Positions 1-64,000 of a stretch of DNA of 64,000 nucleotides are shown here, piece by piece (within the stretch, counting starts at the first letter, position 1; each line of letters opens with the position of its first letter). This stretch comes from Acidobacteriota bacterium (GTDB taxonomy: Bacteria > Acidobacteriota > Thermoanaerobaculia > Multivoradales > Multivoraceae), in the NCBI GenBank assembly GCA_029263415.1, contig JAJCXN010000054.1:1-64000 (forward strand), written 5' to 3'. Made by a program: the position numbers and the translations under genes. A model generated the notes under the pieces. That model searched no databases. It was not told where the DNA came from and worked only from the letters and a program-made list of their open reading frames with translations.

Positions 1-252
1 CCCCTTTGCCACCACGTCCCTAGATGGTCACGATCAGATGCGCCGCCCTGACGAGTTTCACTAGCGACGAAGGTGGTGAGGGCGTCCCCCGAGTCGGCAG
101 CTCTCGAGGAGCCCTTCACGACCACGCTCGAGAAGCCCACCACGTTGCCGGCGACGAGTGCGCAGGCAAGGGCACGCCTACCCGCTCAAGAAGAGCCCGC
201 AGCCGGTGCCTACGAGGGGGATCCCGATCCGCCGAAAGGAGCGAGGGCGAGC
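1..252 (+). repeat. Dispersed intergenic repeat, copy 1 (cut by window edge)
   Basis: This stretch aligns block by block with 47782-48052 on the same strand and with the reverse complement of 34490-34815. Shared blocks include the 'ctagcgacgaagg' segment near 61, the 'ggtgagggcgtcccc' segment near 75, 'gcctacccgctcaag' near 176 and 'ccgaaaggagcga' near 231. The hairpin that starts the other two copies would lie left of base 1, so this copy is truncated by the window. Short open frames run through it, but their frames are not kept between copies, so I read it as non-coding. Confidence 0.8.
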
Positions 253-594
253 CTGCAATCGCCTGCCTCGTCAACGCGAAAGCCCTTTGCCCACAGCAAT
301 GATCCGCATCCTCCAGCCTCGCCAAGCTCATCTCGGTCTCCATCTCCACTCCCGCCTGTCAGTCGGCCACCCTCTCGTTTTCAGAGACGTCCCCGAATGA
401 GGACACTTTGCCTGCGCATCCACTGTTCCAAAGCTGCCGCAGACTCTGCTTAGATCACCCCAAAACCACTGAAAACAAAGGCTTCAGTCCTCTCTGTGCA
501 CTCCGCAATCCAGGACTGGCACGACTGCTGCAACATCAGTTACCCGAAGGCCATTCGACCTTCACAGCAGACGAACCTTTAGGAGGTACCAATC
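253..594. other. Intergenic leader upstream of the small secreted protein
   Basis: No gene is supported here. The only clear signal is a strong ribosome binding site, AGGAGGT at 581-587, eight bases before the ATG at 595. The remainder is C-rich and its short open frames have no recognisable signature. Confidence 0.5.
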
Positions 595-1236
595 ATGAAA
601 ACGAAAACACTCGTTGTCTTCATTGCAACTTTACTTCTAGGGCTCGTCGGGACACCGGCGCTTCTGGCGAGCTCTGGCTCAACCAACTCGGAATACCGAC
701 GAGGCGGCCATGGCTACGATGCGGGGTACCGTGTGAAGCAGCTAGCTCGTGAGCTCGAGAACGCTTCTGAGCGCGTTTTGTACGAGCTCAAGAGAGATCG
801 CTACGGTCGTTCGCGTCACGCAATTGAGGCGGTGTACAACTTGCACGAGTGTGCAGAGGTTTACGAGCGCAAGGTCCGGAGGTACTCAAGCCTCCGCCAC
901 AGCTACGACGACCTTCGTGGTCTGGCTGAGTTGTACCAAGAGGCCGACTACACGTTGAGCCGCTCGCGGAACCGTTCGGCCCAACACGAATTGTACAGAG
1001 TGGGACGGTTGATCGAGGCGCTCAACGCTGAGTACGCCCGGGCCTACCGGAACACTGGTCGCAACCGTGACCACAACAACGGCCGATACGACAACGACCG
1101 ATACGGCAACAACCGGAACGACACAGGCCGGTACGACAGGCGAGACACTGGTCGCTCTAGCAGCGACTGGCGGTATCGCGAGCGAGGAGGAGCAACCATC
1201 GTCCTACCTCGCATCAGACTGAGGCTTCCTTTCTAA
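595..1236 (+). CDS. Small secreted Arg/Tyr/Asp/Asn-rich protein
   Basis: The 213-residue product begins with a classic Sec signal peptide (MKTKT, a hydrophobic run from about 6 to 20, then ALLASSGS), so it should be exported. Residues about 45-150 are rich in Arg, Tyr, Leu and Glu and look helical. Residues 150-195 are a low-complexity segment of Asn, Arg, Asp, Tyr and Gly (repeats of the form RYDNDRYGNN), followed by a basic tail ending RLRLPF. The start is set by AGGAGGT eight bases upstream, and a terminator follows at 1291. I do not recognise the family. It stands alone, back to back with the convergent ArsC-like gene. The charged repeats could bind a polyanion or metal, but that is speculation. 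Confidence 0.8.
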   Translation: MKTKTLVVFIATLLLGLVGTPALLASSGSTNSEYRRGGHGYDAGYRVKQLARELENASERVLYELKRDRYGRSRHAIEAVYNLHECAEVYERKVRRYSSLRHSYDDLRGLAELYQEADYTLSRSRNRSAQHELYRVGRLIEALNAEYARAYRNTGRNRDHNNGRYDNDRYGNNRNDTGRYDRRDTGRSSSDWRYRERGGATIVLPRIRLRLPF

Positions 1237-1290
1237 GGGATCTTGAGTCCTCGCCACCAAGCGGCGTTCATGAGCCGCCGCTGAACTCTT

Positions 1291-1330
1291 CGCCCTCCTT
1301 TCTTTGCGGATCGGAGGGCGTTGTTTCGTT
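1291..1330 (+). terminator. Rho-independent terminator after the small secreted protein gene
   Basis: CGCCCTCC (1291-1298) pairs perfectly with GGAGGGCG (1313-1320) across a 14-base loop and is followed by TTGTTTCGTT. It lies 55 bases past the stop at 1236. Confidence 0.75.
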
Positions 1331-1359
1331 AGCGGGAGGTTGTGCCGCCGGCGGCCCTA

Positions 1360-1695
1360 CTAGCCCAACACGTCTTCATAGGCTTCTTCGTTGAAGCCCA
1401 CAAGGATCTTCTTGCCCTTGCGAATCAGTGGCGCGCGAAGGTTCCCGGTGGGACCAAGGAGTGCGTTGACCACTTCGTCTGTTGGCTTGCCGCCAGCAAA
1501 CTGTGTGATCTTCTTGCCCTTCGCAACCGTGATGCTGGTGGCGTTGGTGATCAAGTGTTTGGCTTCGGCTTTGCCTAGCTTCTTGCTGGCGGAGACGGTC
1601 TCTTTGGCTTCAAGGCTGCGTGCGTCCAGGAACTTGGACGCTTTGGTGCAGCTTGTTCAACCGTTGCGGTGGTAGTACCAGTCGACTTTGCTCAT
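1360..1695 (-). CDS. ArsC-family selenoprotein (in-frame UGA = Sec)
   Basis: Reading from the ATG at 1695 gives MSKVDWYYHRNG, then UGA at 1659-1657, then TSCTKASKFLDA and on to LIRKGKKILVGFNEEAYEDVLG, 111 residues with the UGA read as selenocysteine. The UGA falls exactly where ArsC/Spx-family thioredoxin-fold proteins carry the first Cys of their CxxC or redox motif, giving U13-x-x-C16. The downstream RAPLIRKGKK...GF motif is typical of the family. A hairpin with bacterial SECIS geometry follows the UGA. A Shine-Dalgarno AAGGA lies about nine bases before the ATG. An ordinary gene caller would report only the last 64 residues. An 'ArsC family (seleno)protein' is an established annotation. 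The substrate is unknown: a thiol/selenol oxidoreductase role is likely, arsenate less certain. No sel genes are in the window. Confidence 0.88.
1622..1641 (-). promoter_or_regulatory. SECIS-like element for UGA recoding
   Basis: On the coding (minus) strand GCGTCCA and TGGACGC form a perfect 7-bp stem around the 6-base loop AGTTCC. The stem starts 15 nt and the loop 22 nt after the UGA, inside the 16-37 nt window known for bacterial SECIS elements. A G sits in the first two loop positions, as expected for SelB recognition. Confidence 0.8.
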
Positions 1696-1795
1696 CTTGG
1701 ATTCCTTGCGTTGGTTGTGGTCAGGGCTCTGCTGCTCAGGAGCGTCAGTTGCCTTAGGGCTGACGATCGTTTCGTACTCTAGCGCCGGATGAGCC

Positions 1796-4090
1796 CTAGC
1801 CGGACCAGGGTGCTCGTTCGGGCGTCAGAGCTTGGTACTGATCGAGGCGACGCTTGGCTGACTCCGCGGATGTGCCCTGTTCACTCAGCTGCTCGATCAC
1901 CTTCTGCTGCCACTCCACGGCCTTCGCGAACTCACCCGATTCGGCGAGGGCCATCGCGACGGTTTCGCCGTGTTCGGGTGTTGGCAGGGCATCGAACAGC
2001 CGCATCGCGAGGTCCAGACCGATCTGGGCATCGCGCACCGCGTCGTCGCGCGATGCAACCAGGATCTGAGTCAACAGGTGCGCCAGAACGGGTTCGCTGG
2101 GGAGGACTTCGAGCGCCTGTTCGAGCGCTTGGCGAGCGTCGCCGTCCCTGCCTGCCAGGGCCAGAGCCATCGCATGGGAGAACCGAACCGCTGAGTTCTC
2201 CGGATCTTGCTGGATCAGCTCCTGGTACTCAGAGGCTGCGTCGCCGAAGCGCTCGAGCCGTCCGAACAGAGTGGCAAGGTTGAATCTTGCCTCGGCGAGT
2301 TCCGGGTCAAGTTCGAGTGCGCGTTGGTAGAGCATTACAGCTTCATTGTCGAGCGGGCTGGCAGTTGCTTCTGCGGTACTCGGTGAGTCCGATCTGGACT
2401 TGATGGCTGAAGCCTGAGCCGATCGTTGAGCCATTTCGTTGGCCAAATAGAGCGCCGCTCGGGCAGCGATCTTCGGTTCGATGTCTGGCGTGACCAGGAG
2501 AGAGCTCAGGCGCTGCCTGCCCGGGGCCGAGTCACCGAGTCTTAGTTGAAGCAGGCCCACTCCCAGCTCAAAGTCATCCCCCCACGATTCGCCGGCGGCT
2601 TGAATTCCACTGAGGAATTGGCTCAACGAGGCGCGTCCTTGAGCACCCCAGCTCTCGACCGGGGCGCCTGGAATTTTGGCTTGAACTGCGATGCGTTCGG
2701 CGATCGTCTCGGCTCTGTGGTAGTGCAGCTCGATCGCATCAGGATCGCGCGCGATGCCGGCAGCGTAGGTGGCGTCCGCACCGTCAAAACGGCCGGCCCG
2801 CCTTTGGGTGCTCGCCAACAACGCGCGACCCTCTGTGAAGTCCGGAGCCAGCGCTAACACTTCTTCGAGGTGCTCCAGAGCGCTAGCGATTCGCGCTGCT
2901 CGGTGCTCCTTGGTGGTGGCAGTTGTTGCGTCGACCAGAAGCTGTGCCACGAAGTAGCGCAGGCCGACGTCGTCGGGTGTCAGTACCACGGCCTGCTGAA
3001 GCAGATCGATGGCTAGAGCGGTTTCGCCGCGCCGCAGCTGCAGGCTAGCCAACGACTTGTGTGCCGCGGCACTGTCGGGCTGGATCTCGAGGGCTCGTTG
3101 GAAGCGCTGGAGGGCCGTGTCGATCTCTCCGGTGGCCAGTGAGATTCGACCCAGGGTTAGCATGGCGCCAGCGCCGTCAGCCTTGCTTTGCACCTCGGCC
3201 ACGATCGGATCGGGGAACCGTACGGTGCTATCACCGCGGTTTTCCAGGTGAAACCGCGCCCGCTCGAGCTGACCCAGTTCGCGGTGCGAAAGACCGAGTG
3301 CATAGTGAATCTGATTGGCGGTGGGCTGAGCGGCGAGGGCCGCTGAAAGGTCCTGCACTGCGCGCTTGTGGTCACCCTGCGCAGCGGCAATGCGTCCGAG
3401 ACCGTTGAGGCCGACTGCTTGAAAGTCTGGGAAGCCTTGCAAGTGTTGGTACTGGAGTTGAGCCTCTTCCAAGCGTTCACCTGCTAGGAGCGATCGCCCC
3501 AGGCGCGCTCGGATTGGATTGACCAGGTTGCCGGGCGCACCCGCCGCAGTGGCCAGTTCGAGTGAGGCTGTGTAGCTCTCGATGGCGCGCTCGGTGTCAC
3601 TGTCCACCTCGTAGAGCGTACCCAGCAGGTAGGGCCAGCGAGGTTCCTGCGGTTCATAGGCCGCGGCGTTCGTCAGGGCAGCGCGAGCTGGCGCGGTGAG
3701 GTCGTAGAGCAGATAGAGCTGGCCGAGCTCACCGAAGGCGGTGCCGAGCCGCAGTGCGCCTGTGCCCTCAGTTGGACTTTGCGCGCCCTGGCTGGAGGCT
3801 GCTGCCTCAAGGGCTGTGCGCTGCTCTTCGAGTTGCGTCCGCACGGCAGGCTCCATCGCATCGAGCGATACTTCAGGGATCGGCACGAGGCCGCTCGGTT
3901 GAGCTGTCGCTGGATTGTGCACTGCGAGTCCTGAGAGGAAAAGCAAAAGTGCGATCGCTGAGGGCAGCCTCAACTGTTGAAGGCTGCGGACGGAGACTCT
4001 GGGCTGTACGGGCATAGGAGGAGACTTTCGCTCTTGGTCTGAAAGGGGCTTTGCGGGCTTAAGGGGTAGCAACGGGTTTGACTGCGGCAC
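1796..4090 (-). CDS. Exported TPR-repeat protein
   Basis: A 764-residue protein (GTG start, preceded by AAGGGA) whose hydrophobic segment at about 40-60 (IALLLFLSGLAVHNPATAQ) is a signal peptide. M26 at 4015 is an alternative start. From about residue 110 to the end it is built of tetratricopeptide repeats, with many LG.....A...Y..AL..NP/P-type units, for example AIESYTASLELA, ALQRFQRALEIQPDSAAAHKSLA and AVMLYQRALELDPELAEARFNLA. TPR arrays mediate protein-protein contacts. It overlaps the upstream FG-GAP gene by 32 bases, so the three genes from 8218 to 1796 form one operon. It probably acts in the periplasm with those proteins. Confidence 0.85.
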   Translation of the reverse strand: MPQSNPLLPLKPAKPLSDQERKSPPMPVQPRVSVRSLQQLRLPSAIALLLFLSGLAVHNPATAQPSGLVPIPEVSLDAMEPAVRTQLEEQRTALEAAASSQGAQSPTEGTGALRLGTAFGELGQLYLLYDLTAPARAALTNAAAYEPQEPRWPYLLGTLYEVDSDTERAIESYTASLELATAAGAPGNLVNPIRARLGRSLLAGERLEEAQLQYQHLQGFPDFQAVGLNGLGRIAAAQGDHKRAVQDLSAALAAQPTANQIHYALGLSHRELGQLERARFHLENRGDSTVRFPDPIVAEVQSKADGAGAMLTLGRISLATGEIDTALQRFQRALEIQPDSAAAHKSLASLQLRRGETALAIDLLQQAVVLTPDDVGLRYFVAQLLVDATTATTKEHRAARIASALEHLEEVLALAPDFTEGRALLASTQRRAGRFDGADATYAAGIARDPDAIELHYHRAETIAERIAVQAKIPGAPVESWGAQGRASLSQFLSGIQAAGESWGDDFELGVGLLQLRLGDSAPGRQRLSSLLVTPDIEPKIAARAALYLANEMAQRSAQASAIKSRSDSPSTAEATASPLDNEAVMLYQRALELDPELAEARFNLATLFGRLERFGDAASEYQELIQQDPENSAVRFSHAMALALAGRDGDARQALEQALEVLPSEPVLAHLLTQILVASRDDAVRDAQIGLDLAMRLFDALPTPEHGETVAMALAESGEFAKAVEWQQKVIEQLSEQGTSAESAKRRLDQYQALTPERAPWSG

Positions 4091-5861
4091 CTGTCCCTTG
4101 GACGATTCGGTGGTAGCGAGCGACTGTGTCGGGTCCGATAGGGATCGCGAAGTTCTCTCGCTTACCGTCGGGCCAGGCTACCGCGAACCGGAGGTGTTGA
4201 GCGGTCTGATCGGTGGTGTTGATCCTGCGCAGGATCCGATGATCGACCGCAGAAGCGTAGCCGCCGTCGTTGTGGACTCGCACGATGCGTGGTGGGCGCT
4301 GTTGTTTGGCCGCTCGAACGGCCGGCGGATCTGCGTCGAACATGACGGTTGCGCCCAGTGCAGGTCGGCCGCCGTGCTTGGCGGCCAGTCGTACGTCCAG
4401 TCCGAGCCACGTTCCTGCTGCCTCGCGCTCCCAGTTGTTGACCAAGACTTGGACCGCGCCGCTGTTGTTGGTGATCACCAGATCAGTGTCGCCGTCGTTG
4501 TCGAGATCTCCTGTGAGCACTGAGCGCGAGACACTCGGGATGCCACCGCTGAGAGCGGGAACAGTGGAAGAGGCGTCGACGTAGCGGCCTCCGTCGTTGC
4601 GAAAGAACTGGTTGGGCTCGCCGAGCGGGTATGGATCCTTGTCCCGGTCGTCACCGGGCTGGAGGGTGACGGCGCCATTGGCCACCACTAGATCAAGATC
4701 GCCGTCGCTATCAAGATCTGTGAAGCGGGTGCCAAAGGCGGTCCGCGGCCAGCTTGGCTGCGCAAGGCCAAACCTGGCGCTTTGATCGGAGTAGAACCCG
4801 CTCTCCTCGCGCACATAGAGGGTGTTGCTTTCACGACGAAAGTGAGTGGCGAATAGATCGAGATCGCCATCACCATCAAAGTCGGCGGCGTCGAGCCCCA
4901 TGCTGGCCTCGGCTTCGCCGTCTTTGTTGAGAGCTGTTCCATAAAGAAGCGCCTCGTCCGAGAAGGTCGGGCCATCCTTGGCCAGCGTACTCAGTAGCAT
5001 CTGGTTCGGATTGAGATCGTTCGCGACGTAGTAGTCGACACTACCGTTGGTGTCGAAGTCAGCGCTCAGTACCCCCATGCCAGCTCCAGCCGGAACGGGC
5101 AGGCGAGCGCTCTGGTTGCGGAACGTCCCAGTGGCCTGATTGATGAACAGGCTGTCGGCCTGTGGTTTAAAGGCGCCCGGGCCGCAGTAGTCCTTCTCGC
5201 CGCGAGCGGTGAGGCATTGCTTAGTGGTGACCAACGAGAAGTTGACGTAATTCGCGACGTAGAGATCGAGCCGATGATCCTGGTCGACGTCGGTGAATGA
5301 CGCGGCCACTGAGAAGCTTGGGTCGTCGACACCCGTGTCTTTGGTCGCTTCAACAAACGTACCGTCCCCTTGGTTGAGCCAAAGGGTATTGCGGCCGAAG
5401 TTGAGAACGTAAAGATCGATGTCGCCATCGTTGTCGACGTCAGCTGCACTTGCGCCGATGCCGTAGCCGGTGCTGCTGATTCCTGAAGTTTCGGTGACGT
5501 CGGTGAAGTGCAAGCCGGCGGCTGCTGGTCGGGCGGGTTCGGCTGCGGCCCGGGCGTGGTGGTCATTGCGGAACAGCCGGTCGCGGAGCGGTTGACCTTC
5601 AGGCCACGCGATCAGCGCGTCACTCAGCTGCCGATCGCCACCCAGCAGGTGACCCTGGACGAGGAACAGGTCGAGATCGCCGTCGTTGTCGTAGTCGAGC
5701 AGTGCGCCGCCAGCTCCGACCGTTTCCGCGTAGTAGAGCCGGCCGGTCATGCCGTTGAAGTGCACGAAGTCGACGCCCGAGGTCTTTGTCACATCGACCA
5801 GCGACGGCGCTGCCATGACGGCACCAGCGCTCACCAGCAATCCAAGCGCAAGAAGTCTCAA
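4059..5861 (-). CDS. FG-GAP/VCBS repeat protein, CRTAC1 (ASPIC/UnbV) type
   Basis: The 600-residue product starts with a signal peptide (MRLLALGLLVSAGAVMAAPS). It carries at least seven calcium-binding FG-GAP/VCBS units with DxDxDGDxD cores, such as LLDYDNDGDLDLFLV, AADVDNDGDIDLYVLNFG, DFDGDGDLDLFA and DLDSDGDLDLVVANG. The C-terminus (about 490-590) resembles an ASPIC/UnbV domain: GATVMF..., VHNDGGYASA and the VAWPDGKRE motif. Such proteins form secreted beta-propellers. Their biochemical role in bacteria is generally unknown. The start codon overlaps the stop of the upstream homologue by four bases (ATGA), which indicates translational coupling. Confidence 0.9.
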   Translation of the reverse strand: MRLLALGLLVSAGAVMAAPSLVDVTKTSGVDFVHFNGMTGRLYYAETVGAGGALLDYDNDGDLDLFLVQGHLLGGDRQLSDALIAWPEGQPLRDRLFRNDHHARAAAEPARPAAAGLHFTDVTETSGISSTGYGIGASAADVDNDGDIDLYVLNFGRNTLWLNQGDGTFVEATKDTGVDDPSFSVAASFTDVDQDHRLDLYVANYVNFSLVTTKQCLTARGEKDYCGPGAFKPQADSLFINQATGTFRNQSARLPVPAGAGMGVLSADFDTNGSVDYYVANDLNPNQMLLSTLAKDGPTFSDEALLYGTALNKDGEAEASMGLDAADFDGDGDLDLFATHFRRESNTLYVREESGFYSDQSARFGLAQPSWPRTAFGTRFTDLDSDGDLDLVVANGAVTLQPGDDRDKDPYPLGEPNQFFRNDGGRYVDASSTVPALSGGIPSVSRSVLTGDLDNDGDTDLVITNNSGAVQVLVNNWEREAAGTWLGLDVRLAAKHGGRPALGATVMFDADPPAVRAAKQQRPPRIVRVHNDGGYASAVDHRILRRINTTDQTAQHLRFAVAWPDGKRENFAIPIGPDTVARYHRIVQGTGAAVKPVATP

Positions 5862-8218
5862 GGGACTGAGCCTGGTGCGTCGTGGTCATGATTGGCAGCT
5901 GCATCCGCGGATGGGGAGCGTCTCAGCATGACGTGCGGGGCAGCCAGGATCCGTTGAGCCTGCGCCTGTCCTTGGTGGAGCAGGTAGATTGAATCGAGTT
6001 CGAGATCGGTGAACTTCTGGCTGGGGCCGCCGGGCCAGTCGACTTCGACGCTGAGGTTCCCCGTGGCTTGGCCAAGGCCAACTTCGAGTTGCAAGCTGCT
6101 GGCCCCGAACGAGCCACCCGTTCCGACAGTGCGGTGCAATGTGCGCTGCAACGTGCGCTGATTGACTATGACGCGGACTCGAGCGCCCACAGCGAATCGA
6201 TTGGTGCTGGTGCCACGGAAGCGCAGAGTGACCCATCGATGCTTGCTTTCGTTTTGCTGGCTCAGGTTTTCGAACAATGCGTTGGCCCCAGGATCTCCCG
6301 GATAGAAGCCGCCAAGCTGGTGGAGTAGGTCCTGGTCGCCGTCATTGTCGAGGTCGCCGAAGGCGGTGCCATGACCCTTCTGGATGTGGGCTAGGCCCGA
6401 GTTCATGGTGATGTCTTTGAATCGGTCGCCTTGGTTGAGGTACGCCTGGTTGGGAAACTGGCTGGCGAGGTTCGGCTCGCCTGTGCCCAAGTAGAGATCG
6501 ATCAGACCATCACCGTTGAGATCGCCGAAGTTCGCTCCCATCGGCATGGCGGGGCGCGTTATTCCAACTTCGCTGCTGACCTCGGTGAAGCTCAGCGTGC
6601 CGTTCTCCATTAGTTGGTTGAGATACATCAATGGTTGGCCGCCCGGTGTCGAGGCTCTGCCGATGCGTGAGGTTAGAGGGAAGTAGGACGCCGCGACGCG
6701 GTCGGCTTGCTGTTGGTAGTCGGCGACGAACAAATCGAGGTCGCCGTCGTTGTCGAAGTCGAAGAACCAGGTGGCGAAGCTTTGCACCGTAGGCTCGGTG
6801 ACTTCCAGGGCTTGAGCTTGATCGCTGAACCTAAGCTTGCCGTCGGTCGCGGTCACATTGAGGTAGAGCCGGTTGATGCCAAAGTTCGAGACATAGAGGT
6901 CTTGATCGCCATCGTTGTCGACATCGCCTGCGGCCACCGCTTTGGCGTAGCGCAGGTTTGCGACCCCGGCGTCCTCTGTGACGTCGACGAACTGACGCAG
7001 GTCGGATCCTTGCACTGCATCGTTGCGGAGCAACTGTGAACGATGTGGAGAAGCGGCGGTGGCTTCGTTGCCGACATACAGATCAAGATCGCCGTCATTG
7101 TCGAAGTCCGCGAAGACCGCGGCTTGGGTGGGCTGCGGAGGGGTCGCGAGGCCAACCGCCGCGGTAACGTCAAGAAAAAGCGGTGGCGCAGCGCTCGATG
7201 ATTCCCGGTTTGGGGCACTGGTATTGCGTAGCAACGAGTTGCTGATACGCCCGTGAGACAGGAGCCAGGCGCCGCGCGTAACGAACAGGTCCACGCGGCC
7301 GTCGTTGTCGTAATCAGCGCTCATCAGATTGAGTCCACCCGCGATCTCGCCGAGTCCCCACTGGTCGGTGACGTCCTGAAAGCCGGAACTGCCCCGGTTG
7401 CGAAATGCTGTGAGTCCGCCGCACGGATCCCAAGTGCTGGTCACTAGATCCAAAAGGCCGTCACCATCGAGATCCTCGACCACAGCGCCTCCAGCGAGAT
7501 CGGTGATGTCGACGCCGAGAGCGGGTGCGATGTTGCGCCAGACTCGGGGGTCCGTTGCCCGCGCTTTGGGAGTTAGATCGAGCCGCACTTGGTCAGGCAC
7601 GATCGACGGTTGGTTGGCCAACGACGCTGCAAGGTTAGCCAGCCAGGCCGCCGTCGGGTTACGCGGTTGACGGCGCAGGATGGCGAGGAAGTGTTGGGCG
7701 GCCTCTAGGGTCGCGGTTGGATCTCGGTGGATCGCATCGTTTTGTAATGGCAAGATGCAGGCTGCTGCAGAAGGCGAGTGTGGAGCAGGGTTCGCGCCGC
7801 CACCGGCGTCTAGTTCTCCATTGGTATGGCCAAGGCAGTTGGCGATTTCCCCAAGCCTGAGGTTGGCTAAGCCTGCGAGCCAAGCGGCCTGTACTTGATT
7901 GGCGGCGGACGATTGAGGATTGGCCGGGTCCAGTAGCAGAGCGGTCTTGGCGATGGCGTCTTGGAAGCGACCTTGCTGAAGGTCGATGCGGGCACCGCGC
8001 AGCAGGTCTTCCGGTGCAGCGTCGGTCGGGTTTCCAATGGTGGCCGCTGAACCGAAGTAGGGATTCGAACTGGCGGACAACTCCTCGCAAAGGGCTTGGC
8101 GAGAAGGCGGCTGCGGTGTTCGCGACTGAGCGCCTGCGAGTTGCTGGCCGGTCACAGTCAGCAGGGCGAGGAGCGAAGCAACTAGCGCGGCTCGCAATGG
8201 TGGAATAGCAGGTCTCAT
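5858..8218 (-). CDS. FG-GAP/VCBS repeat protein, CRTAC1 type with helical N-terminal domain
   Basis: First gene of the three-gene operon, 786 residues. It has a signal peptide (about 1-30, ending AGAQSRTPQ) and an alanine-rich helical region (about 40-215, TPR-like: ILRRQPRNPTAAWLANLA). Repeated FG-GAP units follow (VVEDLDGDGLLDLVTS, MSADYDNDGRVDLFVTRG, VFADFDNDGDLDLYVGNE, DVDNDGDQDLYVSNFG). A C-terminal ASPIC/UnbV-like segment contains VDWPGGPSQKFTDL. It is a paralogue of the next gene with an added helical module. Putative function: secreted calcium-stabilised propeller for binding; ligand unknown. Confidence 0.88.
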   Translation of the reverse strand: MRPAIPPLRAALVASLLALLTVTGQQLAGAQSRTPQPPSRQALCEELSASSNPYFGSAATIGNPTDAAPEDLLRGARIDLQQGRFQDAIAKTALLLDPANPQSSAANQVQAAWLAGLANLRLGEIANCLGHTNGELDAGGGANPAPHSPSAAACILPLQNDAIHRDPTATLEAAQHFLAILRRQPRNPTAAWLANLAASLANQPSIVPDQVRLDLTPKARATDPRVWRNIAPALGVDITDLAGGAVVEDLDGDGLLDLVTSTWDPCGGLTAFRNRGSSGFQDVTDQWGLGEIAGGLNLMSADYDNDGRVDLFVTRGAWLLSHGRISNSLLRNTSAPNRESSSAAPPLFLDVTAAVGLATPPQPTQAAVFADFDNDGDLDLYVGNEATAASPHRSQLLRNDAVQGSDLRQFVDVTEDAGVANLRYAKAVAAGDVDNDGDQDLYVSNFGINRLYLNVTATDGKLRFSDQAQALEVTEPTVQSFATWFFDFDNDGDLDLFVADYQQQADRVAASYFPLTSRIGRASTPGGQPLMYLNQLMENGTLSFTEVSSEVGITRPAMPMGANFGDLNGDGLIDLYLGTGEPNLASQFPNQAYLNQGDRFKDITMNSGLAHIQKGHGTAFGDLDNDGDQDLLHQLGGFYPGDPGANALFENLSQQNESKHRWVTLRFRGTSTNRFAVGARVRVIVNQRTLQRTLHRTVGTGGSFGASSLQLEVGLGQATGNLSVEVDWPGGPSQKFTDLELDSIYLLHQGQAQAQRILAAPHVMLRRSPSADAAANHDHDAPGSVP

Positions 8219-8266
8219 GGTGGGGAGTCAGCAGCGGTCAAGAAGGAGCCGCCATGGTTGATTCTA

Positions 8267-8306
8267 GTTGGAGGGGCCAGTGATGAGTATCACTGGCCCC
8301 TCCAAC
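8267..8306. repeat. 18-bp perfect inverted repeat (hairpin)
   Basis: GTTGGAGGGGCCAGTGAT (8267-8284) is followed by a four-base loop and its exact complement (8289-8306). There is no T-run on either side, so it is not a standard terminator. It lies 49 bases upstream of the FG-GAP operon start. Confidence 0.85.
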
Positions 8307-8465
8307 ATCACTTGCTTGCTCCAAGCGCCTCTGGCGCGTCGCAAGGTGAGCTGATCCTTGATGCGCCGATGCAGAGCAAAGCCTCTGTGGTTTTGGTTGA
8401 GTGGTTGGCGCGAAGGGTTTAGGCGATTCGGGCGCTTGAGTGCTGCAGTGCAACGGGGGGCCATA

Positions 8466-8505
8466 GGCAAAAAGATGCCCTGGGGCTGTGCGGGCCGCAG
8501 GGCAT
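8466..8505 (-). terminator. Rho-independent terminator of the secreted kinase-like gene
   Basis: Read on the minus strand, ATGCCCTG (8505-8498) pairs with CAGGGCAT (8482-8475) and is followed by CTTTTTGCC (8474-8466). It lies just past the stop codon at 8558. The G+C-rich stem and U-run fit an intrinsic terminator. Confidence 0.75.
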
Positions 8506-8557
8506 GGAGGTGCTGCAACCGGTGAACGGGTGACAGCGAAAACTGTGTTGGTGGTTG

Positions 8558-9484
8558 CTAGGGCTGGTCGGTGCTCCCATTCGAAGCGCCCGCTCGGGTC
8601 AGGGTGAGCAGAGGTCGGATGGCGGGTCGAACCGTCTCGAAGACGATCGCCGACCCATGGGTCTCAGTCTCGGCGTCAACAAAGCGAAGGAGACGTTTGG
8701 CGGACAAATGCAGGCCGCGCAAATCGCTTCGCCCCATGATGTCGCCCAGGAGCTCCTGAAGTTCATTGAACTCGAGCGCCCGCAGCCGGTCCACCGCGCC
8801 GCGGTGAAATCGCGCAGGCATGCTCGCCTGGCGCTTCGGCCCCTGAGCTTCGAAATCCATAGCCCGCGAGTGATCGATAAGAACCACTTGGTAGCGGTCG
8901 TCGACCATGTAGTTGCCTGCGTTGCGGTCGGGATTGTCCAAGAAAGCGTCAAAGAACCGCATCAGCTCGATCTGGTCCGAGCGCTCGAAGTTAGTGGGTC
9001 TGGTCGCGGCAGCCTTCGCGAAAGTCCGGTGATCGTTGACCCACAACTGCAGTGAACCCCAACGTCGACCAATCTTACGCTTCACCGTCGGCGGCACCAT
9101 GTTGAGGCCTAGATGCTTGCTCAGTCGATAAGCGGCGACCTCGGCTTCGTAGCTCTCGTGCTCCTCGAAGTGGCTGTTTATCAGTGGCTTCCACACAGCA
9201 TGGATGCGTTGCTCCTCGAACTCGATCTCGGCTTTGAACGGGTTGGTGACGCCGGTTCCGATCAGCTCGGTGCGGAGCACGGTGCCGTTTGAGAGGGCTT
9301 CGACATACCAATCCTCAGACTCGGCCCAGGGAGCTGCAATGGGCGATCCGATTTGGTTGGGATCGAGATCGACTTCCCAAGCTGAAATTGAGGCTGGGTT
9401 CAAGGCGAGCGCGAACAGGGCAATGCACAAGGAAAGGGCAAATCCAAGGGATGAGGTGAATGCGGTTCGATTGGTGCTGCTCAT
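8558..9484 (-). CDS. Exported kinase-fold protein (FAM20C/PI4K-II/HipA-like)
   Basis: The 308-residue product from the ATG at 9484 has a signal peptide (hydrophobic SLGFALSLCIALFALALNPASISA). An upstream TTG at 9520 is a weaker start. Residues about 80-130 resemble an N-lobe (IHAVWKPL, then EAEVAAYRLSKHLGLNMVPPT). The C-lobe carries DNPDRNAGNYMVDD and VVLIDHSRAM, which look like the catalytic D....N loop and metal-binding D of the FAM20/PI4K-type/HipA kinase superfamily. That superfamily phosphorylates proteins, lipids or sugars. The signal peptide implies action outside the cytoplasm, which is odd for an ATP-dependent enzyme. The substrate is unknown. It is transcribed alone. Confidence 0.65.
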   Translation of the reverse strand: MSSTNRTAFTSSLGFALSLCIALFALALNPASISAWEVDLDPNQIGSPIAAPWAESEDWYVEALSNGTVLRTELIGTGVTNPFKAEIEFEEQRIHAVWKPLINSHFEEHESYEAEVAAYRLSKHLGLNMVPPTVKRKIGRRWGSLQLWVNDHRTFAKAAATRPTNFERSDQIELMRFFDAFLDNPDRNAGNYMVDDRYQVVLIDHSRAMDFEAQGPKRQASMPARFHRGAVDRLRALEFNELQELLGDIMGRSDLRGLHLSAKRLLRFVDAETETHGSAIVFETVRPAIRPLLTLTRAGASNGSTDQP

Positions 9485-9893
9485 CGGATTGTCTTTGGTG
9501 AAGGGCTCAGGGCCGATCAAAGTCCTATATTTTCGGTGGTTCTTGCTGGAGGAGGTGGAAGGCTGGTACCAAATTTATACGCTGTATAGATGGCGCCGTC
9601 ATCCAAGTATACGGTGTGTACATTGAAAGAGTTTCGACGAACTGGAAGAATGTGCCTAAAATTGGGTGACGCATCACCGCAGGCGTTCTTCTGGCTGCGA
9701 AGCAGCGGAACATTTGCTCTCACTGCTTGGTTCTGTGTCTTATAGGGCATGAAGCTTCGAGCAAGTCTTCGCCGTCGATGCGGGGCCCAGTAGACACTTC
9801 GGCCTACACCAGTACTAAAGGAAAGCGCTCCGAGAGGTTTCACGGGCGACACAAAATGGTCATCAACGAGAACATCGCAGGGCAGAGGCCCAA
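9485..9893. other. Divergent intergenic region, possible regulator binding site
   Basis: About 400 bases between the exported kinase-like gene (minus) and the TetR gene (plus). It is more A+T-rich than its surroundings. It contains AT-rich partly symmetrical segments near 9575-9625 (tatacgctgtata, then gtatacggtgtgtac) that could be a TetR operator. No gene or convincing promoter was identified. Confidence 0.3.
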
Positions 9894-10673
9894 ATGAAGG
9901 CGAAGGCCAAGGCTCCTGCAGCCGCTGATTTGGCAGCCGCTGATTTGGTAGCCAGCGAGCTAGCGGCGGGCGCAGCCAAGGCCAAGCGCGGCGCTGTCAA
10001 AGCCGTAGTCAAGGTGTTCGGTTGTTGTATCGACGAGGCCAGCGGCAAGTGTCGTGGCTATCATCACGGCGATCTTCGCGAAAGCCTGTTGCGTGCGGCC
10101 CGCGGCCTACTCGCTGAACGCGGAGTGCACGGCACCAGCCTGCGGGCGATCGCACGTCGTGCCGGCGTCTCCAACCGCGCTCCTTATCACCACTTCGCCG
10201 ACAAAATGAGCCTGCTCGCAGAGGTGGCTCGAGAAGGGTTCGAGGAGCTGGGCAGGCGGATGAGCTCGCACGAAGACGTCGTGGATCCAGACCAACGGTT
10301 GGGTTTGCTCGGCATCGACTATGTCGCTTTCGCAGGGGAGTTTCCGACCGATTTTGCCACCATGTACTGGCCAGAGTTGTGCGACCAGTGCAACTTTCCC
10401 GATCGAGAAGAGTGCTCAAGGCCCGCGTTTGATCCGCTGATCCGGGCGCTGTCAGAAATCGCGGGACCTCGCGCGAGTGAGGATGACCTTCAGCAGGTCG
10501 CCGTTGCCGGTTGGGCTGCAGTGCATGGCTTGGCAACACTGCGAGCACAGGGCGTGCTCAACCATATGGTGGAAGATGGTGGCGACGAGAGCACGATCCT
10601 CGGTGGCGTACTCAAGAGCACTCATCGGATGCTGGTGCGAGAGGCGGAGAAGGTTGGCGGTAGGCTCGGCTAG
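9894..10673 (+). CDS. TetR/AcrR-family transcriptional regulator with Ala/Lys-rich extension
   Basis: The 259-residue protein carries a TetR DNA-binding domain at about 57-115 (YHHGDLRESLLRAARGLLAERG, then TSLRAIARRAGVSNRAPYHHFADKMSLL). Its helix-turn-helix is the RAGVSNRAPYHHF segment and it belongs to the YHHGDL subgroup. The C-terminal ligand-binding domain fits a WHG-type TetR, with a CxxC-bearing loop (LCDQCNFPDREEC) that is unusual. The first 45 residues are a low-complexity Ala/Lys-rich tail (AKAKAPAAADLAAADL) not normal for TetR; a later start is possible. The likely target is its own divergent intergenic region. The ligand is unknown. Confidence 0.85.
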   Translation: MKAKAKAPAAADLAAADLVASELAAGAAKAKRGAVKAVVKVFGCCIDEASGKCRGYHHGDLRESLLRAARGLLAERGVHGTSLRAIARRAGVSNRAPYHHFADKMSLLAEVAREGFEELGRRMSSHEDVVDPDQRLGLLGIDYVAFAGEFPTDFATMYWPELCDQCNFPDREECSRPAFDPLIRALSEIAGPRASEDDLQQVAVAGWAAVHGLATLRAQGVLNHMVEDGGDESTILGGVLKSTHRMLVREAEKVGGRLG

Positions 10674-10683
10674 CGACAGGCTG

Positions 10684-12354
10684 CTAGCGGGTGATGACTG
10701 CCCACCGGCCGGTGCCAAGCTCTTCAAGAATTGCGGGCGATCTTCGTGCCCAGATCGGAAGATCAACGATCACCGCGTCACCACCGCCACTTTCCAAGGC
10801 CATCTCCTGGTAGCGGATGCTGCCAGCGGGACCGATCGCCGAGATCCGGACCCTAGGCCGTTCGTTAAGCGGTGTGAATTGCACAGCGGCTGGAGTATCG
10901 AGTTTGAGTGGCGAGATGTCCTCTTGGCTGGGTTCAGCCGGAGTGAACTCAAGGTCGCCCAGTAGATATCGACTGCGCTTGAGGGACCGCAGGCGAGCAT
11001 CGGTGATGATCGTGGGGCTTGAATGGCGCGCCCAGCGCTGGACTCTAAGTGGCTCTTCTTCGGGGACAAAGCCGAGGCGCTTCTTGACCGAACGACGCTT
11101 CTGGAACGCCGACTGGTTGGGCCAGGTGACGCTGAGTGGCAGCACCGTGCCGCTGTCTGGGTGCTCATCCGCGGTTTCGGCTGCGGTTTCAGCGGCTGTT
11201 TCAGCGGCTGTTTCGACGCCGATTTCAGTGGAGGTCTCGGTGAGATAAAAAAGCCACCAGCGGTCGAGCAAGCGTTCGAGTTCGATCGACACTTGCTCTT
11301 GAACGCGCAGGGTAGCGCCTGCGGTTGCTGCTCCAAGAAGTCGCAGTGGTTCTAGTCTCGGATTGGTGTAGACCTCAAGTGCCTGGCTCGGCAGCCGATC
11401 ATGGCGGTTGCCCCGTGAACGCGGAGGGCCGGTTTGAACGCCAGGAGTGGTCGCCTTCCAAGCGTCGAAGTCGGTACCCACATCGTGGGAGTTCTTGGTG
11501 CGCTTGGGATCGTCCACTGTTGGTTCAAGCGCCATCGAGATCACCGTCCAGCCGCGGGCAGCGAGGCCCATCTCGAGATCGGTCGCAATGTCGCCATGAG
11601 TGGTGCCACCTGCTCCCCTCGTCAGCTGAGTCAGCGGCACGCCGCGATACGCGGCACTGGGAGCCAGCTCGAACCCATTCGAGATGTTGAGCAGGAGACA
11701 GGGCGGCAAGGAACAAACAGACGCCGCCTGGACTAGCAGGCGATCGGCGCGCTCGCGGAGGAAGCTGAGTTCCTCTAAGAAGACATCCTCAATCGGACGG
11801 GTGTTGATGTCGCGTCGCAGGTGGGTGATGGTGTCGGTGCCGACTCTGCTGTTGGCGAGTTCCGTGAGTGCATTGGCGATCAGCTCGGGATCACGTTCTG
11901 CGTCCAGCAGGCTGCGATCATCAGACGCTGAAACCACCAGGGACACGTTGCCGAGTTCGGCCAGCATGTCGGCGGATTCGGACAGCGCTTGTGATGCCAG
12001 AGCAATGGTGCGGTAGTGGCTTTGTAGCGCGTCGGCGTAGATCAGGATGGTCCAGGGCTCAGATGCTGGGTCCAGACGCGCGATGCGGGTTGTTTGTAGC
12101 CGGCGATCAGCCTGAGAGACGGCAAGGTCGGTGGGTTGGAGTTTGGCGATGGCTGAGTTTTTGAGCCGAGGAAGGTCCAGCAGAACACCTGTTTCGCGAA
12201 CCGCGAGGCGCTCGGTGACGTCGAGTTCGGGCGATGCAGGATCCTGGTCCTGGGCGTGAACCGGCTGACCCGCGCTGGTTGCAGCGGTCAGAAGGAGGCA
12301 TAAGCCCAGTGCGTGGTGTCGCCGGTGACGGAATGAGTTGGTGTCGGTGAACAT
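10684..12354 (-). CDS. Exported VWFA-related-like protein
   Basis: From the ATG at 12354 the 556-residue product has a signal peptide (HHALGLCLLLTAATSAGQPVHAQ). The first 150 mature residues resemble the acidobacterial VWFA-related family: TGVLLDLPRL...AKLQPTDLAVSQADRRLQTTRIARLD, then WTILIYADALQSHYRTI where a VWA beta-strand and MIDAS motif would be. The classical DxSxS is missing (YADALQS), so metal binding is doubtful. A short tandem repeat (AAETAAETAAET near 11170-11220) gives an Ala/Glu/Thr-rich linker. It converges on the TetR gene with an 11-base gap. Function is unknown. Confidence 0.5.
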   Translation of the reverse strand: MFTDTNSFRHRRHHALGLCLLLTAATSAGQPVHAQDQDPASPELDVTERLAVRETGVLLDLPRLKNSAIAKLQPTDLAVSQADRRLQTTRIARLDPASEPWTILIYADALQSHYRTIALASQALSESADMLAELGNVSLVVSASDDRSLLDAERDPELIANALTELANSRVGTDTITHLRRDINTRPIEDVFLEELSFLRERADRLLVQAASVCSLPPCLLLNISNGFELAPSAAYRGVPLTQLTRGAGGTTHGDIATDLEMGLAARGWTVISMALEPTVDDPKRTKNSHDVGTDFDAWKATTPGVQTGPPRSRGNRHDRLPSQALEVYTNPRLEPLRLLGAATAGATLRVQEQVSIELERLLDRWWLFYLTETSTEIGVETAAETAAETAAETADEHPDSGTVLPLSVTWPNQSAFQKRRSVKKRLGFVPEEEPLRVQRWARHSSPTIITDARLRSLKRSRYLLGDLEFTPAEPSQEDISPLKLDTPAAVQFTPLNERPRVRISAIGPAGSIRYQEMALESGGGDAVIVDLPIWARRSPAILEELGTGRWAVITR

Positions 12355-12522
12355 CGATTTGGCCAAAAGTAGATGAAAGAAAGCTGCGAGGCGGCGAGTG
12401 GAGCGAATTGTCGCTCGCAAAGGGCGCGCCCCTCGCTGCCAAGCTCGAGAATCGTCCTGAGCTCAGTGTATTCAGTTCAACGGATCGCTACCTTGGGTTG
12501 TTCCATTGCGACTTGAGCTATC

Positions 12523-13974
12523 GTGGCATCCGCTATGGATGAATTCTTTGCCGACTTAGACCGTTTGTTGCACCCCGACCAAGTGAAACGGGGCAAGGAG
12601 CAGCTGATTGCCTACGAGTCGGATGCGCTCACCGCCTTTGCGCAGCGACCATTGGCGGTGATAGCTCCGAGGTCCTCAGAGGACCTGGTCGAGGTGGTGC
12701 GATTGTGCGCACGGCATGGAGTACCGTATGTGGCGCGCGGGAGTGGGACCAGCTTGAGCGGGGGCTCACTACCGGTAGCGGAGGGGGTGGTGATCGCCCT
12801 GAATCGGTTGCGACGGATTGTCGAAATCGATGCGGAGCGCCGCTTGGCAGTGGTCGAGCCGGGGGTAGTAAATCAGTGGGTTTCGGATGCTGCACGCGAC
12901 GTTGGGCTGTACTACGCGCCAGATCCTTCGAGTCAGTCCGTGTGCACGCTCGGCGGTAACGTCGCTTTCAATTCAGGCGGGGCGCACTGCTTGAAGACGG
13001 GTATGACCAGCAACCATGTTGTTGGTCTCAAGGTGGTCTTGCCCGACGGGGAGACAACCGAGTTGGGCGGCGGAGATTCGCTCGAACACGTGGGACCTGA
13101 TCTCGCAGGCCTGTTCGTTGGCAGCGAAGGGTTGTTCGGAATTGCCTACGAGATCACGCTGCGACTGCTTCCGCTGCCAGAGTCGACCTATACGCTGCTG
13201 GCTGCATACGACTCGCTCGAATCAGCTGGCGATGCGGTGGCACAGGTGGTGTCTTCAGGTTTGCTGCCAGCCGCGATGGAGATCATGGACCGCCTAGCCA
13301 TCGAAGCGGCTGAAGCCGCGGTTCAGGCTGGGTATCCCGACCAAGCGGCGTTGTTGATCGTGGAACTGGATGGTGAAGCGGCACTGGTCGATGCCGAGAG
13401 CGAGATGCTGGCTCAGGTCATCGAACGAACCAAACCGGTCGAAACGCGCCTCGCCGCCTCGCCAGCGGAACGCGCCACCATTTGGAAGGGACGCAAGGGA
13501 GCATTCTCAGCAGTCGGTCGGTTGAGCCCTGATTACATCGTTCAAGACGGAGTGGTGCCACGGTTACGCCTGGGCGAAGCGTTGTCGAAGATCGAGCAGT
13601 TCTCTAAAGAAGACGGTCTCCGTGTGGCAAACGTGTTCCACGCGGGCGATGGCAATCTGCACCCACTCATCCTCTACGACGGACGCAACGAGGGAGAACT
13701 CGAGCGTGCCGAGGCCTTAGCTGGAAGGATCTTGCGCCTGTGTTTGGAACTGGGCGGTTCGATCACCGGCGAGCATGGCGTGGGTGTGGAGAAGCTCGCC
13801 TACATGAGCGAGATGTTCGCGGCGGAAGATCTGGCGGTGATGGATCGCCTGAAGGCAGCGGTGGATCCAGGCGGGGTCGCAAACCCCGGCAAGATGTTGC
13901 CGGGAGAAGCGCCAGCCCTGTCGCACCAGGGCATCCATCCGCTCGAAGCCGCCGGTGTGATTTCGCGCGAATGA
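12523..13974 (+). CDS. glcD: GlcD-type FAD-linked oxidase (glycolate/lactate dehydrogenase subunit)
   Basis: The 483-residue protein shows the FAD-binding PCMH domain of GlcD/D-lactate dehydrogenases: [30 protein letters not shown] binds the ADP part of FAD, and [20 protein letters not shown] and [10 protein letters not shown] follow. The C-terminal oxidase domain contains [17 protein letters not shown] and [14 protein letters not shown], whose histidines are conserved. It would oxidise a 2-hydroxyacid such as glycolate or D-lactate and pass electrons to a partner. A GTG at 12523 and an ATG at 12535 are both possible starts. It is coupled to glcE by a 4-base overlap; the iron-sulfur subunit GlcF is not next to it. 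Confidence 0.92.
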
Positions 13975-15110
13975 AGATTCGCGACACCAAAGATCTCTGC
14001 GAACTAGTGCGTGGCGATAGCGCACCAATCTTTGTACATGCAGGCGGTACCAAGAGCGTGCTCGACGTTCGCGATGCCTCTGATGTGAGCGGTATCGAGC
14101 TGTGTGACATCTCAGTGCTGACCGGCATCGCCGAGTACGAACCGAGCGAATACACCATGACCGCCGCAGCAGGTACACCGATCGCAGAGCTGCAGTCCGC
14201 CTTGCGCGAGCACGGTCAGTACTTACCCTTTGACCCACTACTAGTGGAAGCGGGTGCCACGGTCGGCGGGACGGTTGCGAGCAATGCTGCTGGACCAGGC
14301 AGGTTGCGACACGGCGGCGTGCGCGACTTCGTCTTGGGCATCCGCTTCGTCGACGGTCTCGGCCACCTCGGAACGCAAGGAGCGAAGGTGGTCAAGAACG
14401 CGGCTGGTTTCGACTTCTCGAAGCTGATGGTTGGCTCCTTAGGCAGTCTCGGCTGTCTGACCGAAGTCACCTTCAAGGTTTTCCCGAAGCCGCCCAACTA
14501 CCGCACGGTGTTGGTCCACCAACTGGACTTGAGGGCGTCGGAGGCGTTGCTGCATTCATTGTTGCGAACGCGGACTGAGTTGCTGGCGGTTGATCTGCAC
14601 AGTGTCGAAATCGGCTCTTCTGGTCGGCAGTGGACTCTCGCGATCCAAATTGGTGGCCCAGATGCGGGTCTCGATGAACGCGCCGCCAATCTAAGGAGCT
14701 GGGCGCGTGCTCGCACTGTGTCTGATCACGACGTCGAGTTGCTGGCGGACACAGCAGATGCGGCGTTCTGGAACCGCACACGCGAACTGAATTGGGTCGA
14801 CACTAGACGCGTTGCATTGAAGGTGCCGATGACGATTCCCCGCTTTGTGGAGTTGGAAAAGATGAGTGTCTTCTCCGAGTTCGATCGTGTCTTTTCCGCT
14901 ACCCAGCAGCTGCTTGTCAGTCTGCCGCTTGGCGAAACGGAGAGAGTTGACGAGGCGCTCATGCAGCTGGGCCTCACGGGCCAGCTCATGCGACGAGGTA
15001 GCGCGCGAAAGTCGGCGCGCGTGATTCTCGGTCAGAGGCACGGCGGCATGTTGCTTGACCGAGTAAGACAAGCACTCGACCCGAACTCGCGGTTCGTTCA
15101 ACCGTGCTAG
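13971..15110 (+). CDS. glcE: GlcE-type FAD-binding subunit
   Basis: The 379-residue product starts at the ATG overlapping the glcD stop (ATGA). It has a second FAD-binding PCMH domain: [29 protein letters not shown], then [21 protein letters not shown] and [29 protein letters not shown]. That series is characteristic of glycolate oxidase subunit E. It is thought to work in a membrane-associated complex with GlcD and GlcF, feeding electrons to the quinone pool. The C-terminus is about usual length. The operon appears to end here, 228 bases before lgt. Confidence 0.9.
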
Positions 15111-15338
15111 CGCGGAAGTTCTAGGCCTTGGTTTTGGTACCGGTGACTAGTTCGGATTGTGGGGCCGGGGCATGAAACTCTGCTCCTATTGCCCGAGGAA
15201 TCGCGACGCCTGAGGGGTGTTTTTCCTACTGAGTCTTGGCGCTTGCCGAGGGCCTACGGTGGCACTCGCAGCGTGCTAGCTTCTTCCAACGATCTACGTC
15301 TCTTGATATCCCTTTTTGTCCCACCTTAGAGGTCCTCT

Positions 15339-16151
15339 TTGTACCGCATCCTCTTCGCATCCGGTGACTTCGTCATCTACAGCTATTCAGTGGCGCTGGC
15401 GCTCGCTTTCGCAGCAGGCCTGGCGATGGCGATCGTTCGCGCACCTCAGTATGGGATTGGCCGTCGGACCGCGTTTGACGGGGGCTTGATCCTCGTCCTT
15501 TCAGCCCTCGTCGGTTCGCACGTTCCCTTTCTGATTGGCAGGGGCCTGGGCACGGCGGGAGCGCAGGGCGCCACCGAACAGGCGGCACGGATCGCTGGCT
15601 CCGTGCTCAACTCAGGTGCCACGGTGCTGGCCGGTGTTGCCGCCGCGCTGCTGGCGGCGGTGATCTTCTATCGATTTTTTAGAGTAAGTTTGTTGAGTGC
15701 CATGGATCTTGCTGCACCGTCTGTGGCGCTTGGCCAGGGCGTTGGCCGGATCGGCTGCTTCATGGCGGGCTGTTGCCATGGAAATGAGTGCGCGTTGCCG
15801 TGGGCGGTCAGGTACCCGGATCCGAGTTGGGCGAACTCCGCCTTGGGAGATGTTCCTGTGCATCCTTCGCAGCTCTACGCGGTGGCGTTTGGCTTCGCTT
15901 TGAGCGGCTTCTTGTTGTGGCTGTCGAGCAAGGCTCTTCCGAAGGGCGCCTTGATGGCCACGTTCCTTCTCTGCGCAGGCAGTTTTCGAATACTTCTAGA
16001 CACGACCCGCCACTACCCCGTGTCCAACTTCGTTGGCAGCTTCATCGGATTCGAGGTGACCAAGTACCAGCTGGGCGCGCTTGGATTTGTTGTGGTCGGT
16101 GCGGTTGGCCTGTTTGCCGCCTTCCGCTGGTCGTCGCGGCCAAAGCAGTGA
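15339..16151 (+). CDS. lgt: Prolipoprotein diacylglyceryl transferase
   Basis: The 270-residue integral membrane protein has about seven hydrophobic segments. It carries the Lgt signature GRIGCFMAGCCHG (about 145-157), followed by the VHPSQLY motif and the C-terminal YP.sNFvGS segment. Lgt transfers diacylglycerol from phosphatidylglycerol to the lipobox cysteine of prolipoproteins in the inner membrane; PstS in this window is a likely client. The start is a TTG (YRILFASGDF follows). The next gene starts within its stop codon (GTGA), so the two are co-transcribed. Confidence 0.9.
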   Translation: MYRILFASGDFVIYSYSVALALAFAAGLAMAIVRAPQYGIGRRTAFDGGLILVLSALVGSHVPFLIGRGLGTAGAQGATEQAARIAGSVLNSGATVLAGVAAALLAAVIFYRFFRVSLLSAMDLAAPSVALGQGVGRIGCFMAGCCHGNECALPWAVRYPDPSWANSALGDVPVHPSQLYAVAFGFALSGFLLWLSSKALPKGALMATFLLCAGSFRILLDTTRHYPVSNFVGSFIGFEVTKYQLGALGFVVVGAVGLFAAFRWSSRPKQ

Positions 16152-16954
16152 ACGTGCTTCGGCAGCGCCCTTTAGGAGCGATGCCGCGGAACGGAACTGC
16201 ATACCACCGCTGGCTGCGTCGGCTGATTCTCCCAATCCACTGGGCGATTTGGAGCACCTCGGTCCGTGGGCTTGAGAACATCCCACGTTCAGGACCCTTC
16301 CTTATAGTGGTTAACCACATGAGCGCCCTCGATACGCCGCTTGTGTTTCTCTCGCTACCGTCGATCAACTGGCGTTTCTTGGTGGGAGAGCGCTGGGAAC
16401 ACCATTGGTTGTATGGACGTTTTCTGAAGGGCGCAGGTGGCATCTTTGTGGAGCGTGAGCAGGCTGACCTTGGTTCGTTGCGCAGCGCTCTGAAGGCACT
16501 CGAGAGTGGCGGAGTGTTGGCGCTTGCGCCGGAGGGACGGCGCAGTCGAAATGGGGCTTTGAACAGAGGGAAGAGTGGTGCGGCGTTCATCGCAGCGCGG
16601 GCCCGAGTCCCAATCCTGCCGATCGCTCTGATTGACACCGACACAGTCGGTCACAACCTCCGCCGCTGCAGGCGTAGCCGCGTGGAGGTTGTGGTGGGAG
16701 AACCGTTCGAGTTGCCCGACGGAGACTCTCGGCAGCGGGCCTCGGCTCGAGAACTTTTGGCTTACACCCACCTGATCATGGTGCATCTTGCAGTGCTATT
16801 ACCCCAGCGACATCTCGGTGCATATGCCGAGAGTCCAGCGCTGGCTGCGCTCCTCGCCGGTCAGAATCCCTGGCCAGCTTGCCTGTGTGAGTCGGAACGC
16901 GAGACCAGACCCGAGTCCAGTCGCGCGTCGATCCGCGACTCGCGAACAGTGTAA
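16148..16954 (+). CDS. plsC: PlsC-type 1-acyl-glycerol-3-phosphate acyltransferase
   Basis: The 268-residue product (GTG start overlapping the lgt stop) carries the four acyltransferase blocks: NHMSALD (HX4D catalytic, about 56-62), GAGGIFVERE, LALAPEGRRSRNG (EGxRS, block III) and VPILPIAL (block IV). It should acylate lysophosphatidate or another lysolipid on the cytoplasmic face of the membrane, fitting its coupling to lgt. An ATG at 16181 is an alternative start, but its AGGAG is only two bases away. A GTG at 15788 would add about 120 residues overlapping lgt in another frame, so I reject it. Confidence 0.85.
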   Translation: MNVLRQRPLGAMPRNGTAYHRWLRRLILPIHWAIWSTSVRGLENIPRSGPFLIVVNHMSALDTPLVFLSLPSINWRFLVGERWEHHWLYGRFLKGAGGIFVEREQADLGSLRSALKALESGGVLALAPEGRRSRNGALNRGKSGAAFIAARARVPILPIALIDTDTVGHNLRRCRRSRVEVVVGEPFELPDGDSRQRASARELLAYTHLIMVHLAVLLPQRHLGAYAESPALAALLAGQNPWPACLCESERETRPESSRASIRDSRTV

Positions 16955-16969
16955 GCCCCCGAAGCCTGA

Positions 16970-17312
16970 AAACCGGTCTCTCCCACCGGGCGCTGGTCTC
17001 GGCGGATTCGAAACCGTTGGTGAAGATCTCACCTGGGGCAACGATACTGGTGTGATGTGGAAGACGATACTGACCGGTGGATCGCCAACTCCGTGTCAGA
17101 GTTGCCGCCCGGTGGCATCGCCGGAGGCAACGGGTCCGGGTCGTTGGAGATCATCTCGACCTGTATGTCGTAGTCGCCGGACACTGTTAGGTTGGTGACC
17201 AGACCGCCGTTGAGAATCAGGGTGAAGGTTCGCTCGCCCTCGTTGGTACCGGTGGTTGGGTCACCAGTCACTCCAAAGGGAACTGACGGCCAAACGGTGA
17301 GCCGAAGAGTTT
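16970..17312 (-). pseudogene. Decayed 3' fragment of a paralogue of the adjacent FG-GAP/PPC gene
   Basis: Three minus-strand frames together match residues about 700-780 of the neighbouring 943-residue protein: LRLTVWPSVPFGVTGD followed by ERTFTLILNGGLVTNLTVSGDYD, then GDPPVSIVFHIT in a second frame, then GEIFTNGFES in a third. The counterpart runs SHRLTATFPWGDFD, SRTITLVLNAGLMSNPAVSGDYD, TPPVSLTFQVT, GELFVNGFES. At least two frameshifts separate the pieces and nothing matches beyond NGFES. It lies directly downstream of its intact relative. Confidence 0.8.
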
Positions 17313-17319
17313 GATATTG

Positions 17320-20151
17320 CTACGGAGTGCAGGTCGCGTCGATCTCGTAGGTCCCGCTCGAGTCGTTGAAAGCAGAAACGCGGAACACGTAGTCGACTCC
17401 TGCCGTAGCGGCGAACGTCGCAGTGCTCTTGCGATTGAGGCCTTCGAGATCGCACTCTACGGGCGCCCCTGCCGCATCGTCATTGCAAGCGATTTCTGAT
17501 GCGAGCATCTCACAACCGGCTTGCGGCCGCACAGACAAGATGGTGTCGAGGTCAGTGCCGGCGTGGCAGGTACTGACAGTGACTGTGCCATTGCAGGTTG
17601 CGGTGTAGGAGACCCACTCGTCGATCGTGTTGCCCGTGCCACAGCTATCAGTGGTGCCAGATGCGGTGTTGTTCAGCAAGCTGCCCATCAGCGTGCCGCC
17701 AGAGTAGTTGATCGCCGTTGTGCAGGTGTCTCCAGGAATGCCGGGAGGTGCTTGTCCGGTGGTGGACGACCATCCGGTGGTGTCACCCGACTCGAATCCG
17801 TTGACGAAGAGTTCTCCAATGGCAGCAATGCTGGCTGTCACTTGGAACGTGAGACTCACAGGAGGTGTACCTGCTCCATCGTCGTAGTTGCCGTTGTCTG
17901 GGTCGATCGAGATCATTCTGATTTGCAAGTCATAGTCACCTGAGACCGCCGGGTTTGACATCAACCCTGCGTTCAGCACCAAGGTGATTGTTCGAGACGC
18001 GCTATTGGTCAAGGTTGAGGGATCGAAGTCGCCCCAGGGGAAGGTGGCGGTCAGACGATGTGACGACGAGCTTTGGTATCCGAGCAAGATCTCGCTGGCC
18101 GGTTCGCCATCGTCATCGTGATCGACGAACGAAAGGCCCGAGTTGTAGGTCACGAGTGGTGCGTTGAGCACCTCGCTGCCCACCTCATCGATGATCACTC
18201 GGCCGACCTCCGTGCCAACCGGCCCCAGGCTTGAAAAGCCGTTCCAGCCGAAGTCATACGGATAGTGCACCACGAAGGCGTAGGTCTCGAGGTCGTCAAT
18301 GGCGGTGCCAAAAGTGAAGGTGTGTCGAGTGGCGACGCCGGCATCTCCGCTGTCCAGGCTCAACATTGGGGCCTGGCCGTTGCCGAACGGTCCGGATGGC
18401 CCGTTGAAACTCATTGGCTGAGCCGATCGAGAGCCCGCAGCGATGCACTCGTCGTTGATACACATCTCGTCCATGCCGCAGTGACTGTTCTGGGTGCATT
18501 GAACGCACTCACCCAGGAAACTTCCCGTATTGGTGTAGATAGGAGAACCCTCGGGGGTGTTCATGGTGCCACGAGCTCGAGGAACATCGCACTGGAACCG
18601 ATCCAAGACAAAGAGGATGTCCTCGTCGCCATCGCCGTCAAAGTCTGCGGCTTTCACCGCGGTCGTGTGGAGGCGCTCGCCCGGCACTGGTGGGGCTGCC
18701 GGATCTCTTGGAACATGCTGGTTGATGGTGAGCGTGCCGCCGTCGTTCAGATAGAAATCGTCTGGTCCCAATAGGTTGGTGAACCAGACGCCGATCCGGC
18801 CAACTGCACTCGTGACCAGCACATCGGTTGAGGCGCTGCTGCCTAGAGCGACCATGCTGTCTATGAACTCGCCTTCGGTTCCTGCTTGCGTGCCGCCTTG
18901 ATTGATCCAGACCGTGTTGGGCGTCATTGGTGACGCTGCTCCGCTGCACACATCGAGGCCCGGTGCACCGTTTGCCAGGATGGCGTCGAGGTCGTCGTCG
19001 CCATCAAGGTCAGCGAAGGCGATCGCGGTGGCATAGGTGGTGCCAAGGTCAGAGGTGCTTTCTGTGAAGGCTCCCTCCGTACCCCCTTGCGTCCCGCCCT
19101 GGTTCAACCACACGACGTTCTTGCCCGTGGTGGTGCCACGCGGAGCAGCCGGAACCGCCTGGTGCGAGGTGATGATGTCTAGGTCGCCGTCACTATCCAC
19201 GTCTTCAAGGGTGATCGCGTGGGTGCTGAAGCTACCGGCGAGACTCAGGTCAGGCCCCTGTGTGAATGTCAGAGTTTCCGCATCGCGGAACCAGATGCGG
19301 GCCTCGGCGGTCCCTGTGCCGACCTCTTGAGCAGAATGGCCGATGACCATGTCTTCGCGATCGTCTCCGTTGAGGTCGCCGACGGCACCAGCGGAAGCAT
19401 GGGCATCGGCGGCGTCGTCGTTTCCGCTCCAGTCCTCGCGCGGCATGATCTCGCCCTCATGGATGAGGTCGGGGCTCTGGGAGGAGGCGTTGAGTTGTGC
19501 GCTGTCTTCAGTCAGCAAGATCAGGGGAAGCTCATTGAACAGTGCCGCTTTGGGAAAGATGATGTTCAATCCGAAGTCTGCAAGTTCGACGAAAGAGCCG
19601 TCGCCTTGATTGAGGAGGAGGCCGTAGGAGCCAGCAGATGTGACCAACACGTCAGGATCGCCATCAAGGTCGAGGTCGCGTAGGACTGCGTCGTTCGCAG
19701 AACCGAAACTGAACGACAAGGTCGAGATCATCTCCCCGGAATCCTCGTAGAGGTCAGCCGACGGGCCGCGATTCGCAATCAGGTCGGCGAAGGGATCCAG
19801 CGCGAGTCGTGCACGGGCCTGCGGAAAGTCGACCGTGCAAATGGGGATGCTGCCTCCGCACTCGCTGTCTTCGAAGCAAGTGGCCTCGGGCGCAGAGCAG
19901 ACGTTGCTGGTGCCACATAAGGATCCGAAACTGCAGTCGCTGCTGTTTCTGCAGGCCACACAGTCGCTGTTGTCATCAGCAGGGTTCTCGCAGAATGGTC
20001 TGGTCGCGCCGCAGGGCTGGTCAGCGCCGCCGAAGTCGCTGTCGCAACTGTCGGTTGGACATTGATCCGACCCGTAGAGAAAGGCAGCGACAACTAAGCA
20101 ACCGGCGATGCGTGCGGTCCACGCGAGCGCAGTCAGGATTCTGGTGGGCAT
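17320..20151 (-). CDS. Large secreted FG-GAP protein with Cys-rich and PPC domains
   Basis: The 943-residue protein has a signal peptide (ARIAGCLVVAAFLYGSDQC). A Cys-rich region at about 30-110 (CPTDSCDSDF, CRNSSDCSFGSLCG, CFEDSECGGSIPIC) resembles secreted EGF/Dickkopf-like modules. A set of FG-GAP/VCBS repeats follows (LRDLDLDGDPDVLVTSAG, LEDVDSDGDLDIITSHQA, FADLDGDDDLDAILANG). A second Cys module (CTQNSHCGMDEMCINDEC, about 575), a beta-rich region and a C-terminal PPC-like domain (DTCTTAINYSGGT to GTYEIDATCTP) complete it. The layout suggests a multi-domain surface adhesin or enzyme scaffold. Ligand unknown. Confidence 0.85.
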   Translation of the reverse strand: MPTRILTALAWTARIAGCLVVAAFLYGSDQCPTDSCDSDFGGADQPCGATRPFCENPADDNSDCVACRNSSDCSFGSLCGTSNVCSAPEATCFEDSECGGSIPICTVDFPQARARLALDPFADLIANRGPSADLYEDSGEMISTLSFSFGSANDAVLRDLDLDGDPDVLVTSAGSYGLLLNQGDGSFVELADFGLNIIFPKAALFNELPLILLTEDSAQLNASSQSPDLIHEGEIMPREDWSGNDDAADAHASAGAVGDLNGDDREDMVIGHSAQEVGTGTAEARIWFRDAETLTFTQGPDLSLAGSFSTHAITLEDVDSDGDLDIITSHQAVPAAPRGTTTGKNVVWLNQGGTQGGTEGAFTESTSDLGTTYATAIAFADLDGDDDLDAILANGAPGLDVCSGAASPMTPNTVWINQGGTQAGTEGEFIDSMVALGSSASTDVLVTSAVGRIGVWFTNLLGPDDFYLNDGGTLTINQHVPRDPAAPPVPGERLHTTAVKAADFDGDGDEDILFVLDRFQCDVPRARGTMNTPEGSPIYTNTGSFLGECVQCTQNSHCGMDEMCINDECIAAGSRSAQPMSFNGPSGPFGNGQAPMLSLDSGDAGVATRHTFTFGTAIDDLETYAFVVHYPYDFGWNGFSSLGPVGTEVGRVIIDEVGSEVLNAPLVTYNSGLSFVDHDDDGEPASEILLGYQSSSSHRLTATFPWGDFDPSTLTNSASRTITLVLNAGLMSNPAVSGDYDLQIRMISIDPDNGNYDDGAGTPPVSLTFQVTASIAAIGELFVNGFESGDTTGWSSTTGQAPPGIPGDTCTTAINYSGGTLMGSLLNNTASGTTDSCGTGNTIDEWVSYTATCNGTVTVSTCHAGTDLDTILSVRPQAGCEMLASEIACNDDAAGAPVECDLEGLNRKSTATFAATAGVDYVFRVSAFNDSSGTYEIDATCTP

Positions 20152-20304
20152 AGGACTATCTCCGCTGCGAAGCGTTGGATGGGAGGGCCGCTAAGTGGCA
20201 GCCACGGAACCCGAGAGCAACTCCACAGAGCCTGTCATGGACCGAGACTCATGGGGTGGTGATCGCGCGAGTGATCGTGCGCGAGACTTGGGAGTGCTGT
20301 TCCG

Positions 20305-21534
20305 CTAGAAGTCGATCGAGAACCGCAGAATCAGAAAGTCCACCGAGCCGGTGGGTGCGACGTCGGTCGAGGCGTAGTTGAACATGACTCGGGTTGCCGA
20401 GTTCAAGTACCAGTTGACTGCCAGGGTGAGACCATCTTGCTCGCCGCCTGAAGCCAGACCATCTGTGAGATCAAGGTCGGCGTAGCGCACGGAGACTTCC
20501 CAAGCTCCGCTGCCGCCGTCTCTGAGAAACGGGTTCTTCGGCTTGATGCGATCCCAGACGGCTTCGCTCTTCTTGAAGGCGCGGCGCTCACCGGTGATGA
20601 ACCAGCCGAGTTGGACGTTGAAGCCAGAGAGGTCTGCCGAGGTGGGCGAGTCGAGATCAGCTTGGATCTGCTCGGCCGAGGCCCAGAAGGGTCCGTGCGT
20701 GAACACAGCCTCGACGCCCAGTAGATCGACGCCCTCAGTCATCAGGCCGCGGGTGTCGACCAGACGCGGAGATAGGTGGCTCTGTGGTCGGGCGCGATAG
20801 CGAGCGCTGTCGTCGTTGGGGGAACGGGATGAGAGGCTCGCTCCAAGGTGAAGGAGGGGGCCGTTGTCCTTGTCGCCGTTCTTGCCGTCGAGGATGAGGC
20901 CGGTGAAGCGGCCGGTGACGTTCCATTCGTCGCCCAGGCTACGGCCGCGGTTGTCGGCTTCTTTGAAGGCGCCGGCTGCCCAAGTAAAGCGATCGTCCGC
21001 CACCGAATTGTGCAGCATCAAACCCATGTTGCGTGAGGGCGCGAAGGCCTCGACCGGCATCGAGCGCTCGATGAACGGCAAGTACTTCGACGAGCTCATC
21101 TCTTCGAAGCTAAAGGGCTCCTTGATGTGACCGACGCGAATGCCGCCGACGCCAGGCAAGTTGATGAGGCCAACGTAGACGTCTTTGACTGCGGTTTCTG
21201 AGCCGGCGAAATCGAGATTGACTTTGAACTCGACCCGTTCGTTGAGTTCGCCAGAGACGAAGAGGCGAGCGCGCCTGAGTTCGGTGCCGTCGGTGATGCC
21301 TGCGTCGGCGAGTGCCTCATCTTCATCGGCGAAACTGAAGTCGACGTGGATACGGCCGCCGATCTTGATCTTGAACTGACCGTCGTTGGATTCGATGCGG
21401 GTGCCGTTCTTCCAATAGGTCTTCCATTCGGGGTCTTCGGCTGAGGCCGAGCTGGCAGATATTAGGCCGGCAGCAAGAACGGTCGCGATCAGGACCCTGA
21501 GAGGAGCGAGGAGTGAGGAGGGGTTGGGTTGCAT
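20305..21534 (-). CDS. oprP: OprP/OprO-type phosphate-selective porin
   Basis: The 409-residue product has a signal peptide (about 1-32, ending SASAEDPEW). It matches the phosphate-selective porin family: KIKIGGRIHVDFSF, ELRRARLFVSGELNERVEFKVNLDFAGSETAVKDVYVGL, GGIRVGHIKEPFSFEEMSSSKYLPFIERSMP and a C-terminal aromatic FLILRFSIDF typical of outer-membrane beta-barrels. It would carry phosphate or polyphosphate across the outer membrane. A PhoB-box-like repeat lies about 200 bp upstream, and phoB/phoR/pst follow on the other side, so it belongs to the local Pho module. An AAGGA motif lies eight bases before the ATG. Confidence 0.9.
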   Translation of the reverse strand: MQPNPSSLLAPLRVLIATVLAAGLISASSASAEDPEWKTYWKNGTRIESNDGQFKIKIGGRIHVDFSFADEDEALADAGITDGTELRRARLFVSGELNERVEFKVNLDFAGSETAVKDVYVGLINLPGVGGIRVGHIKEPFSFEEMSSSKYLPFIERSMPVEAFAPSRNMGLMLHNSVADDRFTWAAGAFKEADNRGRSLGDEWNVTGRFTGLILDGKNGDKDNGPLLHLGASLSSRSPNDDSARYRARPQSHLSPRLVDTRGLMTEGVDLLGVEAVFTHGPFWASAEQIQADLDSPTSADLSGFNVQLGWFITGERRAFKKSEAVWDRIKPKNPFLRDGGSGAWEVSVRYADLDLTDGLASGGEQDGLTLAVNWYLNSATRVMFNYASTDVAPTGSVDFLILRFSIDF

Positions 21535-21730
21535 GTCGGATTCCTTGGTGGTTTCGTAGTTGGTTCTTGAGTTTGATCAGGGACGGCCGCGTTTCCTTGG
21601 TGTGACGCTAACGGTAGTCAGGGCCTCTTCCGCAAGGGCCTAACGGCCATGTAGTTCGAGAAGAGGCAGGTCTGCCCTACTGCTAGATCAGCAGGAACGT
21701 TTCGAAGACCCGCTGACTCTGGGGTCAGAA

Positions 21731-21750
21731 TGTGAAGATTGCGTGAAGAT
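21731..21750 (-). promoter_or_regulatory. PhoB-box-like direct repeat upstream of the phosphate porin
   Basis: On the minus strand (21750 to 21732) the sequence reads ATCTTCAC-GCA-ATCTTCAC. The two octamers are 11 bp apart start to start, the spacing of Pho-box half-sites. The same octamers occur upstream of pstS. It lies in the divergent gap 21535-21866, about 200 bp upstream of the porin ATG and 120 bp upstream of phoB. The consensus is specific to this organism and inferred from this window. Confidence 0.65.
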
Positions 21751-21866
21751 GCTGAAGGAGATTGAGGAAGAATGGTGGCTCTTCAGCGAAGTTGGTTCAA
21801 GCTCCTGTTGCGGTCTGAAGATCGCATGTCGCACGCCTTGAGAACTGGCTAAGGAGAAACCGGTCC

Positions 21867-22568
21867 ATGCCCGGAGAAAAGATATTTATCGTCGAGGATG
21901 AACCAGACATTCTGGAGGTTCTGACCTTCAACCTTCTAAGAGAGGGCTTCGAGGTCTCCACCGCGATGACCGGTCCCGAAGGGATTCGGGCGATTGAACG
22001 CGAACTGCCCGACCTGATTTTGCTGGATCTGTTGCTACCCGGTGTCGATGGGCTCGATATCTGCCGCCATGTGCGTGCGCACTCTCAGACTCAACACATT
22101 CCAATCGTCATGGTCACTGCGAAAGGCGAGGAGAGTGACGTGGTCCTTGGACTGGGTGTGGGAGCCGACGACTACGTGCAAAAGCCCTTCAGTCCAAAAG
22201 AGTTGGTGGCTCGGGTCAAGGCGGTACTCCGGCGGTCAGCAGCCAGGAACTCTGAGGAGCTGAGTCAGAGGATCATCCGGGGGCCGGTGGCCATTGATCC
22301 CGACCGCCACCGCGTGACGGTCGATGGAGATCGGCGCGAGCTCACTCCCACCGAGTTCAGGCTCCTTCACTGCCTGGCGTCGCATCCCGGCCGTGTTTTC
22401 TCCCGTGATCAACTGGTCAGCCGGGCAATCGGCGACCAAGTGGTGGTGATCGACCGCAATATCGATGTTCATGTACGCTCCGTAAGGCGCAAGTTGCAGC
22501 CCCATGGCGCCTTGATTGAGACAGTTCGAGGCGTGGGTTACTGCTTTCGTGAAGAGGCTACGGCATAG
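21867..22568 (+). CDS. phoB: PhoB-family response regulator
   Basis: The 233-residue protein has an N-terminal receiver domain (IFIVEDEPDILEVL, phosphorylated Asp54 in LILLDLLLPG, MVTAKG, lysine in QKPFSP). A C-terminal OmpR-type winged helix follows (GDRRELTPTEFRLLHCLASHPGRVFSRDQLV, then VIDRNIDVHVRSVRRKL). PhoB-type regulators activate the phosphate-starvation regulon when phosphorylated by PhoR. It is immediately followed by the kinase and sits between the phosphate porin and pst genes, which supports the assignment. Confidence 0.92.
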   Translation: MPGEKIFIVEDEPDILEVLTFNLLREGFEVSTAMTGPEGIRAIERELPDLILLDLLLPGVDGLDICRHVRAHSQTQHIPIVMVTAKGEESDVVLGLGVGADDYVQKPFSPKELVARVKAVLRRSAARNSEELSQRIIRGPVAIDPDRHRVTVDGDRRELTPTEFRLLHCLASHPGRVFSRDQLVSRAIGDQVVVIDRNIDVHVRSVRRKLQPHGALIETVRGVGYCFREEATA

Positions 22569-22624
22569 TTCTACCAAGGGCCCTCGGAGCGGTGCCGCTC
22601 GCAACCTCCCGTATTCTGAAAAGC

Positions 22625-24091
22625 ATGTTTACTCGATTTTCATGGCGTCTCTTCGTTGGCATCGCGCTGTTGGTGCTGGGCCTTGCGGCCGCCCTCTTCA
22701 TCATTGCTTTGCGAGCGCTCGAGGTTGCCAGCGATCCCGGCCTGGTTGAGAGCGCGCGCCGGGGGCTTTGGCTGTGGGGCTCGTCTGCAGTGTTGGTCGT
22801 GATGGCGGTGGCGCTCTACTTCTCTCAAAGGATTGCCGAGCCGCTCGGGCTGTTGGCGGTCGCCGGATCGAAGCTGTCCAGTGGCAAGCAAGGACACCGT
22901 GTCGTGGTTAGGAGCCAGGACGAGCTCGGCGCGCTGGCCGCATCCATCAACGCGGCCAGCGAGAGAATCGAGATGGAGACCCGTTCGAAGGCGCAGGATC
23001 GCACCCAGCTCGAGACTGTGCTGTCTGCGATGACCGACGGCGTGCTCGCGGTTGACGCTCAGGAGCGGGTTCTGCACATAAACCAGGTTGCGCAACGGTT
23101 GCTGAGCATTGCCAACGCGGAGGATGGCTTGAATGATCGCCCGATCGTGGAGGTGACCCGCGAACCGCACGTCCTGCAGGCGATCCAGGAGACCATCGAG
23201 ACCGGCGAGGAGGTCCACCGGTCGTTCACGCGTGGGGCAGCCGGGCAGGAAGAGAGGACGTTGGAACTCACTGCCAATGTCCTGATGCGTCAGCGCAACC
23301 GCAGCGAAGACGATGAGTGTGCGGGAGCGGTGGTGGTGCTCCACGACGTCACCCGGATCGAACAGCTCGAAGGGGTCAGACGGGATTTCGTCTCGAACGT
23401 GTCCCATGAACTGAAGACACCGCTCACTGCAATCCGAGGCTTTGTCGAGACCCTGCTTGACGTTGATGACGTGGACGACGACACCCGCCGCCGCTTCTTG
23501 AGTCGAATCAAGATCCAAACGACAAGGCTTTCGGACCTGGTTGGTAACTTGCTCTCGCTGTCACGGATCGAGTCAGGCAGGGTGCAAACGCCAGACGCCC
23601 CCTTGGATGCTCGCGATGTGGTCTCCGATGTGCTCAACGCGCTCAAAACCGAGATCGATGCTCGCCGGATTCAGCTGTCTTTCGAACCAAGCGAGCAGGC
23701 GATTCCAGTGCTGGCTGAGGCTGAGCAGCTGCGGCAGGCGTTTTCCAATTTGGTGAGCAACGCAGTCAAGTACTCAGAAGCTGGTGCCAAGGTCGCTGTG
23801 CGGCTCTTCATCAAGCAAGACGAGGTCGTCTTCGAGGTCGAAGACAGCGGCCCTGGGATCGCCCAAGAGCAGCTCGCCCGCATCTTTGAGCGCTTCTACC
23901 GGGTCGACAAGGCGCGGTCTCGAGACCTGGGTGGCACCGGGCTTGGACTTGCGATCGTGAAGAACGTTGCCAATGCCCTCGGAGGTCGAGTTGAGGTTGA
24001 AAGTGAGGTCGGCGAGGGCTCTCAGTTTCGCATCGTTGTTCCCGTATCGAAGGTGCTTCCCGTATCGAAGAAAGGTCCAGCCCTCTTGTAG
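22625..24091 (+). CDS. phoR: PhoR-family membrane histidine kinase
   Basis: From the ATG at 22625 (a GTG at 22592 would add 11 residues) the protein has two transmembrane segments near its N-terminus (FVGIALLVLGLAAALFIIAL and SSAVLVVMAVALYF) with only a short loop between. A HAMP domain, a PAS domain (VLSAMTDGVLAVDAQERVLHINQVA), a HisKA domain with the phosphorylated His in FVSNVSHELKTPLTAIR, and an ATPase domain (FSNLVSNAVKYSE, EDSGPGI, GGTGLGLAIVKN) follow. It would autophosphorylate and control PhoB. The last residues contain a short repeated PVSK motif from a local sequence duplication at about 24044-24073. Confidence 0.92.
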   Translation: MFTRFSWRLFVGIALLVLGLAAALFIIALRALEVASDPGLVESARRGLWLWGSSAVLVVMAVALYFSQRIAEPLGLLAVAGSKLSSGKQGHRVVVRSQDELGALAASINAASERIEMETRSKAQDRTQLETVLSAMTDGVLAVDAQERVLHINQVAQRLLSIANAEDGLNDRPIVEVTREPHVLQAIQETIETGEEVHRSFTRGAAGQEERTLELTANVLMRQRNRSEDDECAGAVVVLHDVTRIEQLEGVRRDFVSNVSHELKTPLTAIRGFVETLLDVDDVDDDTRRRFLSRIKIQTTRLSDLVGNLLSLSRIESGRVQTPDAPLDARDVVSDVLNALKTEIDARRIQLSFEPSEQAIPVLAEAEQLRQAFSNLVSNAVKYSEAGAKVAVRLFIKQDEVVFEVEDSGPGIAQEQLARIFERFYRVDKARSRDLGGTGLGLAIVKNVANALGGRVEVESEVGEGSQFRIVVPVSKVLPVSKKGPALL

Positions 24092-24131
24092 AGCGCGCTG
24101 CGGCAACGGGTTGAAGCGCTTGCAGAAGGTG

Positions 24132-24174
24132 ATCTTCTCGAAATCTTCACACGAGCGTTGACGAAATCTTCACA
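24132..24174 (+). promoter_or_regulatory. Two tandem PhoB-box-like sites upstream of pstS
   Basis: Box 1 (24132-24150) reads ATCTTCTC-GAA-ATCTTCAC and box 2 (24155-24173) reads GCGTTGAC-GAA-ATCTTCAC, each a pair of octamers 11 bp apart. Together with the site at 21732-21750 they define a consensus ATCTTCAC-N3-ATCTTCAC. This fits a PhoB-activated promoter about 110 bp upstream of the pstS start codon. Confidence 0.7.
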
Positions 24175-24285
24175 GGGCTTGGCGAGTCTTCAGAAGACGA
24201 GATCGCTGAGGTTGGCAGACACCACCCTGGAGCGAAGCTCAGGTTGAATTCACAACTCTCAACAGCTCGAAGGAGTCCCGTTTCA

Positions 24286-25332
24286 ATGTCTCTTCACACG
24301 ACTCGCCTTCTGTCTTCGGATTTCAAGCTGCTCGCCTTGGTCTCGTTCTTCGCACTATTGACCTTCATCGGATGCGGCGGCGGAGAGACGACCGGCAATG
24401 CCTCGACAAACGCGGCTTCCGAGCTGTCGGGGACGGTCAGCGTTGATGGTTCAAGCACCGTGTTTCCGATCAGCGAGGCAGTAGCGGAGGAGTTCCGCTC
24501 GGTTGCGCCTCGAGTTCGTGTCCCCGTAGGAGCGTCAGGCACCGGTGGTGGTTTCAAGAAATTCATCAACGGTGAGACGGACATTAACGATGCGTCACGG
24601 CCGATCAAGGCCAGCGAACAGGACCGTCTGGCTGCTGCTGGTTTGGGCTTTATCGAGCTGCCCGTAGCGTTCGATGGGATTTCGGTGATCGTGCACCGTG
24701 AGAACACTTGGGTGGATGTTCTTTCGGTCGAGGAGCTCAACGCCATTTGGAAGCCCGAAAGCACCGTGATGAGATGGTCGCAAGTTCGCGCAAGCTGGCC
24801 GAACGAAGAGATCGCACTGTTCGGTCCTGGCCCTGACTCCGGCACGTTCGACTACTTCACTGAGGCAATCAACGGAGATGGCGGAGCTTCCCGTTCCGAC
24901 TACACCGCAAGCGAGGATGACAATGTCATTGTCACCGGGGTGGCTGGGGACAGGCACGGCATCGGCTACCTCGGATACGCCTACTACGTCGAGAACAAAG
25001 ACGCCATCAAAGTGGTCCCGGTTGATCCGGGTAGCGGGGCGGTAGCGCCCAGTGCTCAGAGCATCAATGATGGCACCTACGCGCCACTGGCGCGCCCGGT
25101 ATTCATCTACGTCAGCACCCAATCGGCCGCGCGGCCTGAGGTAAAAAGCTTCGTTGAGTACTACCTCGATCAAGCTCCGAAGCTCGTGGCGGAAGTGGGC
25201 TACGTAGCTCTTCCGGCGGCCGCATACGACGTGGCCAAAAAGCGGTTCGCTCAAGGAGTCACGGGTTCTGTGTACGGCGGCGACAGGGCTGGTGTAGCCA
25301 TTGACGAATTGTTCAGCCAGGGCGTGAACTAG
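24286..25332 (+). CDS. pstS: Phosphate-binding lipoprotein PstS
   Basis: Starting at the ATG after an AAGGAG motif, the 348-residue product has a lipoprotein signal (hydrophobic run ending LLTFIGC, lipobox Cys followed by GGGETTG). The ligand-binding fold shows SVDGSSTVFPISEAVAEEF, GTGGGFKKFINGETDINDASR, IELPVAFDGISVIVH and GPGPDSGTFDYFTEA, with phosphate-binding serines and arginine as in the Pst family. It delivers phosphate to PstCA in the inner membrane. It heads the pst operon, with two PhoB-box-like sites upstream. Confidence 0.95.
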   Translation: MSLHTTRLLSSDFKLLALVSFFALLTFIGCGGGETTGNASTNAASELSGTVSVDGSSTVFPISEAVAEEFRSVAPRVRVPVGASGTGGGFKKFINGETDINDASRPIKASEQDRLAAAGLGFIELPVAFDGISVIVHRENTWVDVLSVEELNAIWKPESTVMRWSQVRASWPNEEIALFGPGPDSGTFDYFTEAINGDGGASRSDYTASEDDNVIVTGVAGDRHGIGYLGYAYYVENKDAIKVVPVDPGSGAVAPSAQSINDGTYAPLARPVFIYVSTQSAARPEVKSFVEYYLDQAPKLVAEVGYVALPAAAYDVAKKRFAQGVTGSVYGGDRAGVAIDELFSQGVN

Positions 25333-25465
25333 CCGGAGACACGAGTCCGTCGCTGTTGGCCTCAACAAAGCGTTTGCTCTGAGCCCAAGCCGAATCGAGC
25401 ACTGCTCATGAGCTCTCAGGTCGAATCTGCTTAGCCTCAACGACTAACTGTTACAGCCCCCCACT

Positions 25466-26392
25466 ATGAACCCAAATGAACCCAAGAACCAGCTCGCGAG
25501 CAAGACGAGCCCGTGGCGTGACCGCCGCGAACGTGGCATCGGCTGGGTGCTTTTGGGCAGTGCATCCCTGTCGGTAGCGACGACGATCGGCATCGTAGTG
25601 GTGTTGTTTCGTGAGGCTTTCGAGTTCTTCTCAAAGGTGCCGGTGACGGACTTTCTGTTCGGCACTCGCTGGACCCCGTTGCTCGAGCCTCGTCATTTTG
25701 GGGTCCTGCCGCTGCTGTCGGGCACAATGATGATTGTGGTGGGTTCGGCGGTCATCGCGATTCCGCTGGGTCTTGCCTCGGCCATCTATCTCAGCGAGTA
25801 CTCAACGCCCCGCATTCGAACCGTTCTAAAGCCGGTTCTCGAGATCTTGGCGGGCATTCCAACAGTGGTCTACGGGTTCTTCGCACTAACTTTCGTCACT
25901 CCGCTGCTGCAGGCCGTGTTGCCACAGACCAACGTGTTTAACGCGGCCAGTGCGTCGATTGTCGTCGGCATCATGATCCTGCCGATGATCGCCTCCTTGT
26001 GTGACGATGCTTTGCGCGCCGTACCAGACGAACTTAGACAGGGCGGATATGCCGTGGGCGCGACCAGCATGGAGGTCACCTTGCGCATCGTTTTGCCGGG
26101 TGCGCTGTCCGGGGTTCTGGCCTCCTTTGTACTCGCTCTGTCGCGAGCGATCGGTGAGACCATGGCAGTAACCTTGGCGGCAGGGATGACGCCCAAGCTC
26201 ACTGCGAACTATCTCGAGAGCATTGGCACGATGACGGCCTACATCGTTCAGGTCAGTCTCGGCGACACCCCAACGGGCACCATCGAGTACAACACCATCT
26301 TCGCGGTTGGCGCCTTGTTGTTCTTGATCACCCTGGTGATGAATGTGCTGGCTCATCGGATTCTGCAACGCTACCGCGAGGTCTACGAGTAA
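25466..26392 (+). CDS. pstC: Phosphate ABC transporter permease PstC
   Basis: The 308-residue permease has six predicted transmembrane segments. It carries the ABC importer EAA loop ([45 protein letters not shown]), which docks the ATPase. Motifs GVLPLLSGTMMIVVGSAVIAIPLGLASAIYLSEY and ILAGIPTVVYGFFAL are characteristic of PstC. It forms a heterodimer with PstA; the two overlap by one base (TAATG). Confidence 0.95.
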   Translation: MNPNEPKNQLASKTSPWRDRRERGIGWVLLGSASLSVATTIGIVVVLFREAFEFFSKVPVTDFLFGTRWTPLLEPRHFGVLPLLSGTMMIVVGSAVIAIPLGLASAIYLSEYSTPRIRTVLKPVLEILAGIPTVVYGFFALTFVTPLLQAVLPQTNVFNAASASIVVGIMILPMIASLCDDALRAVPDELRQGGYAVGATSMEVTLRIVLPGALSGVLASFVLALSRAIGETMAVTLAAGMTPKLTANYLESIGTMTAYIVQVSLGDTPTGTIEYNTIFAVGALLFLITLVMNVLAHRILQRYREVYE

Positions 26393-27288
26393 TGGAGGCC
26401 AGTCGCATCCAGTCGAGGGCGTCGCTCGCTACCAGCCCGCTCCTGCGTCGTCGTCGGATCCTGTCCACGATGTTTCAGTGGCTTTGTTTGCTGTTCACCC
26501 TGTGCGGGGTCCTGTTCTTGGTGGCCCTGCTCTATCAAGTGCTCCGCGACGGCCTGGGGCATCTCGACTGGCAGTTCCTTTCGAGCTTCCCGTCGCGCAA
26601 ACCCGAACTCGCGGGCATCAAATCAGGGATCTACGGCTCGCTCTGGTTGATCTCCCTGACCGCCGTGTTCGCGGTTCCGATCGGCGTCGCAGCTGCGCTG
26701 TATCTCGAGGAGTACGCCAAACCCAGCCGTGTGCGAACACTGATCCAGATCAACATCGCGAACCTCGCCGGCGTGCCGTCGATTGTTTATGGCATTCTGG
26801 GACTCGCCATCTTCGTGCGTGCTCTGACGCTTGACCGCAGCGTCCTCGCGGGCAGCCTGACGATGGCGCTGTTGGTGCTACCGGTCATCATCATTGCTGC
26901 CCAAGAGTCAATTCGAGGAGTACCGGGTTCGTTGCGCCAGGCGGCATACGCGTTGGGTGCAACTCGTTGGCAAACGGTAAGGGACCACGTCCTACCGTCC
27001 GCGCTTCCGGGCATTCTGACCGGAGTGATCCTGTCGCTCTCTCGAGCCATCGGTGAGACCGCGCCGTTGATCATGGTTGGTGCATACAGCTACGTCGCCT
27101 TTGTGCCAACCGGCCCCATGGATGACTTCACTGCTCTTCCGATTCAGATCTACAACTGGGCCGCTCGGCCGCAGGCGGAGTTTCATGCGCTTGCGGCCGC
27201 GGGCATCATTGTTTTGCTCTGCATCCTGTTCTTAATGAACGGCGTAGCTGTGCTGATCCGCTACCGCTCAGCTAGGAGCCTCAAATGA
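26392..27288 (+). CDS. pstA: Phosphate ABC transporter permease PstA
   Basis: The 298-residue protein has about six membrane segments. Family motifs are [53 protein letters not shown] and an EAA loop ([46 protein letters not shown]). It pairs with PstC. The start overlaps the pstC stop by one base and its own stop overlaps the pstB start by four bases. Confidence 0.95.
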
Positions 27289-28121
27289 CGCCCTCGAATC
27301 ATTTAGCCACTCAGGTCGACGAGGCCGCCGAGAAGGCTCCAAACGGTACTCCTGATTCCCTGCGGGACCACACGACAGTGCTCGAATCCAGAGACCTTGT
27401 CGTGCGCTATGGCACCACCGAGGCAGTGAAGGGAATCACCCTCGAGATTCCCGAAAAGATGGTGACCGCGATCATTGGACCGTCGGGTTGCGGCAAGAGC
27501 ACCTTTCTTCGAACGCTGAACCGGATGAACGACTTTGTCCCGTCGGTGTCGATCAGCGGTCATGTGTTCTATCGCGGCACGGACCTCTACTCCAGGGATG
27601 TCGATCCGGTTGAGGCGCGCCGGCGCATCGGCATGGTCTTCCAGAAGCCCAATCCCTTTCCCAAGTCGATCTTTAGGAACGTGTCTTGGGGGCCGGCGAT
27701 CAACGGGGTGCCAAAAAGACAATTGCCTGACTTGGTGGAAGACTCGCTGCGCAAGGCCGCGCTGTGGGATGAAGTCAAGGACCGGTTGCACGATTCCGCA
27801 TTGGGGCTCTCCGGTGGGCAACAACAACGTCTGTGCATTGCGCGCAGTTTGGCCATGGAGCCCGAGATCCTGCTAATGGACGAACCGTGCTCGGCACTTG
27901 ACCCGGTATCGACCGGCAAGATCGAAGACCTGATGTTCGAACTGAAGAAGCGCTACACCATGGTCATCGTTACCCACAACATGCAACAGGCCGCCCGTGT
28001 GTCGGACTACACTGCGTTCTTAGAAGCAGGTGTGCTGGTCGAGTTCGATGACACCGATCAGCTCTTCACCAATCCCTCGGTCAGGCGCACCGAAGAATAC
28101 GTAACCGGACGGTTCGGCTAG
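27285..28121 (+). CDS. pstB: Phosphate ABC transporter ATPase PstB
   Basis: The 278-residue ATPase has an N-terminal extension of about 35 residues. Walker A is GPSGCGKST, the signature motif [16 protein letters not shown], Walker [14 protein letters not shown] and the switch histidine VTHNMQQA. The motif [38 protein letters not shown] is typical of PstB. It powers phosphate import through PstCA. Confidence 0.96.
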
Positions 28122-28192
28122 GTAGACCCAGTCGGTTGACCGTCCGCTGAGCGAATCACAAACCGCTAGAAGCCTCTCAGGAAACGAAGACC

Positions 28193-28873
28193 ATGAGAAC
28201 CCATCTGCAGCGCGACTTAACCAGCCTCACCAAGAAACTGCTCGAGATCGGTGCCTTGGTGGAAGAGGCTGTGAAGAAGGCAACCCGAGCCGTCGCCGAA
28301 CGTGACCTTGCTCTTGCCAACCAGGTGATCAAGGGCGACTTGATTGTTGATCGACTGGAGGTTGAGTTCGAGGAAGACTGCCTCAAGGTGCTTGCGTTGC
28401 ACGCGCCAGTGGCGGCTGACTTGCGACGAGTGGTTGGATTTCTCAAGGTCAACAACGATCTTGAACGTATCGGTGACCTTGCTCAGAACATCGCTGAGCG
28501 CGCGGCGTTCTTCGCGACTCGTGAGCCGATCGAGCATCCGAACGAGCTCGAGTACGTGGCCGGTCGTGTACGCAAGATGGTGCGCGACTGTCTCGACGCG
28601 ATGATCAACACCGAGATCGGCCTTGCGCGCCAAGTGTTGACCGACGATGAGGAGGTCGACTCGATTCACACCGGCTTCTACAAGACGATCGAGCAGTTGA
28701 TCGCGGTGTCGCCCGATCGGGGGGCGGAGATCTTGCAACTCTTGTCGCTGTCGCGCTACTACGAACGCATCGCCGACCAGGCCACCAACATCGCTGAAGA
28801 TGTGATCTTCATGGTCAGCGGCGAAGTGATCCGGCATCAGGCGACCCGCTACCGACTGGTCGGTGAAGACTAG
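28193..28873 (+). CDS. phoU: Phosphate signalling protein PhoU
   Basis: The 226-residue helical protein has two PhoU repeats. The first has EEAVKKATRAVAERDLALANQVIKGDLIVDRLE and FLKVNNDLERIGDLAQNIAERA; the second has LLSLSRYYERIADQATNIAEDVIFMVSGE. The E/DxxxD motifs bind metal clusters. PhoU links Pst activity to PhoR and dampens the Pho response when phosphate is plentiful. It ends the pst operon. Confidence 0.95.
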   Translation: MRTHLQRDLTSLTKKLLEIGALVEEAVKKATRAVAERDLALANQVIKGDLIVDRLEVEFEEDCLKVLALHAPVAADLRRVVGFLKVNNDLERIGDLAQNIAERAAFFATREPIEHPNELEYVAGRVRKMVRDCLDAMINTEIGLARQVLTDDEEVDSIHTGFYKTIEQLIAVSPDRGAEILQLLSLSRYYERIADQATNIAEDVIFMVSGEVIRHQATRYRLVGED

Positions 28874-28932
28874 TGAGTTTTCGGACGGCTCGACCGAGTA
28901 TTCCTGGGAGTTCAAGGCGTTAAGCTGCTGGT

Positions 28933-31900
28933 ATGGGTGAGGCGCGCTGGATCGATCAACCGCATAGTCAGAGGCTCTCGATCGGCTCCCGCTTTTGCAG
29001 AAGGCCAGGTACAGCACGCGCGCGGTGGCGGCGGGCCGCACTGTTGGTCGCAGTTTGCCTGTTTGCGAGTCAATTGGCCTTGGCGCAAGGTTCGGAGCCG
29101 CGGCCAGAGAGGCCGCGTAGCCGCTCGGGCATGGACATGGGCAGTGCTGCTGCTTCGTCCGAAGCCAACCCCTATCTGAGCTTTCTTCCGGCGGAAGTCA
29201 CTCCGGACCTGGACGGGTGGCGGGTGCGGCTCGAGCAGGTTGCAGCCAGCCGAGTTCAACGGGGCGCGAGCACGTTCTATCAAGAGATCGAGCCTCCGGC
29301 CGCTCTGTTTCTGAACGACGCTCCGGCTCTAGCGGAACCTTTGCCGCCGGTGGCTCTCGACGATCTGCTGCTGGTGCGCGGTCAGGTTCTAGATCAGACC
29401 GTTGAACTCGGCGACTTCGGGTCAGGAGGTCTCGACCTTGGCGGCTCGATTCCAACTGCGGTTGAGTTGAATGCACTCGGGGTCAGGGGAGGTCCGCGAT
29501 ACAGCGGCGATGGCTTCGTCGGCAACGGAGCGCATGGCTCAGCTGGCACCGGCAGCGGCGACTTCGATGTCTTTTCGATCGCCGGACTCGCTGGTCAACA
29601 GCTCTCTGTTTTGGCTGCAACACCGGATCCAGGGAGCACCTTAGATGTATTCCTTGCCGTCGCGAACTCCACCGGGTTGGTGATCGCGTTTGAAGATTCA
29701 ATCATCGTGGGTGGTTTCTTCGTCTCGAGTGATGCCGCAATAACGCTGCGACTGCCTCTCGACGATGACTATTTTGTGATTGTCGGCGGTTCGAGCGAGG
29801 ACAGTGGGTTCTTGCCTCAGGATCTGTTCGATGCTGGGAGCGGTCCCGGGGTGGGTACCGAGGGAACCTATCGGTTGCACCTGTCTCTCGATTCTGCGGC
29901 AGCGTCGAGCCGTGACCTGTTTGCGCTCGACCTCGAGGCCGGCGATGTGCTTGCGGCCACGTTGCGGGAGGGTGCGGACCACCGGATCGCGTTCTTGGAT
30001 GACACGGGTGAGCTGTTGGTCGGTTCGCGCTTTGATCTGTCGGCGTTGTATCCCGCCAGTTCACCGTTGCCAGCTGGTGGTGACGCCTCCGTTGCCCACG
30101 TTGCAGCGCAGGCAGGCCGGTACCTGCTTGCGGTCGAGCCGACCGGCCCGTTTGTGCCTGAACTCTATGGGGTAGAGCTAGGGATCTTTCGGGCGGATTC
30201 AGGATCCATGACCGATGGGTCAAAGCAGAGGCGGGGGGACACGATCCCTCAAGGACTCTTCCTCGATTTTGATGGGGCGGTCGTTGACCGCGCGATTTTC
30301 TTCGGCTCCGTGCTCCCGCCGGAGTTGGTTGAGCTATCGGCGCTGAGCGCCTTTTTAGATCGGTGGTCGTTGCCTGGCGACGCTGAATCGATGGTGATCG
30401 ACGCGGTGCTCGCAACCGTTGAGCAAGAACTCAGTGAGATGGTCCGAGCGCTAGGTGGCAATGGCGACTTTGAGGCCACGGGCCTTTTAGGTGAGTTCGA
30501 TATTGAAATACGGAACAGTCGAGATCACGCCGCACAGCTCGGCGATGCGCGGATCGTGGTGGGTGGGAGCATTGAAGAACTGAATATCGGCACAATCGGT
30601 ATCGCGGAGGCGATCGACCCAGGGAATTTCGAACGGGCGAAGACAGCGGTTGTGCTGCTCGATCTGCTCAGCGAAGAGGCCATGAATGCCAACTCATTGA
30701 ATGGTGTTGAGCTTGGTCTGGGCGTGGATCTGATTGACCTGTTGGGCGTCGCTCTAGGGCGCATCGCGGCCCATGAGGCTGGTCATTTGTTTGGCAACTT
30801 TCACACCGAGCGCGATATCGGCCCGGTATCGATCATGGACTCAGGCGGCCGGCTTGAGTTGCTCTTAGGGCTCGGTGATGACGGAGTGTTCGGAACCGGT
30901 GATGACGGTCCAGTTTCTTTGTTGACTGACGAGTACTCCCGTCGCGAACCGTTTCAAGGGGTTGAAGAGACTCTCGAGGTGGTGAGCTTCGGTTTGCCTT
31001 TCGGAACAGGAGAGTCTCTGCGTGTCGCGCCCGGGCAGATCAGTTTCGGAGCGGTCAGCCCCGGTGGGGTCGCCATGCAAGCAATCCAAGTCGTCAATGA
31101 CGGTGGCAGCACGGTCACCGTGGATGGCGCCAGCACTACCGCGCCCTTGTTCTCGGTCAATAGTCCTAAGGTGTCGTTGGATCCTGGTGAGGGTCTCGAG
31201 CTCATGGTGAGCTTCAACCCACTAGCGACCGGAGCCTTTGCAGCGGATCTCTTGATCGCCGTTGAGGGGGCACTGCCACTGAGCGTTCCGCTAACAGGTG
31301 CTGGCGGAGTGGCCGCGATTGCGGTTCCTGAGATCGGCGATCCGGCAGTGCCGATTGCACTCCCTAGCATCGTCTATGGACCGTTGACGCGCACCTCGCG
31401 GGTCGTCGATGTCATCAACGCGGGCGCGGCTCCGCTGGACCTAGTGTGGACAGTGCGCGGCACTCAGGCTGATCGATTCACGGTTGGTATCGAACGAACG
31501 AGAGGAGCTAGCCAGCCGGCGGTTCGGGTTGCCCCGGGCGAGAGTGTTGCTCTTCGCTTTGTGTTTGATCCGAATGGCGCAATCGGAGAAGCTAGCGCCA
31601 TCCTCACTCTGGCCGACGCACTAGGTGGAGCGAGTGCCATGGTCTTCACCCTGCGGGGCCGTTCTGATGGTCCTGATGTCTCAGTAAGGCCGCGGCCCTA
31701 TGTCTTCGGTGCTCTCCGAGCCGACGGAGCCAGTGGCCAACGCGCGTTCCGCGTGCGCAACGAAGGTACGCTGCCGCTGCATGTGAGCGGCGCAACGCTG
31801 CGTGCGGGCACACCGCCGCAGTTTGAACTCACACCACCTCCGCTTCCCAGAACGCTTGAACCACAGGCAGAGGTGAGGGTCCAGGTGGTCTTCCGGCCCG

Positions 31901-32403
31901 ACGACGCGATCAGGTACGAAGGCGTTCTCGACGTGAGTTCGACAGATCCCGAAGAGCCACTGGCAGTAGTCGAGATGCTGGGCTTTGGACTGCTTCCGAT
32001 GCTCGAGATCTCCCCGGCAGAGATCGTTGTGGACGCCGTTCCAGTGGGTGGTGAGATCGTGCAAACGCTGCGCCTCGACAACGTTGGCGGCGCGACTCTC
32101 AGAGGGAGCTTTGTGTTGATCGGTGGCGGTGGCGAGTGGAGCGTCGAGCCCGCGCCGGGCACCCTTACCATGCCGCCAGGATCAAATCTTGAACTAGAGG
32201 TCACCTACCGCAACCTAGGAGCAGTTACCTCCATATCGACTGCAATCCTCCGATTCGAGACCGACGATCGTGATCAGCCGGTGCAGGAGATTCCATTGCG
32301 TGGGCGCAGTGTCGTGGAGATTCCGGGAGCTGACACGTTCACTTCGAGTCTGTTGGTCGTGCTGTTGATGTGGGTTGCGGTTGGACGGGTTCAACGGCTG
32401 TAG
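28933..32403 (+). CDS. Large secreted metzincin-like protein with PPC and choice-of-anchor D domains
   Basis: The 1156-residue product has a signal peptide (about 30-50, AALLVAVCLFASQLALAQ). A PPC-like domain follows near 190-320 (GDFDVFSIAGLAGQQLSVLAATPDPGSTLDVFL). Around residues 613-623 is HEAGHLFGNFH, the HExxHxxGxxH zinc site of metzincin peptidases, with VSIMDSGG shortly after as a Met-turn. About 690-1110 holds four beta-sandwich 'choice-of-anchor D'/HYDIN-like modules (VSPGGVAMQAIQVVNDGG, LTRTSRVVDVINAGAAPLDL, GQRAFRVRNEGTLPLHVSG). A hydrophobic C-terminus (FTSSLLVVLLMWVAVGRVQRL) may anchor it or serve as a sorting signal. It would be an extracellular protease; the substrate is unknown. 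Confidence 0.75.
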   Translation: MGEARWIDQPHSQRLSIGSRFCRRPGTARARWRRAALLVAVCLFASQLALAQGSEPRPERPRSRSGMDMGSAAASSEANPYLSFLPAEVTPDLDGWRVRLEQVAASRVQRGASTFYQEIEPPAALFLNDAPALAEPLPPVALDDLLLVRGQVLDQTVELGDFGSGGLDLGGSIPTAVELNALGVRGGPRYSGDGFVGNGAHGSAGTGSGDFDVFSIAGLAGQQLSVLAATPDPGSTLDVFLAVANSTGLVIAFEDSIIVGGFFVSSDAAITLRLPLDDDYFVIVGGSSEDSGFLPQDLFDAGSGPGVGTEGTYRLHLSLDSAAASSRDLFALDLEAGDVLAATLREGADHRIAFLDDTGELLVGSRFDLSALYPASSPLPAGGDASVAHVAAQAGRYLLAVEPTGPFVPELYGVELGIFRADSGSMTDGSKQRRGDTIPQGLFLDFDGAVVDRAIFFGSVLPPELVELSALSAFLDRWSLPGDAESMVIDAVLATVEQELSEMVRALGGNGDFEATGLLGEFDIEIRNSRDHAAQLGDARIVVGGSIEELNIGTIGIAEAIDPGNFERAKTAVVLLDLLSEEAMNANSLNGVELGLGVDLIDLLGVALGRIAAHEAGHLFGNFHTERDIGPVSIMDSGGRLELLLGLGDDGVFGTGDDGPVSLLTDEYSRREPFQGVEETLEVVSFGLPFGTGESLRVAPGQISFGAVSPGGVAMQAIQVVNDGGSTVTVDGASTTAPLFSVNSPKVSLDPGEGLELMVSFNPLATGAFAADLLIAVEGALPLSVPLTGAGGVAAIAVPEIGDPAVPIALPSIVYGPLTRTSRVVDVINAGAAPLDLVWTVRGTQADRFTVGIERTRGASQPAVRVAPGESVALRFVFDPNGAIGEASAILTLADALGGASAMVFTLRGRSDGPDVSVRPRPYVFGALRADGASGQRAFRVRNEGTLPLHVSGATLRAGTPPQFELTPPPLPRTLEPQAEVRVQVVFRPDDAIRYEGVLDVSSTDPEEPLAVVEMLGFGLLPMLEISPAEIVVDAVPVGGEIVQTLRLDNVGGATLRGSFVLIGGGGEWSVEPAPGTLTMPPGSNLELEVTYRNLGAVTSISTAILRFETDDRDQPVQEIPLRGRSVVEIPGADTFTSSLLVVLLMWVAVGRVQRL

Positions 32404-32490
32404 GGCCGAAGGGTGTTTCTCCAACGCTAGGGTGTTTTCTCCAAGAGGTAAGCTGAGAGCGAACCTTGACCCCACCAGGAGCTAGTTGCG

Positions 32491-34374
32491 ATGTTGAAAC
32501 TGACGACGGATTCCCTAGGTCGACTGAATCGTCGACGTAGTGCGGCAGGTCCAGTGCTATTCGTGCTGCTGTTGGCAACTCTGTTTTCGGCAACGCTGTT
32601 CTCGACGACCGTGTTCAGCGGTCCAGCTGTGGCGCAGTCGCGCACGGTGACGCCGCCGATTTCCAAGGTGTCGGACACCCACCCGGACTCGTGGCGTGCA
32701 GACTACGATCGCTACATGCAGGCCCAGTTGGTCGACCGGACCGAGGCCGGAGTCGCAAGCGGCAAGAACGGAGCGGTCACTGTTGCCTACAACGGGCTCG
32801 CCGCTCGCGCTGGGTTCGAGGCGCTCAAGCAGGGCGGCAATGCGCTCGACGCTGCGCTGACCACGGCAGTCACTCAAGTAGCTCTAACGGCAGGCGCTCC
32901 TATCAGCTACTTCGGCATCATGTCGCTGGTCTACTACGACGCTGAATCAAAGCAGGTCTACACCATGAACGCTGAGTGGAACACGCTGCTCGGCGAGACC
33001 GAACCGATGACCATCCCCGGCGGGATCGACATGAGTTCTGCCGACGGCCTATACGGCCGAGACCCGAACGGTCGCACCGCGATGGTGGGTGGCTTTATGA
33101 AGGGGGTCGGCGCAGCGCACTCAAAGTTCGGCGAGCTGTCGTTTGATCAGATCTTCGCGCCCGCGATCTTCGTTGCAGATGATGGCATGCCGATCTCCAA
33201 GAAGGTCGCTGGCTACTGGAGCGGTAGAGCCACAGACCTCGCGCGTCTGCCTGAGACCAGGAAGACGTTTCTCAAACCCGACGGTTCAGCCTACGTTGAA
33301 GGCGATGTCTTCAAGCAGCCTGCGCTGGCCGAGACCCTGCGCAACGTCGCGCGTCATGGCACGGACTACATGTACAAGGGGCCGTGGGCAGAGCGCTTGG
33401 TCGCCGCAGTGAACGCCGATGGCGGCAAGATGACGCTCGAAGACCTAAGCCGCTACGAGGTGACTTGGAGTAGTGCACTGTCTGCCCCATTGGGCGAGCA
33501 GTACACGCTTTACACCAATCCCCCACCGAACAGTGGCGGTGTGTCAATGATCGAGGCGCAGAACCTCGCGCGGGCGTCCGGGATGCTGGATGAAGGTCAT
33601 TGGACCGAGTCATCCAGCTCTTTTCGCAAGGCGCTGGACATCACTCAGCTCTATGTCATCGACTTCTTTCCTGAGGCGGCTCAAGCCGCGATGTACCCCG
33701 GTATCGATTTTTCAGCCGATTCGCGAGTCACCACGGCACATGCTGACGAACTATGGAAGCATCTCGCAGCCGGCAAGGTCGCCATGCCTTGGAAGGACGC
33801 TGGGCCTAAGCATTCAGACGATGTGGTGGCGATCGATTCTGAAGGCAACATCGCAGCGATCACACACAGCATCAACTGTGTCTTGTGGGGCAAGACCGCC
33901 ATCGTCGTAGACGGCATCACCATCGGTGATCCTGCGTCGTTTCAGCAAGCGCAGATCGCGCAGATCGAACCTGGGAGTCGTTTGAAGTCGCCGACTGAGA
34001 CTGGGATTGTGTTCAAGGGAGATCAGCCGGTTCTGGGTTTCGCGTCGATGGGGTCGGGGTTGCATCATCGGACGTTCCAGGGATTGTTGAACGTGTTTCA
34101 CTACGGTATGTCCGTCGACGAGGCGATCAATACGCCGGACTTTTTCATGCCGGGGCCTGAGCCAGGGTCGTTGCAACCGGTGGTGAAGGTGCCTGCTGGG
34201 AAGTTTCCGAAGGCTGTGTTGGATGGGTTGGGGATTGCTTATGAGGAGATTGCGGTGGGTGGGGCTCGGTTTGCAGGGGAAGGGGTTTGGGTGGCGATTT
34301 GGCGGGACCCGGTGACTGGGGAGGTGACGGCGGCGTCGCACAACAGGACGAATTCTGCGGCGGTGGCTTTCTAG
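32491..34374 (+). CDS. Gamma-glutamyltransferase family protein
   Basis: The 627-residue exported protein (hydrophobic segment about 18-45) shows the GGT fold: NGLAARAGFEALKQGGNALDAALTTAVTQVALTAGAPISYFG, VGGFMKGVGAAHSKFGELSFDQIFAPAIFVADDGMPISKK and FGFASMGSGLHHRTFQGLLNVFHYGM. In ordinary GGTs a TTH-type motif starts the small subunit, with the catalytic Thr as its N-terminus. Here the corresponding position reads KHSDDVVAIDSEGNIAAITHS, so the Thr seems to be Ser (or lost). The product may be a catalytically altered member, perhaps a periplasmic glutamyl- or cephalosporin-acylase-like enzyme. Confidence 0.8.
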   Translation: MLKLTTDSLGRLNRRRSAAGPVLFVLLLATLFSATLFSTTVFSGPAVAQSRTVTPPISKVSDTHPDSWRADYDRYMQAQLVDRTEAGVASGKNGAVTVAYNGLAARAGFEALKQGGNALDAALTTAVTQVALTAGAPISYFGIMSLVYYDAESKQVYTMNAEWNTLLGETEPMTIPGGIDMSSADGLYGRDPNGRTAMVGGFMKGVGAAHSKFGELSFDQIFAPAIFVADDGMPISKKVAGYWSGRATDLARLPETRKTFLKPDGSAYVEGDVFKQPALAETLRNVARHGTDYMYKGPWAERLVAAVNADGGKMTLEDLSRYEVTWSSALSAPLGEQYTLYTNPPPNSGGVSMIEAQNLARASGMLDEGHWTESSSSFRKALDITQLYVIDFFPEAAQAAMYPGIDFSADSRVTTAHADELWKHLAAGKVAMPWKDAGPKHSDDVVAIDSEGNIAAITHSINCVLWGKTAIVVDGITIGDPASFQQAQIAQIEPGSRLKSPTETGIVFKGDQPVLGFASMGSGLHHRTFQGLLNVFHYGMSVDEAINTPDFFMPGPEPGSLQPVVKVPAGKFPKAVLDGLGIAYEEIAVGGARFAGEGVWVAIWRDPVTGEVTAASHNRTNSAAVAF

Positions 34375-34489
34375 CGGCTTTGGTGGGCGGTGGTCGTGCG
34401 TGGGGCTTTTTGGGATCGTGGTTGTCGTGCGGTGGCGATGGCCGTGGGCGCGGCGGCGGGCGTTGATGGGGGTCGTTCGGGTTGATCGC

Positions 34490-34915
34490 GATTGGTGGGG
34501 CGTCTTCGCTCCTTTCGGCGGATCGGGGATCCCCTCCGGGGGCACCGGCTGCGACCTTGTCCTGAGCGGGTAGGCGTCCCACGGGAGGCTTCGCACTGGT
34601 CATGCTGCCACTCCCACGGGACGCTTCGCAGTCAGTCGCCCGGAACGCGGTGAGCTTCTCGATTGGTGCTGTTGAGGGGCTCTCTCGGTGCGAAGCCTCC
34701 CGTGGGACGAGCTGCCCCCGCCGGGGACGCCCTCACCGCCTTCGTCGCTAGAAACGCGGTCAGGACGGGGTTTGCGGTCGGGGGCATCTTGGAACGCGGT
34801 GGCAAAGAGGGAGAGGATTCTGCCGGAGGTGAAGAGTGGAGGCCTGGGCTGCGTGAACGGAACCCACAAGGGGTGAGGGCTCAGTCCACGCAGCCCAGAC
34901 CGATGGTTCCTGCAG
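34490..34915 (-). repeat. Dispersed intergenic repeat, copy 2 (minus orientation)
   Basis: This is the reverse-complement counterpart of 47678-48052. Its right end has the hairpin CTGGGCTGCGTG (34844-34855) / CACGCAGCCCAG (34887-34898), the same arms as in copy 3. A perfect 21-bp inverted repeat occurs inside at 34577-34597 and 34688-34708, and one arm of it is also present in copy 3 at 47885-47905. The left end matches the 'gaaaggagcgaagacg' tail of the family. The copy lies between the GGT gene and the 35-47 kb block. Confidence 0.85.
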
Positions 34916-35389
34916 GTCGGCTCGTTTGGCTGCGCCAAACTCGAGTCCGCAGCCAGACTGGAAGCCTGGTGGGGAAGGCGTTCGACGTTCTTCGATGCCA
35001 AGCGTGCTCCTCGCCCACACTGCTCTCAGCGAGGGGTAGGGTCCACGAGTGCGAGCACCCTGAGGCAAGCACAGCTACGTTGTGCCATCGGCATCAGTTC
35101 AACTCAGCAGGCTGGGTGCAAGACCACGGAATTCATTGTGAACGCAGCCGTTGTTGCAGCGAAGGCTTGTAGCCTGAAGCTGACCTTGAGGGAGAGCTGC
35201 CGAGGGCGGTTCAGGGTGGGTACGATGTACCGTCGAAACGCAAGACGCCGTGCCAGTGGAATTCGGCGTCGAAGTAGAATGGATCTCATGGTGAGGATTT
35301 TTAGACGAGACCCTAGTCCCCGTCGCACCCACCACTCTAGGTGGGCGGGGATTCATGCGCCAGCCAATCAATTGCAGGAGGGAGCCGGC
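34916..35389. other. Leader region of the first DUF1566 protein gene
   Basis: No gene is supported. A long open frame upstream of the chosen GTG start (from 35138) has no signal sequence of its own. The last 20 bases share 'agccaatcaat' with the leader of the paralogue at 39729. A hairpin CCCACC/GGTGGG lies at 35327-35344, just before the AGGAGGG ribosome binding site at 35376. Confidence 0.45.
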
Positions 35390-36313
35390 GTGTTGAATAG
35401 CAGACCCACCGCGCGAACCGAGACTCGAGTTGGAGGCTCCGCGAGTTGTTGCCTGCTAGTGGGTTTGACGCTTGTGTGCACGCTCGCCACTGTTCAACAG
35501 TTGAGTGCTCAGGACTTGCCGCCCGCTCGACCCTCCAGAGCGCCAGCAAAGCCAACGCCAACGCCGGTCGCCAAGTTGCCGGCGACCTTGATGCTTGTAG
35601 TCGACGGTGCCGCTCATGTCGTAATGGATGGCCAAGACCTCGGCGAGTTTGCGGCCGACGAGATGCGCGGTGTACCTGTTGGCCTAGGGGAACACTTCGT
35701 GATTGCGACCAGTACAGAGGAACCCTCGGTGAAACTTCGGGAGGTCGTGACCATCGAAGCACCTGGGCAGAAAGTGGTGAGTTTCGAACTCGCGGGTAAG
35801 GTGCGGTCGTGGCAAGAGAAAGAACGAGCTAAACGAGCGCAAGAACAAACCAAACGAGCGCAAGAGCAAACCAAACGAGCGCAAGAACAAGCGAAACGAG
35901 CGCGGGTCTTGGAAATGGAAAGTCGTTTCCGGCCCATCGGCGGAGGGGTGTTGCAAGACACCAAGAAGCCGCTGCAGTGGACGGCGCGCGACAACGGCAC
36001 CGATATCGATTGGAACAATGCGTCTGCCTACTGCGGTGGTTTGCGACTGGGAGGCAACTCCGATTGGCGGCTGGCCACAATATATGAGCTGAGCGAGCTC
36101 TATCTCAAGGATGCTCCTGGCGATCCTTGTGGCTCGGTCAAATGCAAGATCTACCCCGGCTTTGACCTGACCAGCTTCTGGCTTTGGTCTGGTGACCGGA
36201 ATGGTTCCTCCACGGCGTGGCTCCTGGACTTCGGCGGCGGTCGTCGCAACTCCTTCAACGTTGGCAATTTCCGCCTCTTACGGGCGTTGTGTGTTCGTCG
36301 TTCCGGAGGGTGA
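35390..36313 (+). CDS. Secreted PEGA-like/DUF1566 (C-type-lectin-fold) protein, candidate DGR target A
   Basis: From the GTG at 35390 (AGGAGGG upstream), the 307-residue product has a signal peptide (SCCLLVGLTLVCTLATVQQLSAQ), a Pro-rich linker and a PEGA-like domain (LMLVVDGAAHVVMDGQDLGEF, then VGLGEHFVIAT). A short coiled coil encoded by a 21-bp tandem repeat follows (KRAQEQT units). A C-terminal DUF1566/Lcl domain carries WTARDNGTDIDWNNASAYCGGL, DWRLATIYELSELY and LWSGDRNGSS, ending RALCVRRSGG. It is almost identical to the paralogue at 39729 except in the VR-like segment 36173-36280. C-type-lectin folds are common DGR targets, so this may be a diversified surface binding protein. Confidence 0.78.
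   Translation: MLNSRPTARTETRVGGSASCCLLVGLTLVCTLATVQQLSAQDLPPARPSRAPAKPTPTPVAKLPATLMLVVDGAAHVVMDGQDLGEFAADEMRGVPVGLGEHFVIATSTEEPSVKLREVVTIEAPGQKVVSFELAGKVRSWQEKERAKRAQEQTKRAQEQTKRAQEQAKRARVLEMESRFRPIGGGVLQDTKKPLQWTARDNGTDIDWNNASAYCGGLRLGGNSDWRLATIYELSELYLKDAPGDPCGSVKCKIYPGFDLTSFWLWSGDRNGSSTAWLLDFGGGRRNSFNVGNFRLLRALCVRRSGG
35831..35904 (+). repeat. 21-bp tandem repeat inside target A
   Basis: Three and a half units starting at 35831, 35852, 35873 and 35894 (cores AAACGAGCGCAAGA) encode KRAQEQT heptads. The paralogue at 39729 lacks all units at the same place, so the array expanded or was lost after the duplication. Confidence 0.85.
36173..36280 (+). other. Hypervariable segment of target A (VR-like)
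   Basis: The two paralogues are about 94% identical at DNA level in the 240 bases before this segment and identical in the roughly 30 bases after it. Inside it, the codons from 36213 to 36280 differ at almost every position, mostly at codon positions 1 and 2, while blocks such as CGCAACTCC and the WSGDRNGSS-coding stretch are unchanged. This is the pattern of adenine-directed DGR mutagenesis; the matching template repeat was not found. Confidence 0.55.
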
Positions 36314-36586
36314 GCCGGCCCTTTGACTCTTTGGTCCTTTGACCCTTTTGCGCTGTTGAACTAACCAGCTTTTGTTCGAGCGCCGGGAAGCTCACACGGC
36401 CTTGCTAGCCCGAACCTGCCTAGTGCTTCACGCTCTCGGCTTGCCGTGGTGATGCGGAGCAAGCTCTGGTTCTGCCGAGGCTAGGTCGAGATATCCGGGC
36501 TGACCAGCAATCTCAATAGGGTTGGGCAGCGAAGCCGCATGGGGAGGGGAGGACCGTGCTCAGACCAACGCCCGACAACTCCGAAT

Positions 36587-37447
36587 TTATCTTGCCCTGA
36601 AGTGAAACGTTCCATCTTCGAGTTCTTTCCAAGCCCCGGCAAGCAAGTAGTTGGAACCACGGTGCCTGATCTCCATGGCGTAGAACATGGTTTCGCCGGT
36701 CCATGTCGGTTTGCCTTCAGCGAATAGCTCTAGGGCCTGCTTTCTGTTGGGTCTTAGGGTCCACTGAGGGTAGCCGTAGAACGCGGAGTTCACGGTTTTG
36801 TAGTCGCCCTGTTGGTCGAGGAAGGTGGCGGAGATCCAGCGAATCTGGATGTCTTGCCCAGACTTGTTGAGTACCGTGAGCTGGCCGCTTTGCAACTGCG
36901 AGGCCAGTCGCTGAATGTTGGCCTGGGCGTTTTCCATGCCCTTGGTGGCACCATCTTGGCTTTTGCTCAACTCTGAAACACTGTTTGCCAGTGCCTTGGC
37001 CTCTGTTCTTGCTTTTCCTAGTTGCAACCACAGAAAGGTCATTCCTGCTGCCATTGCGGCGACCACTAGCCAGGCTAATAGGGCCGAACGGGGGATCTCG
37101 GCGTCTGCAGTTGTTTCAACTGGCTCTGGCTGTGTGAGGTGGCGGGCGTTCGCTGCAGCCATGCGACCGGCAGTGGTTGACCCGGCTCCGGGTGAGGTGT
37201 TGTAGGAGGGCTGGGCAGAAGGCAGGTCGGGACTGCCTTGGTCACCCGTAGCACCTGGTGCCAACACTTCCGCAGCCTCGCGAAGAGCCTCCAACTTTTC
37301 CTGGAAGGCCTTCTTCAATTTCGGCAGAGGCGCGTTTGTCAGGCGCAGGTGGTAGTCCGAATAGAGTTCTTGGTAGCTCTGGCGCACCATCTCGGCGCTA
37401 GCACCAGCTGATACTCCGAGGACTTGGGCTGCTTGTTCCGGCGTCAT
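36587..37447 (-). CDS. Membrane-anchored J-like domain protein
   Basis: The 286-residue protein starts with a helical J-like domain (MTPEQAAQVLGVSAGASAEMVRQSYQELYSDYHLRLTNAP). The HPD motif is absent. A disordered linker, one transmembrane segment (LAWLVVAAMAAGMTFLWLQLG, about 130-150) and a coiled coil (KALANSVSELSKSQDGATKGMENAQANIQRLASQL) follow, then a C-terminal beta-rich domain (YPQWTLRPNRKQALELFAEGKPTWTG). J-like proteins recruit Hsp70; the Hsp70-like gene lies 4 kb away, so a partnership is plausible. Without HPD, stimulation of ATPase activity is doubtful. It converges on target A and diverges from the next gene. Confidence 0.6.
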   Translation of the reverse strand: MTPEQAAQVLGVSAGASAEMVRQSYQELYSDYHLRLTNAPLPKLKKAFQEKLEALREAAEVLAPGATGDQGSPDLPSAQPSYNTSPGAGSTTAGRMAAANARHLTQPEPVETTADAEIPRSALLAWLVVAAMAAGMTFLWLQLGKARTEAKALANSVSELSKSQDGATKGMENAQANIQRLASQLQSGQLTVLNKSGQDIQIRWISATFLDQQGDYKTVNSAFYGYPQWTLRPNRKQALELFAEGKPTWTGETMFYAMEIRHRGSNYLLAGAWKELEDGTFHFRAR

Positions 37448-37755
37448 GAGAGTCTCTCTAAGGCCTAGTTGTTCAAATCTTGCATGCCGCTACGAGCGAT
37501 GAGGCGAAGTCTCTTGCCGACCGCGCGCTGAGCCAAGCGCCGAAAGTAGCTATCTCGATAGACATGCCGAACCGGCGAGTTTGAAGGCCGGACTGGATCA
37601 GAAAACGGACATCGCAATGTATCGCATCGAACCCGGTACATGCATGGGCGCAACGTGCTGAGCCGGCCCTGTCGTCTTGGCTCTGGGGGCCTCCTCCGAG
37701 TATGCTCAAAGACTCACATCTCAAACTCACCTCCTCACCTCTTGAAGAGACAGTC
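37448..37755. other. Divergent intergenic region (J-like gene / DUF1566-like gene)
   Basis: No gene and no sharp promoter was identified. The start of the plus-strand gene is set at the ATG 37756, which begins a signal peptide; an upstream ATG at 37702 would add 18 residues without a hydrophobic core. Confidence 0.4.
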
Positions 37756-39474
37756 ATGAAGAATCTGCCAGGGGCATGCGTTGCTCTTCAACGTCTGCGA
37801 AGGGGCTTTGCGGTCGCCAGCCTATTGTGGGCTACATTACTGGCGAGCATGGTGGTGAACGCGGAGCCACTGCTCGCCCAGGATGTGCCGCCACCGAGAG
37901 CGGTTGCAACGCGTCCTCGCCCGGTGGCTAAACCCGTGCAAGCGACATTGGTGATTAGTGCAACGGCTGCTTGTAACGTCATCGTCGACGGCATCGACCT
38001 CGGTTCACTAAGTCCAGGGGCGGTGCGCTCGCAAAAGGTCGGCTTGGGCGAGCACATCATCATCTCCAACTGTGCAGGCCAGGTTCGGCCCAGTGTGTTC
38101 ACTGCAGACGAACCAAAACAGTACGCAGTGCTCATTCGGCCCGAGACTTCGGCAGTCGGTGGCGGCGGTAGCAGTGGCAGCGGTGGCAGGTCGCTCGTTG
38201 TCCGTGCCGATCGAGCTGGCACCGTGCGGGTCAACGGTTCTGAACTAGGTCCCGTGCTCGCCGGTGGCAGCATCTTCGCTGCCGCTCAAGTGGGCGAGAA
38301 CCTGGTTGAGTTGCAAAGCACCGAGGTCCCGGCGGCAAAGACCACCTCTACCGTGCGCCTTACCGAGGAAGAGTCTCAGAAGGTAGTTCAACTTTCGGTG
38401 GCGCCCTACGAGCGCTACTGGCGTCGCTTCGAGGCAATCTCAACGGAGACTTTTCTCGATCGTGAAACGGGTCTGGTGTGGAACCGCCCACAAACCAACG
38501 CCAGCGAACGTGTGCAAGCGCACTTCAGCTGCATTCAACTGGAAACAGATGGCCGCAAGGTCTGGAGGTTGCCCACAAAGTGGGAATTGAGAAAACTGCG
38601 CGGCGGCAGCATTCTTTCCGGTGACCAATGGCACAGCCCTGCGACCGGACCGGCCGGTGCCAACGAACCGTGGTGGGTGTTGGATTTTGATGATGCCGGC
38701 AATTTCTTAAGCATCGCGGCTGACTCTTCTAACCAGTCTGCACAGTTGCTGTACGCCTCGGATCGAGGCACCTATTCAAAAGTGCTGCGCCCGTACCTGT
38801 GCCTTGCGGTCGATGGTTATGAGCGTGACCGCGGTGCAGCGTCTAGCCGGACCCAATCCAGCGAGGCCCAATCGCCTGCCGAAATCCTTGTACGCTGGCT
38901 AGATCAGAGGTCGGTCAAGTCCACATCGGTGATCGGTGATAGCAGCAACGGTTGCTCTTCCGAAGGTACGGATCAGTGGAGCGTCACCCAACAAGGCCGG
39001 TGTGGTCTTGTTGTTAAGGAAACCCACACCTCCAGCACGGAATGTTTTGGCAGTTGGCAGGCGGGCACACGAGCGGAGATGCCCGTGCGCAGGCGAGATG
39101 TCACCTCGACATTTGAGTATGAGATCTCTCTCGCCGGAATCGAAGATGTGTCACTCGGGTTCACCAACGTCGCTTTGGCAGATCTCAGCCACCGCGATAA
39201 AGACAGGACGGTCACCCAGACCTACAGCTTTGGCCCGATGCTTCAGTTTGGCACCAAGATGCCAGTTCACTCTCAGATCGACCGAACATGGGAATTCAAG
39301 CCCAAGGACGGCGCAACGCCACCGCCTAGCAGCACCAGCGAGCAAGGAGAGCAATCTTGGCCTGTCGATATGATTTACGTTTCCAACGACGCTGGTTTTG
39401 CAGCCGGCGTCATGAAGGCATTCATCGATGGTGCTGAGACTTGCAGGGGCGAGGCCGGAGCAATAGTCCCTTAA
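37756..39474 (+). CDS. Secreted protein with PEGA-like repeats, DUF1566-like domain and unique C-terminus
   Basis: The 572-residue product has a signal peptide (GFAVASLLWATLLASMVVNAEPLLAQ) and two PEGA-like beta domains (VQATLVISATAACNVIVDGIDLGSL; SLVVRADRAGTVRVNGSELGPV) split by a Gly/Ser linker. A DUF1566-like domain (ETFLDRETGLVWNRPQTNASERVQAHFSC, KVWRLPTKWELRKLRGG) with an altered core comes next. The C-terminal region of about 190 residues (from SVKSTSVIGDSSNGC) is not recognised and has several cysteines. It shares the N-terminal architecture of the two DUF1566 paralogues on either side but not their variable segment. Presumably surface-associated. Confidence 0.7.
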   Translation: MKNLPGACVALQRLRRGFAVASLLWATLLASMVVNAEPLLAQDVPPPRAVATRPRPVAKPVQATLVISATAACNVIVDGIDLGSLSPGAVRSQKVGLGEHIIISNCAGQVRPSVFTADEPKQYAVLIRPETSAVGGGGSSGSGGRSLVVRADRAGTVRVNGSELGPVLAGGSIFAAAQVGENLVELQSTEVPAAKTTSTVRLTEEESQKVVQLSVAPYERYWRRFEAISTETFLDRETGLVWNRPQTNASERVQAHFSCIQLETDGRKVWRLPTKWELRKLRGGSILSGDQWHSPATGPAGANEPWWVLDFDDAGNFLSIAADSSNQSAQLLYASDRGTYSKVLRPYLCLAVDGYERDRGAASSRTQSSEAQSPAEILVRWLDQRSVKSTSVIGDSSNGCSSEGTDQWSVTQQGRCGLVVKETHTSSTECFGSWQAGTRAEMPVRRRDVTSTFEYEISLAGIEDVSLGFTNVALADLSHRDKDRTVTQTYSFGPMLQFGTKMPVHSQIDRTWEFKPKDGATPPPSSTSEQGEQSWPVDMIYVSNDAGFAAGVMKAFIDGAETCRGEAGAIVP

Positions 39475-39728
39475 GCTTGCTGCAGGCTCGCTTTCCAGGT
39501 TGGCAACCCGAAGGAGGCAGCAACCTGGAAGTTCTGGCGATGGCACTCTACTAGGGAGTACCCTAGCCGTCCGCCGGCTCTATAATCCTTTGCTACGAAA
39601 CTGTGTCTAGTGGGGAACGGGGCTGAGGGTGAACACCGGTCCGAGAGGCTCGGAAGCAGGCTCAGGTGGGTTCCTCCCGGCGGGCACCAAGTGCTGCATC
39701 AAGCCAATCAATCACGAGAGAGCAATTT

Positions 39729-40559
39729 GTGTTGAACATCAAAACTGCAGGGCGGGCACATCGTCGGACTGGCGGATCTGCGAGTCGCTGGCTGCTAGTG
39801 AGTTTGACGTTTGCGTTTACCTTCGGCACCGTTCACCAGTTGAGTGCTCAGGAATTGCCTCCAGCGCGCCCGCAGGAACGCCGAGCCACTCCCGCTCCGG
39901 CGAAACCAAGACCGGCTGCCAAACCGCCGGCGACTCTTTTGCTGGTGGTAGATTCGGCGGCTCGTGTGGTGGTTGATGGCGAGGACCTGGGGGAACTTGC
40001 GGCCAACGAGATGCGCCGGATCCCCACAGGCCTTGGAGAACATTTTGTGGTTGCTACCAGCACCGTGGAATCTTCGGTGATGGTGCGTGAGGTGGTGACC
40101 ATCGAAGAACCTGGGCAGAAAGTGGTGAGTTTTGAACTGGCAGACCAGGTGCGGTCGTGGCAACGGCTGAACAGGTTCCGGCCCATCGGCGGAGGGGTGT
40201 TGCAAGACACCAAGGGGCCGCTGCAGTGGACGGCGCGCGACAACGGCACCAGTATCTCTTGGAGCAATGCGTCTGCCTATTGCGGTGGTTTGCGACTGGG
40301 AGGCAGCTCCGATTGGCGGCTGGCCACACTAGATGAGCTGAGCGAGCTCTATCTCAAGGATGCTCCTGGCGATCCTTGTGGCTCGACCACTTGCAAGATC
40401 TACCCCGGCTTTGACCTGACCAACTACTTGGCTTGGTCTGGTGACCGGAATGGTTCCTCCTTGGCGTGGTTCTTCGCTTTCCACCAGGGTGTTCGCAACT
40501 CCGGCCCTGGCGGTCCCCTCAACGGGCGGGCGTTGTGTGTTCGTCGTTCCGGAGGGTGA
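39729..40559 (+). CDS. Secreted PEGA-like/DUF1566 protein, candidate DGR target B
   Basis: A 276-residue paralogue of target A. It has a GTG start at 39729 in the same position relative to the signal peptide (SRWLLVSLTFAFTFGTVHQLSAQ), the PEGA-like domain (LLLVVDSAARVVVDGEDLGEL, GLGEHFVVAT), then the DUF1566 domain (GGGVLQDTKGPLQWTARDNGTSISWSNASAYCGG, DWRLATLDELSELY) ending RALCVRRSGG. It lacks the heptad array of A. The stretch after the WSGDRNGSS motif differs completely from A. About 55 bp of downstream non-coding DNA is also shared with A. It converges with the Avd-family gene; the gap is about 80 bases. Confidence 0.78.
   Translation: MLNIKTAGRAHRRTGGSASRWLLVSLTFAFTFGTVHQLSAQELPPARPQERRATPAPAKPRPAAKPPATLLLVVDSAARVVVDGEDLGELAANEMRRIPTGLGEHFVVATSTVESSVMVREVVTIEEPGQKVVSFELADQVRSWQRLNRFRPIGGGVLQDTKGPLQWTARDNGTSISWSNASAYCGGLRLGGSSDWRLATLDELSELYLKDAPGDPCGSTTCKIYPGFDLTNYLAWSGDRNGSSLAWFFAFHQGVRNSGPGGPLNGRALCVRRSGG
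40422..40526 (+). other. Hypervariable segment of target B (VR-like)
   Basis: Counterpart of 36173-36280 in target A. Codon by codon the two differ at ACG/TTG, CTC/TTC, CTG/TTC, GAC/GCT, GGC/CAC, GGC/CAG, CGT/GTT and then over a run of about ten codons; B is one codon shorter. Flanking sequence is near-identical, so substitutions are concentrated here. Confidence 0.55.
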
Positions 40560-40642
40560 GTCGGCCCTTTGACTCTTTGGTCCTTTGACCCTTTTCCGCT
40601 GTTGAATTGGCCAGCTATTGTTAGCGCGAGGGGCTGCTTGCC

Positions 40643-41029
40643 TCACAAGCTAATCGGAATCTTCCTTGGCTTGTGGGCTTCGCCTTGCTTTTGTGCTGCG
40701 CAGCCAGCCTTCGTTCTGCCGGCAGAGATCCACGACGCTGTTCGCAAGCCGCTCGTTACCGCAAGGCTCTGGAAGGCCTTGGCCTCTTGCGCCAACCTGA
40801 TCAGAATCTTGAGTTCCTCGAGTTCAACGCGCAACTCTTCCAACTCTTCGAGGCGATCTGCCTTGGCGTTGGCGCGGACGATGCGGCGCAGCACAGCCAT
40901 TGCTGCTTGCCGCAGCTGGGCGCCTAAGGCGTACTTGTTGTACCGAGAGAAGCCTCGGACAAAACGTTCGAGGTCCAAACAAAGACCAAAAGCGGCGCGG
41001 TAGATGGGGAGATGTTCGTAGCGGCCCAA
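40643..41029 (-). CDS. avd: Avd-family protein (DGR accessory variability determinant)
   Basis: The 128-residue product from a TTG start reads GRYEHLPIYRAAFGLCLDLERFVRGFSRYNKYALGAQLRQAAMAVLRRIVRANAKADRLEELEELRVELEELKILIRLAQEAKAFQS. It matches the helical bundle Avd/bAvd family: LPIYRAAF at the start, the FxRYxKYALGxxLR motif and the basic helix LRRIVRAN. Avd binds the DGR reverse transcriptase and RNA and is needed for mutagenic homing. The last 30 residues (SGLRTASWISAGRTKAGC) diverge from typical Avd. It lies between target B and the Hsp70-like operon; the reverse transcriptase usually next to it is missing. Confidence 0.85.
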   Translation of the reverse strand: MGRYEHLPIYRAAFGLCLDLERFVRGFSRYNKYALGAQLRQAAMAVLRRIVRANAKADRLEELEELRVELEELKILIRLAQEAKAFQSLAVTSGLRTASWISAGRTKAGCAAQKQGEAHKPRKIPISL

Positions 41030-41105
41030 AGCCGTTCACCTTGCAAAGGATGGGGGCTGCGCGAGCTGGAATTCGGATTCCCTAAGGGGCGGTCGAGCAG
41101 TCCAC

Positions 41106-42701
41106 TCAAAGCTGGTTGATCACCGTGTTCCGCACCAAGGCGCGCTGCGTTCCAAGGTGAGCGAGCCCATCTTGCCCTTCTCGGCCAAATACCTGCGACA
41201 GCTCGATTCCAGTTTGCGCATCGTACGCTCCCACAGCCACGGTGCCATCTTCCAGGTTCTCGATGCTCACCTCAATGGGGTAGTTGACTTGCGGTGAAGG
41301 CAGCGGTCCGACCACCATCTGGCCTAGGGAGATCACGTCGTCTTGCTCGGCTCTGTTGCTTCCGCTGCGACCGGTGCTACTTCCGCCAGGGCCCCGGCTA
41401 CTTCCGCTTCTGCCTTGGTTTCTTAGGTCGCGATACTGAACCAACTCGAGCACCATGCGCTGTTGATTGGGCCGGGTGGTGAAGTAGGTTTTGCGTGCCT
41501 TGGCGGGCAGCGGCATGTTCTTCTTGATCAGGGTATCTAGCACTACACGCCCGGTGGAGGGGTCCATGGTGCGCACTCCCACACAGTAGCCGGTCACTCC
41601 GCGAAACTCTGGAGGCAACTCGAGCGCCTGTGCGTGGCCAGCCAACTGGGCCGCGTGAATGGCCGCACCGTAGGCTACCGCTCTTGTCGGCTGGTGAAAC
41701 AGGATCTTAGTATCAGGAAAGGCAGCATCTATGTAGACCTTGACCGCCGGCACCATGGACGAGCCACCGACCAAAAGCAAAGTGTCGATGTCGTCGTTCA
41801 CCAGGCCCGCTTCTAAGACGACCTCGCGCGTGACCGCGATGGTGCGTTCGATCAATTCATCGATCCTGCGGTCAAAGTCGGCCCGGAGAATCAGCACTTC
41901 TACGGCTTCGCCGGCTATGACGACTGTTCGGCTAACCGTTGTTTGGCCGGGAGAACTCAGTTCGATCTTTAGTTCTTCTGAGATTCGTCGCAGTTCGAGC
42001 AACGAGCGGGCATTGAGATCTATAGGTTCCCCCAGAGCCTCCTCGAACTGTTCTAGAACCATTGCGCCGATCGCTTCGTCGAACTCCTTGCCACCAACAT
42101 CAGTGAGCCCGCCTTTGGCAAGCACGAAGACCCCTCTTGCGTCTAGTGACAGCACGGTTGCGTCGAAGGTGCCGCCGCCGAAGTCATACACCACTAGCAC
42201 TTGGTCGTGACTTACTTGGGTGACGCCGTAGTGCAGGGCGGCCGCCACCGGTTCTTCTACCAGGCCAAGCACCTCGATGTCAGCCAGGGCTGCCGCAGCC
42301 AATACCGAGCGGCGTTGTGGATCGCTGAAGTGGGCGGGCACGGTGATCACCGCGTTCTTCACCGGCGTTGAACAGCAACTTTCGGCATCAAAACGTAGTT
42401 TCTTGAGCACCAGAGCGGCCATGGTTTCTGGGTACCAAGGGGTGCCGTCTGCATCGAAATGAATCGGCTCCGTGCCGCCAAACTGACGTTTGAAGAAACG
42501 AATCGCACTGAGGTCGGGCTGCTGCTGCGCGAGCACTTCGACGCTGCGGCCAACAAAGGCGCTGCGGTGCGCTATATGCACCACCGAAGGGGTATGCACT
42601 ACGCTCTCTTCGGCGTAATCGGGGATGAGCGTCGGCGAACCATCAAGTGAAATGCGCGCGATCAGCGAATAGGTGGTGCCGAGGTCAACGCCGACGTTCA
42701 C
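41106..42701 (-). CDS. Hsp70/DnaK-like ATPase
   Basis: The 531-residue protein has a complete actin-fold ATPase domain: GVDLGTTYSLIA (phosphate 1), VVYDFGGGTFDATVLSLD (phosphate 2), EEPVAAALHYG, KGGLTDVGGKEFDEAI and LLLVGGSSMVPAVK (adenosine). The segment after about 390 is short and partly disordered (RNQGRSGSSRGPGGSSTGR), so it is shorter than DnaK and lacks a full lid. It would be an Hsp70-type chaperone relative with a specialised client. It overlaps the upstream coiled-coil gene by four bases (ATGA) and shares an operon with it. The J-like protein at 36587 is a candidate partner. Confidence 0.85.
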   Translation of the reverse strand: MNVGVDLGTTYSLIARISLDGSPTLIPDYAEESVVHTPSVVHIAHRSAFVGRSVEVLAQQQPDLSAIRFFKRQFGGTEPIHFDADGTPWYPETMAALVLKKLRFDAESCCSTPVKNAVITVPAHFSDPQRRSVLAAAALADIEVLGLVEEPVAAALHYGVTQVSHDQVLVVYDFGGGTFDATVLSLDARGVFVLAKGGLTDVGGKEFDEAIGAMVLEQFEEALGEPIDLNARSLLELRRISEELKIELSSPGQTTVSRTVVIAGEAVEVLILRADFDRRIDELIERTIAVTREVVLEAGLVNDDIDTLLLVGGSSMVPAVKVYIDAAFPDTKILFHQPTRAVAYGAAIHAAQLAGHAQALELPPEFRGVTGYCVGVRTMDPSTGRVVLDTLIKKNMPLPAKARKTYFTTRPNQQRMVLELVQYRDLRNQGRSGSSRGPGGSSTGRSGSNRAEQDDVISLGQMVVGPLPSPQVNYPIEVSIENLEDGTVAVGAYDAQTGIELSQVFGREGQDGLAHLGTQRALVRNTVINQL

Positions 42702-44647
42702 GCTGGGCGCCCCGTGGCGCTAGCCTCGGCTCTGGCTTTCTGAATTTTGGCCTTCTGCATTTGCTCGCGACAATGGCCGAGCATCAGCTGGTTTAGTTCA
42801 CCCCGGAACTGGGCTAGCGTTCTTTCGAGTTGCTCTAGGCTACGAGTTGGGGCTGCCAGCCGGCGATTCTGCGACTCAACGCCTTGCAGCTGTGACTGCA
42901 ACAACTGTTTGCCCTCGGCCTCTTCGATGGCGCTGCTGGCGGTGAACTGACGCAGGGTGTTGTCTACCTGTTCGACAATGTCTTTGGCTTGGGTCGTCAG
43001 GTGTTCTGCAAGCACCCCACTCCACGCTCGGCAAACATCGTTGAGTTGGCGTTTTACTTCCGTACTCAGTTGCTCGCGAGCCTTCTGTAACTCTTTCTCG
43101 AGGTTCTCTACGCGCTCTCTACGCACCCGCTGAGCGGCGAAGACCCCGCCCCCGGCAAGCAGTAACACTCCCATAGGCACCATCAGGTGGGCTTGGCTGC
43201 GCAGCGCGGTGAGTCCGAACGCTGAAAACATCATGAAGAGAATCATCTGTGATCGGCGAGCGATCATCACGTACTCAAAGACACCAGGCCTGGGCAGTTC
43301 GCCACGGTAGGTGCGTTGAAAGTGCAGGCTGCCGCTGGCTACCCGGTTAATGCGATCGGCGGTGAGTTGCACTATGTTGATGGTGACCGGTGGCCCGCCG
43401 GCGGCTGTAACGCGCGCTTCGATGTCTTCCTCGAGGCCTTGCGACAAGTCTTGCAAGGCCACTAGGTCGGCCGTGCAAGCCTCTGTGATGGCGTCTGAGA
43501 GTTCGCTCAGCAGTCGGTCTTCGAAGTCCGCAGGGATGCTGGTGGCTAGGGTTCGAGCGCGCTCTTCGCGTTGAAGGTTGCTGAGCTCCTGCAGTAGCTG
43601 CTGTGAGCGTTCCCACACTGGCGCGGTCGGCGGCATTAGCTTCGATTTTAGACGGTCACGGAGGCTACGTTCCAGCTCGCCGAACTCGCGTTGCAATTGG
43701 TCACGCACAGCTGCGAGGAGCTTCGGAGCTTGTGCAGCGGTTAGTTGGGTGGCCGGCTGGCTGGCCTGGGTTTGCACCAGTGCCTTCTTGCCAACCAAGC
43801 CGCGTTCCTCTTGGCTGAGCAGTTGGCGCAGCACGCCCGCAGATGCCTCCACTGCGCTAGCCAGGGAGCTAGCAGTCAGGGTGTTCCACAGTGGTTTCCA
43901 GGTCGGCGAGCCGAGCAAGGAGTTGACGGTTGTCTCGCTAGGAGGCTGGAGTTGCTCAACGCTCAACGATGCCTGGCGCAGGGTGGCAAGTAACGAGCGT
44001 TGCCAGGGTTGCATGGTGGTGGCGGACGTTGCGGTGGATGCTGGGTCTGCAACTGGGGCCGTAGCTGGGGCAAGGGAGTGCTGATGTTGGTGCGAGTCGG
44101 TGGGGGAGGAAACATCTTGGGCAGGCTCAACGGTCTGGGTGGGCTCGTTTTGGGTGGAGATGCTGAGCAGCACCGTCAACGCTCGGCCCTGCGCTGATCG
44201 TTCTAGGTGCGCGGTCTGATCTTGGCTGGGCCCAGTCGAAGATCGCGGCCAAACAACAACCAAAACCGGAGCCTGGGCAGCTCCTGCTCGTTGTATACGG
44301 CGCACGCCCGCGAGGCTTGCCGACAACCTGAGATCCTCGCCCGCTGCTATCGGAGGGTTGGGAGCGCCGGCGTTGCCCCATAGTCCGAGCAAGGTCTGCT
44401 GGCTAGGATCGGCCCAGCCTAGGCTCGGTTGAATAGCTGCCAGATCCGATTCGTCGAGTTCGGGAGAGAACGAGAGCTCAACCCAACAGCCGCGCCCGCT
44501 GGCTTCCTTGTGAAGTTGCTCGAGACGTCCACTCAGTTGCTTGACACCCTCGATAGGACCAACGTCGTGGACCAGCCTCTTCAGCGCTTCCAAGTGATGC
44601 CGGAGAGTCGCTAGAGCGGTTGTTGGATTGGTTCGGAGAGGTGCCAT
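42698..44647 (-). CDS. Membrane coiled-coil protein, Hsp70 operon partner
   Basis: The 649-residue product is helical with low-complexity Gln/Ala/Ser linkers. Two transmembrane segments at about 460-510 (ILFMMFSAFGLTALRSQ, LMVPMGVLLLAGGGVFAAQ) precede a long coiled coil (RRERVENLEKELQKAREQLSTEVKRQL...LEQLERTLAQFRGELNQLML). The region at about 300-430 is also helical (LRDRLKSKLMPPTAPVWERSQQLLQELSNLQREERAR). No catalytic motif is seen. It overlaps the Hsp70-like gene and so is translationally coupled to it. I do not recognise a family; a membrane scaffold for the Hsp70-like ATPase is a guess. Confidence 0.6.
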   Translation of the reverse strand: MAPLRTNPTTALATLRHHLEALKRLVHDVGPIEGVKQLSGRLEQLHKEASGRGCWVELSFSPELDESDLAAIQPSLGWADPSQQTLLGLWGNAGAPNPPIAAGEDLRLSASLAGVRRIQRAGAAQAPVLVVVWPRSSTGPSQDQTAHLERSAQGRALTVLLSISTQNEPTQTVEPAQDVSSPTDSHQHQHSLAPATAPVADPASTATSATTMQPWQRSLLATLRQASLSVEQLQPPSETTVNSLLGSPTWKPLWNTLTASSLASAVEASAGVLRQLLSQEERGLVGKKALVQTQASQPATQLTAAQAPKLLAAVRDQLQREFGELERSLRDRLKSKLMPPTAPVWERSQQLLQELSNLQREERARTLATSIPADFEDRLLSELSDAITEACTADLVALQDLSQGLEEDIEARVTAAGGPPVTINIVQLTADRINRVASGSLHFQRTYRGELPRPGVFEYVMIARRSQMILFMMFSAFGLTALRSQAHLMVPMGVLLLAGGGVFAAQRVRRERVENLEKELQKAREQLSTEVKRQLNDVCRAWSGVLAEHLTTQAKDIVEQVDNTLRQFTASSAIEEAEGKQLLQSQLQGVESQNRRLAAPTRSLEQLERTLAQFRGELNQLMLGHCREQMQKAKIQKARAEASATGRPA

Positions 44648-44764
44648 TTGGGAAGATCTTAGCCGGGCAAGGCGCCGTGTTTCTCTGGAATCGCGCGAGG
44701 AGCGCCAGCGCGGAGGGTCAGTCGCGGAAGGCGGTCCTACTGGCAGCGATCGAAGGGTGGGTTG

Positions 44765-47326
44765 CTAGCCCGCGTAGGCCGACGCCCGAGCCGCTGATGC
44801 TGCGGCTTGAGAGGCGTTGCCCGCGGCATCAGAGGCAGAATAGGAGGCCTCGGAAGCTGCCTGCTGGGCGGTCTGGGCGTGTTGCTGGATCTCGCCGATC
44901 AGGTAGTCAGCCTCTTGGCGCAGCTCGGTGATTACTTGCACCAGGTCGTCCGACACTTGGCGCAGGTCGGCGATCTGATCGTGTAACGATTGTGACTCTG
45001 CACGGAGCGCCTCGGTTTCGCTGCGCAGCTGTTGCACCGTCGCGAGTTCGCTCTCTGCGTTGCTGCGTGCTTCTTCGGTCTGCTGCAATGCCGCTTGAGC
45101 ATCTGTACGAACAGCAAGGATGTCTTCTTGGGTTTGTTCGGCTTCCTGATAGACCTGCTGGGTTTGGCCCAACACCGTGTTGGTTTGTTGCTCTAAGGCC
45201 GCAGCCTGCTGGGCAGCCTGAGCGGCCTCAACTTCGAAAGCGCGGGCAGCTTCAGCAGCGCTCAGCGACTCGCTCTCGTAGCCTCGGGCCGCTGCCGAAG
45301 AGGCGCTGGCTTCAGCCTCCATGCCTAATGCCTGTCCTGCAGCATCACGGGCTTCACCCTCAGCAGCCTGGGCCTGGCCGGCAGCGGTGCCAGCTTCGCC
45401 TTCCGAGGTTTCAGCGCCACCAGCCGCAGTCTGAGCCTGGCCCTCCGCAGCCTGTGCTTCGCTCGAGGAACTCTGTGCTTCTCCCTCGGCCGTCTGTGCG
45501 GAAGATTCTGAGGCTTGAGCCTCAGCTTCGGCACTGCGCGCTTGTTGGGAGGATGCTTCTGCATCGGCTTCGGAAGCGTGAGCACCAGAAGCAGCTGATT
45601 GCGCCTCGCCTTGAGCAGATTGAGCCTCCCCAGCCGCGGTGCGCGCCTCGCCTTCAGCAGACTGTGCCTCGCCAGCGGCCGTGCGTGCTTGTCCTTCGGC
45701 GGCCTGCGCTTCGCCGGACGCGGTGCGTGCTTCGCCTTCAGCAGACTGTGCCTCGCCAGCGGCCGTGCGTGCTTGTCCTTCGGCGGACTGCGCTTCGCCA
45801 GACGCGGTGCGCGCTTCACCCTCAGCTGATTGGGCCTCGCCGGCAGCGGTGCGTGCTTGTCCTTCGGCGGCCTGCGCCTCGCCGGACGCGGTGCGTGCTT
45901 CGCCTTCAGCTGACTGTGCCTCGCCAGCGGCCGTGCGTGCTTGTCCTTCGGCGGACTGCGCCTCGCCGGACGCTGTGCGCGCTTCACCCTCAGCTGATTG
46001 GGCCTCGCCGGCAGCGGTCTGAGACTCTCCAGCCGCAGTACGAGCTTCGCCTTCGGCTGACTGAGCTTCACCAGCTGCGGTCGTCGCTTCACCTGCACCA
46101 GACTGAGCTTCGCTAGCAGCGCTGCCCGCATCGTCGGCCGAACTTTGCGCCTGTTCGCCGGCGGCACTTGCTTGTTCTTGGGACGCCTGTGCATCGCTGG
46201 AGGCTTCGTCGGCATCGGCGGAACTGTCGGTCGCTTCGCCGGCAGATCGTTCAGCGTCGTCGGCACTGACGCGCGCACGTTCAGCTGCCTCGGCGGCAGA
46301 ATCACTGTCCGTCGAGGCACTCGATGCTGCGTCGGCGGCGCTTTGACGATCGACTTCGGAGTCACTCATTGGACTATCCTCCAAAATGTTGCGGATCTCC
46401 GCAGCTTCGGGGTTCTCCCGATCTAGGCGAATCTGGTCTTTGATCGCCTGCTCTGACAATGCATCAAACTCTCGGGTAGTCCCGGCCATCGACTGCCCGC
46501 CGTGTTCCACAAACTCTCGAGCCTGTTCCTCGCTCAACCCGTGGTAGCGGCCTTCCCCGATTTCTGAGATTAGCCATTGGCTATTGCGGTCAATTTGGTC
46601 GCTCGCGCTGCCCAGCGAGTGTGCCGCCTCAGCGTCATCAGAGAGACTGTCGCTTGTTTCTTCGTAAGAGCGCTGCTGGCCTTCGAAGTCGCGGCGTAGT
46701 TGGTCACCGTCGTGGTGTTCAGGTTGCACGCCCAAGCTGCCAGTAAGCCCGAAGCCACCCTTCGCCTTGAAGCCGTCCTCTCCCGCGGTGACCTGGCCAC
46801 CTGCCCCGACCCCACCTCCCGCTGAACCGCTGAGTCCATAGGAGTCGCCCTCTTGGTTTGGTGAGGTGCCGTAGCCGTGTTTGTAGGTGGCACTGCCGAG
46901 GTCGAGGCCGCCACCCATGTTTAGCCCGCCACCGTCGAGTTTGGCCTTTGCTTCCCCGCCAAGGAATTGCCACAGGCTCTCGGACCGCTGGTACGAGCCG
47001 TCGGAGTCGATCTCGAAGTCGATGGTGCGCGACTCAAAGGCATGTGCGTCGCCACTTCCCAAGCTGACACCCGGCCCCGAGGTGGACGTCTCACCGGTTT
47101 CCAAGTCAACCTTGCCCCCGCCGAGGTGCACGCCGGGCCCGCTAGCATCTGCTTCCAGAAGCTGTCTCTCCTTCAGCTGGACACGAATGTCCCCGTCAGA
47201 GCCTTGGGTCACATTCAAGCGGCGGCTCGAAAACGCTTCCCACCCGTCTTCCTTCTTGAGGCCCATTTCTCTCAAGATGTTGAGAAGGGCCTGCTTCTGG
47301 CGCGGCTTTAGTAGGGAGTAATCCAA
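44765..47326 (-). CDS. Giant Ala/Glu/Gly-rich heptad-repeat protein
   Basis: The 853-residue product begins with a unique helical head (MDYSLLKPRQKQALLNILREMGLKKEDGWEAF) and a glycine-rich region (LDGGGLNMGGGLDLGSATYKHG, 120-220). It then turns into a long array of seven-residue units of the form A-x-G-E-A-x-[ST], arranged in 28-residue superunits (about residues 415-580). A conventional coiled coil follows (ALEQQTNTVLGQTQQVYQEAEQTQED...). No signal peptide or membrane segment is obvious. Its position upstream of the membrane coiled-coil and Hsp70-like genes, on the same strand, suggests a shared assembly. Function unknown. Confidence 0.75.
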   Translation of the reverse strand: MDYSLLKPRQKQALLNILREMGLKKEDGWEAFSSRRLNVTQGSDGDIRVQLKERQLLEADASGPGVHLGGGKVDLETGETSTSGPGVSLGSGDAHAFESRTIDFEIDSDGSYQRSESLWQFLGGEAKAKLDGGGLNMGGGLDLGSATYKHGYGTSPNQEGDSYGLSGSAGGGVGAGGQVTAGEDGFKAKGGFGLTGSLGVQPEHHDGDQLRRDFEGQQRSYEETSDSLSDDAEAAHSLGSASDQIDRNSQWLISEIGEGRYHGLSEEQAREFVEHGGQSMAGTTREFDALSEQAIKDQIRLDRENPEAAEIRNILEDSPMSDSEVDRQSAADAASSASTDSDSAAEAAERARVSADDAERSAGEATDSSADADEASSDAQASQEQASAAGEQAQSSADDAGSAASEAQSGAGEATTAAGEAQSAEGEARTAAGESQTAAGEAQSAEGEARTASGEAQSAEGQARTAAGEAQSAEGEARTASGEAQAAEGQARTAAGEAQSAEGEARTASGEAQSAEGQARTAAGEAQSAEGEARTASGEAQAAEGQARTAAGEAQSAEGEARTAAGEAQSAQGEAQSAASGAHASEADAEASSQQARSAEAEAQASESSAQTAEGEAQSSSSEAQAAEGQAQTAAGGAETSEGEAGTAAGQAQAAEGEARDAAGQALGMEAEASASSAAARGYESESLSAAEAARAFEVEAAQAAQQAAALEQQTNTVLGQTQQVYQEAEQTQEDILAVRTDAQAALQQTEEARSNAESELATVQQLRSETEALRAESQSLHDQIADLRQVSDDLVQVITELRQEADYLIGEIQQHAQTAQQAASEASYSASDAAGNASQAAASAARASAYAG
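45600..46080 (-). repeat. Nested 21-bp/84-bp coding repeat array
   Basis: Heptads such as AGEAQSA, EGEARTA, SGEAQSA and EGQARTA repeat with 21-bp periodicity. Four of them form an 84-bp superunit repeated about four times between 45620 and 46000, alternating GEAQS and GEAQA. The array is part of the gene 44765-47326 and keeps frame throughout. Confidence 0.85.
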
Positions 47327-47677
47327 GGGGAGGCTCTAGTTCTGGTTCTTGGTCGCTTTGTGTAGGCCTTGCTAGCTCGATGAAAACGCCGTCTCCACCC
47401 ACCTAGCGCTGTTGAGATCTTTTGGTTCTCGGTGTTGCTAGACGCCCGTGTTGCAGCTTGCTGTTCTCATGTGGGCTTTGGCCGCAAGAGTCTGTTCCGA
47501 TGGATAGTGACAGTGTAACCGATCGCTCTCGTGTTCCAGAGGGCCCTGCGCCTATACAGCAGTAGTGCAAAACTTAGCGTAAGGAACCGCCTTCAAGAGA
47601 GATCCAAATGTGTGATTTGTCGGCCGACCCTGGGCGACACTGATAGCGACATAGGAGACGCGCAGCGTCGAGAAGGA
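47327..47677. other. Intergenic region upstream of the heptad-repeat gene
   Basis: Between the start of the heptad-repeat protein gene (47326) and repeat copy 3. No gene, RNA or strong hairpin is recognised; it presumably holds the promoter of the minus-strand operon. Confidence 0.4.
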
Positions 47678-48052
47678 TCAGGAACCAATGGTCTGGGCTG
47701 CGTGGACGAAGCCCTCACCCGTTTGTGGGTTTCGTTCACGCAGCCCAGGCCTCCGGCGCCCTGCCCCCTGGTGCTCCATTTCCCTCTTTGCCACCGCGTC
47801 CCGAGTTGCCCCGGTCGCAAACGCCGCACGACCCAGCTTCACTAGCGACGAAGCCGGTGAGGGCGTCCCCCGAGTCGGCAGCTCGTCCCACGGGAGGCTT
47901 CGCACCGAGGAGCCCATCACAAACCCGCTCGAGAAGCCGAGCACGTTGAGGGCGACGAGTGCGCAGGCAAGGCCCCGCCTACCCGCTCAAGGGAAGGCCG
48001 CAGCCGATGCCTACGAGGGGGATCCCGATCCGCTGAAAGGAGCGAAGACGCT
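47678..48052 (+). repeat. Dispersed intergenic repeat, copy 3
   Basis: It opens with AGGAACCA and the hairpin CTGGGCTGCGTG (47693-47704) / CACGCAGCCCAG (47737-47748), extended by six further pairs to about 18 bp with a Pro-codon-like CCCTCACCC loop. Then come the shared blocks CTCTTTGCCACCGCG (47784), ACTAGCGACGAAG (about 47840), the 21-bp arm at 47885-47905, GCCTACCCGCTCAAG (about 47978) and GAAAGGAGCGAAGACG (about 48035). It is inverted relative to copy 2. A short CATCGC tandem run (48071-48093) lies just beyond. Confidence 0.85.
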
Positions 48053-48116
48053 TCTCGCCCATGCAGACTCGCCATCGCCATCGCCATCGCCATCCCGCCC
48101 GACCAATCGCTACCGA

Positions 48117-49223
48117 CTAGTCGTCGCTGTCCGATGCCGCAGCAGCAATCGCCTCACCCTCCAACAACCGAGCACCCTTCAAGATGCCCTTCATCGCATA
48201 GTTACCCTCATGACACGCGTACTCATAGACCTTGTTGTCAGTAGCTGGCCATGAGTACGACCCCGACCAAGGCTTCTGCCAAGTATCGGTGTCATTGACG
48301 GTGAACTCGTACAACAGTGCGGTGTCATCAAGCTTCGAGAATCGCTCTGTCACCTCTAGATCCCGCGACGCCGCAAACATGGCGGTTTCATCACGGAAGT
48401 TCTTGGTGTTGACCACCAACACGTTTCCTTCCCAGTGCCCGACGGAATCGCCCAGCCACTTACGGACCTCGGGTGGGTCGTGCTTGTCGGCGATGCGAAT
48501 GATGCGCACGTCGTGAACCATCTCGTTGAGAATCATCAGGTGGTCTTTGGTCTGCACGATGCGTTTGTGGTTGTTGTAGAGCACGGGCAGCATTGGAGGT
48601 CCAGCGGTGGATCCGAAGCCAATCAGGCAACGGTCGGCCAGGGTCAGACTTTCGGGATCGTCATACGGACCAGGGCCCTTCTGGCCAACCCACCAAGCGG
48701 TGCCGTCATTGGGCTTGGTGTAAGCGGAGAAGAGCTTCTGAATGCGGGCGCCGCCGGCCATGGTCCAGCCGGGCAGCTGGCCGTTCTTTGGATCCTCGAT
48801 GATCGAGGTGCGGAACTTGCCGTCGATCTCGACTGCGCCTTCACCACGGTCGATCCAGAAGTTGTTGTAACCGCCGACGCTGCCGGCACCGCTCGTCTCT
48901 TTGAAGCTTTCGTCGAGGCCCACGGGCGCTGCGCCTCCAGCTGGTGGTGCCTCGCGGTCGGGATCGCTCACCTGGCGGCCGAGTTCGAGACCGGCTTGCT
49001 CCTCAGCGGCGATCTTGTCTGCTTCGTCCGTGGTCAAGAACAAGCGGTCGCCGAATTCGCGGGGCCGGGTCAAAGGTGTGAGGGTCGCAATATCGTAGGT
49101 GCCGGAGAAGTCGGGTTTGCCGTCGATGGTGCGCTCGGTCTCTTGAGCTGCTGATGGCGTGACAAGTGCCGCCAACAAGAGAAGTGTTGCGAGGAATGAT
49201 GCGATTTTGGTGCGGTGAGCCAT
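48117..49223 (-). CDS. Exported protein of unknown function (GKPDFSG family)
   Basis: From the ATG at 49223 (AAGGGA about ten bases upstream) the 368-residue product has a signal peptide (FLATLLLLAALVTPSAAQ) and begins its mature part with TIDGKPDFSGTYD, a motif often found in exported acidobacterial proteins. Beta-rich segments follow (FWIDRGEGAVEIDGKFRTSIIEDP, YNNHKRIVQTKDHLMILNEMVHDVRIIRI, WLGDSVGHWEGNVLVVNTKNF). No catalytic motif is clear. A longer open frame upstream to 49568 has no signal sequence and overlaps the next gene's start region. Function unknown. Confidence 0.65.
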   Translation of the reverse strand: MAHRTKIASFLATLLLLAALVTPSAAQETERTIDGKPDFSGTYDIATLTPLTRPREFGDRLFLTTDEADKIAAEEQAGLELGRQVSDPDREAPPAGGAAPVGLDESFKETSGAGSVGGYNNFWIDRGEGAVEIDGKFRTSIIEDPKNGQLPGWTMAGGARIQKLFSAYTKPNDGTAWWVGQKGPGPYDDPESLTLADRCLIGFGSTAGPPMLPVLYNNHKRIVQTKDHLMILNEMVHDVRIIRIADKHDPPEVRKWLGDSVGHWEGNVLVVNTKNFRDETAMFAASRDLEVTERFSKLDDTALLYEFTVNDTDTWQKPWSGSYSWPATDNKVYEYACHEGNYAMKGILKGARLLEGEAIAAAASDSDD

Positions 49224-49366
49224 GGTTTGATCCCTTGAGTCGAGAGCGAGCGAGAACGGATGAGCTGACTGACGGTTCCCAGCTATGGTACCGCAGCGTT
49301 TGTGCCGACGTCGTTTTCGACGATGGAGGGCGCCCGTTCGTTTCGGATTGGCCGTATTCTCCGGTT

Positions 49367-50485
49367 GTGGAAACTCCCGCTCCAAAGGCCCCATGCTCAA
49401 CAACGACGCAGCCAATTCGCTACGGCATCGTTGGCACGGGGTTGATGGGCCTTGAGCACATCCGCTACATCGACCGGCTGGAGGATGCGGAACTGGTTGC
49501 TGCTTGCGACCCGCACTCACCGTCGTTGAGCGCAGCGAAGGCGACCGCCGTGGGCGAGTTGGCGACATTCTCGGACCCGCAGCCGATGCTAAGCGAATGT
49601 GAGCTCGACGCGCTGGTGATTGCCTCGCCCAACTTCACTCACGCCGCCGTGCTTGAGGAACTGTTCGATTCCGGCAAGCATCTGATGGTGGAGAAGCCGC
49701 TGTGCACCACTATCGAAGACTGCCGCTGGGTGGTCGAGCGGGCTAGCTCCTGTCAGCAGGTGGTTTGGGTCGGCATGGAGTACCGCTACATGGCACCGCT
49801 TGTGCGTTTGATCGACGAGGTCAAGTCTGGCACCGCCGGCACACTGGTGATGCTCTCGATCAGAGAGCACCGGATGCCGTTTCTCGTGAAGGTGGGCGAT
49901 TGGAACCGCTTCTCAAGGAACACCGGCGGTACCTTGGTGGAGAAGTGTTGTCACTACTTTGACTTGATGCGACTAATCCTTGACGCTGAACCGGTGCGAG
50001 TGAGCGCTTCGGCGGCCCAGAACGTCAATCATCTTGATGAACGCTACGACGGTGAGACGCCCGACATTTGGGACAATGGGTTCGTCGTGTTCGACTTTGA
50101 CAGCGGCGCAAGGGCGATGCTCGATCTATGCATGTTCTCCGAGAGCGGTCGCCATCGAGAGGAAATTACGGCAACTGGCAGTGCGGGCAAGGTCGAGTGC
50201 TTCATTCCAAAGTCGGAGGTTGTGATTGCTCGGCGCGAGCGTAAGGGCTTCGAGCGTCACACCGTCGAGGTGCCGCCAGATCTACTAGCGCTCGGCCATC
50301 ATCACGGTTCGACCTACACAGAGCATCAACGGTTCTGCGCTGCGATCAGGGGCACCGGCCCGGTTGAGGTGACCGCTACCGACGGCTTGATGGCGGTCGC
50401 CATGGGAGTGGCGGCGCAGATCGCGGCCGCTGAGAATCGGGTAGTTGAGATGAGTGAAGTGCTATCGCCAGCGGAGAGGCCTTGA
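49367..50485 (+). CDS. Gfo/Idh/MocA-family NAD(P)-dependent oxidoreductase
   Basis: The 372-residue product (GTG start chosen because the Rossmann fold begins just after: [19 protein letters not shown]) has the nucleotide site GxGxx[15 protein letters not shown] (the family's EKP motif) and a C-terminal alpha/beta domain ([31 protein letters not shown]). The last segment carries the catalytic His region (KCCHYFD). It opens a four-gene operon with an SsuD-like monooxygenase, an aldo/keto reductase and a symporter. In sulfoquinovose loci, NAD-dependent glycosidases of this fold (GH188) release the sugar; that is a possible role here, not shown. Confidence 0.85.
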
Positions 50486-51657
50486 TGGGTAGCGAAGAAT
50501 TGGTTCCGATCAAGACCACGGATCCGGCGCTCGAAGTTGCCTGGTTCTCAGCATTGTGTTCGGACGACTACCGACAGCTCGGAGTCGCCGACGGATCCCT
50601 GCGTTCGTCGTTCGTCCATTGCCGGGAGATCTGCCAAACCGCTGACCGATTGGGTTATCGCAACGTCTTGTTGCCGAGCTCCTATCAGGTTGGCCAAGAC
50701 CCACTGGCTTTCGCCGCCGGTATTGCCAGCACCATCGAGCAGATGAACTTGTTGGTCGCTGTCCGTTGTGGGGAGATCCATCCGCCGATGCTGGCGCGCG
50801 CACTATCGACCCTGGACCACATGTTGGAAGGCCGCTTGACCGTCAATATCATCTCCTCGGACCTACCCGGCACTGTGGTCGATTCGGCGGCACGGTACCA
50901 GCGCTCCAAAGAGGTGATTCAGATTCTGAGGCAAGCCTGGACCGAAGAGGCGATCTCGTTCCAGGGCGAGTTCTACGACCTAGATCTCGACACCACAGAT
51001 CCGGTCAAGCCCTACCAGCAAGACGGCGGTCCACTGCTCTACTTTGGTGGATACTCGGAGGCCGCGAGGCAACTCTGTGCTGAAGAGTGCGACGTCTACT
51101 TGATGTGGCCGGACACCGAAGATGGGCTTCGCTCCACCATGAGCGACCTTGCCTTGAGGGCAGAGCGCGTTGACAGAGTGATCGATTACGGCTTGCGTAT
51201 CCATGTGGTGGTGCGCGAGACCGAGGGCCAGGCGGTGGATGCGGCTCGCCATCTGATGGCGCATGTAGATGCAGTCCAAGGTGAGGAGATCAAACACCGA
51301 GCCCTGGACTCCCGGTCGGCGGGTGTCTTGAAGCAAGATGAGCTGCGCGAAGCCTCGGCGCGGGCGGGGAAGGGCGACTTCATCGAAGACAACGTCTGGA
51401 GCGGAATCGGGCGTGCACGCTCGGGTTGCGGCAGTGCCATCGTCGGCGATCCGGATCAGGTGTTCAACAAGATCGCTCGCTACCGGGCGTTGGGCATGCG
51501 CGCTCTGATTCTCTCTGGTTATCCTCACATTGAGGAATGCGAGCTGTTTGCTCGCTACGTTCTACCTGAGATTGCGACCTGCTCGTTGCCAGAGGTCTAC
51601 GGTCGCCGACCGGCGGATTCGCCGGCGACACCGCTGACCCATGGCACTCGGGTGTGA
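50485..51657 (+). CDS. SsuD-like LLM flavin-dependent sulfonate monooxygenase
   Basis: The 390-residue protein aligns along its length with alkanesulfonate monooxygenase Ssu[118 protein letters not shown] and [12 protein letters not shown]. The residues corresponding to E. coli W196, R226, H228 and R297 are all present (DVYLMW, LRIHV, ARSGCG). It would use reduced FMN and oxygen to split a C-S bond. The flavin reductase partner is not in the window. Start ATG at 50485 overlaps the upstream stop (TGATG); the TTG at 50482 is an alternative. Confidence 0.88.
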
Positions 51658-51719
51658 CCGATCGGGACGGTTGATGGCCCCCTTCTCCTGCTAGCGTTTC
51701 GCCTGGAGGATTTCTTGAA

Positions 51720-52652
51720 ATGACCATGCCCCGTGTTTCGCTCCAGGTGTCGACCACCGGAACCGTGTTCCAATCTTCGATTGAGCTTTCTCAGCTCGCC
51801 TACGGCGTATGGCGTCTCGATGCCGACGTTAAAGGGAGCGATCCTGGCCGCATTGGCGAGAAGATCGACGCGTGCCTTGAACTAGGAATCACTACCTTTG
51901 ACCACGCGGATATCTACGGCGGCTACGCTTGCGAAGCACTCTTCGGTGCGGTGCTCAAGGAGCGGCCTGAACTGCGCGACCGCATGGAGATTGTGACCAA
52001 GTGCGATATCTGTTTGATCGACCCGGCGCGGCCAGGTCATCAGGTGAAGCACTACGACACGTCGGCGGGTCACCTTGCCGAATCGGTCGAGCGCTCGTTG
52101 CTCAATCTGAACACCGATCGTTTGGATCTCTTGCTGCTGCACCGGCCGGATCCGTTGATGCATGCGGATGAGACGGCTGAAGCGCTGACAGCTTTGCATC
52201 GCGACGGCAAGGTGATGGCGTTCGGTGTATCTAACTTCACGCCGGCCCAGACCGATCTACTGCGCATGCGCCTCGACTTGCCAATCGTTGCAAACCAGAT
52301 CGAGCTGAGCCCGTTGCATCTCGACGGCTTCAGCGACGGCACGCTGGATCACTGCCAGCAGCATGGCATCCAACCGATGGCGTGGTCACCGTTCGCGGGC
52401 GGTGACCTGTTCACGGGCGAGGCCGGAGATCGCGTTCGGAGAGTGTTGCAGAGCCTCGCGGTCAAGTTCGAGAGCACGGTCGACGCAGTGGCTCTGGCCT
52501 GGCTGCTGCGGCATCCCACTAAACCCATTCCCATTCTTGGGACCAACCGCATCGAGCGGATTCGTAGTGCAACGGCGTGCTTCGATGTGGATTTCTCGCG
52601 ACAGGATTGGTTTGCTGTCTATGAAGCGGCGCTAGGCCACGAGGTCGCGTAG
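51720..52652 (+). CDS. Aldo/keto reductase, YdhF-like
   Basis: The 310-residue TIM-barrel reductase shows the AKR tetrad: Asp in THTFDHAD (FDHADIYGGY), Tyr in HADIYGGYACEALFG, Lys in EIVTKCDI and His in LLLLHRPDPLMH. NADPH-binding motifs lie near the C-terminus (IPILGTNRIERIRSA). It resembles E. coli YdhF. In the oxidative sulfoquinovose pathway an aldo/keto reductase reduces the 6-oxo-glucose left after C-S cleavage, and its position right after the monooxygenase gene matches that role. Inference only. Confidence 0.85.
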   Translation: MTMPRVSLQVSTTGTVFQSSIELSQLAYGVWRLDADVKGSDPGRIGEKIDACLELGITTFDHADIYGGYACEALFGAVLKERPELRDRMEIVTKCDICLIDPARPGHQVKHYDTSAGHLAESVERSLLNLNTDRLDLLLLHRPDPLMHADETAEALTALHRDGKVMAFGVSNFTPAQTDLLRMRLDLPIVANQIELSPLHLDGFSDGTLDHCQQHGIQPMAWSPFAGGDLFTGEAGDRVRRVLQSLAVKFESTVDAVALAWLLRHPTKPIPILGTNRIERIRSATACFDVDFSRQDWFAVYEAALGHEVA

Positions 52653-52657
52653 CCGAT

Positions 52658-54484
52658 ATGCCTGCCACCAGCGCCAGCTCGTTCGCCGTCGCAGATCTGG
52701 TTCTGTTTTTTGGTTCACTGTTGGCTGTGATGGCCATCGGTCTTCAAGCTTCGCGGCGCGAGAAGACCTCGGAGGAGTTCTTCTTAGCTGGGCGTTCGGT
52801 GCGTTGGTGGGGGGTGGCGGGATCGATCTTCGGTTCTAACATCAGTGCCAACCATCTGGTCGGCATGCTCGGTATTGGATACTCGATTGGTTTCGCGCAG
52901 AGCCACTTCGAGCTGGGGGCGATTGCTGCTCTGATGCTGCTCGCCTATGGTTTCTTGCCGGTCTATCGCAAGCTCGGGGTGTTCACGCTGTCCGACTATC
53001 TTGGTCGTCGCTATGACGGTCGCAGCCAGTCGCTGTACGCAGTGATTCTGATCTTGGTCGCAGTGGTCCAACTCACCGGCGGCTTCTACATTGGGTCTCG
53101 CTCGCTTGGGTCGCTGCTCGAAGGGTCCGGTATCGAGCTGTCCTACGCTCAAGGCATCATCGCGCTAGCTTTGATTACGGCCACCTACACGATTGTCGGT
53201 GGCCTCAAGGCGGTGATCTACACCGATGTCATGCAGTCTGTTTTACTGCTTGCGGCGGGGATCGCGGTGGCGGTGTTCACCTTTGCGCAGCCTGAGGTGG
53301 GTGGCTGGAGTGGAATGATGACGGCCGATGCTGCTCGGCCTCTGGCCGAGCAGAAGATGCATCTTTACCTGCCATCCAATCACCCCGACTTGCCATGGTC
53401 TGGCGCCCTCTCTGGGCTGTTGATTTTGCACTTGTTCTATTGGGGCACCAACCAGACCATCGTTCAGCGCGCTCTGGCCGCACGCAGCGATCAGGAGGCG
53501 CGAGTCGGCATTGTGGTGGCTGGGTTCGGCAAACTGCTGATTCCGTTCTTTGCGATCGGCGGCGGCGTAGCTGCGGCGCAGTTGTTCTCGGCGCGCTTGA
53601 CGCACACCGTGATCGAACCGGATGCGGCAATGCCCGAGCTGATTAAGCTGGTGGTGCCGATGGGCTACGGGTTGTTTGGCTTGATCATGGCCGGATTGAT
53701 CGGTGCGATCTTGTCGTCCATTGATTCGTTGGTGAACTCTGCGTCGACTCTGGTCACTTTCGATCTCTACAAGAAGTACATCAATCCTGAAGCAACTGAT
53801 CGACAGCTCTTGCCGTTGGGTCGGTGGGTGATCGCGATTCTCATTGGCGGCTCGGCGGTGCTCGCTCTCGCAACCTACGATCCCACCGGCGGCGGTAACT
53901 TCTTCTTGCGGGTTTCGTCCCAAGCGGGGCATTTCACCCCGGGTCTAGTAGTGGCCTTCGCTCTGGGTATGTTCTGGCGCCGAGCCGCTGCAGCTGGGTC
54001 GTTCTGGTCGATCGTTCTCGGTCCGGTGTTTTCGCTCTTGGTGGTCAAGGTCTATGCAATAGCAGCTAGCAGTTCGGCGGGACTCACTAGTCTCTTGGGC
54101 ACTGATCTCAACTTCCTGCATCGCGTGATGGCGACGGTGGTGTTCTGTGTCGTCGTGCACGTGTTGGTGAGCCGACGTTCGACTCTGGATACTGAGCGTG
54201 CGAGTCACACCTTCGTGGCGCTGAGTGGTGTTGAACCGCAGGTGCTGATCGCAACGCTACGCAATGTGGCCATCTTGTTGATCGGGCTCTTGCTGTTGGG
54301 GTTGGTGGTAGATCGAGGTGCGATGTCGCCGCTGGCGGCCGCTGTGATTGGCGGGGTCGCAGCCGGGTGCCCGTTCGTACCTGCACTCCGGCGCGCGGGA
54401 CCGGCTCGATGGTTGTGGGACGATCGCTTTTGGTCGGCCACCCTCTGTTCGGCGACCGTGTTTCTGCTGTTTCGATTCTTCTAG
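52658..54484 (+). CDS. Sodium/solute symporter (SSS family, SLC5-like)
   Basis: The 608-residue protein has about 14 membrane segments and the SSS motifs SREKTSEEFFLAGRSVRWWGVAGSIFGSNISANHLVGMLGIGYSIG, FYIGSRSLGSLLEGSGIELSYAQGI, GGLKAVIYTDVMQS and LFGLIMAGLIGAILSSIDSLVNSASTLVTFDLY. The latter contains the Na+ site serines. It would import a sugar or related solute with Na+; in this operon it likely brings in the substrate of the monooxygenase. It follows the reductase by five bases. Confidence 0.88.
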   Translation: MPATSASSFAVADLVLFFGSLLAVMAIGLQASRREKTSEEFFLAGRSVRWWGVAGSIFGSNISANHLVGMLGIGYSIGFAQSHFELGAIAALMLLAYGFLPVYRKLGVFTLSDYLGRRYDGRSQSLYAVILILVAVVQLTGGFYIGSRSLGSLLEGSGIELSYAQGIIALALITATYTIVGGLKAVIYTDVMQSVLLLAAGIAVAVFTFAQPEVGGWSGMMTADAARPLAEQKMHLYLPSNHPDLPWSGALSGLLILHLFYWGTNQTIVQRALAARSDQEARVGIVVAGFGKLLIPFFAIGGGVAAAQLFSARLTHTVIEPDAAMPELIKLVVPMGYGLFGLIMAGLIGAILSSIDSLVNSASTLVTFDLYKKYINPEATDRQLLPLGRWVIAILIGGSAVLALATYDPTGGGNFFLRVSSQAGHFTPGLVVAFALGMFWRRAAAAGSFWSIVLGPVFSLLVVKVYAIAASSSAGLTSLLGTDLNFLHRVMATVVFCVVVHVLVSRRSTLDTERASHTFVALSGVEPQVLIATLRNVAILLIGLLLLGLVVDRGAMSPLAAAVIGGVAAGCPFVPALRRAGPARWLWDDRFWSATLCSATVFLLFRFF

Positions 54485-54660
54485 AGGCGGCTAGGAGTCA
54501 GTCAGCTGGAGCGTCGAAGAGAGTTCGTAGATCGAAGTTCCTGAGCCGCCACGCCGGGTTACGATGTCTGTTCTCGAATCAATAACTACGATCACTCACT
54601 TTCTTGACTCTGGAGTCGACCTTGCAAATTGGTCGACCTGCAGATTAGGAGTACTCGCGC

Positions 54661-56559
54661 ATGAGCGAACCCAGCGCCTCGTTTAAGCCCTACGTCCCGG
54701 CCCACTCAAACGTGACCGAGGTCACCGTTCGTGCGGTGATCCTGGGAGCGCTGCTTGCAGTCGTGATGGGTGCAGCGAACACCTACCTGGGCCTCTACGC
54801 CGGGATGACGGTGTCCGCCTCAATTCCGGCCGCCGTCATCTCGATGGCTATCCTGCGCGGTCTCTTGCGCTCGGGTTCGATTCTCGAAAACAACATCGTT
54901 CAGACCATGGCCTCGACCGGTGAGAGCCTCGCTGCGGGTGTGATTTTCACGGTGCCAGCGATGTTGATGGTGGGCGCTTGGCAAGAGTTCCAATTCTGGC
55001 CAACAACAATGATCACCATGCTGGGTGGTGTCTTGGGCATCGTGTTCATGGTGCCGATGCGCAAGGCGTTAATCGTCGACCGCCCCGACCTTGTTTTCCC
55101 TGAGGGTCTCGCTTGTTCTGAAGTGTTGATCGTGGGTGAGGAGCGCGGCGAAGGGATTCGAGCGATCGTCCAGGGTGTCGCGATCGGTGCTGTCTTTAAG
55201 GTGCTGGTTAGTGGTTTTCAAGTGGTCCAAGGCGTGGTCCAGACCGGGTTTGCCAAGGGGCGGTCGGTGGTCTACGCAGGTTCGGACATGAGCGTTGCAT
55301 TGCTCGCGGTTGGCTACATCGTCAACTTGCAGGTTGCGTCCTTGATCATGCTGGGTGGTGCTATTGGTTGGTTCATCGCCATTCCAATCATCGGTGGCTT
55401 CGACGGTGGTGGAGCCGCCGCGGCGGTTGCCCATGCTGATGAACTGTGGAGTTCTCAGGTGCGCTACATCGGGGTCGGTGCGATGCTGGTCGGTGGCCTG
55501 TGGTCGATCTACCAGGTCAGGCACGGCATCGTCGCAGGGGTTAGCGCTTTGAAGGGCGTTGGCTCAGGGCACGAAGAGCAGAAGATTCTGCGCACCGAAC
55601 GCAACATCCCACTGCCGGCGCTAGCGACGATTTTCTTGCTCACAGTGTTTGCCACGTTCCTGTTCTACGACTATTTGGTGGGTAGTTGGGGCGTGGCCGC
55701 CATCACTGCGGTCTTAATGGTGATCACATCGTTTTTGTTTGTCGCGGTGGCGACCTACATTGCCGGATTGGTCGGTTCCTCCAACTCGCCGGTCTCTGGT
55801 ATGACCATTTGCGCTCTTCTGATGTCAGCGGGCGTCTTGTTGGCGCTCGGGATCAAAGGAGACTCGGCGATTCTTGCCACGCTTGGTATTGCCGGAGTGG
55901 TTTGCTGCGCGACCTGTACCTCAGGCGATGTTGCCCAAGACCTCAAGACAGGGCTCTTGGTTGGGGCAACACCTCGCAGTCAGCAGATCATGGAGTTGGT
56001 CGCTGCGGTGACGGCGTCCTTCTTCTTTGCACCAATTCTCACACTGCTTCATACCGCCTATGGGATCGGCACCGGTGAACCGGGAAGCTTGCGAGCACCT
56101 CAGGCTGCGTTGTTTGCCAGCTTGTCGGAGGGCTTCTTTGGCGAGGGCACCTTGCCCTGGAACATGATCATCATCGGTGGCGCGGTCGGCATTGGTCTCA
56201 TTGTGGCCAATCAGATCCTCGAGAAATCGGGATCAAGCTTTCGCACCCACGTGATGCCGGTTGCGGTCGGCATCTACTTGCCGGTCTCGCTGGCAGTGCC
56301 GATCTTTGTTGGAGGCTTGCTGCGCTATGCGGTCAGTCGCGGACGAGACAGCAAATCCGAAGCGAGGGACCATGGTGTGCTGTTTGGATCTGGTCTGATC
56401 GCCGGCGAGGCGCTGATGGGGATCGGGCTGGCGGGTGTTATTGCCGCCAAGGTCGAAGGATTTCCGATGCAGGTCCTCGATAGCCCCTGGGTTTCACTGT
56501 TCATCTTCATATCGATCATCGGGTTCTATTGGCGCGTGGCAAAGCGTGGTGAGGCCTAG
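54661..56559 (+). CDS. OPT-family oligopeptide/metal-chelate transporter
   Basis: The 632-residue integral membrane protein has about 14-16 hydrophobic segments and OPT motifs: RAVILGALLAVVMGAANTYLGLYAGMTVSASIPAAVISM, SILENNIVQTMASTGESLAAGVIFTVPAMLMVG, LVFPEGLACSEVL and GDVAQDLKTGLLVGATPRSQQ. OPT proteins import oligopeptides or iron-siderophore/glutathione complexes by proton symport. It stands alone, 177 bases after the symporter. Confidence 0.9.
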   Translation: MSEPSASFKPYVPAHSNVTEVTVRAVILGALLAVVMGAANTYLGLYAGMTVSASIPAAVISMAILRGLLRSGSILENNIVQTMASTGESLAAGVIFTVPAMLMVGAWQEFQFWPTTMITMLGGVLGIVFMVPMRKALIVDRPDLVFPEGLACSEVLIVGEERGEGIRAIVQGVAIGAVFKVLVSGFQVVQGVVQTGFAKGRSVVYAGSDMSVALLAVGYIVNLQVASLIMLGGAIGWFIAIPIIGGFDGGGAAAAVAHADELWSSQVRYIGVGAMLVGGLWSIYQVRHGIVAGVSALKGVGSGHEEQKILRTERNIPLPALATIFLLTVFATFLFYDYLVGSWGVAAITAVLMVITSFLFVAVATYIAGLVGSSNSPVSGMTICALLMSAGVLLALGIKGDSAILATLGIAGVVCCATCTSGDVAQDLKTGLLVGATPRSQQIMELVAAVTASFFFAPILTLLHTAYGIGTGEPGSLRAPQAALFASLSEGFFGEGTLPWNMIIIGGAVGIGLIVANQILEKSGSSFRTHVMPVAVGIYLPVSLAVPIFVGGLLRYAVSRGRDSKSEARDHGVLFGSGLIAGEALMGIGLAGVIAAKVEGFPMQVLDSPWVSLFIFISIIGFYWRVAKRGEA

Positions 56560-56729
56560 CAGCCTGTGGTGAAACTCCCGCGCGGTTGAGTTCGAGCGCG
56601 CAAGCACGTCTTACACAGGGTTTACATTTTTCTGGTGAGTTTGACGCGCGGCGGGAGTTACCGTTGTGCGAGCTAGGCGTGCTGAGCACTCCTGCTGAAA
56701 GCGGTTGTCGACTGAACAAGGAGCAAGGC

Positions 56730-57395
56730 ATGAGTGCATTCTTTTCAACACTGTTGAGCGCAGCGGTGCTGCTGATAGGAAGTGGAGCGGCAGGCACAGC
56801 GGCTGCTGGCGTCGGTACGCAAGCTGTTGGACCCGACATGACCGGGCATTGGGTCTTGAACGAGGAGTTGAGTGAGGACCCGCGAGAGCAGATGCGCAAG
56901 CGTTTTCAAGCACGAGCACGAGTCGGTGGTGCAGGTGGCGGCGGGCGTGGTGGCGGAGGAGCAGGTGGGGCTGGCGGCGGCGGTTTCGGCGGTCGTGGTG
57001 GTGGCGGTGCTGGTGGCGGTGGGTTTGGTCGACCTGCCGGTGCCGGTGGCCGAGGTGGTCAGCAGGGTGCGGGTGGTCGCGGGCAGGGTGGCGGTGGCTT
57101 CGATGAACTCACCATTGAACACCAAGAGCCAACCTTCTCGATCACCGACTCAGAGGACCGCAGCAGGACTTTCCGTACCGATTGGAAAAGCTGGCATGCC
57201 TTGGAACGCGGAGAGGTCAAGACTGCTTGGAAGAAGGGTAAGTTGGTGGTTGAACAGCGCAACCAACAAGATCGCAAGACCACCTCCAAGTACAGCATCA
57301 ACCCCGATGGTCAGTTGGTGATCGCTGTCACCATCAGCATGGGGCAGGCCGGCCCTGTTACCTTCGATCGGGTGTACGACCGCGTCGACGAGTAA
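56730..57395 (+). CDS. Secreted Gly-rich protein
   Basis: The 221-residue product starts at the ATG six bases after AAGGAG. It has a signal peptide (FFSTLLSAAVLLIGSGAAGTAAA), a short conserved-looking segment (DMTGHWVLNEELSEDPREQMRKRF), a Gly/Arg low-complexity region (RGGG/GFGG repeats, about 70-125) and a C-terminal beta-rich domain (FDELTIEHQEPTFSITDSEDRSRTFRTD, GKLVVEQRNQQDRKTTSKYSI). It may be a small exported binding protein with an RNA- or surface-binding RGG region. I do not recognise a family. Confidence 0.75.
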   Translation: MSAFFSTLLSAAVLLIGSGAAGTAAAGVGTQAVGPDMTGHWVLNEELSEDPREQMRKRFQARARVGGAGGGGRGGGGAGGAGGGGFGGRGGGGAGGGGFGRPAGAGGRGGQQGAGGRGQGGGGFDELTIEHQEPTFSITDSEDRSRTFRTDWKSWHALERGEVKTAWKKGKLVVEQRNQQDRKTTSKYSINPDGQLVIAVTISMGQAGPVTFDRVYDRVDE

Positions 57396-57402
57396 GGGGG
57401 AT

Positions 57403-57464
57403 CGAGTCATTGACCCCGAGTCATTGACCCCGAGTCACTGACCCGAGTCAGCGACACCGAGTAG
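57403..57464 (+). repeat. 14-bp tandem repeat after the Gly-rich gene
   Basis: Units begin at 57403, 57417 and 57431 (CGAGTCATTGACCC type) with decayed units at 57444 and 57458. It follows the stop codon by a few bases and separates it from the convergent permease gene. Confidence 0.85.
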
Positions 57465-57487
57465 CCGACCTCGGGGCGCCTTTGGTC

Positions 57488-59932
57488 TCAGTCGTGGCGC
57501 AGTGCGTTCAACGGATTGATCCTGGTTGCGCGAAGGGCAGGCACCGCGCAGGCCGCGAGAGAGACGGCGGCAAGAATGGCGACTACCCAGCCGTAGGTTG
57601 CAGGATCGTTGGGCGCGACGTCGAACAGGAGAGCGCGAATCCATTTGGAGATGGCGAGTGCGATCGCGATGCCCAAGACTAGGCCAGTTGCCACTACAGC
57701 CAATCCTTGCCCGAGCACCCGGCTCATGACCATTGCTCGGTCGGCACCGAGTGCCATGCGGATTCCCAACTCGTGCCTGCTTTGCGAGACCGAGTACGAC
57801 AGGACACCGTAGATGCCGATGGCAGCCAAGAACAACGCTGCTCCAGCGAAGAGTCCCAGGAGCAGTGCCAGAAGTTGTGATCGCGAGGCGCTCGCCACGA
57901 CGACCTTCTCCATCGGTTGAATGTTGGATACTGCAAGGCTCGGGTCCATTGCCCACACAGTTTCTCTCAAACGCGGGTGCAGGCTGGTTTCGACCTCTTG
58001 GCTCTTGACCAGCATGTACATCCGGTTCGGCGCGTTGTTAGCGGCAGCCGCTTGCTCGTAGTGCCAGTAGACATGTGTGCCCGATTCGTTGTCGAGGCCG
58101 TTTTGCTTAACGTCATCGACGATGCCGATGACCGTGAACCACGGCTCTTCGATCCAACCAGGTTTGATTCGTTTGCCGATGGCGTTCTGGTCGGGCCAGA
58201 AGGTCTCAGCAAGTTTCTGGTTGATCATCACGACCGGAGCAGATTCGGCTGAGTCGCTGGCATCGAAACCGCGTCCGGAAAGCACACGAGCGCCCATGGT
58301 GTCGACGTAGCTGTCGGTGATGAACTCCCAGTAGTCGGTGTTATGCGGTGGTCCGTCTTCGCTTCGTTCCACGCCTTCAAAGTCGGTGTCATTGGCGTTG
58401 AGCGTGCGCTGGGGCGGCAGATCGCTAGTAAAGGTGACCGCGGTGACCCCGCTGAGTTCAGAGAGGTTGCCGGTGAGTCGGTCAAGGAACGCGGCACGAT
58501 CGGTGTCGGTGGAGTAGCCGGACCCGGGCATATAGAGCTCAAACGCCGTCAGTTGGGTAGCATCAAAACCCGGATCGACGTCGAGTAGCGTGCCTAGACT
58601 CTTGATCATTAGGCCAGCCCCGATCACTAGCGCTACTGCAAGTGCCAGTTCTACCGCGACCAGGCCTTGCCGAACTCGCTTCGACGCACGACTTTGGGTC
58701 GTCCGCTGGCCGCCCTCTCGGATCGAATCAATGAACTTCCTGCCACCCATGCGGATCGCTGGCGCTAAACCGAAGACGAGACCAGTGCCGAGCGCCACCA
58801 GCGCTGCGAAGGCGGTCACCCGTCCGTCGAGACCGATCTCACTGGCACGGGGCAATGCCTCGGGGTTCGCTCTCAGAATTGCTTGCAGCCCCCAATGAGC
58901 GAGGGCTACTCCTAGAACACCGCTCACCGCGGCCAAGGCGATCGATTCGGTCAGGACTTGACGGACAATGCGCCCGCGCGACGCTCCGAGAATGTTGCGG
59001 ACCGCGATTTCACGCTGGCGCGACTCTGAGCGCGAGAGCAACAAGTTGGCCACATTGACGCAGGCGATCAGCAATACGAAGCCAACCGCTCCAAGCAGGG
59101 CCAATAGCGCTGGGCGGGTGTCACCAACTACTTCTTCATGCAGGGACAAGACCCGGAAGGGGTGGCCTTCTGCACTTGGCGCATGCTGAGCGCCCGACCG
59201 CTCTTGCCAACCAGCGACCAGGGTGTCGATCTCGGTCACAGCGAGATCGAAGCTACGTCCTTCCGCGAGTCGAGCCACCACATTCATCCAATGGCTACCA
59301 CGATTGCTGTAGTTCGACCGATCGAGGCCGGCTGGAAGGAAGGCCAGGGCTCCGCTCTCCTCGATGTCGAAGCCACTGGGCATGACACCGATCACGGTGG
59401 TCATGTCCCCGTCCAGCTCCAAGCGCTTGCCGATCACGTCTTCACTTGCGTTGAATGCGTCTCGCCACAGCTGCTCGGAGAGCACCACCACGGGCTCAGT
59501 GTCGGGCAGGTCCTCCTCTTCTGAGAACACACGGCCTCTGATCGGAGCGACGCCCAGCACCTTAAACAGCGAAGCGGTGGCGGACAACGCTCTCACTCGT
59601 ATCGGTTGTGCGGTACCGACGATGCTCACCTCGCCCGCCCGGTAACCTGCTATGTGCTCGAAGCTGGTGTTCCACGCTTCGAGTTCTAGGTATTCGGGTG
59701 GCGAGATCCAGAACCGATCGAAGCCCATGGTGGGGAACTGCGAAGCGATCAGTACCAGTTCGTCGGGCTCTTCATAGGGCAATGGCTCGAGCACCACCGC
59801 GTTGACTACACTAAAGATCGCGCCAACGGCACCGATCCCCAGGGCGAGGGTCAAGACGACAGCGATCGCAATGAGCGGAGTGCGTCGATAGGAGCGGAGC
59901 GCGAACCGAAGGTCGGCGAAGATGGAGGACAT
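57488..59932 (-). CDS. MacB/FtsX-type ABC permease (ADOP family)
   Basis: The 814-residue protein has an N-terminal membrane segment and MacB_PCD domain (RTPLIAIAVVLTLALGIGAVGAIFSVVNAVVLEPLPYEEPDELVLI), three more segments around residues 280-390 ending the first FtsX domain (LLIACVNVANLLLSRSESRQREIAVRNILGASRGRI), a second periplasmic MacB-type domain and a C-terminal FtsX domain (LLALLLGLFAGAALFLAAIGIYGVLSYSVSQSRHELGIRMALGA). This duplicated-permease layout is the ADOP family, frequent in Acidobacteriota. There is no ATPase gene beside it. The transported substrate is unknown. Confidence 0.9.
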   Translation of the reverse strand: MSSIFADLRFALRSYRRTPLIAIAVVLTLALGIGAVGAIFSVVNAVVLEPLPYEEPDELVLIASQFPTMGFDRFWISPPEYLELEAWNTSFEHIAGYRAGEVSIVGTAQPIRVRALSATASLFKVLGVAPIRGRVFSEEEDLPDTEPVVVLSEQLWRDAFNASEDVIGKRLELDGDMTTVIGVMPSGFDIEESGALAFLPAGLDRSNYSNRGSHWMNVVARLAEGRSFDLAVTEIDTLVAGWQERSGAQHAPSAEGHPFRVLSLHEEVVGDTRPALLALLGAVGFVLLIACVNVANLLLSRSESRQREIAVRNILGASRGRIVRQVLTESIALAAVSGVLGVALAHWGLQAILRANPEALPRASEIGLDGRVTAFAALVALGTGLVFGLAPAIRMGGRKFIDSIREGGQRTTQSRASKRVRQGLVAVELALAVALVIGAGLMIKSLGTLLDVDPGFDATQLTAFELYMPGSGYSTDTDRAAFLDRLTGNLSELSGVTAVTFTSDLPPQRTLNANDTDFEGVERSEDGPPHNTDYWEFITDSYVDTMGARVLSGRGFDASDSAESAPVVMINQKLAETFWPDQNAIGKRIKPGWIEEPWFTVIGIVDDVKQNGLDNESGTHVYWHYEQAAAANNAPNRMYMLVKSQEVETSLHPRLRETVWAMDPSLAVSNIQPMEKVVVASASRSQLLALLLGLFAGAALFLAAIGIYGVLSYSVSQSRHELGIRMALGADRAMVMSRVLGQGLAVVATGLVLGIAIALAISKWIRALLFDVAPNDPATYGWVVAILAAVSLAACAVPALRATRINPLNALRHD

Positions 59933-60062
59933 AAGGCACCTCAGAACGGCTGCGGCGGCGAGAAGGCGCCGCAGCAGGTGTGTTTGCTGTACCTACTTTG
60001 ACGCCCGAGTGCCCAGAAAGTTGCAGTCCAAGTTGGGCGCGGCCCCAGCTCGTCGCCTGTGC

Positions 60063-61403
60063 CTACTTGTTCAGAAAGTCCCAGGCGAGCCCTGCCATTG
60101 CGCGCACCCCGGTGATCAGAGCGGTTTCATTAGCGAAAAAGTAGGGTGAGTGGTTCACGGCTGCCTCGCCGAACCCGACACCTGCATCGTTAACGCCCAG
60201 GCTGAAGTACATGCCGGGCAAGTCTTCAACGAAGAATGCGAAGTCCTCAGAACCCATGATTCGAGGGCTGCTGACAACCATCGCTGGTGACGGAGCGGCC
60301 CAGCGCAGTGTCGGGGTCATTTGCTCGGTGAGCGCAGGGTCGTTGTGGACCACGGGCGCGTAGCCGTTGATCGTCACTGTTGCTTTGGCACCCCATGACT
60401 CGGCGATGCTGGTGACGGTGCTTTCGAGGCGCTTGAGAAGATCTGCGCGCATGTTGGTGTCGAAAGTGCGGATGGTGCCGACCATCTCTACGGAATCGGG
60501 AATGATGTTGCCGCGCACGCCGCCGTGGATGCTGCCGATGGTGATCACCGCTGGACCGGCGGTGACGTCGAGCTGGCGACTGGGAATGTATTGAATAGCG
60601 TTGATGATCTGGGCTGAGACGGCGATCGGGTCGATGCCCCCCCAAGGTGAGGAACCGTGGGTTTGAACGCCCTCGACCTTGATGGTGAGACCGTCTGCTG
60701 CGGCCATGGCGCCGCCCGGACGGACGCTCAACAAGCCCGCTGGGAGTGGGCCAACGTGAAGGCCGAAGATCGCTTCGGGCCTAGGATCCGCCAAAACGCC
60801 TTCCTTGATCATCATTGAGGCGCCGCCGTCTTCTCCCGCAGGGGGGCCTTCCTCGGCAGGCTGAAAGATGAACTTGATGGTGCCCGGGATATCGGCTTTC
60901 ATGGACGCCAGAACTTCTGCGGCGCCCATCAAGATCGCGACATGGTTGTCGTGACCACAGGCGTGCATCACGCCAACCTCCTGGCCGTTGTACTCGGTAC
61001 GGGCGTGGGACGCAAAGGGCAGGTCGACCTTCTCAGTGACTGGGAGTGCGTCCATGTCTGCTCGCAGTGCGACCACTGGGCCCGGTTTTCCGCCGACCAG
61101 GAGTGCGGTCACGCCAGTGTGGGCGACTCCCGTCTTGATGTCGGTCAGACCCAGCTTGCGTAGGTGCTCCTCGACCTTCTTAGCTGTCCGGAACTCGCGG
61201 TTACCGAGCTCTGGATTTTCATGGATGTCGCGCCGCCAGTCGATGACCTTGTGGTTGACCGCTGTCGCAGCTGCTGCGATCCGGTCGCGACCGTCCTGGG
61301 CCACCACCGCAGTTGCGGTGCCACCCAAGAATGCAATGGCGAAAAAGAGGACGATCGACAGCGAGAGAGAACGGCGGGTAGCGAGGCTTCTGCTGAAGTT
61401 CAC
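60063..61403 (-). CDS. M20-family amidohydrolase (hippurate/IAA-amino-acid hydrolase type)
   Basis: From the GTG at 61403 (GGAG eight bases upstream) the 446-residue product has a signal peptide (LSLSIVLFFAIAFLGGTATAVVAQ) and the M20D fold: DWRRDIHENPELGNREFRT, ALRADMDALPV, EVGVMHACGHDNHVA (zinc ligands D, H), FIFQPAEEGPPAGEDGGA (catalytic Glu and metal Glu), THGSSPWGGIDPI and SPRIMGSEDFAFF. It would hydrolyse N-acyl amino acids in the periplasm. A start at 61502 would add 33 residues of unlike composition. A 14-bp tandem repeat lies upstream. Confidence 0.88.
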   Translation of the reverse strand: MNFSRSLATRRSLSLSIVLFFAIAFLGGTATAVVAQDGRDRIAAAATAVNHKVIDWRRDIHENPELGNREFRTAKKVEEHLRKLGLTDIKTGVAHTGVTALLVGGKPGPVVALRADMDALPVTEKVDLPFASHARTEYNGQEVGVMHACGHDNHVAILMGAAEVLASMKADIPGTIKFIFQPAEEGPPAGEDGGASMMIKEGVLADPRPEAIFGLHVGPLPAGLLSVRPGGAMAAADGLTIKVEGVQTHGSSPWGGIDPIAVSAQIINAIQYIPSRQLDVTAGPAVITIGSIHGGVRGNIIPDSVEMVGTIRTFDTNMRADLLKRLESTVTSIAESWGAKATVTINGYAPVVHNDPALTEQMTPTLRWAAPSPAMVVSSPRIMGSEDFAFFVEDLPGMYFSLGVNDAGVGFGEAAVNHSPYFFANETALITGVRAMAGLAWDFLNK

Positions 61404-61439
61404 TGAGTAAGCTCCTGGCTCAAATGTAAGGGCCTTGGT

Positions 61440-61490
61440 GTGATGGCTCTGATGTGATGGCTCTGATGTGATGGTCCCGATGCGATGGGT
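61440..61490 (-). repeat. 14-bp tandem repeat upstream of the amidohydrolase gene
   Basis: Three units start at 61440, 61454 and 61468 (GTGATGGCTCTGAT, with GTGATGGTCCCGAT third) and end in a decayed fourth. They lie just before the gene's promoter region; in the other direction they lie upstream of nothing coding. Confidence 0.85.
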
Positions 61491-61537
61491 TTGGGCAGGC
61501 AATACTAGCCGCGACCACCGCTCTTGGATTTGGTCCC

Positions 61538-62947
61538 TTAAGGGGCGGACAGAGCCTCTGCGGCCCAGGTCGCAGCGGTGTCGCGCAGCCCCGCTGCGTC
61601 TTCCGGCAAGAGCGCGCCGTCGAACAGTGATCGATAAAGAGCAGCGTCGTACTTGCTCAAGAAGTCGGCAGAGTCCGAGTAGAGGGCGCTAAGTTCTTGT
61701 TTTGAGAACTCGCGGGCGTAGCCGTAGAGGAAGGCGAACCGGTTGCCACCTTCGACCCGCTTGCCAGCTCCTCGATGCTCGGCGCTTGGAACCGCAAACT
61801 CCGGGATTCGGATGCCGCCCAACGCGTTGCCGAGCTCGTCGCGAGTGATCTCGGGCGTACCACCTGAGGCTGCTGCGACTTCGATCAGTGGCAGGTCGGG
61901 AGGCGCCGTGCCCTGGGTAAGCCAAGCGTGCATGTGCCGGATCGCAGCGTCATAGACCGGGGTGTACGACAGCCAGTTGGGTGAGTCCATGCCCGGCGTG
62001 GTGGCAGCCTCGCTGCGAGCGACGCTCACGTGCGCTGTGCCCGGAACCTCCCAGAAGCGAAAGTTGTCGGTCGACGGCTGACGCGCCGGATAGTAGGGCA
62101 TGGTCTCGGTCTCTGAGTTGACCACGAACACCGGCACTCCAAGATCGTCTCGGATCTGACTCGAGATCCGGGTTCTGCGGCCGTTCTTGTCGGAGGCAAA
62201 CGGAACCGGCGAGGCGAAATCGATGTACGGGATATAGCCGTCATAGACCCGCTCGAGCGGATGCACGCCATTGATGTAGGTGCGCAAGCGCGAGGCCGAC
62301 TGAGAAGCACCTGCGGCCACTAATCGCGCCACTGGAAGGCCGCCCATGGGATCGTTGTCAAGGCGGGGTCGCCCAGCGCTGATGGCACGACCGGCTTGAC
62401 TGAAGATGTCGTAGGAGTATGCGTCGCCAGGATGCACCAGTGAACCGTAGCGTTCCGGATCCCACTGCCGCAGACCGGCAGCTTGGGGGCCCTCGAAACC
62501 GTTGACTCCGACCGACTGCGCTGAAACCCCGACCCAAGCGTAGCCCCGCAGGTACTCACCGCCACTGACCGTGCCGAGTTCGAACCCCGCCGTGACGTTT
62601 TGCCAGTGAACTATGATCGTGCCGTTGAAGTTGGCAGCTTCCTTAGGTCGGACCACGAGGATCCGTGTGCGAAAGGGAACTGTCTCTGACTCCCGCTCGG
62701 TTAGCCAACGGCCGTGCGCGTCATGCGATGCGCCTTCGGTGAGTCGGTAAGCGCTTGCGGTACCGTCGAGAAAGTACTCCTCTGCGATGTAGCCGAAGGC
62801 CTCAAGATCGATTGCCGGGTTGTTGGAGGGAGCGCCCTTCTGGCCCCCGCTAATGGGTCCCGTCACTTGGACGCTTGCGCTGACGATGGCGGCGGCGCCG
62901 AAGAACAGAGTGAGGATCGTTGTGGCAACGCGAAGAGTCAGGGACAT
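61538..62947 (-). CDS. Exported alpha/beta-hydrolase domain protein
   Basis: The 469-residue product has a signal peptide (LTLRVATTILTLFFGAAAIVSASV) and the layout of the alpha/beta-hydrolase 'Abhydrolase_10' type: VVRPKEAANFNGTIIVHWQNVTAGFELG, GYAWVGVSAQSVGV, the nucleophile elbow VAAGASQSASRL (GxSxS), DGYIPYIDF, VFVVNSETETMPYYPAR and a catalytic His candidate in VPGTAHVSVA. It is likely a secreted esterase or lipase-like hydrolase. The substrate is unknown. Confidence 0.75.
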   Translation of the reverse strand: MSLTLRVATTILTLFFGAAAIVSASVQVTGPISGGQKGAPSNNPAIDLEAFGYIAEEYFLDGTASAYRLTEGASHDAHGRWLTERESETVPFRTRILVVRPKEAANFNGTIIVHWQNVTAGFELGTVSGGEYLRGYAWVGVSAQSVGVNGFEGPQAAGLRQWDPERYGSLVHPGDAYSYDIFSQAGRAISAGRPRLDNDPMGGLPVARLVAAGASQSASRLRTYINGVHPLERVYDGYIPYIDFASPVPFASDKNGRRTRISSQIRDDLGVPVFVVNSETETMPYYPARQPSTDNFRFWEVPGTAHVSVARSEAATTPGMDSPNWLSYTPVYDAAIRHMHAWLTQGTAPPDLPLIEVAAASGGTPEITRDELGNALGGIRIPEFAVPSAEHRGAGKRVEGGNRFAFLYGYAREFSKQELSALYSDSADFLSKYDAALYRSLFDGALLPEDAAGLRDTAATWAAEALSAP

Positions 62948-63067
62948 AGCGGCTCCAGTCGATGTTCAGTGCGTCTCGAGAGACGGTTAGAAAGGGGATG
63001 CGGCAGAGATTAGCAGCCTGGGTTCTCAAGCCGGTGGCGCTAGATGCTGTCTGTGGTGGGCGCGACT

Positions 63068-63105
63068 GGAACGAAGAACGCCGTGGTCTCGATGAGACCA
63101 CGGCG
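63068..63105 (-). terminator. Rho-independent terminator of the DUF2911 gene
   Basis: Read on the minus strand, CGCCGTGGTCTC (63105-63094) pairs over 12 bp with GAGACCACGGCG (63090-63079) around a three-base loop and is followed by TTCTTCGTTCC. It lies 29 bases past the stop. Confidence 0.8.
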
Positions 63106-63133
63106 CTACTGATCGTTTCGAGACTAGGGGCTG

Positions 63134-64000
63134 CTAGTTCGAGACGTTGAAGTCCTTGCCTTGTTCAAGGATTTTCACCGCCTGCTCGAGGTTCTGCTTG
63201 TTGCCGGCATCTGGCGCCTCGGCAACAGCTAGTTTTGCGTGTTCCAATGCCTTCTTGTAGTCACCTTCGGCTGAGTAGGCACGAGCCAAACCGACGTTTA
63301 CCGGCCAGACGTTGCCATGCCGCTCGTGGTTGAGCTTGAAGATCTCGATGGCGCGGTCGGTTTGACCCTGTACTTGCAGTTGGCGCGCCTGGGTGTGGAG
63401 TTGAATCGGCCCTGCCGTTGGGTGGCGGAGTGCGCGGTCGAGGGTGGCCTTCGAGTCAGCGTCTTTCCCGAGTACCTGCTGGACCTGGGACAGCGCAGTG
63501 AGAGTGGTGAAGTTCTCTTGACCCACGAACGGTGCCGAGACTCCAGTGTTGGCCCAGGCAAGGGTCTCGTCAGTGACCAAGTTGTTGGCCAGGGCGAAGC
63601 CAACCGCAGCGTTCCAGTTCTGCCAATTGAATCCCGGGGCATTCTGCAACTCCTGGCGGATACTGGTCATGTACAGATCGTTGCGATCTGGCACGGCGAA
63701 GGTGAAGGGAAGGCTGATCTCTTCCCAAAGGAGCGCCAGCGTTGTCTCGTTCGGTTGGCGATCGATGAAGTCATAGGTCAACCACTCGCGATAGGGGGCC
63801 TGCGAGGGCGTTGCTTCGACCCGGAGAGCGTCTTCCTTGGCATCGTAGAAGAAGCTGCCCCACGCGGTGGAGTTGTTGGAGAAGATGAGGGTCCACGAAC
63901 CGCTCTCTTGAGGGATCACGTGAAAGCCGTAGGTCCCGGCAGCGAGTTCCTCGCCTTGCACCGTGAGATCGTGGCTGATCGTGATGGTGGTGTTCTCGTT
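63134..64000 (-). CDS. DUF2911/TPR protein (5' end cut by window)
   Basis: The open frame continues to the window edge (NENTTITISHDLTVQGEELAAGTYGFHVIPQ), so the N-terminus lies outside. The visible part has a DUF2911 domain (LAAGTYGFHVIPQESGSWTLIFSNNSTAWGSFFYDAKEDALRVEATP, to FTFAVPD at about 95) and a C-terminal helical region with TPR-like units (ALRHPTAGPIQLHTQARQLQVQGQTDRAIEIFKLNHERHG, DYKKALEHAKLAVAEAP). Such proteins are exported and of unknown function. A strong terminator follows. Confidence 0.85.
   Translation of the reverse strand, partial: NENTTITISHDLTVQGEELAAGTYGFHVIPQESGSWTLIFSNNSTAWGSFFYDAKEDALRVEATPSQAPYREWLTYDFIDRQPNETTLALLWEEISLPFTFAVPDRNDLYMTSIRQELQNAPGFNWQNWNAAVGFALANNLVTDETLAWANTGVSAPFVGQENFTTLTALSQVQQVLGKDADSKATLDRALRHPTAGPIQLHTQARQLQVQGQTDRAIEIFKLNHERHGNVWPVNVGLARAYSAEGDYKKALEHAKLAVAEAPDAGNKQNLEQAVKILEQGKDFNVSN

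Follow-up and report, generated by a model that had tools for sequence, protein, structure and literature searches.

A UGA-interrupted reading frame in an Acidobacteriota genome as a very probable selenoprotein gene of the ArsC/Spx superfamily

The minus strand of the window (the whole stretch of 64,000 nucleotides that was analysed) almost certainly carries, at 1695-1360, a functional selenoprotein gene whose in-frame UGA is read as selenocysteine (Sec) 13. The gene, its Sec codon, the SECIS element, the Sec machinery of the host and the family membership of the product are all supported at the level of sequence. The best explanation of the locus as a whole joins a selenoprotein gene and its decoding through SECIS and SelB to a thioredoxin-fold reductase with a Sec-x-x-Cys centre and its catalytic cycle, and can be given a probability of roughly 0.7. 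The hairpin that directly follows the UGA would recruit SelB carrying Sec-tRNASec, by which the codon at 1659-1657 would be decoded as Sec13. The product would be a small protein of 111 residues from the ArsC/Spx superfamily, with a predicted thioredoxin fold and Sec-x-x-Cys as its redox centre. Most likely, the selenolate of Sec13 would attack an oxidised thiol on a substrate, Cys16 would resolve the adduct to a selenenylsulfide, and glutaredoxin, thioredoxin or a thiol of the cell would recycle the latter. That the protein is a selenol/thiol reductase seems reasonably likely; we infer this activity and a catalytic cycle through Sec13 and Cys16.

The gene and its reading frame

From the ATG at 1695, the minus-strand frame is intact on both sides of a single TGA (Table 1). 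With TGA read as U, position 13 opens the motif U-T-S-C, and the UGA thus stands, as an earlier sequence-only reading of this DNA had proposed, at the first redox residue of U13-x-x-C16. The translation, MSKVDWYYHRNGUTSCTKASKFLDAR...VGFNEEAYEDVLG, is followed by TAG TAG; in full it reads MSKVDWYYHRNGUTSCTKASKFLDARSLEAKETVSASKKLGKAEAKHLITNATSITVAKGKKITQFAGGKPTDEVVNALLGPTGNLRAPLIRKGKKILVGFNEEAYEDVLG. Mechanical ORF calling returned only a 64-residue ORF with a TTG start (1554-1360), which is the fragment that the same reading had expected from standard gene calling. Gene callers that take no account of UGA recoding shorten or miss genes of this kind. No sigma-70-type promoter was found upstream of the gene, a result of little weight for this phylum, and when the whole window was scanned for further frames broken by a UGA that have a Cys close by and a hairpin, no other candidate was convincing by eye. 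Elsewhere in the window, three consecutive long ORFs occupy 1796-8218 on the minus strand; judged by eye from their translations, one contains tetratricopeptide-like repeats and two contain repeated DxDNDGDxDL motifs (FG-GAP/VCBS-like).

Table 1. Features of the putative selenoprotein locus, in coordinates of the window.
Feature	Position	Strand	Remarks
ArsC/Spx-like selenoprotein gene (predicted)	1360..1695	-	ATG 1695-1693, TAG 1362-1360, 111 aa with Sec13
Second TAG stop	1359-1357	-	directly after the TAG at 1362-1360 of the selenoprotein gene
In-frame UGA, read as Sec13, first residue of U-T-S-C	1657..1659	-	TGA in 140/140 loci
TGC codon, Cys16, presumed resolving cysteine of UxxC	1648..1650	-	invariant in protein alignments
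AAGGAA, weak Shine-Dalgarno-like, 6 nt before ATG	1702..1707	-	by eye only
Bacterial SECIS hairpin (from covariation), 7-bp stem GCGTCCA/TGGACGC, loop AGTTCC	1622..1641	-	conserved spacing, covarying wobble pair

Conservation of the UGA codon

A search of 147 relatives gave 65 matches, every one of which has exactly one in-frame TGA. Among named genomes, a single-protein query found no match, and an alignment query against the same contigs found 565 matching stretches. The best 80 of these 565 were retained, and their record titles include Myxococcota, Deltaproteobacteria, Gammaproteobacteria, Acidobacteria, Planctomycetota, Krumholzibacteriota and others. At the codon that aligns with residue 13, 140 of 140 loci, drawn from many independent assemblies, have TGA. 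Their records bear the labels Acidobacteria, Myxococcota, Proteobacteria, Planctomycetota and Krumholzibacteriota; some genes were fetched twice, and the set holds 108 distinct UGA-proximal sequences. A miscalled TGC or TGT, the outcome that would have undone the sequence-only reading, is therefore excluded.

Of 377 genomes from the phylum to which a myxococcotal carrier (L090) belongs, 84 have the family. This set contained a single Cys form, in genome G1231 (DWYYHRRSCETC, stop-free), which has C-E-T-C at the same site. This gene (L193, G1231:C28:295964-297266) is the only Cys member seen, with CxxC replacing UxxC; all other matches that cover the site in the 377-genome set carry TGA; the other rows free of stops are incomplete matches that end short of the Sec site. 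When the Cys gene was compared with the three stem types of the Sec-encoding homologues, 4/7, 4/7 and 2/5 pairs could form and none of the stems was fully paired, although an unrelated hairpin can still fold on its strand. That a Cys homologue has C-E-T-C where the others have Sec is consistent with a redox role of that site. Among 369 genomes in the class of a gammaproteobacterial carrier, the family was found in that carrier alone, and it is therefore sparse in that class.

Nearly all homologues found retain Sec, which was possibly less expected, and such strong retention makes the family well suited to the question of why a return to Cys is so rare in some redox proteins. A tentative view, which we hold to be rather doubtful, is that Sec is essential to the function of this family, which would then be a near-obligate selenoprotein family across several phyla, with its inserted subdomain remodelled into a beta hairpin, and perhaps a new class of selenol switch or reductase with a substrate of its own, distinct from ArsC and Spx. 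Clustering of the neighbourhoods of the 80 loci (the best 80 of 565) gave no conserved partner; the largest cluster comprised 7 loci, and the small syntenic groups are probably close relatives. Because no neighbour is conserved, the substrate cannot be deduced from gene context.

The SECIS hairpin

The hairpin GCGTCCA-AGTTCC-TGGACGC begins exactly 15 nt past the UGA and has a G at the second position of its loop, and the perfect 7-bp stem with loop AGTTCC that had been described at this distance was thus recovered as described. Such stems are rare in the window: only 19 of 8,412 codons (0.23%) in its long minus-strand ORFs precede one, counting every perfect stem of 7 bp whose loop has 4-7 nt and which lies 12-19 nt after the codon. 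In an Rfam search of the window, no family reached its gathering score, which speaks neither for nor against a SECIS.

Three stem types occur among the homologues at about equal distance from the UGA. The type of the window (7 bp, 6-nt loop) is present in 90 distinct sequences, a second register in the same place (GCGCAGG...CTTGCGC, 5-nt loop) in 14, and a third type (GCACC-CGTGA-GGTGC) in 4, which carry no covariation information. As the hairpin region is coding, shuffling was confined to codons of one column that encode an identical amino acid. In the window-type stem, 608 of 630 cells are paired, against 587 +/- 2.6 after shuffling, and 69 stems are complete, against 50.5 +/- 2.6 (n = 90); 0 of 2,000 shuffles reach either value, with kinship ignored in both comparisons. 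The third pair, formed by two wobble positions, accounts for the whole signal: it is paired in 73 sequences against 52 in shuffles, and GC, GT, AT, CG, TG and TA all occur there across homologues. When the 3' arm is displaced by 1-3 nt, the pairing falls from 608 to 149-229 of 630. The second stem type has 8 full stems against 4.4 in shuffles (p = 0.0015, n = 14, kinship ignored). In known bacterial SECIS elements, SelB recognises the bases G and U of the apical loop, and both bases are present in the loops of the homologues' hairpins. Judged by covariation above synonymous shuffles, the hairpin is a bacterial SECIS conserved as RNA, and the sequences show both it and the UGA to be under selection.

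Selenocysteine machinery of the host

The host genome (6.9 Mb, 99% complete) contains a tRNASec with anticodon TCA (71 bits), SelB (329 bits, cut-off 242), SelA (458 bits, cut-off 268) and SelD (249 bits in one frame, cut-off 125), and the search for selA, selB, selC and selD that the sequence-only reading had called for thus ended with all four found. SelA is also present in 138 of 147 relatives and in 5 of 5 distant carriers tested. The SelD gene of the same genome (L179, contig C23, 163515-164576) sits within an open frame of 833 residues, the upstream portion of which resembles, by eye, an FAD/NAD(P)-dependent oxidoreductase; it is probably a fused selenophosphate synthetase.

Family assignment and predicted fold

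The product matches the NCBIfam model NF041106, 'ArsC family (seleno)protein', with 117 bits (cut-off 85) over residues 4-106 and profile positions 1-107 of 107, and the Pfam ArsC model with 27.4 bits (cut-off 24). Relatives of the same phylum that carry the TGA score from below 30 to 135 bits against NF041106. In the AlphaFold2 model (mean pLDDT 94.3), residue 13 directly precedes a helix (14-25), and an inserted subdomain comprises a helix (42-51), a beta hairpin of strands 54-59 and 62-67, and a further helix (73-79). The solved structures nearest to the model are Spx and ArsC-related proteins, with Z scores of 8-9.4 over 85-90 residues; the best PDB match is 3ihq (Z 9.4, 86 residues, 2.7 A), and a Foldseek match to Spx has an E value of 1.9e-4. 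The model thus predicts a thioredoxin fold of the ArsC/Spx superfamily. The earlier assignment to the ArsC family holds only at the level of fold and superfamily. By sequence and fold, the nearest proteins are Spx and ArsC-related, and the name arsenate reductase is best avoided for this product.

Alternative readings of the product

The product could instead be a redox-sensing, Spx-like regulator that binds RNA polymerase, with a U13-C16 selenenylsulfide switch in place of the CxxC disulfide. Spx is among the closest solved relatives both by sequence and by fold, UxxC stands where Spx has CxxC, and a stand-alone gene fits a regulator. However, the Spx models score far under their cut-offs (35.3 bits against 75.05 for TIGR01617, and 26 bits against 123), and the inserted subdomain of the selenoprotein is modelled as a short helix and a beta hairpin. 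In the profile alignment, moreover, the Spx stretch EDGT aligns to a gap, as an insertion relative to the selenoprotein family. By residue count, we take EDGT to hold G52, the Spx residue that contacts the C-terminal domain of the RNA polymerase alpha subunit. An Spx-like regulator is, on this evidence, unlikely.

Several distant Spx/ArsC-like genes of the same phylum (L172-L177, in G084, G392, G406, G285, G352 and G078) have an in-frame TGA at U-T-[ST]-C, and in several of them a hairpin follows the TGA. One of these, L172, scores 92.8 bits against the Spx/MgsR model (cut-off 75) and is a selenocysteine-containing Spx-like protein.

It is very unlikely that the product is an ArsC proper, that is, a selenocysteine arsenate reductase, even though the Pfam ArsC model matches at 27.4 bits and such proteins have been termed 'arsenate reductase-like' (PMC9312934; PMC2398784). 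The arsC model TIGR00014 is absent from the matches at E <= 1, the C-terminal Arg (IGRPPE in L001, GRPPE in PDB 3f0i) gives way to VGFNEE, and the region aligned to the middle Arg of ArsC reads VAKGKK. No neighbour, arsenic-related or other, is conserved among the best 80 of 565 loci, and L001, in the same genome, is a far better fit to ArsC.

L001 is itself a second ArsC-family gene with an in-frame TGA (L001:1474-1818; contig C41, 213515-213859, plus strand), and the occurrence of two ArsC-type genes with in-frame UGA in one genome was a small surprise. Its product reads MELICTRTU-STCRKAV..., the hairpin CAAGGCAGTTGCCTTG follows its TGA, it scores 80.5 bits against TIGR00014 (cut-off 106), and the ArsC-like Arg positions are retained, which makes it a candidate selenocysteine arsenate reductase.

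A sequencing error or nonsense mutation as the origin of the UGA, leaving a pseudogene or a 64-residue fragment, has a negligible probability: standard ORF calling does give the 64-residue ORF alone, but error and decay are refuted because TGA is conserved at the same position in all 140 loci of many independent assemblies, the frame is intact on either side, the SECIS stem covaries synonymously and the Sec machinery of the genome is complete.

Comparison with known systems

The selenoprotein reading places the gene in a family that is not new. ArsC-like selenoproteins have been on record since 2006 (PMC1794560), the selenoproteome of the Global Ocean Sampling includes an 'Arsenate reductase 2' with UxxC (cd03032; PMC2398784), and a review of 2022 has an 'Arsenate reductase-like protein', again with UxxC (COG1393; PMC9312934). 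Given these published UxxC ArsC-like entries and the curated NF041106 model, the locus is an added member of a catalogued family, which is spread over many environmental lineages. NF041106 (ArsC_rel_Se_1) has U or C as the opening residue of the motif, as here, and differs in no defining feature. The two UxxC entries (PMC2398784; PMC9312934) share with the present protein the ArsC/Spx superfamily and Sec at the first redox position; they are likened to it by description, and could belong to this subfamily or to the Spx-like UxxC subfamily of L172-L177.

With ArsC (TIGR00014), the selenoprotein has in common the fold of the superfamily and one Arg near the conserved Pro, whereas the C-terminal catalytic Arg of ArsC is without an equivalent. 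With Spx/MgsR (TIGR01617; PDB 1z3e, 3gfk and 3ihq), it shares a common fold (Z 9.4), a CxxC-type motif, an Arg two or one residues before the conserved Pro, and a C-terminal GF/GY-N-E. It differs from Spx/MgsR in having Sec for Cys, a gap at the G52 segment and a shorter insert, and the remodelling of this insert is itself a small surprise.

What the first reader, a model, noticed from the sequence alone, without database searches (positions are those of the whole stretch)
35390..41029. Two near-identical DUF1566 paralogues with a hypervariable C-terminal segment beside an Avd gene: a retroelement-diversified receptor system without its reverse transcriptase
Targets A (35390-36313) and B (39729-40559) share almost identical DUF1566 domains and about 55 bp of downstream non-coding DNA. 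They diverge sharply at 36173-36280 / 40422-40526, where changes fall mostly on codon positions 1 and 2 and almost all alter the amino acid. An Avd-family gene (40643-41029) lies 84 bases from B. Avd is known as a DGR accessory protein and C-type-lectin-fold proteins are common DGR targets. No RT and no template repeat are in the window. A GACCGGAATGG-coding block containing adenines is unchanged in both copies, which weakens the case slightly. Avd acting with an RT elsewhere in trans, or a decayed DGR, would both fit.
Basis: partly seen in the sequence, partly recalled or inferred. Interest (0 to 1): 0.9.

Follow-up and report, generated by a model that had tools for sequence, protein, structure and literature searches.

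The report
Relic of a protein-diversifying retroelement (DGR)
Two neighbouring lectin-like genes in this bacterium carry the scar of a retroelement that once rewrote their binding faces, but its reverse transcriptase and template are missing from the assembled genome and its helper gene is broken, so this is most likely a fossil of a known kind of system.

Summary
A and B encode proteins, probably secreted, ending in a DUF1566/Lcl_C (C-type-lectin-fold) domain. Between them that domain has 28 changed codons, 27 of them amino-acid-changing, with base changes at codon positions 1/2/3 of 19/23/6. The N-terminal halves diverge normally (42 synonymous, 49 non-synonymous codons). The adjacent gene is the DGR subtype of Avd, but its C-terminus lies in another frame, so it is frameshifted. 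The assembly (99.2% complete) has no DGR-type reverse transcriptase and no template repeat; RT searches of the same kind find DGRs in relatives. The closest Avd relatives, in a viral contig (L109) and a genome of the same phylum (G168), lie in complete DGRs with Lcl_C targets. The G168 template lines up with window A without gaps, and A/B differences concentrate on its Asn (AAC) codons (Fisher p about 0.005-0.015). Verdict: two former DGR targets plus a broken avd, a degenerate DGR locus. Fossil DGR loci are already described. Unresolved: adenine involvement in the core is low, and no population data were available.

The parts
35390..36313 (+). Target A: signal-peptide-like start, PEGA-like N-terminal half, KRAQEQ repeat linker, C-terminal Lcl_C/DUF1566 domain
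   Evidence: ORF, PF07603 E 9e-13; signal peptide and PEGA-like call are by inspection only
36200..36313 (+). Variable-repeat-like tail of A (NGSSTAWLLDFGGGRRNSFNVGNFRLLRALCVRRSGG), collinear with the G168 template
36002..36145 (+). Upstream stretch of A that also differs from B almost only by replacement changes
39729..40559 (+). Target B: paralogue of A without the repeat linker
   Evidence: PF07603 E 4e-11; 87% DNA identity to A over the Lcl_C part and downstream flank
40449..40559 (+). Variable-repeat-like tail of B (NGSSLAWFFAFHQGVRNSGPGGPLNGRALCVRRSGG), one codon shorter than in A
36314..36366 (+). Non-coding flank of A shared with B (5 differences in the first 52 bases, 13 in the next 35)
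40560..40612 (+). Non-coding flank of B shared with A
40643..41029 (-). avd, DGR subtype, frameshifted: homology ends at residue 89 (40763); the open frame runs on without homology
   Evidence: NF033474 41 bits against TIGR02436 27.5; 51% identity to L109 and G168 Avd over 89 residues
40650..40757 (-). Displaced C-terminal part of avd in another frame (NERLANSVVDLCRQNEGWLRSTK...)
37702..39474 (+). Third paralogue between A and B, with a weak partial Lcl_C match; not part of the hypervariable pair
   Evidence: PF07603 E 2e-6; its N-terminal part matches A at 38%

Best explanation
The locus is a degenerate (fossil) diversity-generating retroelement locus. An ancestral DGR (RT, Avd and template RNA) copied a template rich in AAC/AAT codons into the 3' end of DUF1566/Lcl_C genes, randomising template adenines and so rewriting the ligand-binding face of a secreted C-type-lectin-fold protein. 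One target was duplicated, or its domain was copied by gene conversion, giving A and B. RT and template were later lost, and avd was left facing B and frameshifted. A and B remain as two intact, now probably fixed, binding variants. Shown: paralogy, replacement-biased divergence, a frameshifted DGR-type avd, no RT or template in the assembly, homology to complete Lcl_C-targeting DGRs. Inferred: adenine-directed retrohoming as the cause, the order of loss, fixation, secretion and the ligand-binding role.
For: 27 of 28 changed codons alter the amino acid, mostly at codon positions 1 and 2, while the N-terminal halves diverge normally. Variable positions fall on template-Asn positions of the complete G168 DGR, same length between GSS and RAL, Fisher p about 0.005-0.015 by gap placement; 11 of 12 codons of A at those sites end in C or T. 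avd is of the DGR type and its relatives L109 and G168 are complete DGRs with Lcl_C targets. It is the only bAvd match in the genome. It is frameshifted. No DGR RT or template in the assembly, with DGR RTs found in relatives as positive controls.
Against: Only 13 of 33 core differences involve an adenine, against 59-72% in three control pairs of variable repeats. Third-position changes, a one-codon indel and unchanged adenines in GACCGGAATGG. Replacement changes extend about 200 bp upstream of what the G168 template covers. avd is inverted relative to the usual order. Lcl_C homologues fetched from the same class have no DGR nearby. The frameshift could be an assembly error.
Confidence: 0.75

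Rival explanations
1. Active DGR in trans or in a gap: RT and template exist in the cell but are missing from the 60-contig assembly (gap, plasmid or phage), and A and B are still diversified.
For: The genome is a draft at 99.2% completeness. Trans-acting DGRs with incomplete target loci are described (PMC10907252). Both targets keep intact reading frames.
Against: No template-like sequence anywhere in the assembly, no DGR RT by three queries, and the only avd is frameshifted.
Confidence: 0.12
2. No DGR: a duplicated lectin gene, homogenised by gene conversion, has diverged under strong diversifying selection on its binding face; the Avd gene is a chance neighbour.
For: Low adenine involvement in the core, third-position changes and a codon indel; replacement changes also outside the segment the G168 template covers; class relatives with Lcl_C lack a DGR in the fetched regions.
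Against: 27 replacement codons against 1 silent is extreme for selection alone. Variable positions match template-Asn positions of a homologous DGR. The genome's single bAvd match ends 84 bp from B, and its closest relatives sit beside Lcl_C targets.
Confidence: 0.13

Closest known systems
Complete DGR of genome G168, same phylum (L143)
   Same: Avd 51% identical over 89 residues; Lcl_C targets with the GSS.A...F..G...S......RAL.VR tail; same length between GSS and RAL as A
   Different: Has an IGNLTSQ RT and a template; three targets, two of them fused to protein kinases; avd intact and co-oriented
DGR of viral contig L109 and relatives L112, L115, L116, L117, L118
   Same: Lcl_C target, same Avd subtype (51% over 89 residues)
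   Different: Complete, with 93-100% of TR/VR differences at template adenines
Degenerate or fossil DGR loci (Thiohalocapsa PB-PSB1, PMC10907252; Nanoarchaeota, PMC4372165)
   Same: Target genes with a history of diversification and missing or pseudogenised machinery
   Different: There, other complete DGRs exist in the same genome or the adenine pattern is preserved; here neither holds
Bordetella phage BPP-1 DGR (Mtd, bAvd, Brt); from PMC6642488 and general knowledge
   Same: C-type-lectin-fold target with a 3' variable segment, and an Avd protein
   Different: Active and complete; the target is a phage tail protein

Membership tests
Diversity-generating retroelement (functional, complete) | DGR-type reverse transcriptase ([IVL]GxxxSQ) | tested here: not met
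   Only group II intron type RTs in the assembly
Diversity-generating retroelement (functional, complete) | Template repeat matching the variable repeat except at adenines | tested here: not met
   Only A and B match
Diversity-generating retroelement (functional, complete) | Accessory protein Avd, intact | tested here: not met
   DGR-type avd present but frameshifted
Diversity-generating retroelement (functional, complete) | Ongoing variation of the segment in the population | not testable with these tools
   No reads or other strains available
Former DGR target (degenerate DGR locus) | Target with C-type-lectin-fold domain and variable 3' end | tested here: met
   PF07603 and fold search; replacement-only tail differences
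Former DGR target (degenerate DGR locus) | Variable positions coincide with template Asn codons of a homologous DGR | tested here: met
   Fisher p about 0.005-0.015 by gap placement
Former DGR target (degenerate DGR locus) | Differences between copies trace to template adenines | tested here: inconclusive
   No template; adenine involvement 13/33 in the core and 11/15 upstream, controls 59-72%
Generic four-helix bundle (23S rRNA IVP) protein, as the identity of the Avd-like gene | Scores better with TIGR02436/PF05635 than with the DGR Avd models | tested here: not met
   NF033474 41 against TIGR02436 27.5 bits; bAvd 38.6 against 23S_rRNA_IVP 29 bits; all except TIGR02436 are under their curated cut-offs. 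The generic control L054 shows the reverse, 116 against 39.6

The most novel reading that the evidence does not exclude
A and B are still being diversified without a resident DGR RT, by an enzyme supplied in trans (a passing phage DGR or a resident group II intron RT), so that orphan targets live off foreign machinery.
Probability: 0.04. Interest if true: 0.8.

Novelty: new member of a known kind. Interest (0 to 1): 0.35.

Why it matters
It is a snapshot of how a DGR dies: targets are kept intact while the mutator is lost and its accessory gene breaks. The bacterium's relatives in the same order carry complete DGRs with a different kind of target (FGE-like by inspection), so the locus bears on what lectin targets are kept for once diversification stops. 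The concept of degenerate or fossil DGR loci is already published (PMC4372165, PMC10907252).

Tried and rejected
RT in trans from the same assembly: all three RTs are group II intron type. Template elsewhere in the assembly: none. Generic four-helix bundle protein: rejected by profile comparison with controls. DGR next to Lcl_C homologues of the same class: none in the fetched regions. Protein searches with A1 or A2 in genome contigs and viral contigs found no relative; Lcl_C in phages gave nothing and in plasmids only weak partial matches. Exact VR-flank DNA in viral contigs: none. Window Avd against plasmids: none; against phages: weak matches, the annotated one (Burkholderia phage Magia) in a DGR. 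The fold model is only moderate (pLDDT 67), so no residue-level surface mapping is claimed.

Full report
Observation. A (35390-36313) and B (39729-40559) encode proteins with a C-terminal Lcl_C/DUF1566 domain. From 35927 into the downstream non-coding DNA they match at 87%, and upstream at 74%. In the Lcl_C part 28 codons differ, 27 non-synonymously, with base changes 19/23/6 over codon positions 1/2/3 and 18 codons hit more than once. The N-terminal halves behave normally: 42 synonymous and 49 non-synonymous codons, 34/24/69. With 48 changes placed at random, about 9 codons would be synonymous; one or none has P about 0.0006, and six or fewer third-position changes P about 0.0003.

Machinery in the genome. 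RVT_1 finds three reverse transcriptases, all with the QGG...SP motif of group II introns. Two DGR RTs used as queries find only group II type matches here, while they find DGR RTs in relatives. A 481-bp query around the variable segment finds only A and B. The bAvd family has one match in the genome, the gene beside B. As positive controls, most other bAvd hits in the same order lie beside DGR RTs, and five of these loci plus a second DGR of G049 gave TR/VR pairs with mismatches mostly or only at template adenines. Their targets look FGE-like by inspection.

The avd gene. It scores better with the DGR Avd model (41 bits) than with the generic four-helix bundle model (27.5 bits), although below the curated cut-off of the former (80 bits). 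Intact DGR Avds do the same, two of them also under that cut-off, while a generic protein from the same taxonomic family (G002, L054) does the opposite. Homology to the L109 and G168 Avds is 51% over 89 residues and stops abruptly there. The missing end (NERLANSVVDLCRQNEGWLRSTK) lies in another frame at 40757-40650 and matches intact Avd ends better than all but 0-4 of 2000 shuffles. The gene is therefore frameshifted, unless this is an assembly error. It also faces B instead of following it.

Homologous complete systems. A viral contig (L109), found with a DNA pattern for the Avd start, has an Lcl_C target, this Avd subtype, a template and an IGNLTSQ RT. Related contigs show the same arrangement with 93-100% of TR/VR differences at template adenines. 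In the same phylum, G168 has a complete DGR with three Lcl_C targets. Its template reads SGSSDARNFNFNNGNANSNNRSNSNNNRALPVRSRR. Window A reads NGSSTAWLLDFGGGRRNSFNVGNFRLLRALCVRR: the same length between GSS and RAL. For gap placements in B that keep the most identities (8), A/B differences fall on template-Asn positions in 10-11 of 11-12 cases and on other positions in 3-4 of 10-11 (Fisher p 0.005-0.012; other late placements up to 0.015; early, less likely placements are weaker). Of the 12 codons of A at template-Asn sites, 11 end in C or T, against 50% over the gene.

What does not fit. Under adenine mutagenesis most A/B differences should involve an A in one copy: 59-72% in three control VR pairs. 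The window core gives 39% (13/33) and its 5' part 73% (11/15). Third-position changes, a one-codon indel and unchanged adenines in GACCGGAATGG also depart from a clean pattern. Later mutation and selection after loss of the machinery would explain this (inference); so would ordinary diversifying selection, which is kept as a rival. The replacement changes upstream of the segment covered by the G168 template stay unexplained unless the ancestral template was longer.

Relatives. Lcl_C homologues in the same class (32-41% identity) have no Avd or DGR RT in the regions fetched, by tblastn with positive controls. The window's combination was thus not found in its close relatives, and horizontal arrival of the DGR is possible but untested.

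Known or new. DUF1566 is a common DGR target domain (PMC4159848, PMC6642488). Fossil or degenerate DGR loci are described in Nanoarchaeota (PMC4372165) and in Thiohalocapsa (PMC10907252). The locus is a new member of that known kind. It is not a functional DGR on the evidence of the assembly: RT, template and intact Avd were tested and not met. That lowers the claim that it is a DGR, not the claim that it descends from one.

Noticed in passing
L143 (G168:C18) 3331-4851 and 6668-8416: Two serine/threonine kinases whose C-terminal Lcl_C domains carry variable repeats of a complete DGR: candidate diversified kinase sensors.
   Followed up: partly
window 36002-36145 / 40251-40394: Replacement-biased, adenine-rich differences (11 of 15 over 35927-36151) upstream of the usual VR extent, as if the ancestral template had been about 300 bp long.
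   Followed up: partly
window 36587-37447 (-) and 41106-42701 (-): A weak DnaJ-like gene and an Hsp70-like gene flank the target cluster on the opposite strand.
   Followed up: no
window 44765-47326 (-): Long low-complexity protein with many EAQSAEGEARTA-type repeats.
   Followed up: no
L001 (G000:C29:344-1807) and L003 (G000:C44): Group II intron type RTs; the copy on C44 is fragmentary, with an unrelated start fused in frame.
   Followed up: partly
L068 (G010:C1, around 2416000): A third avd in G010 lies beside an RT match that is broken into two short pieces, possibly another decaying DGR in the same taxonomic family.
   Followed up: no
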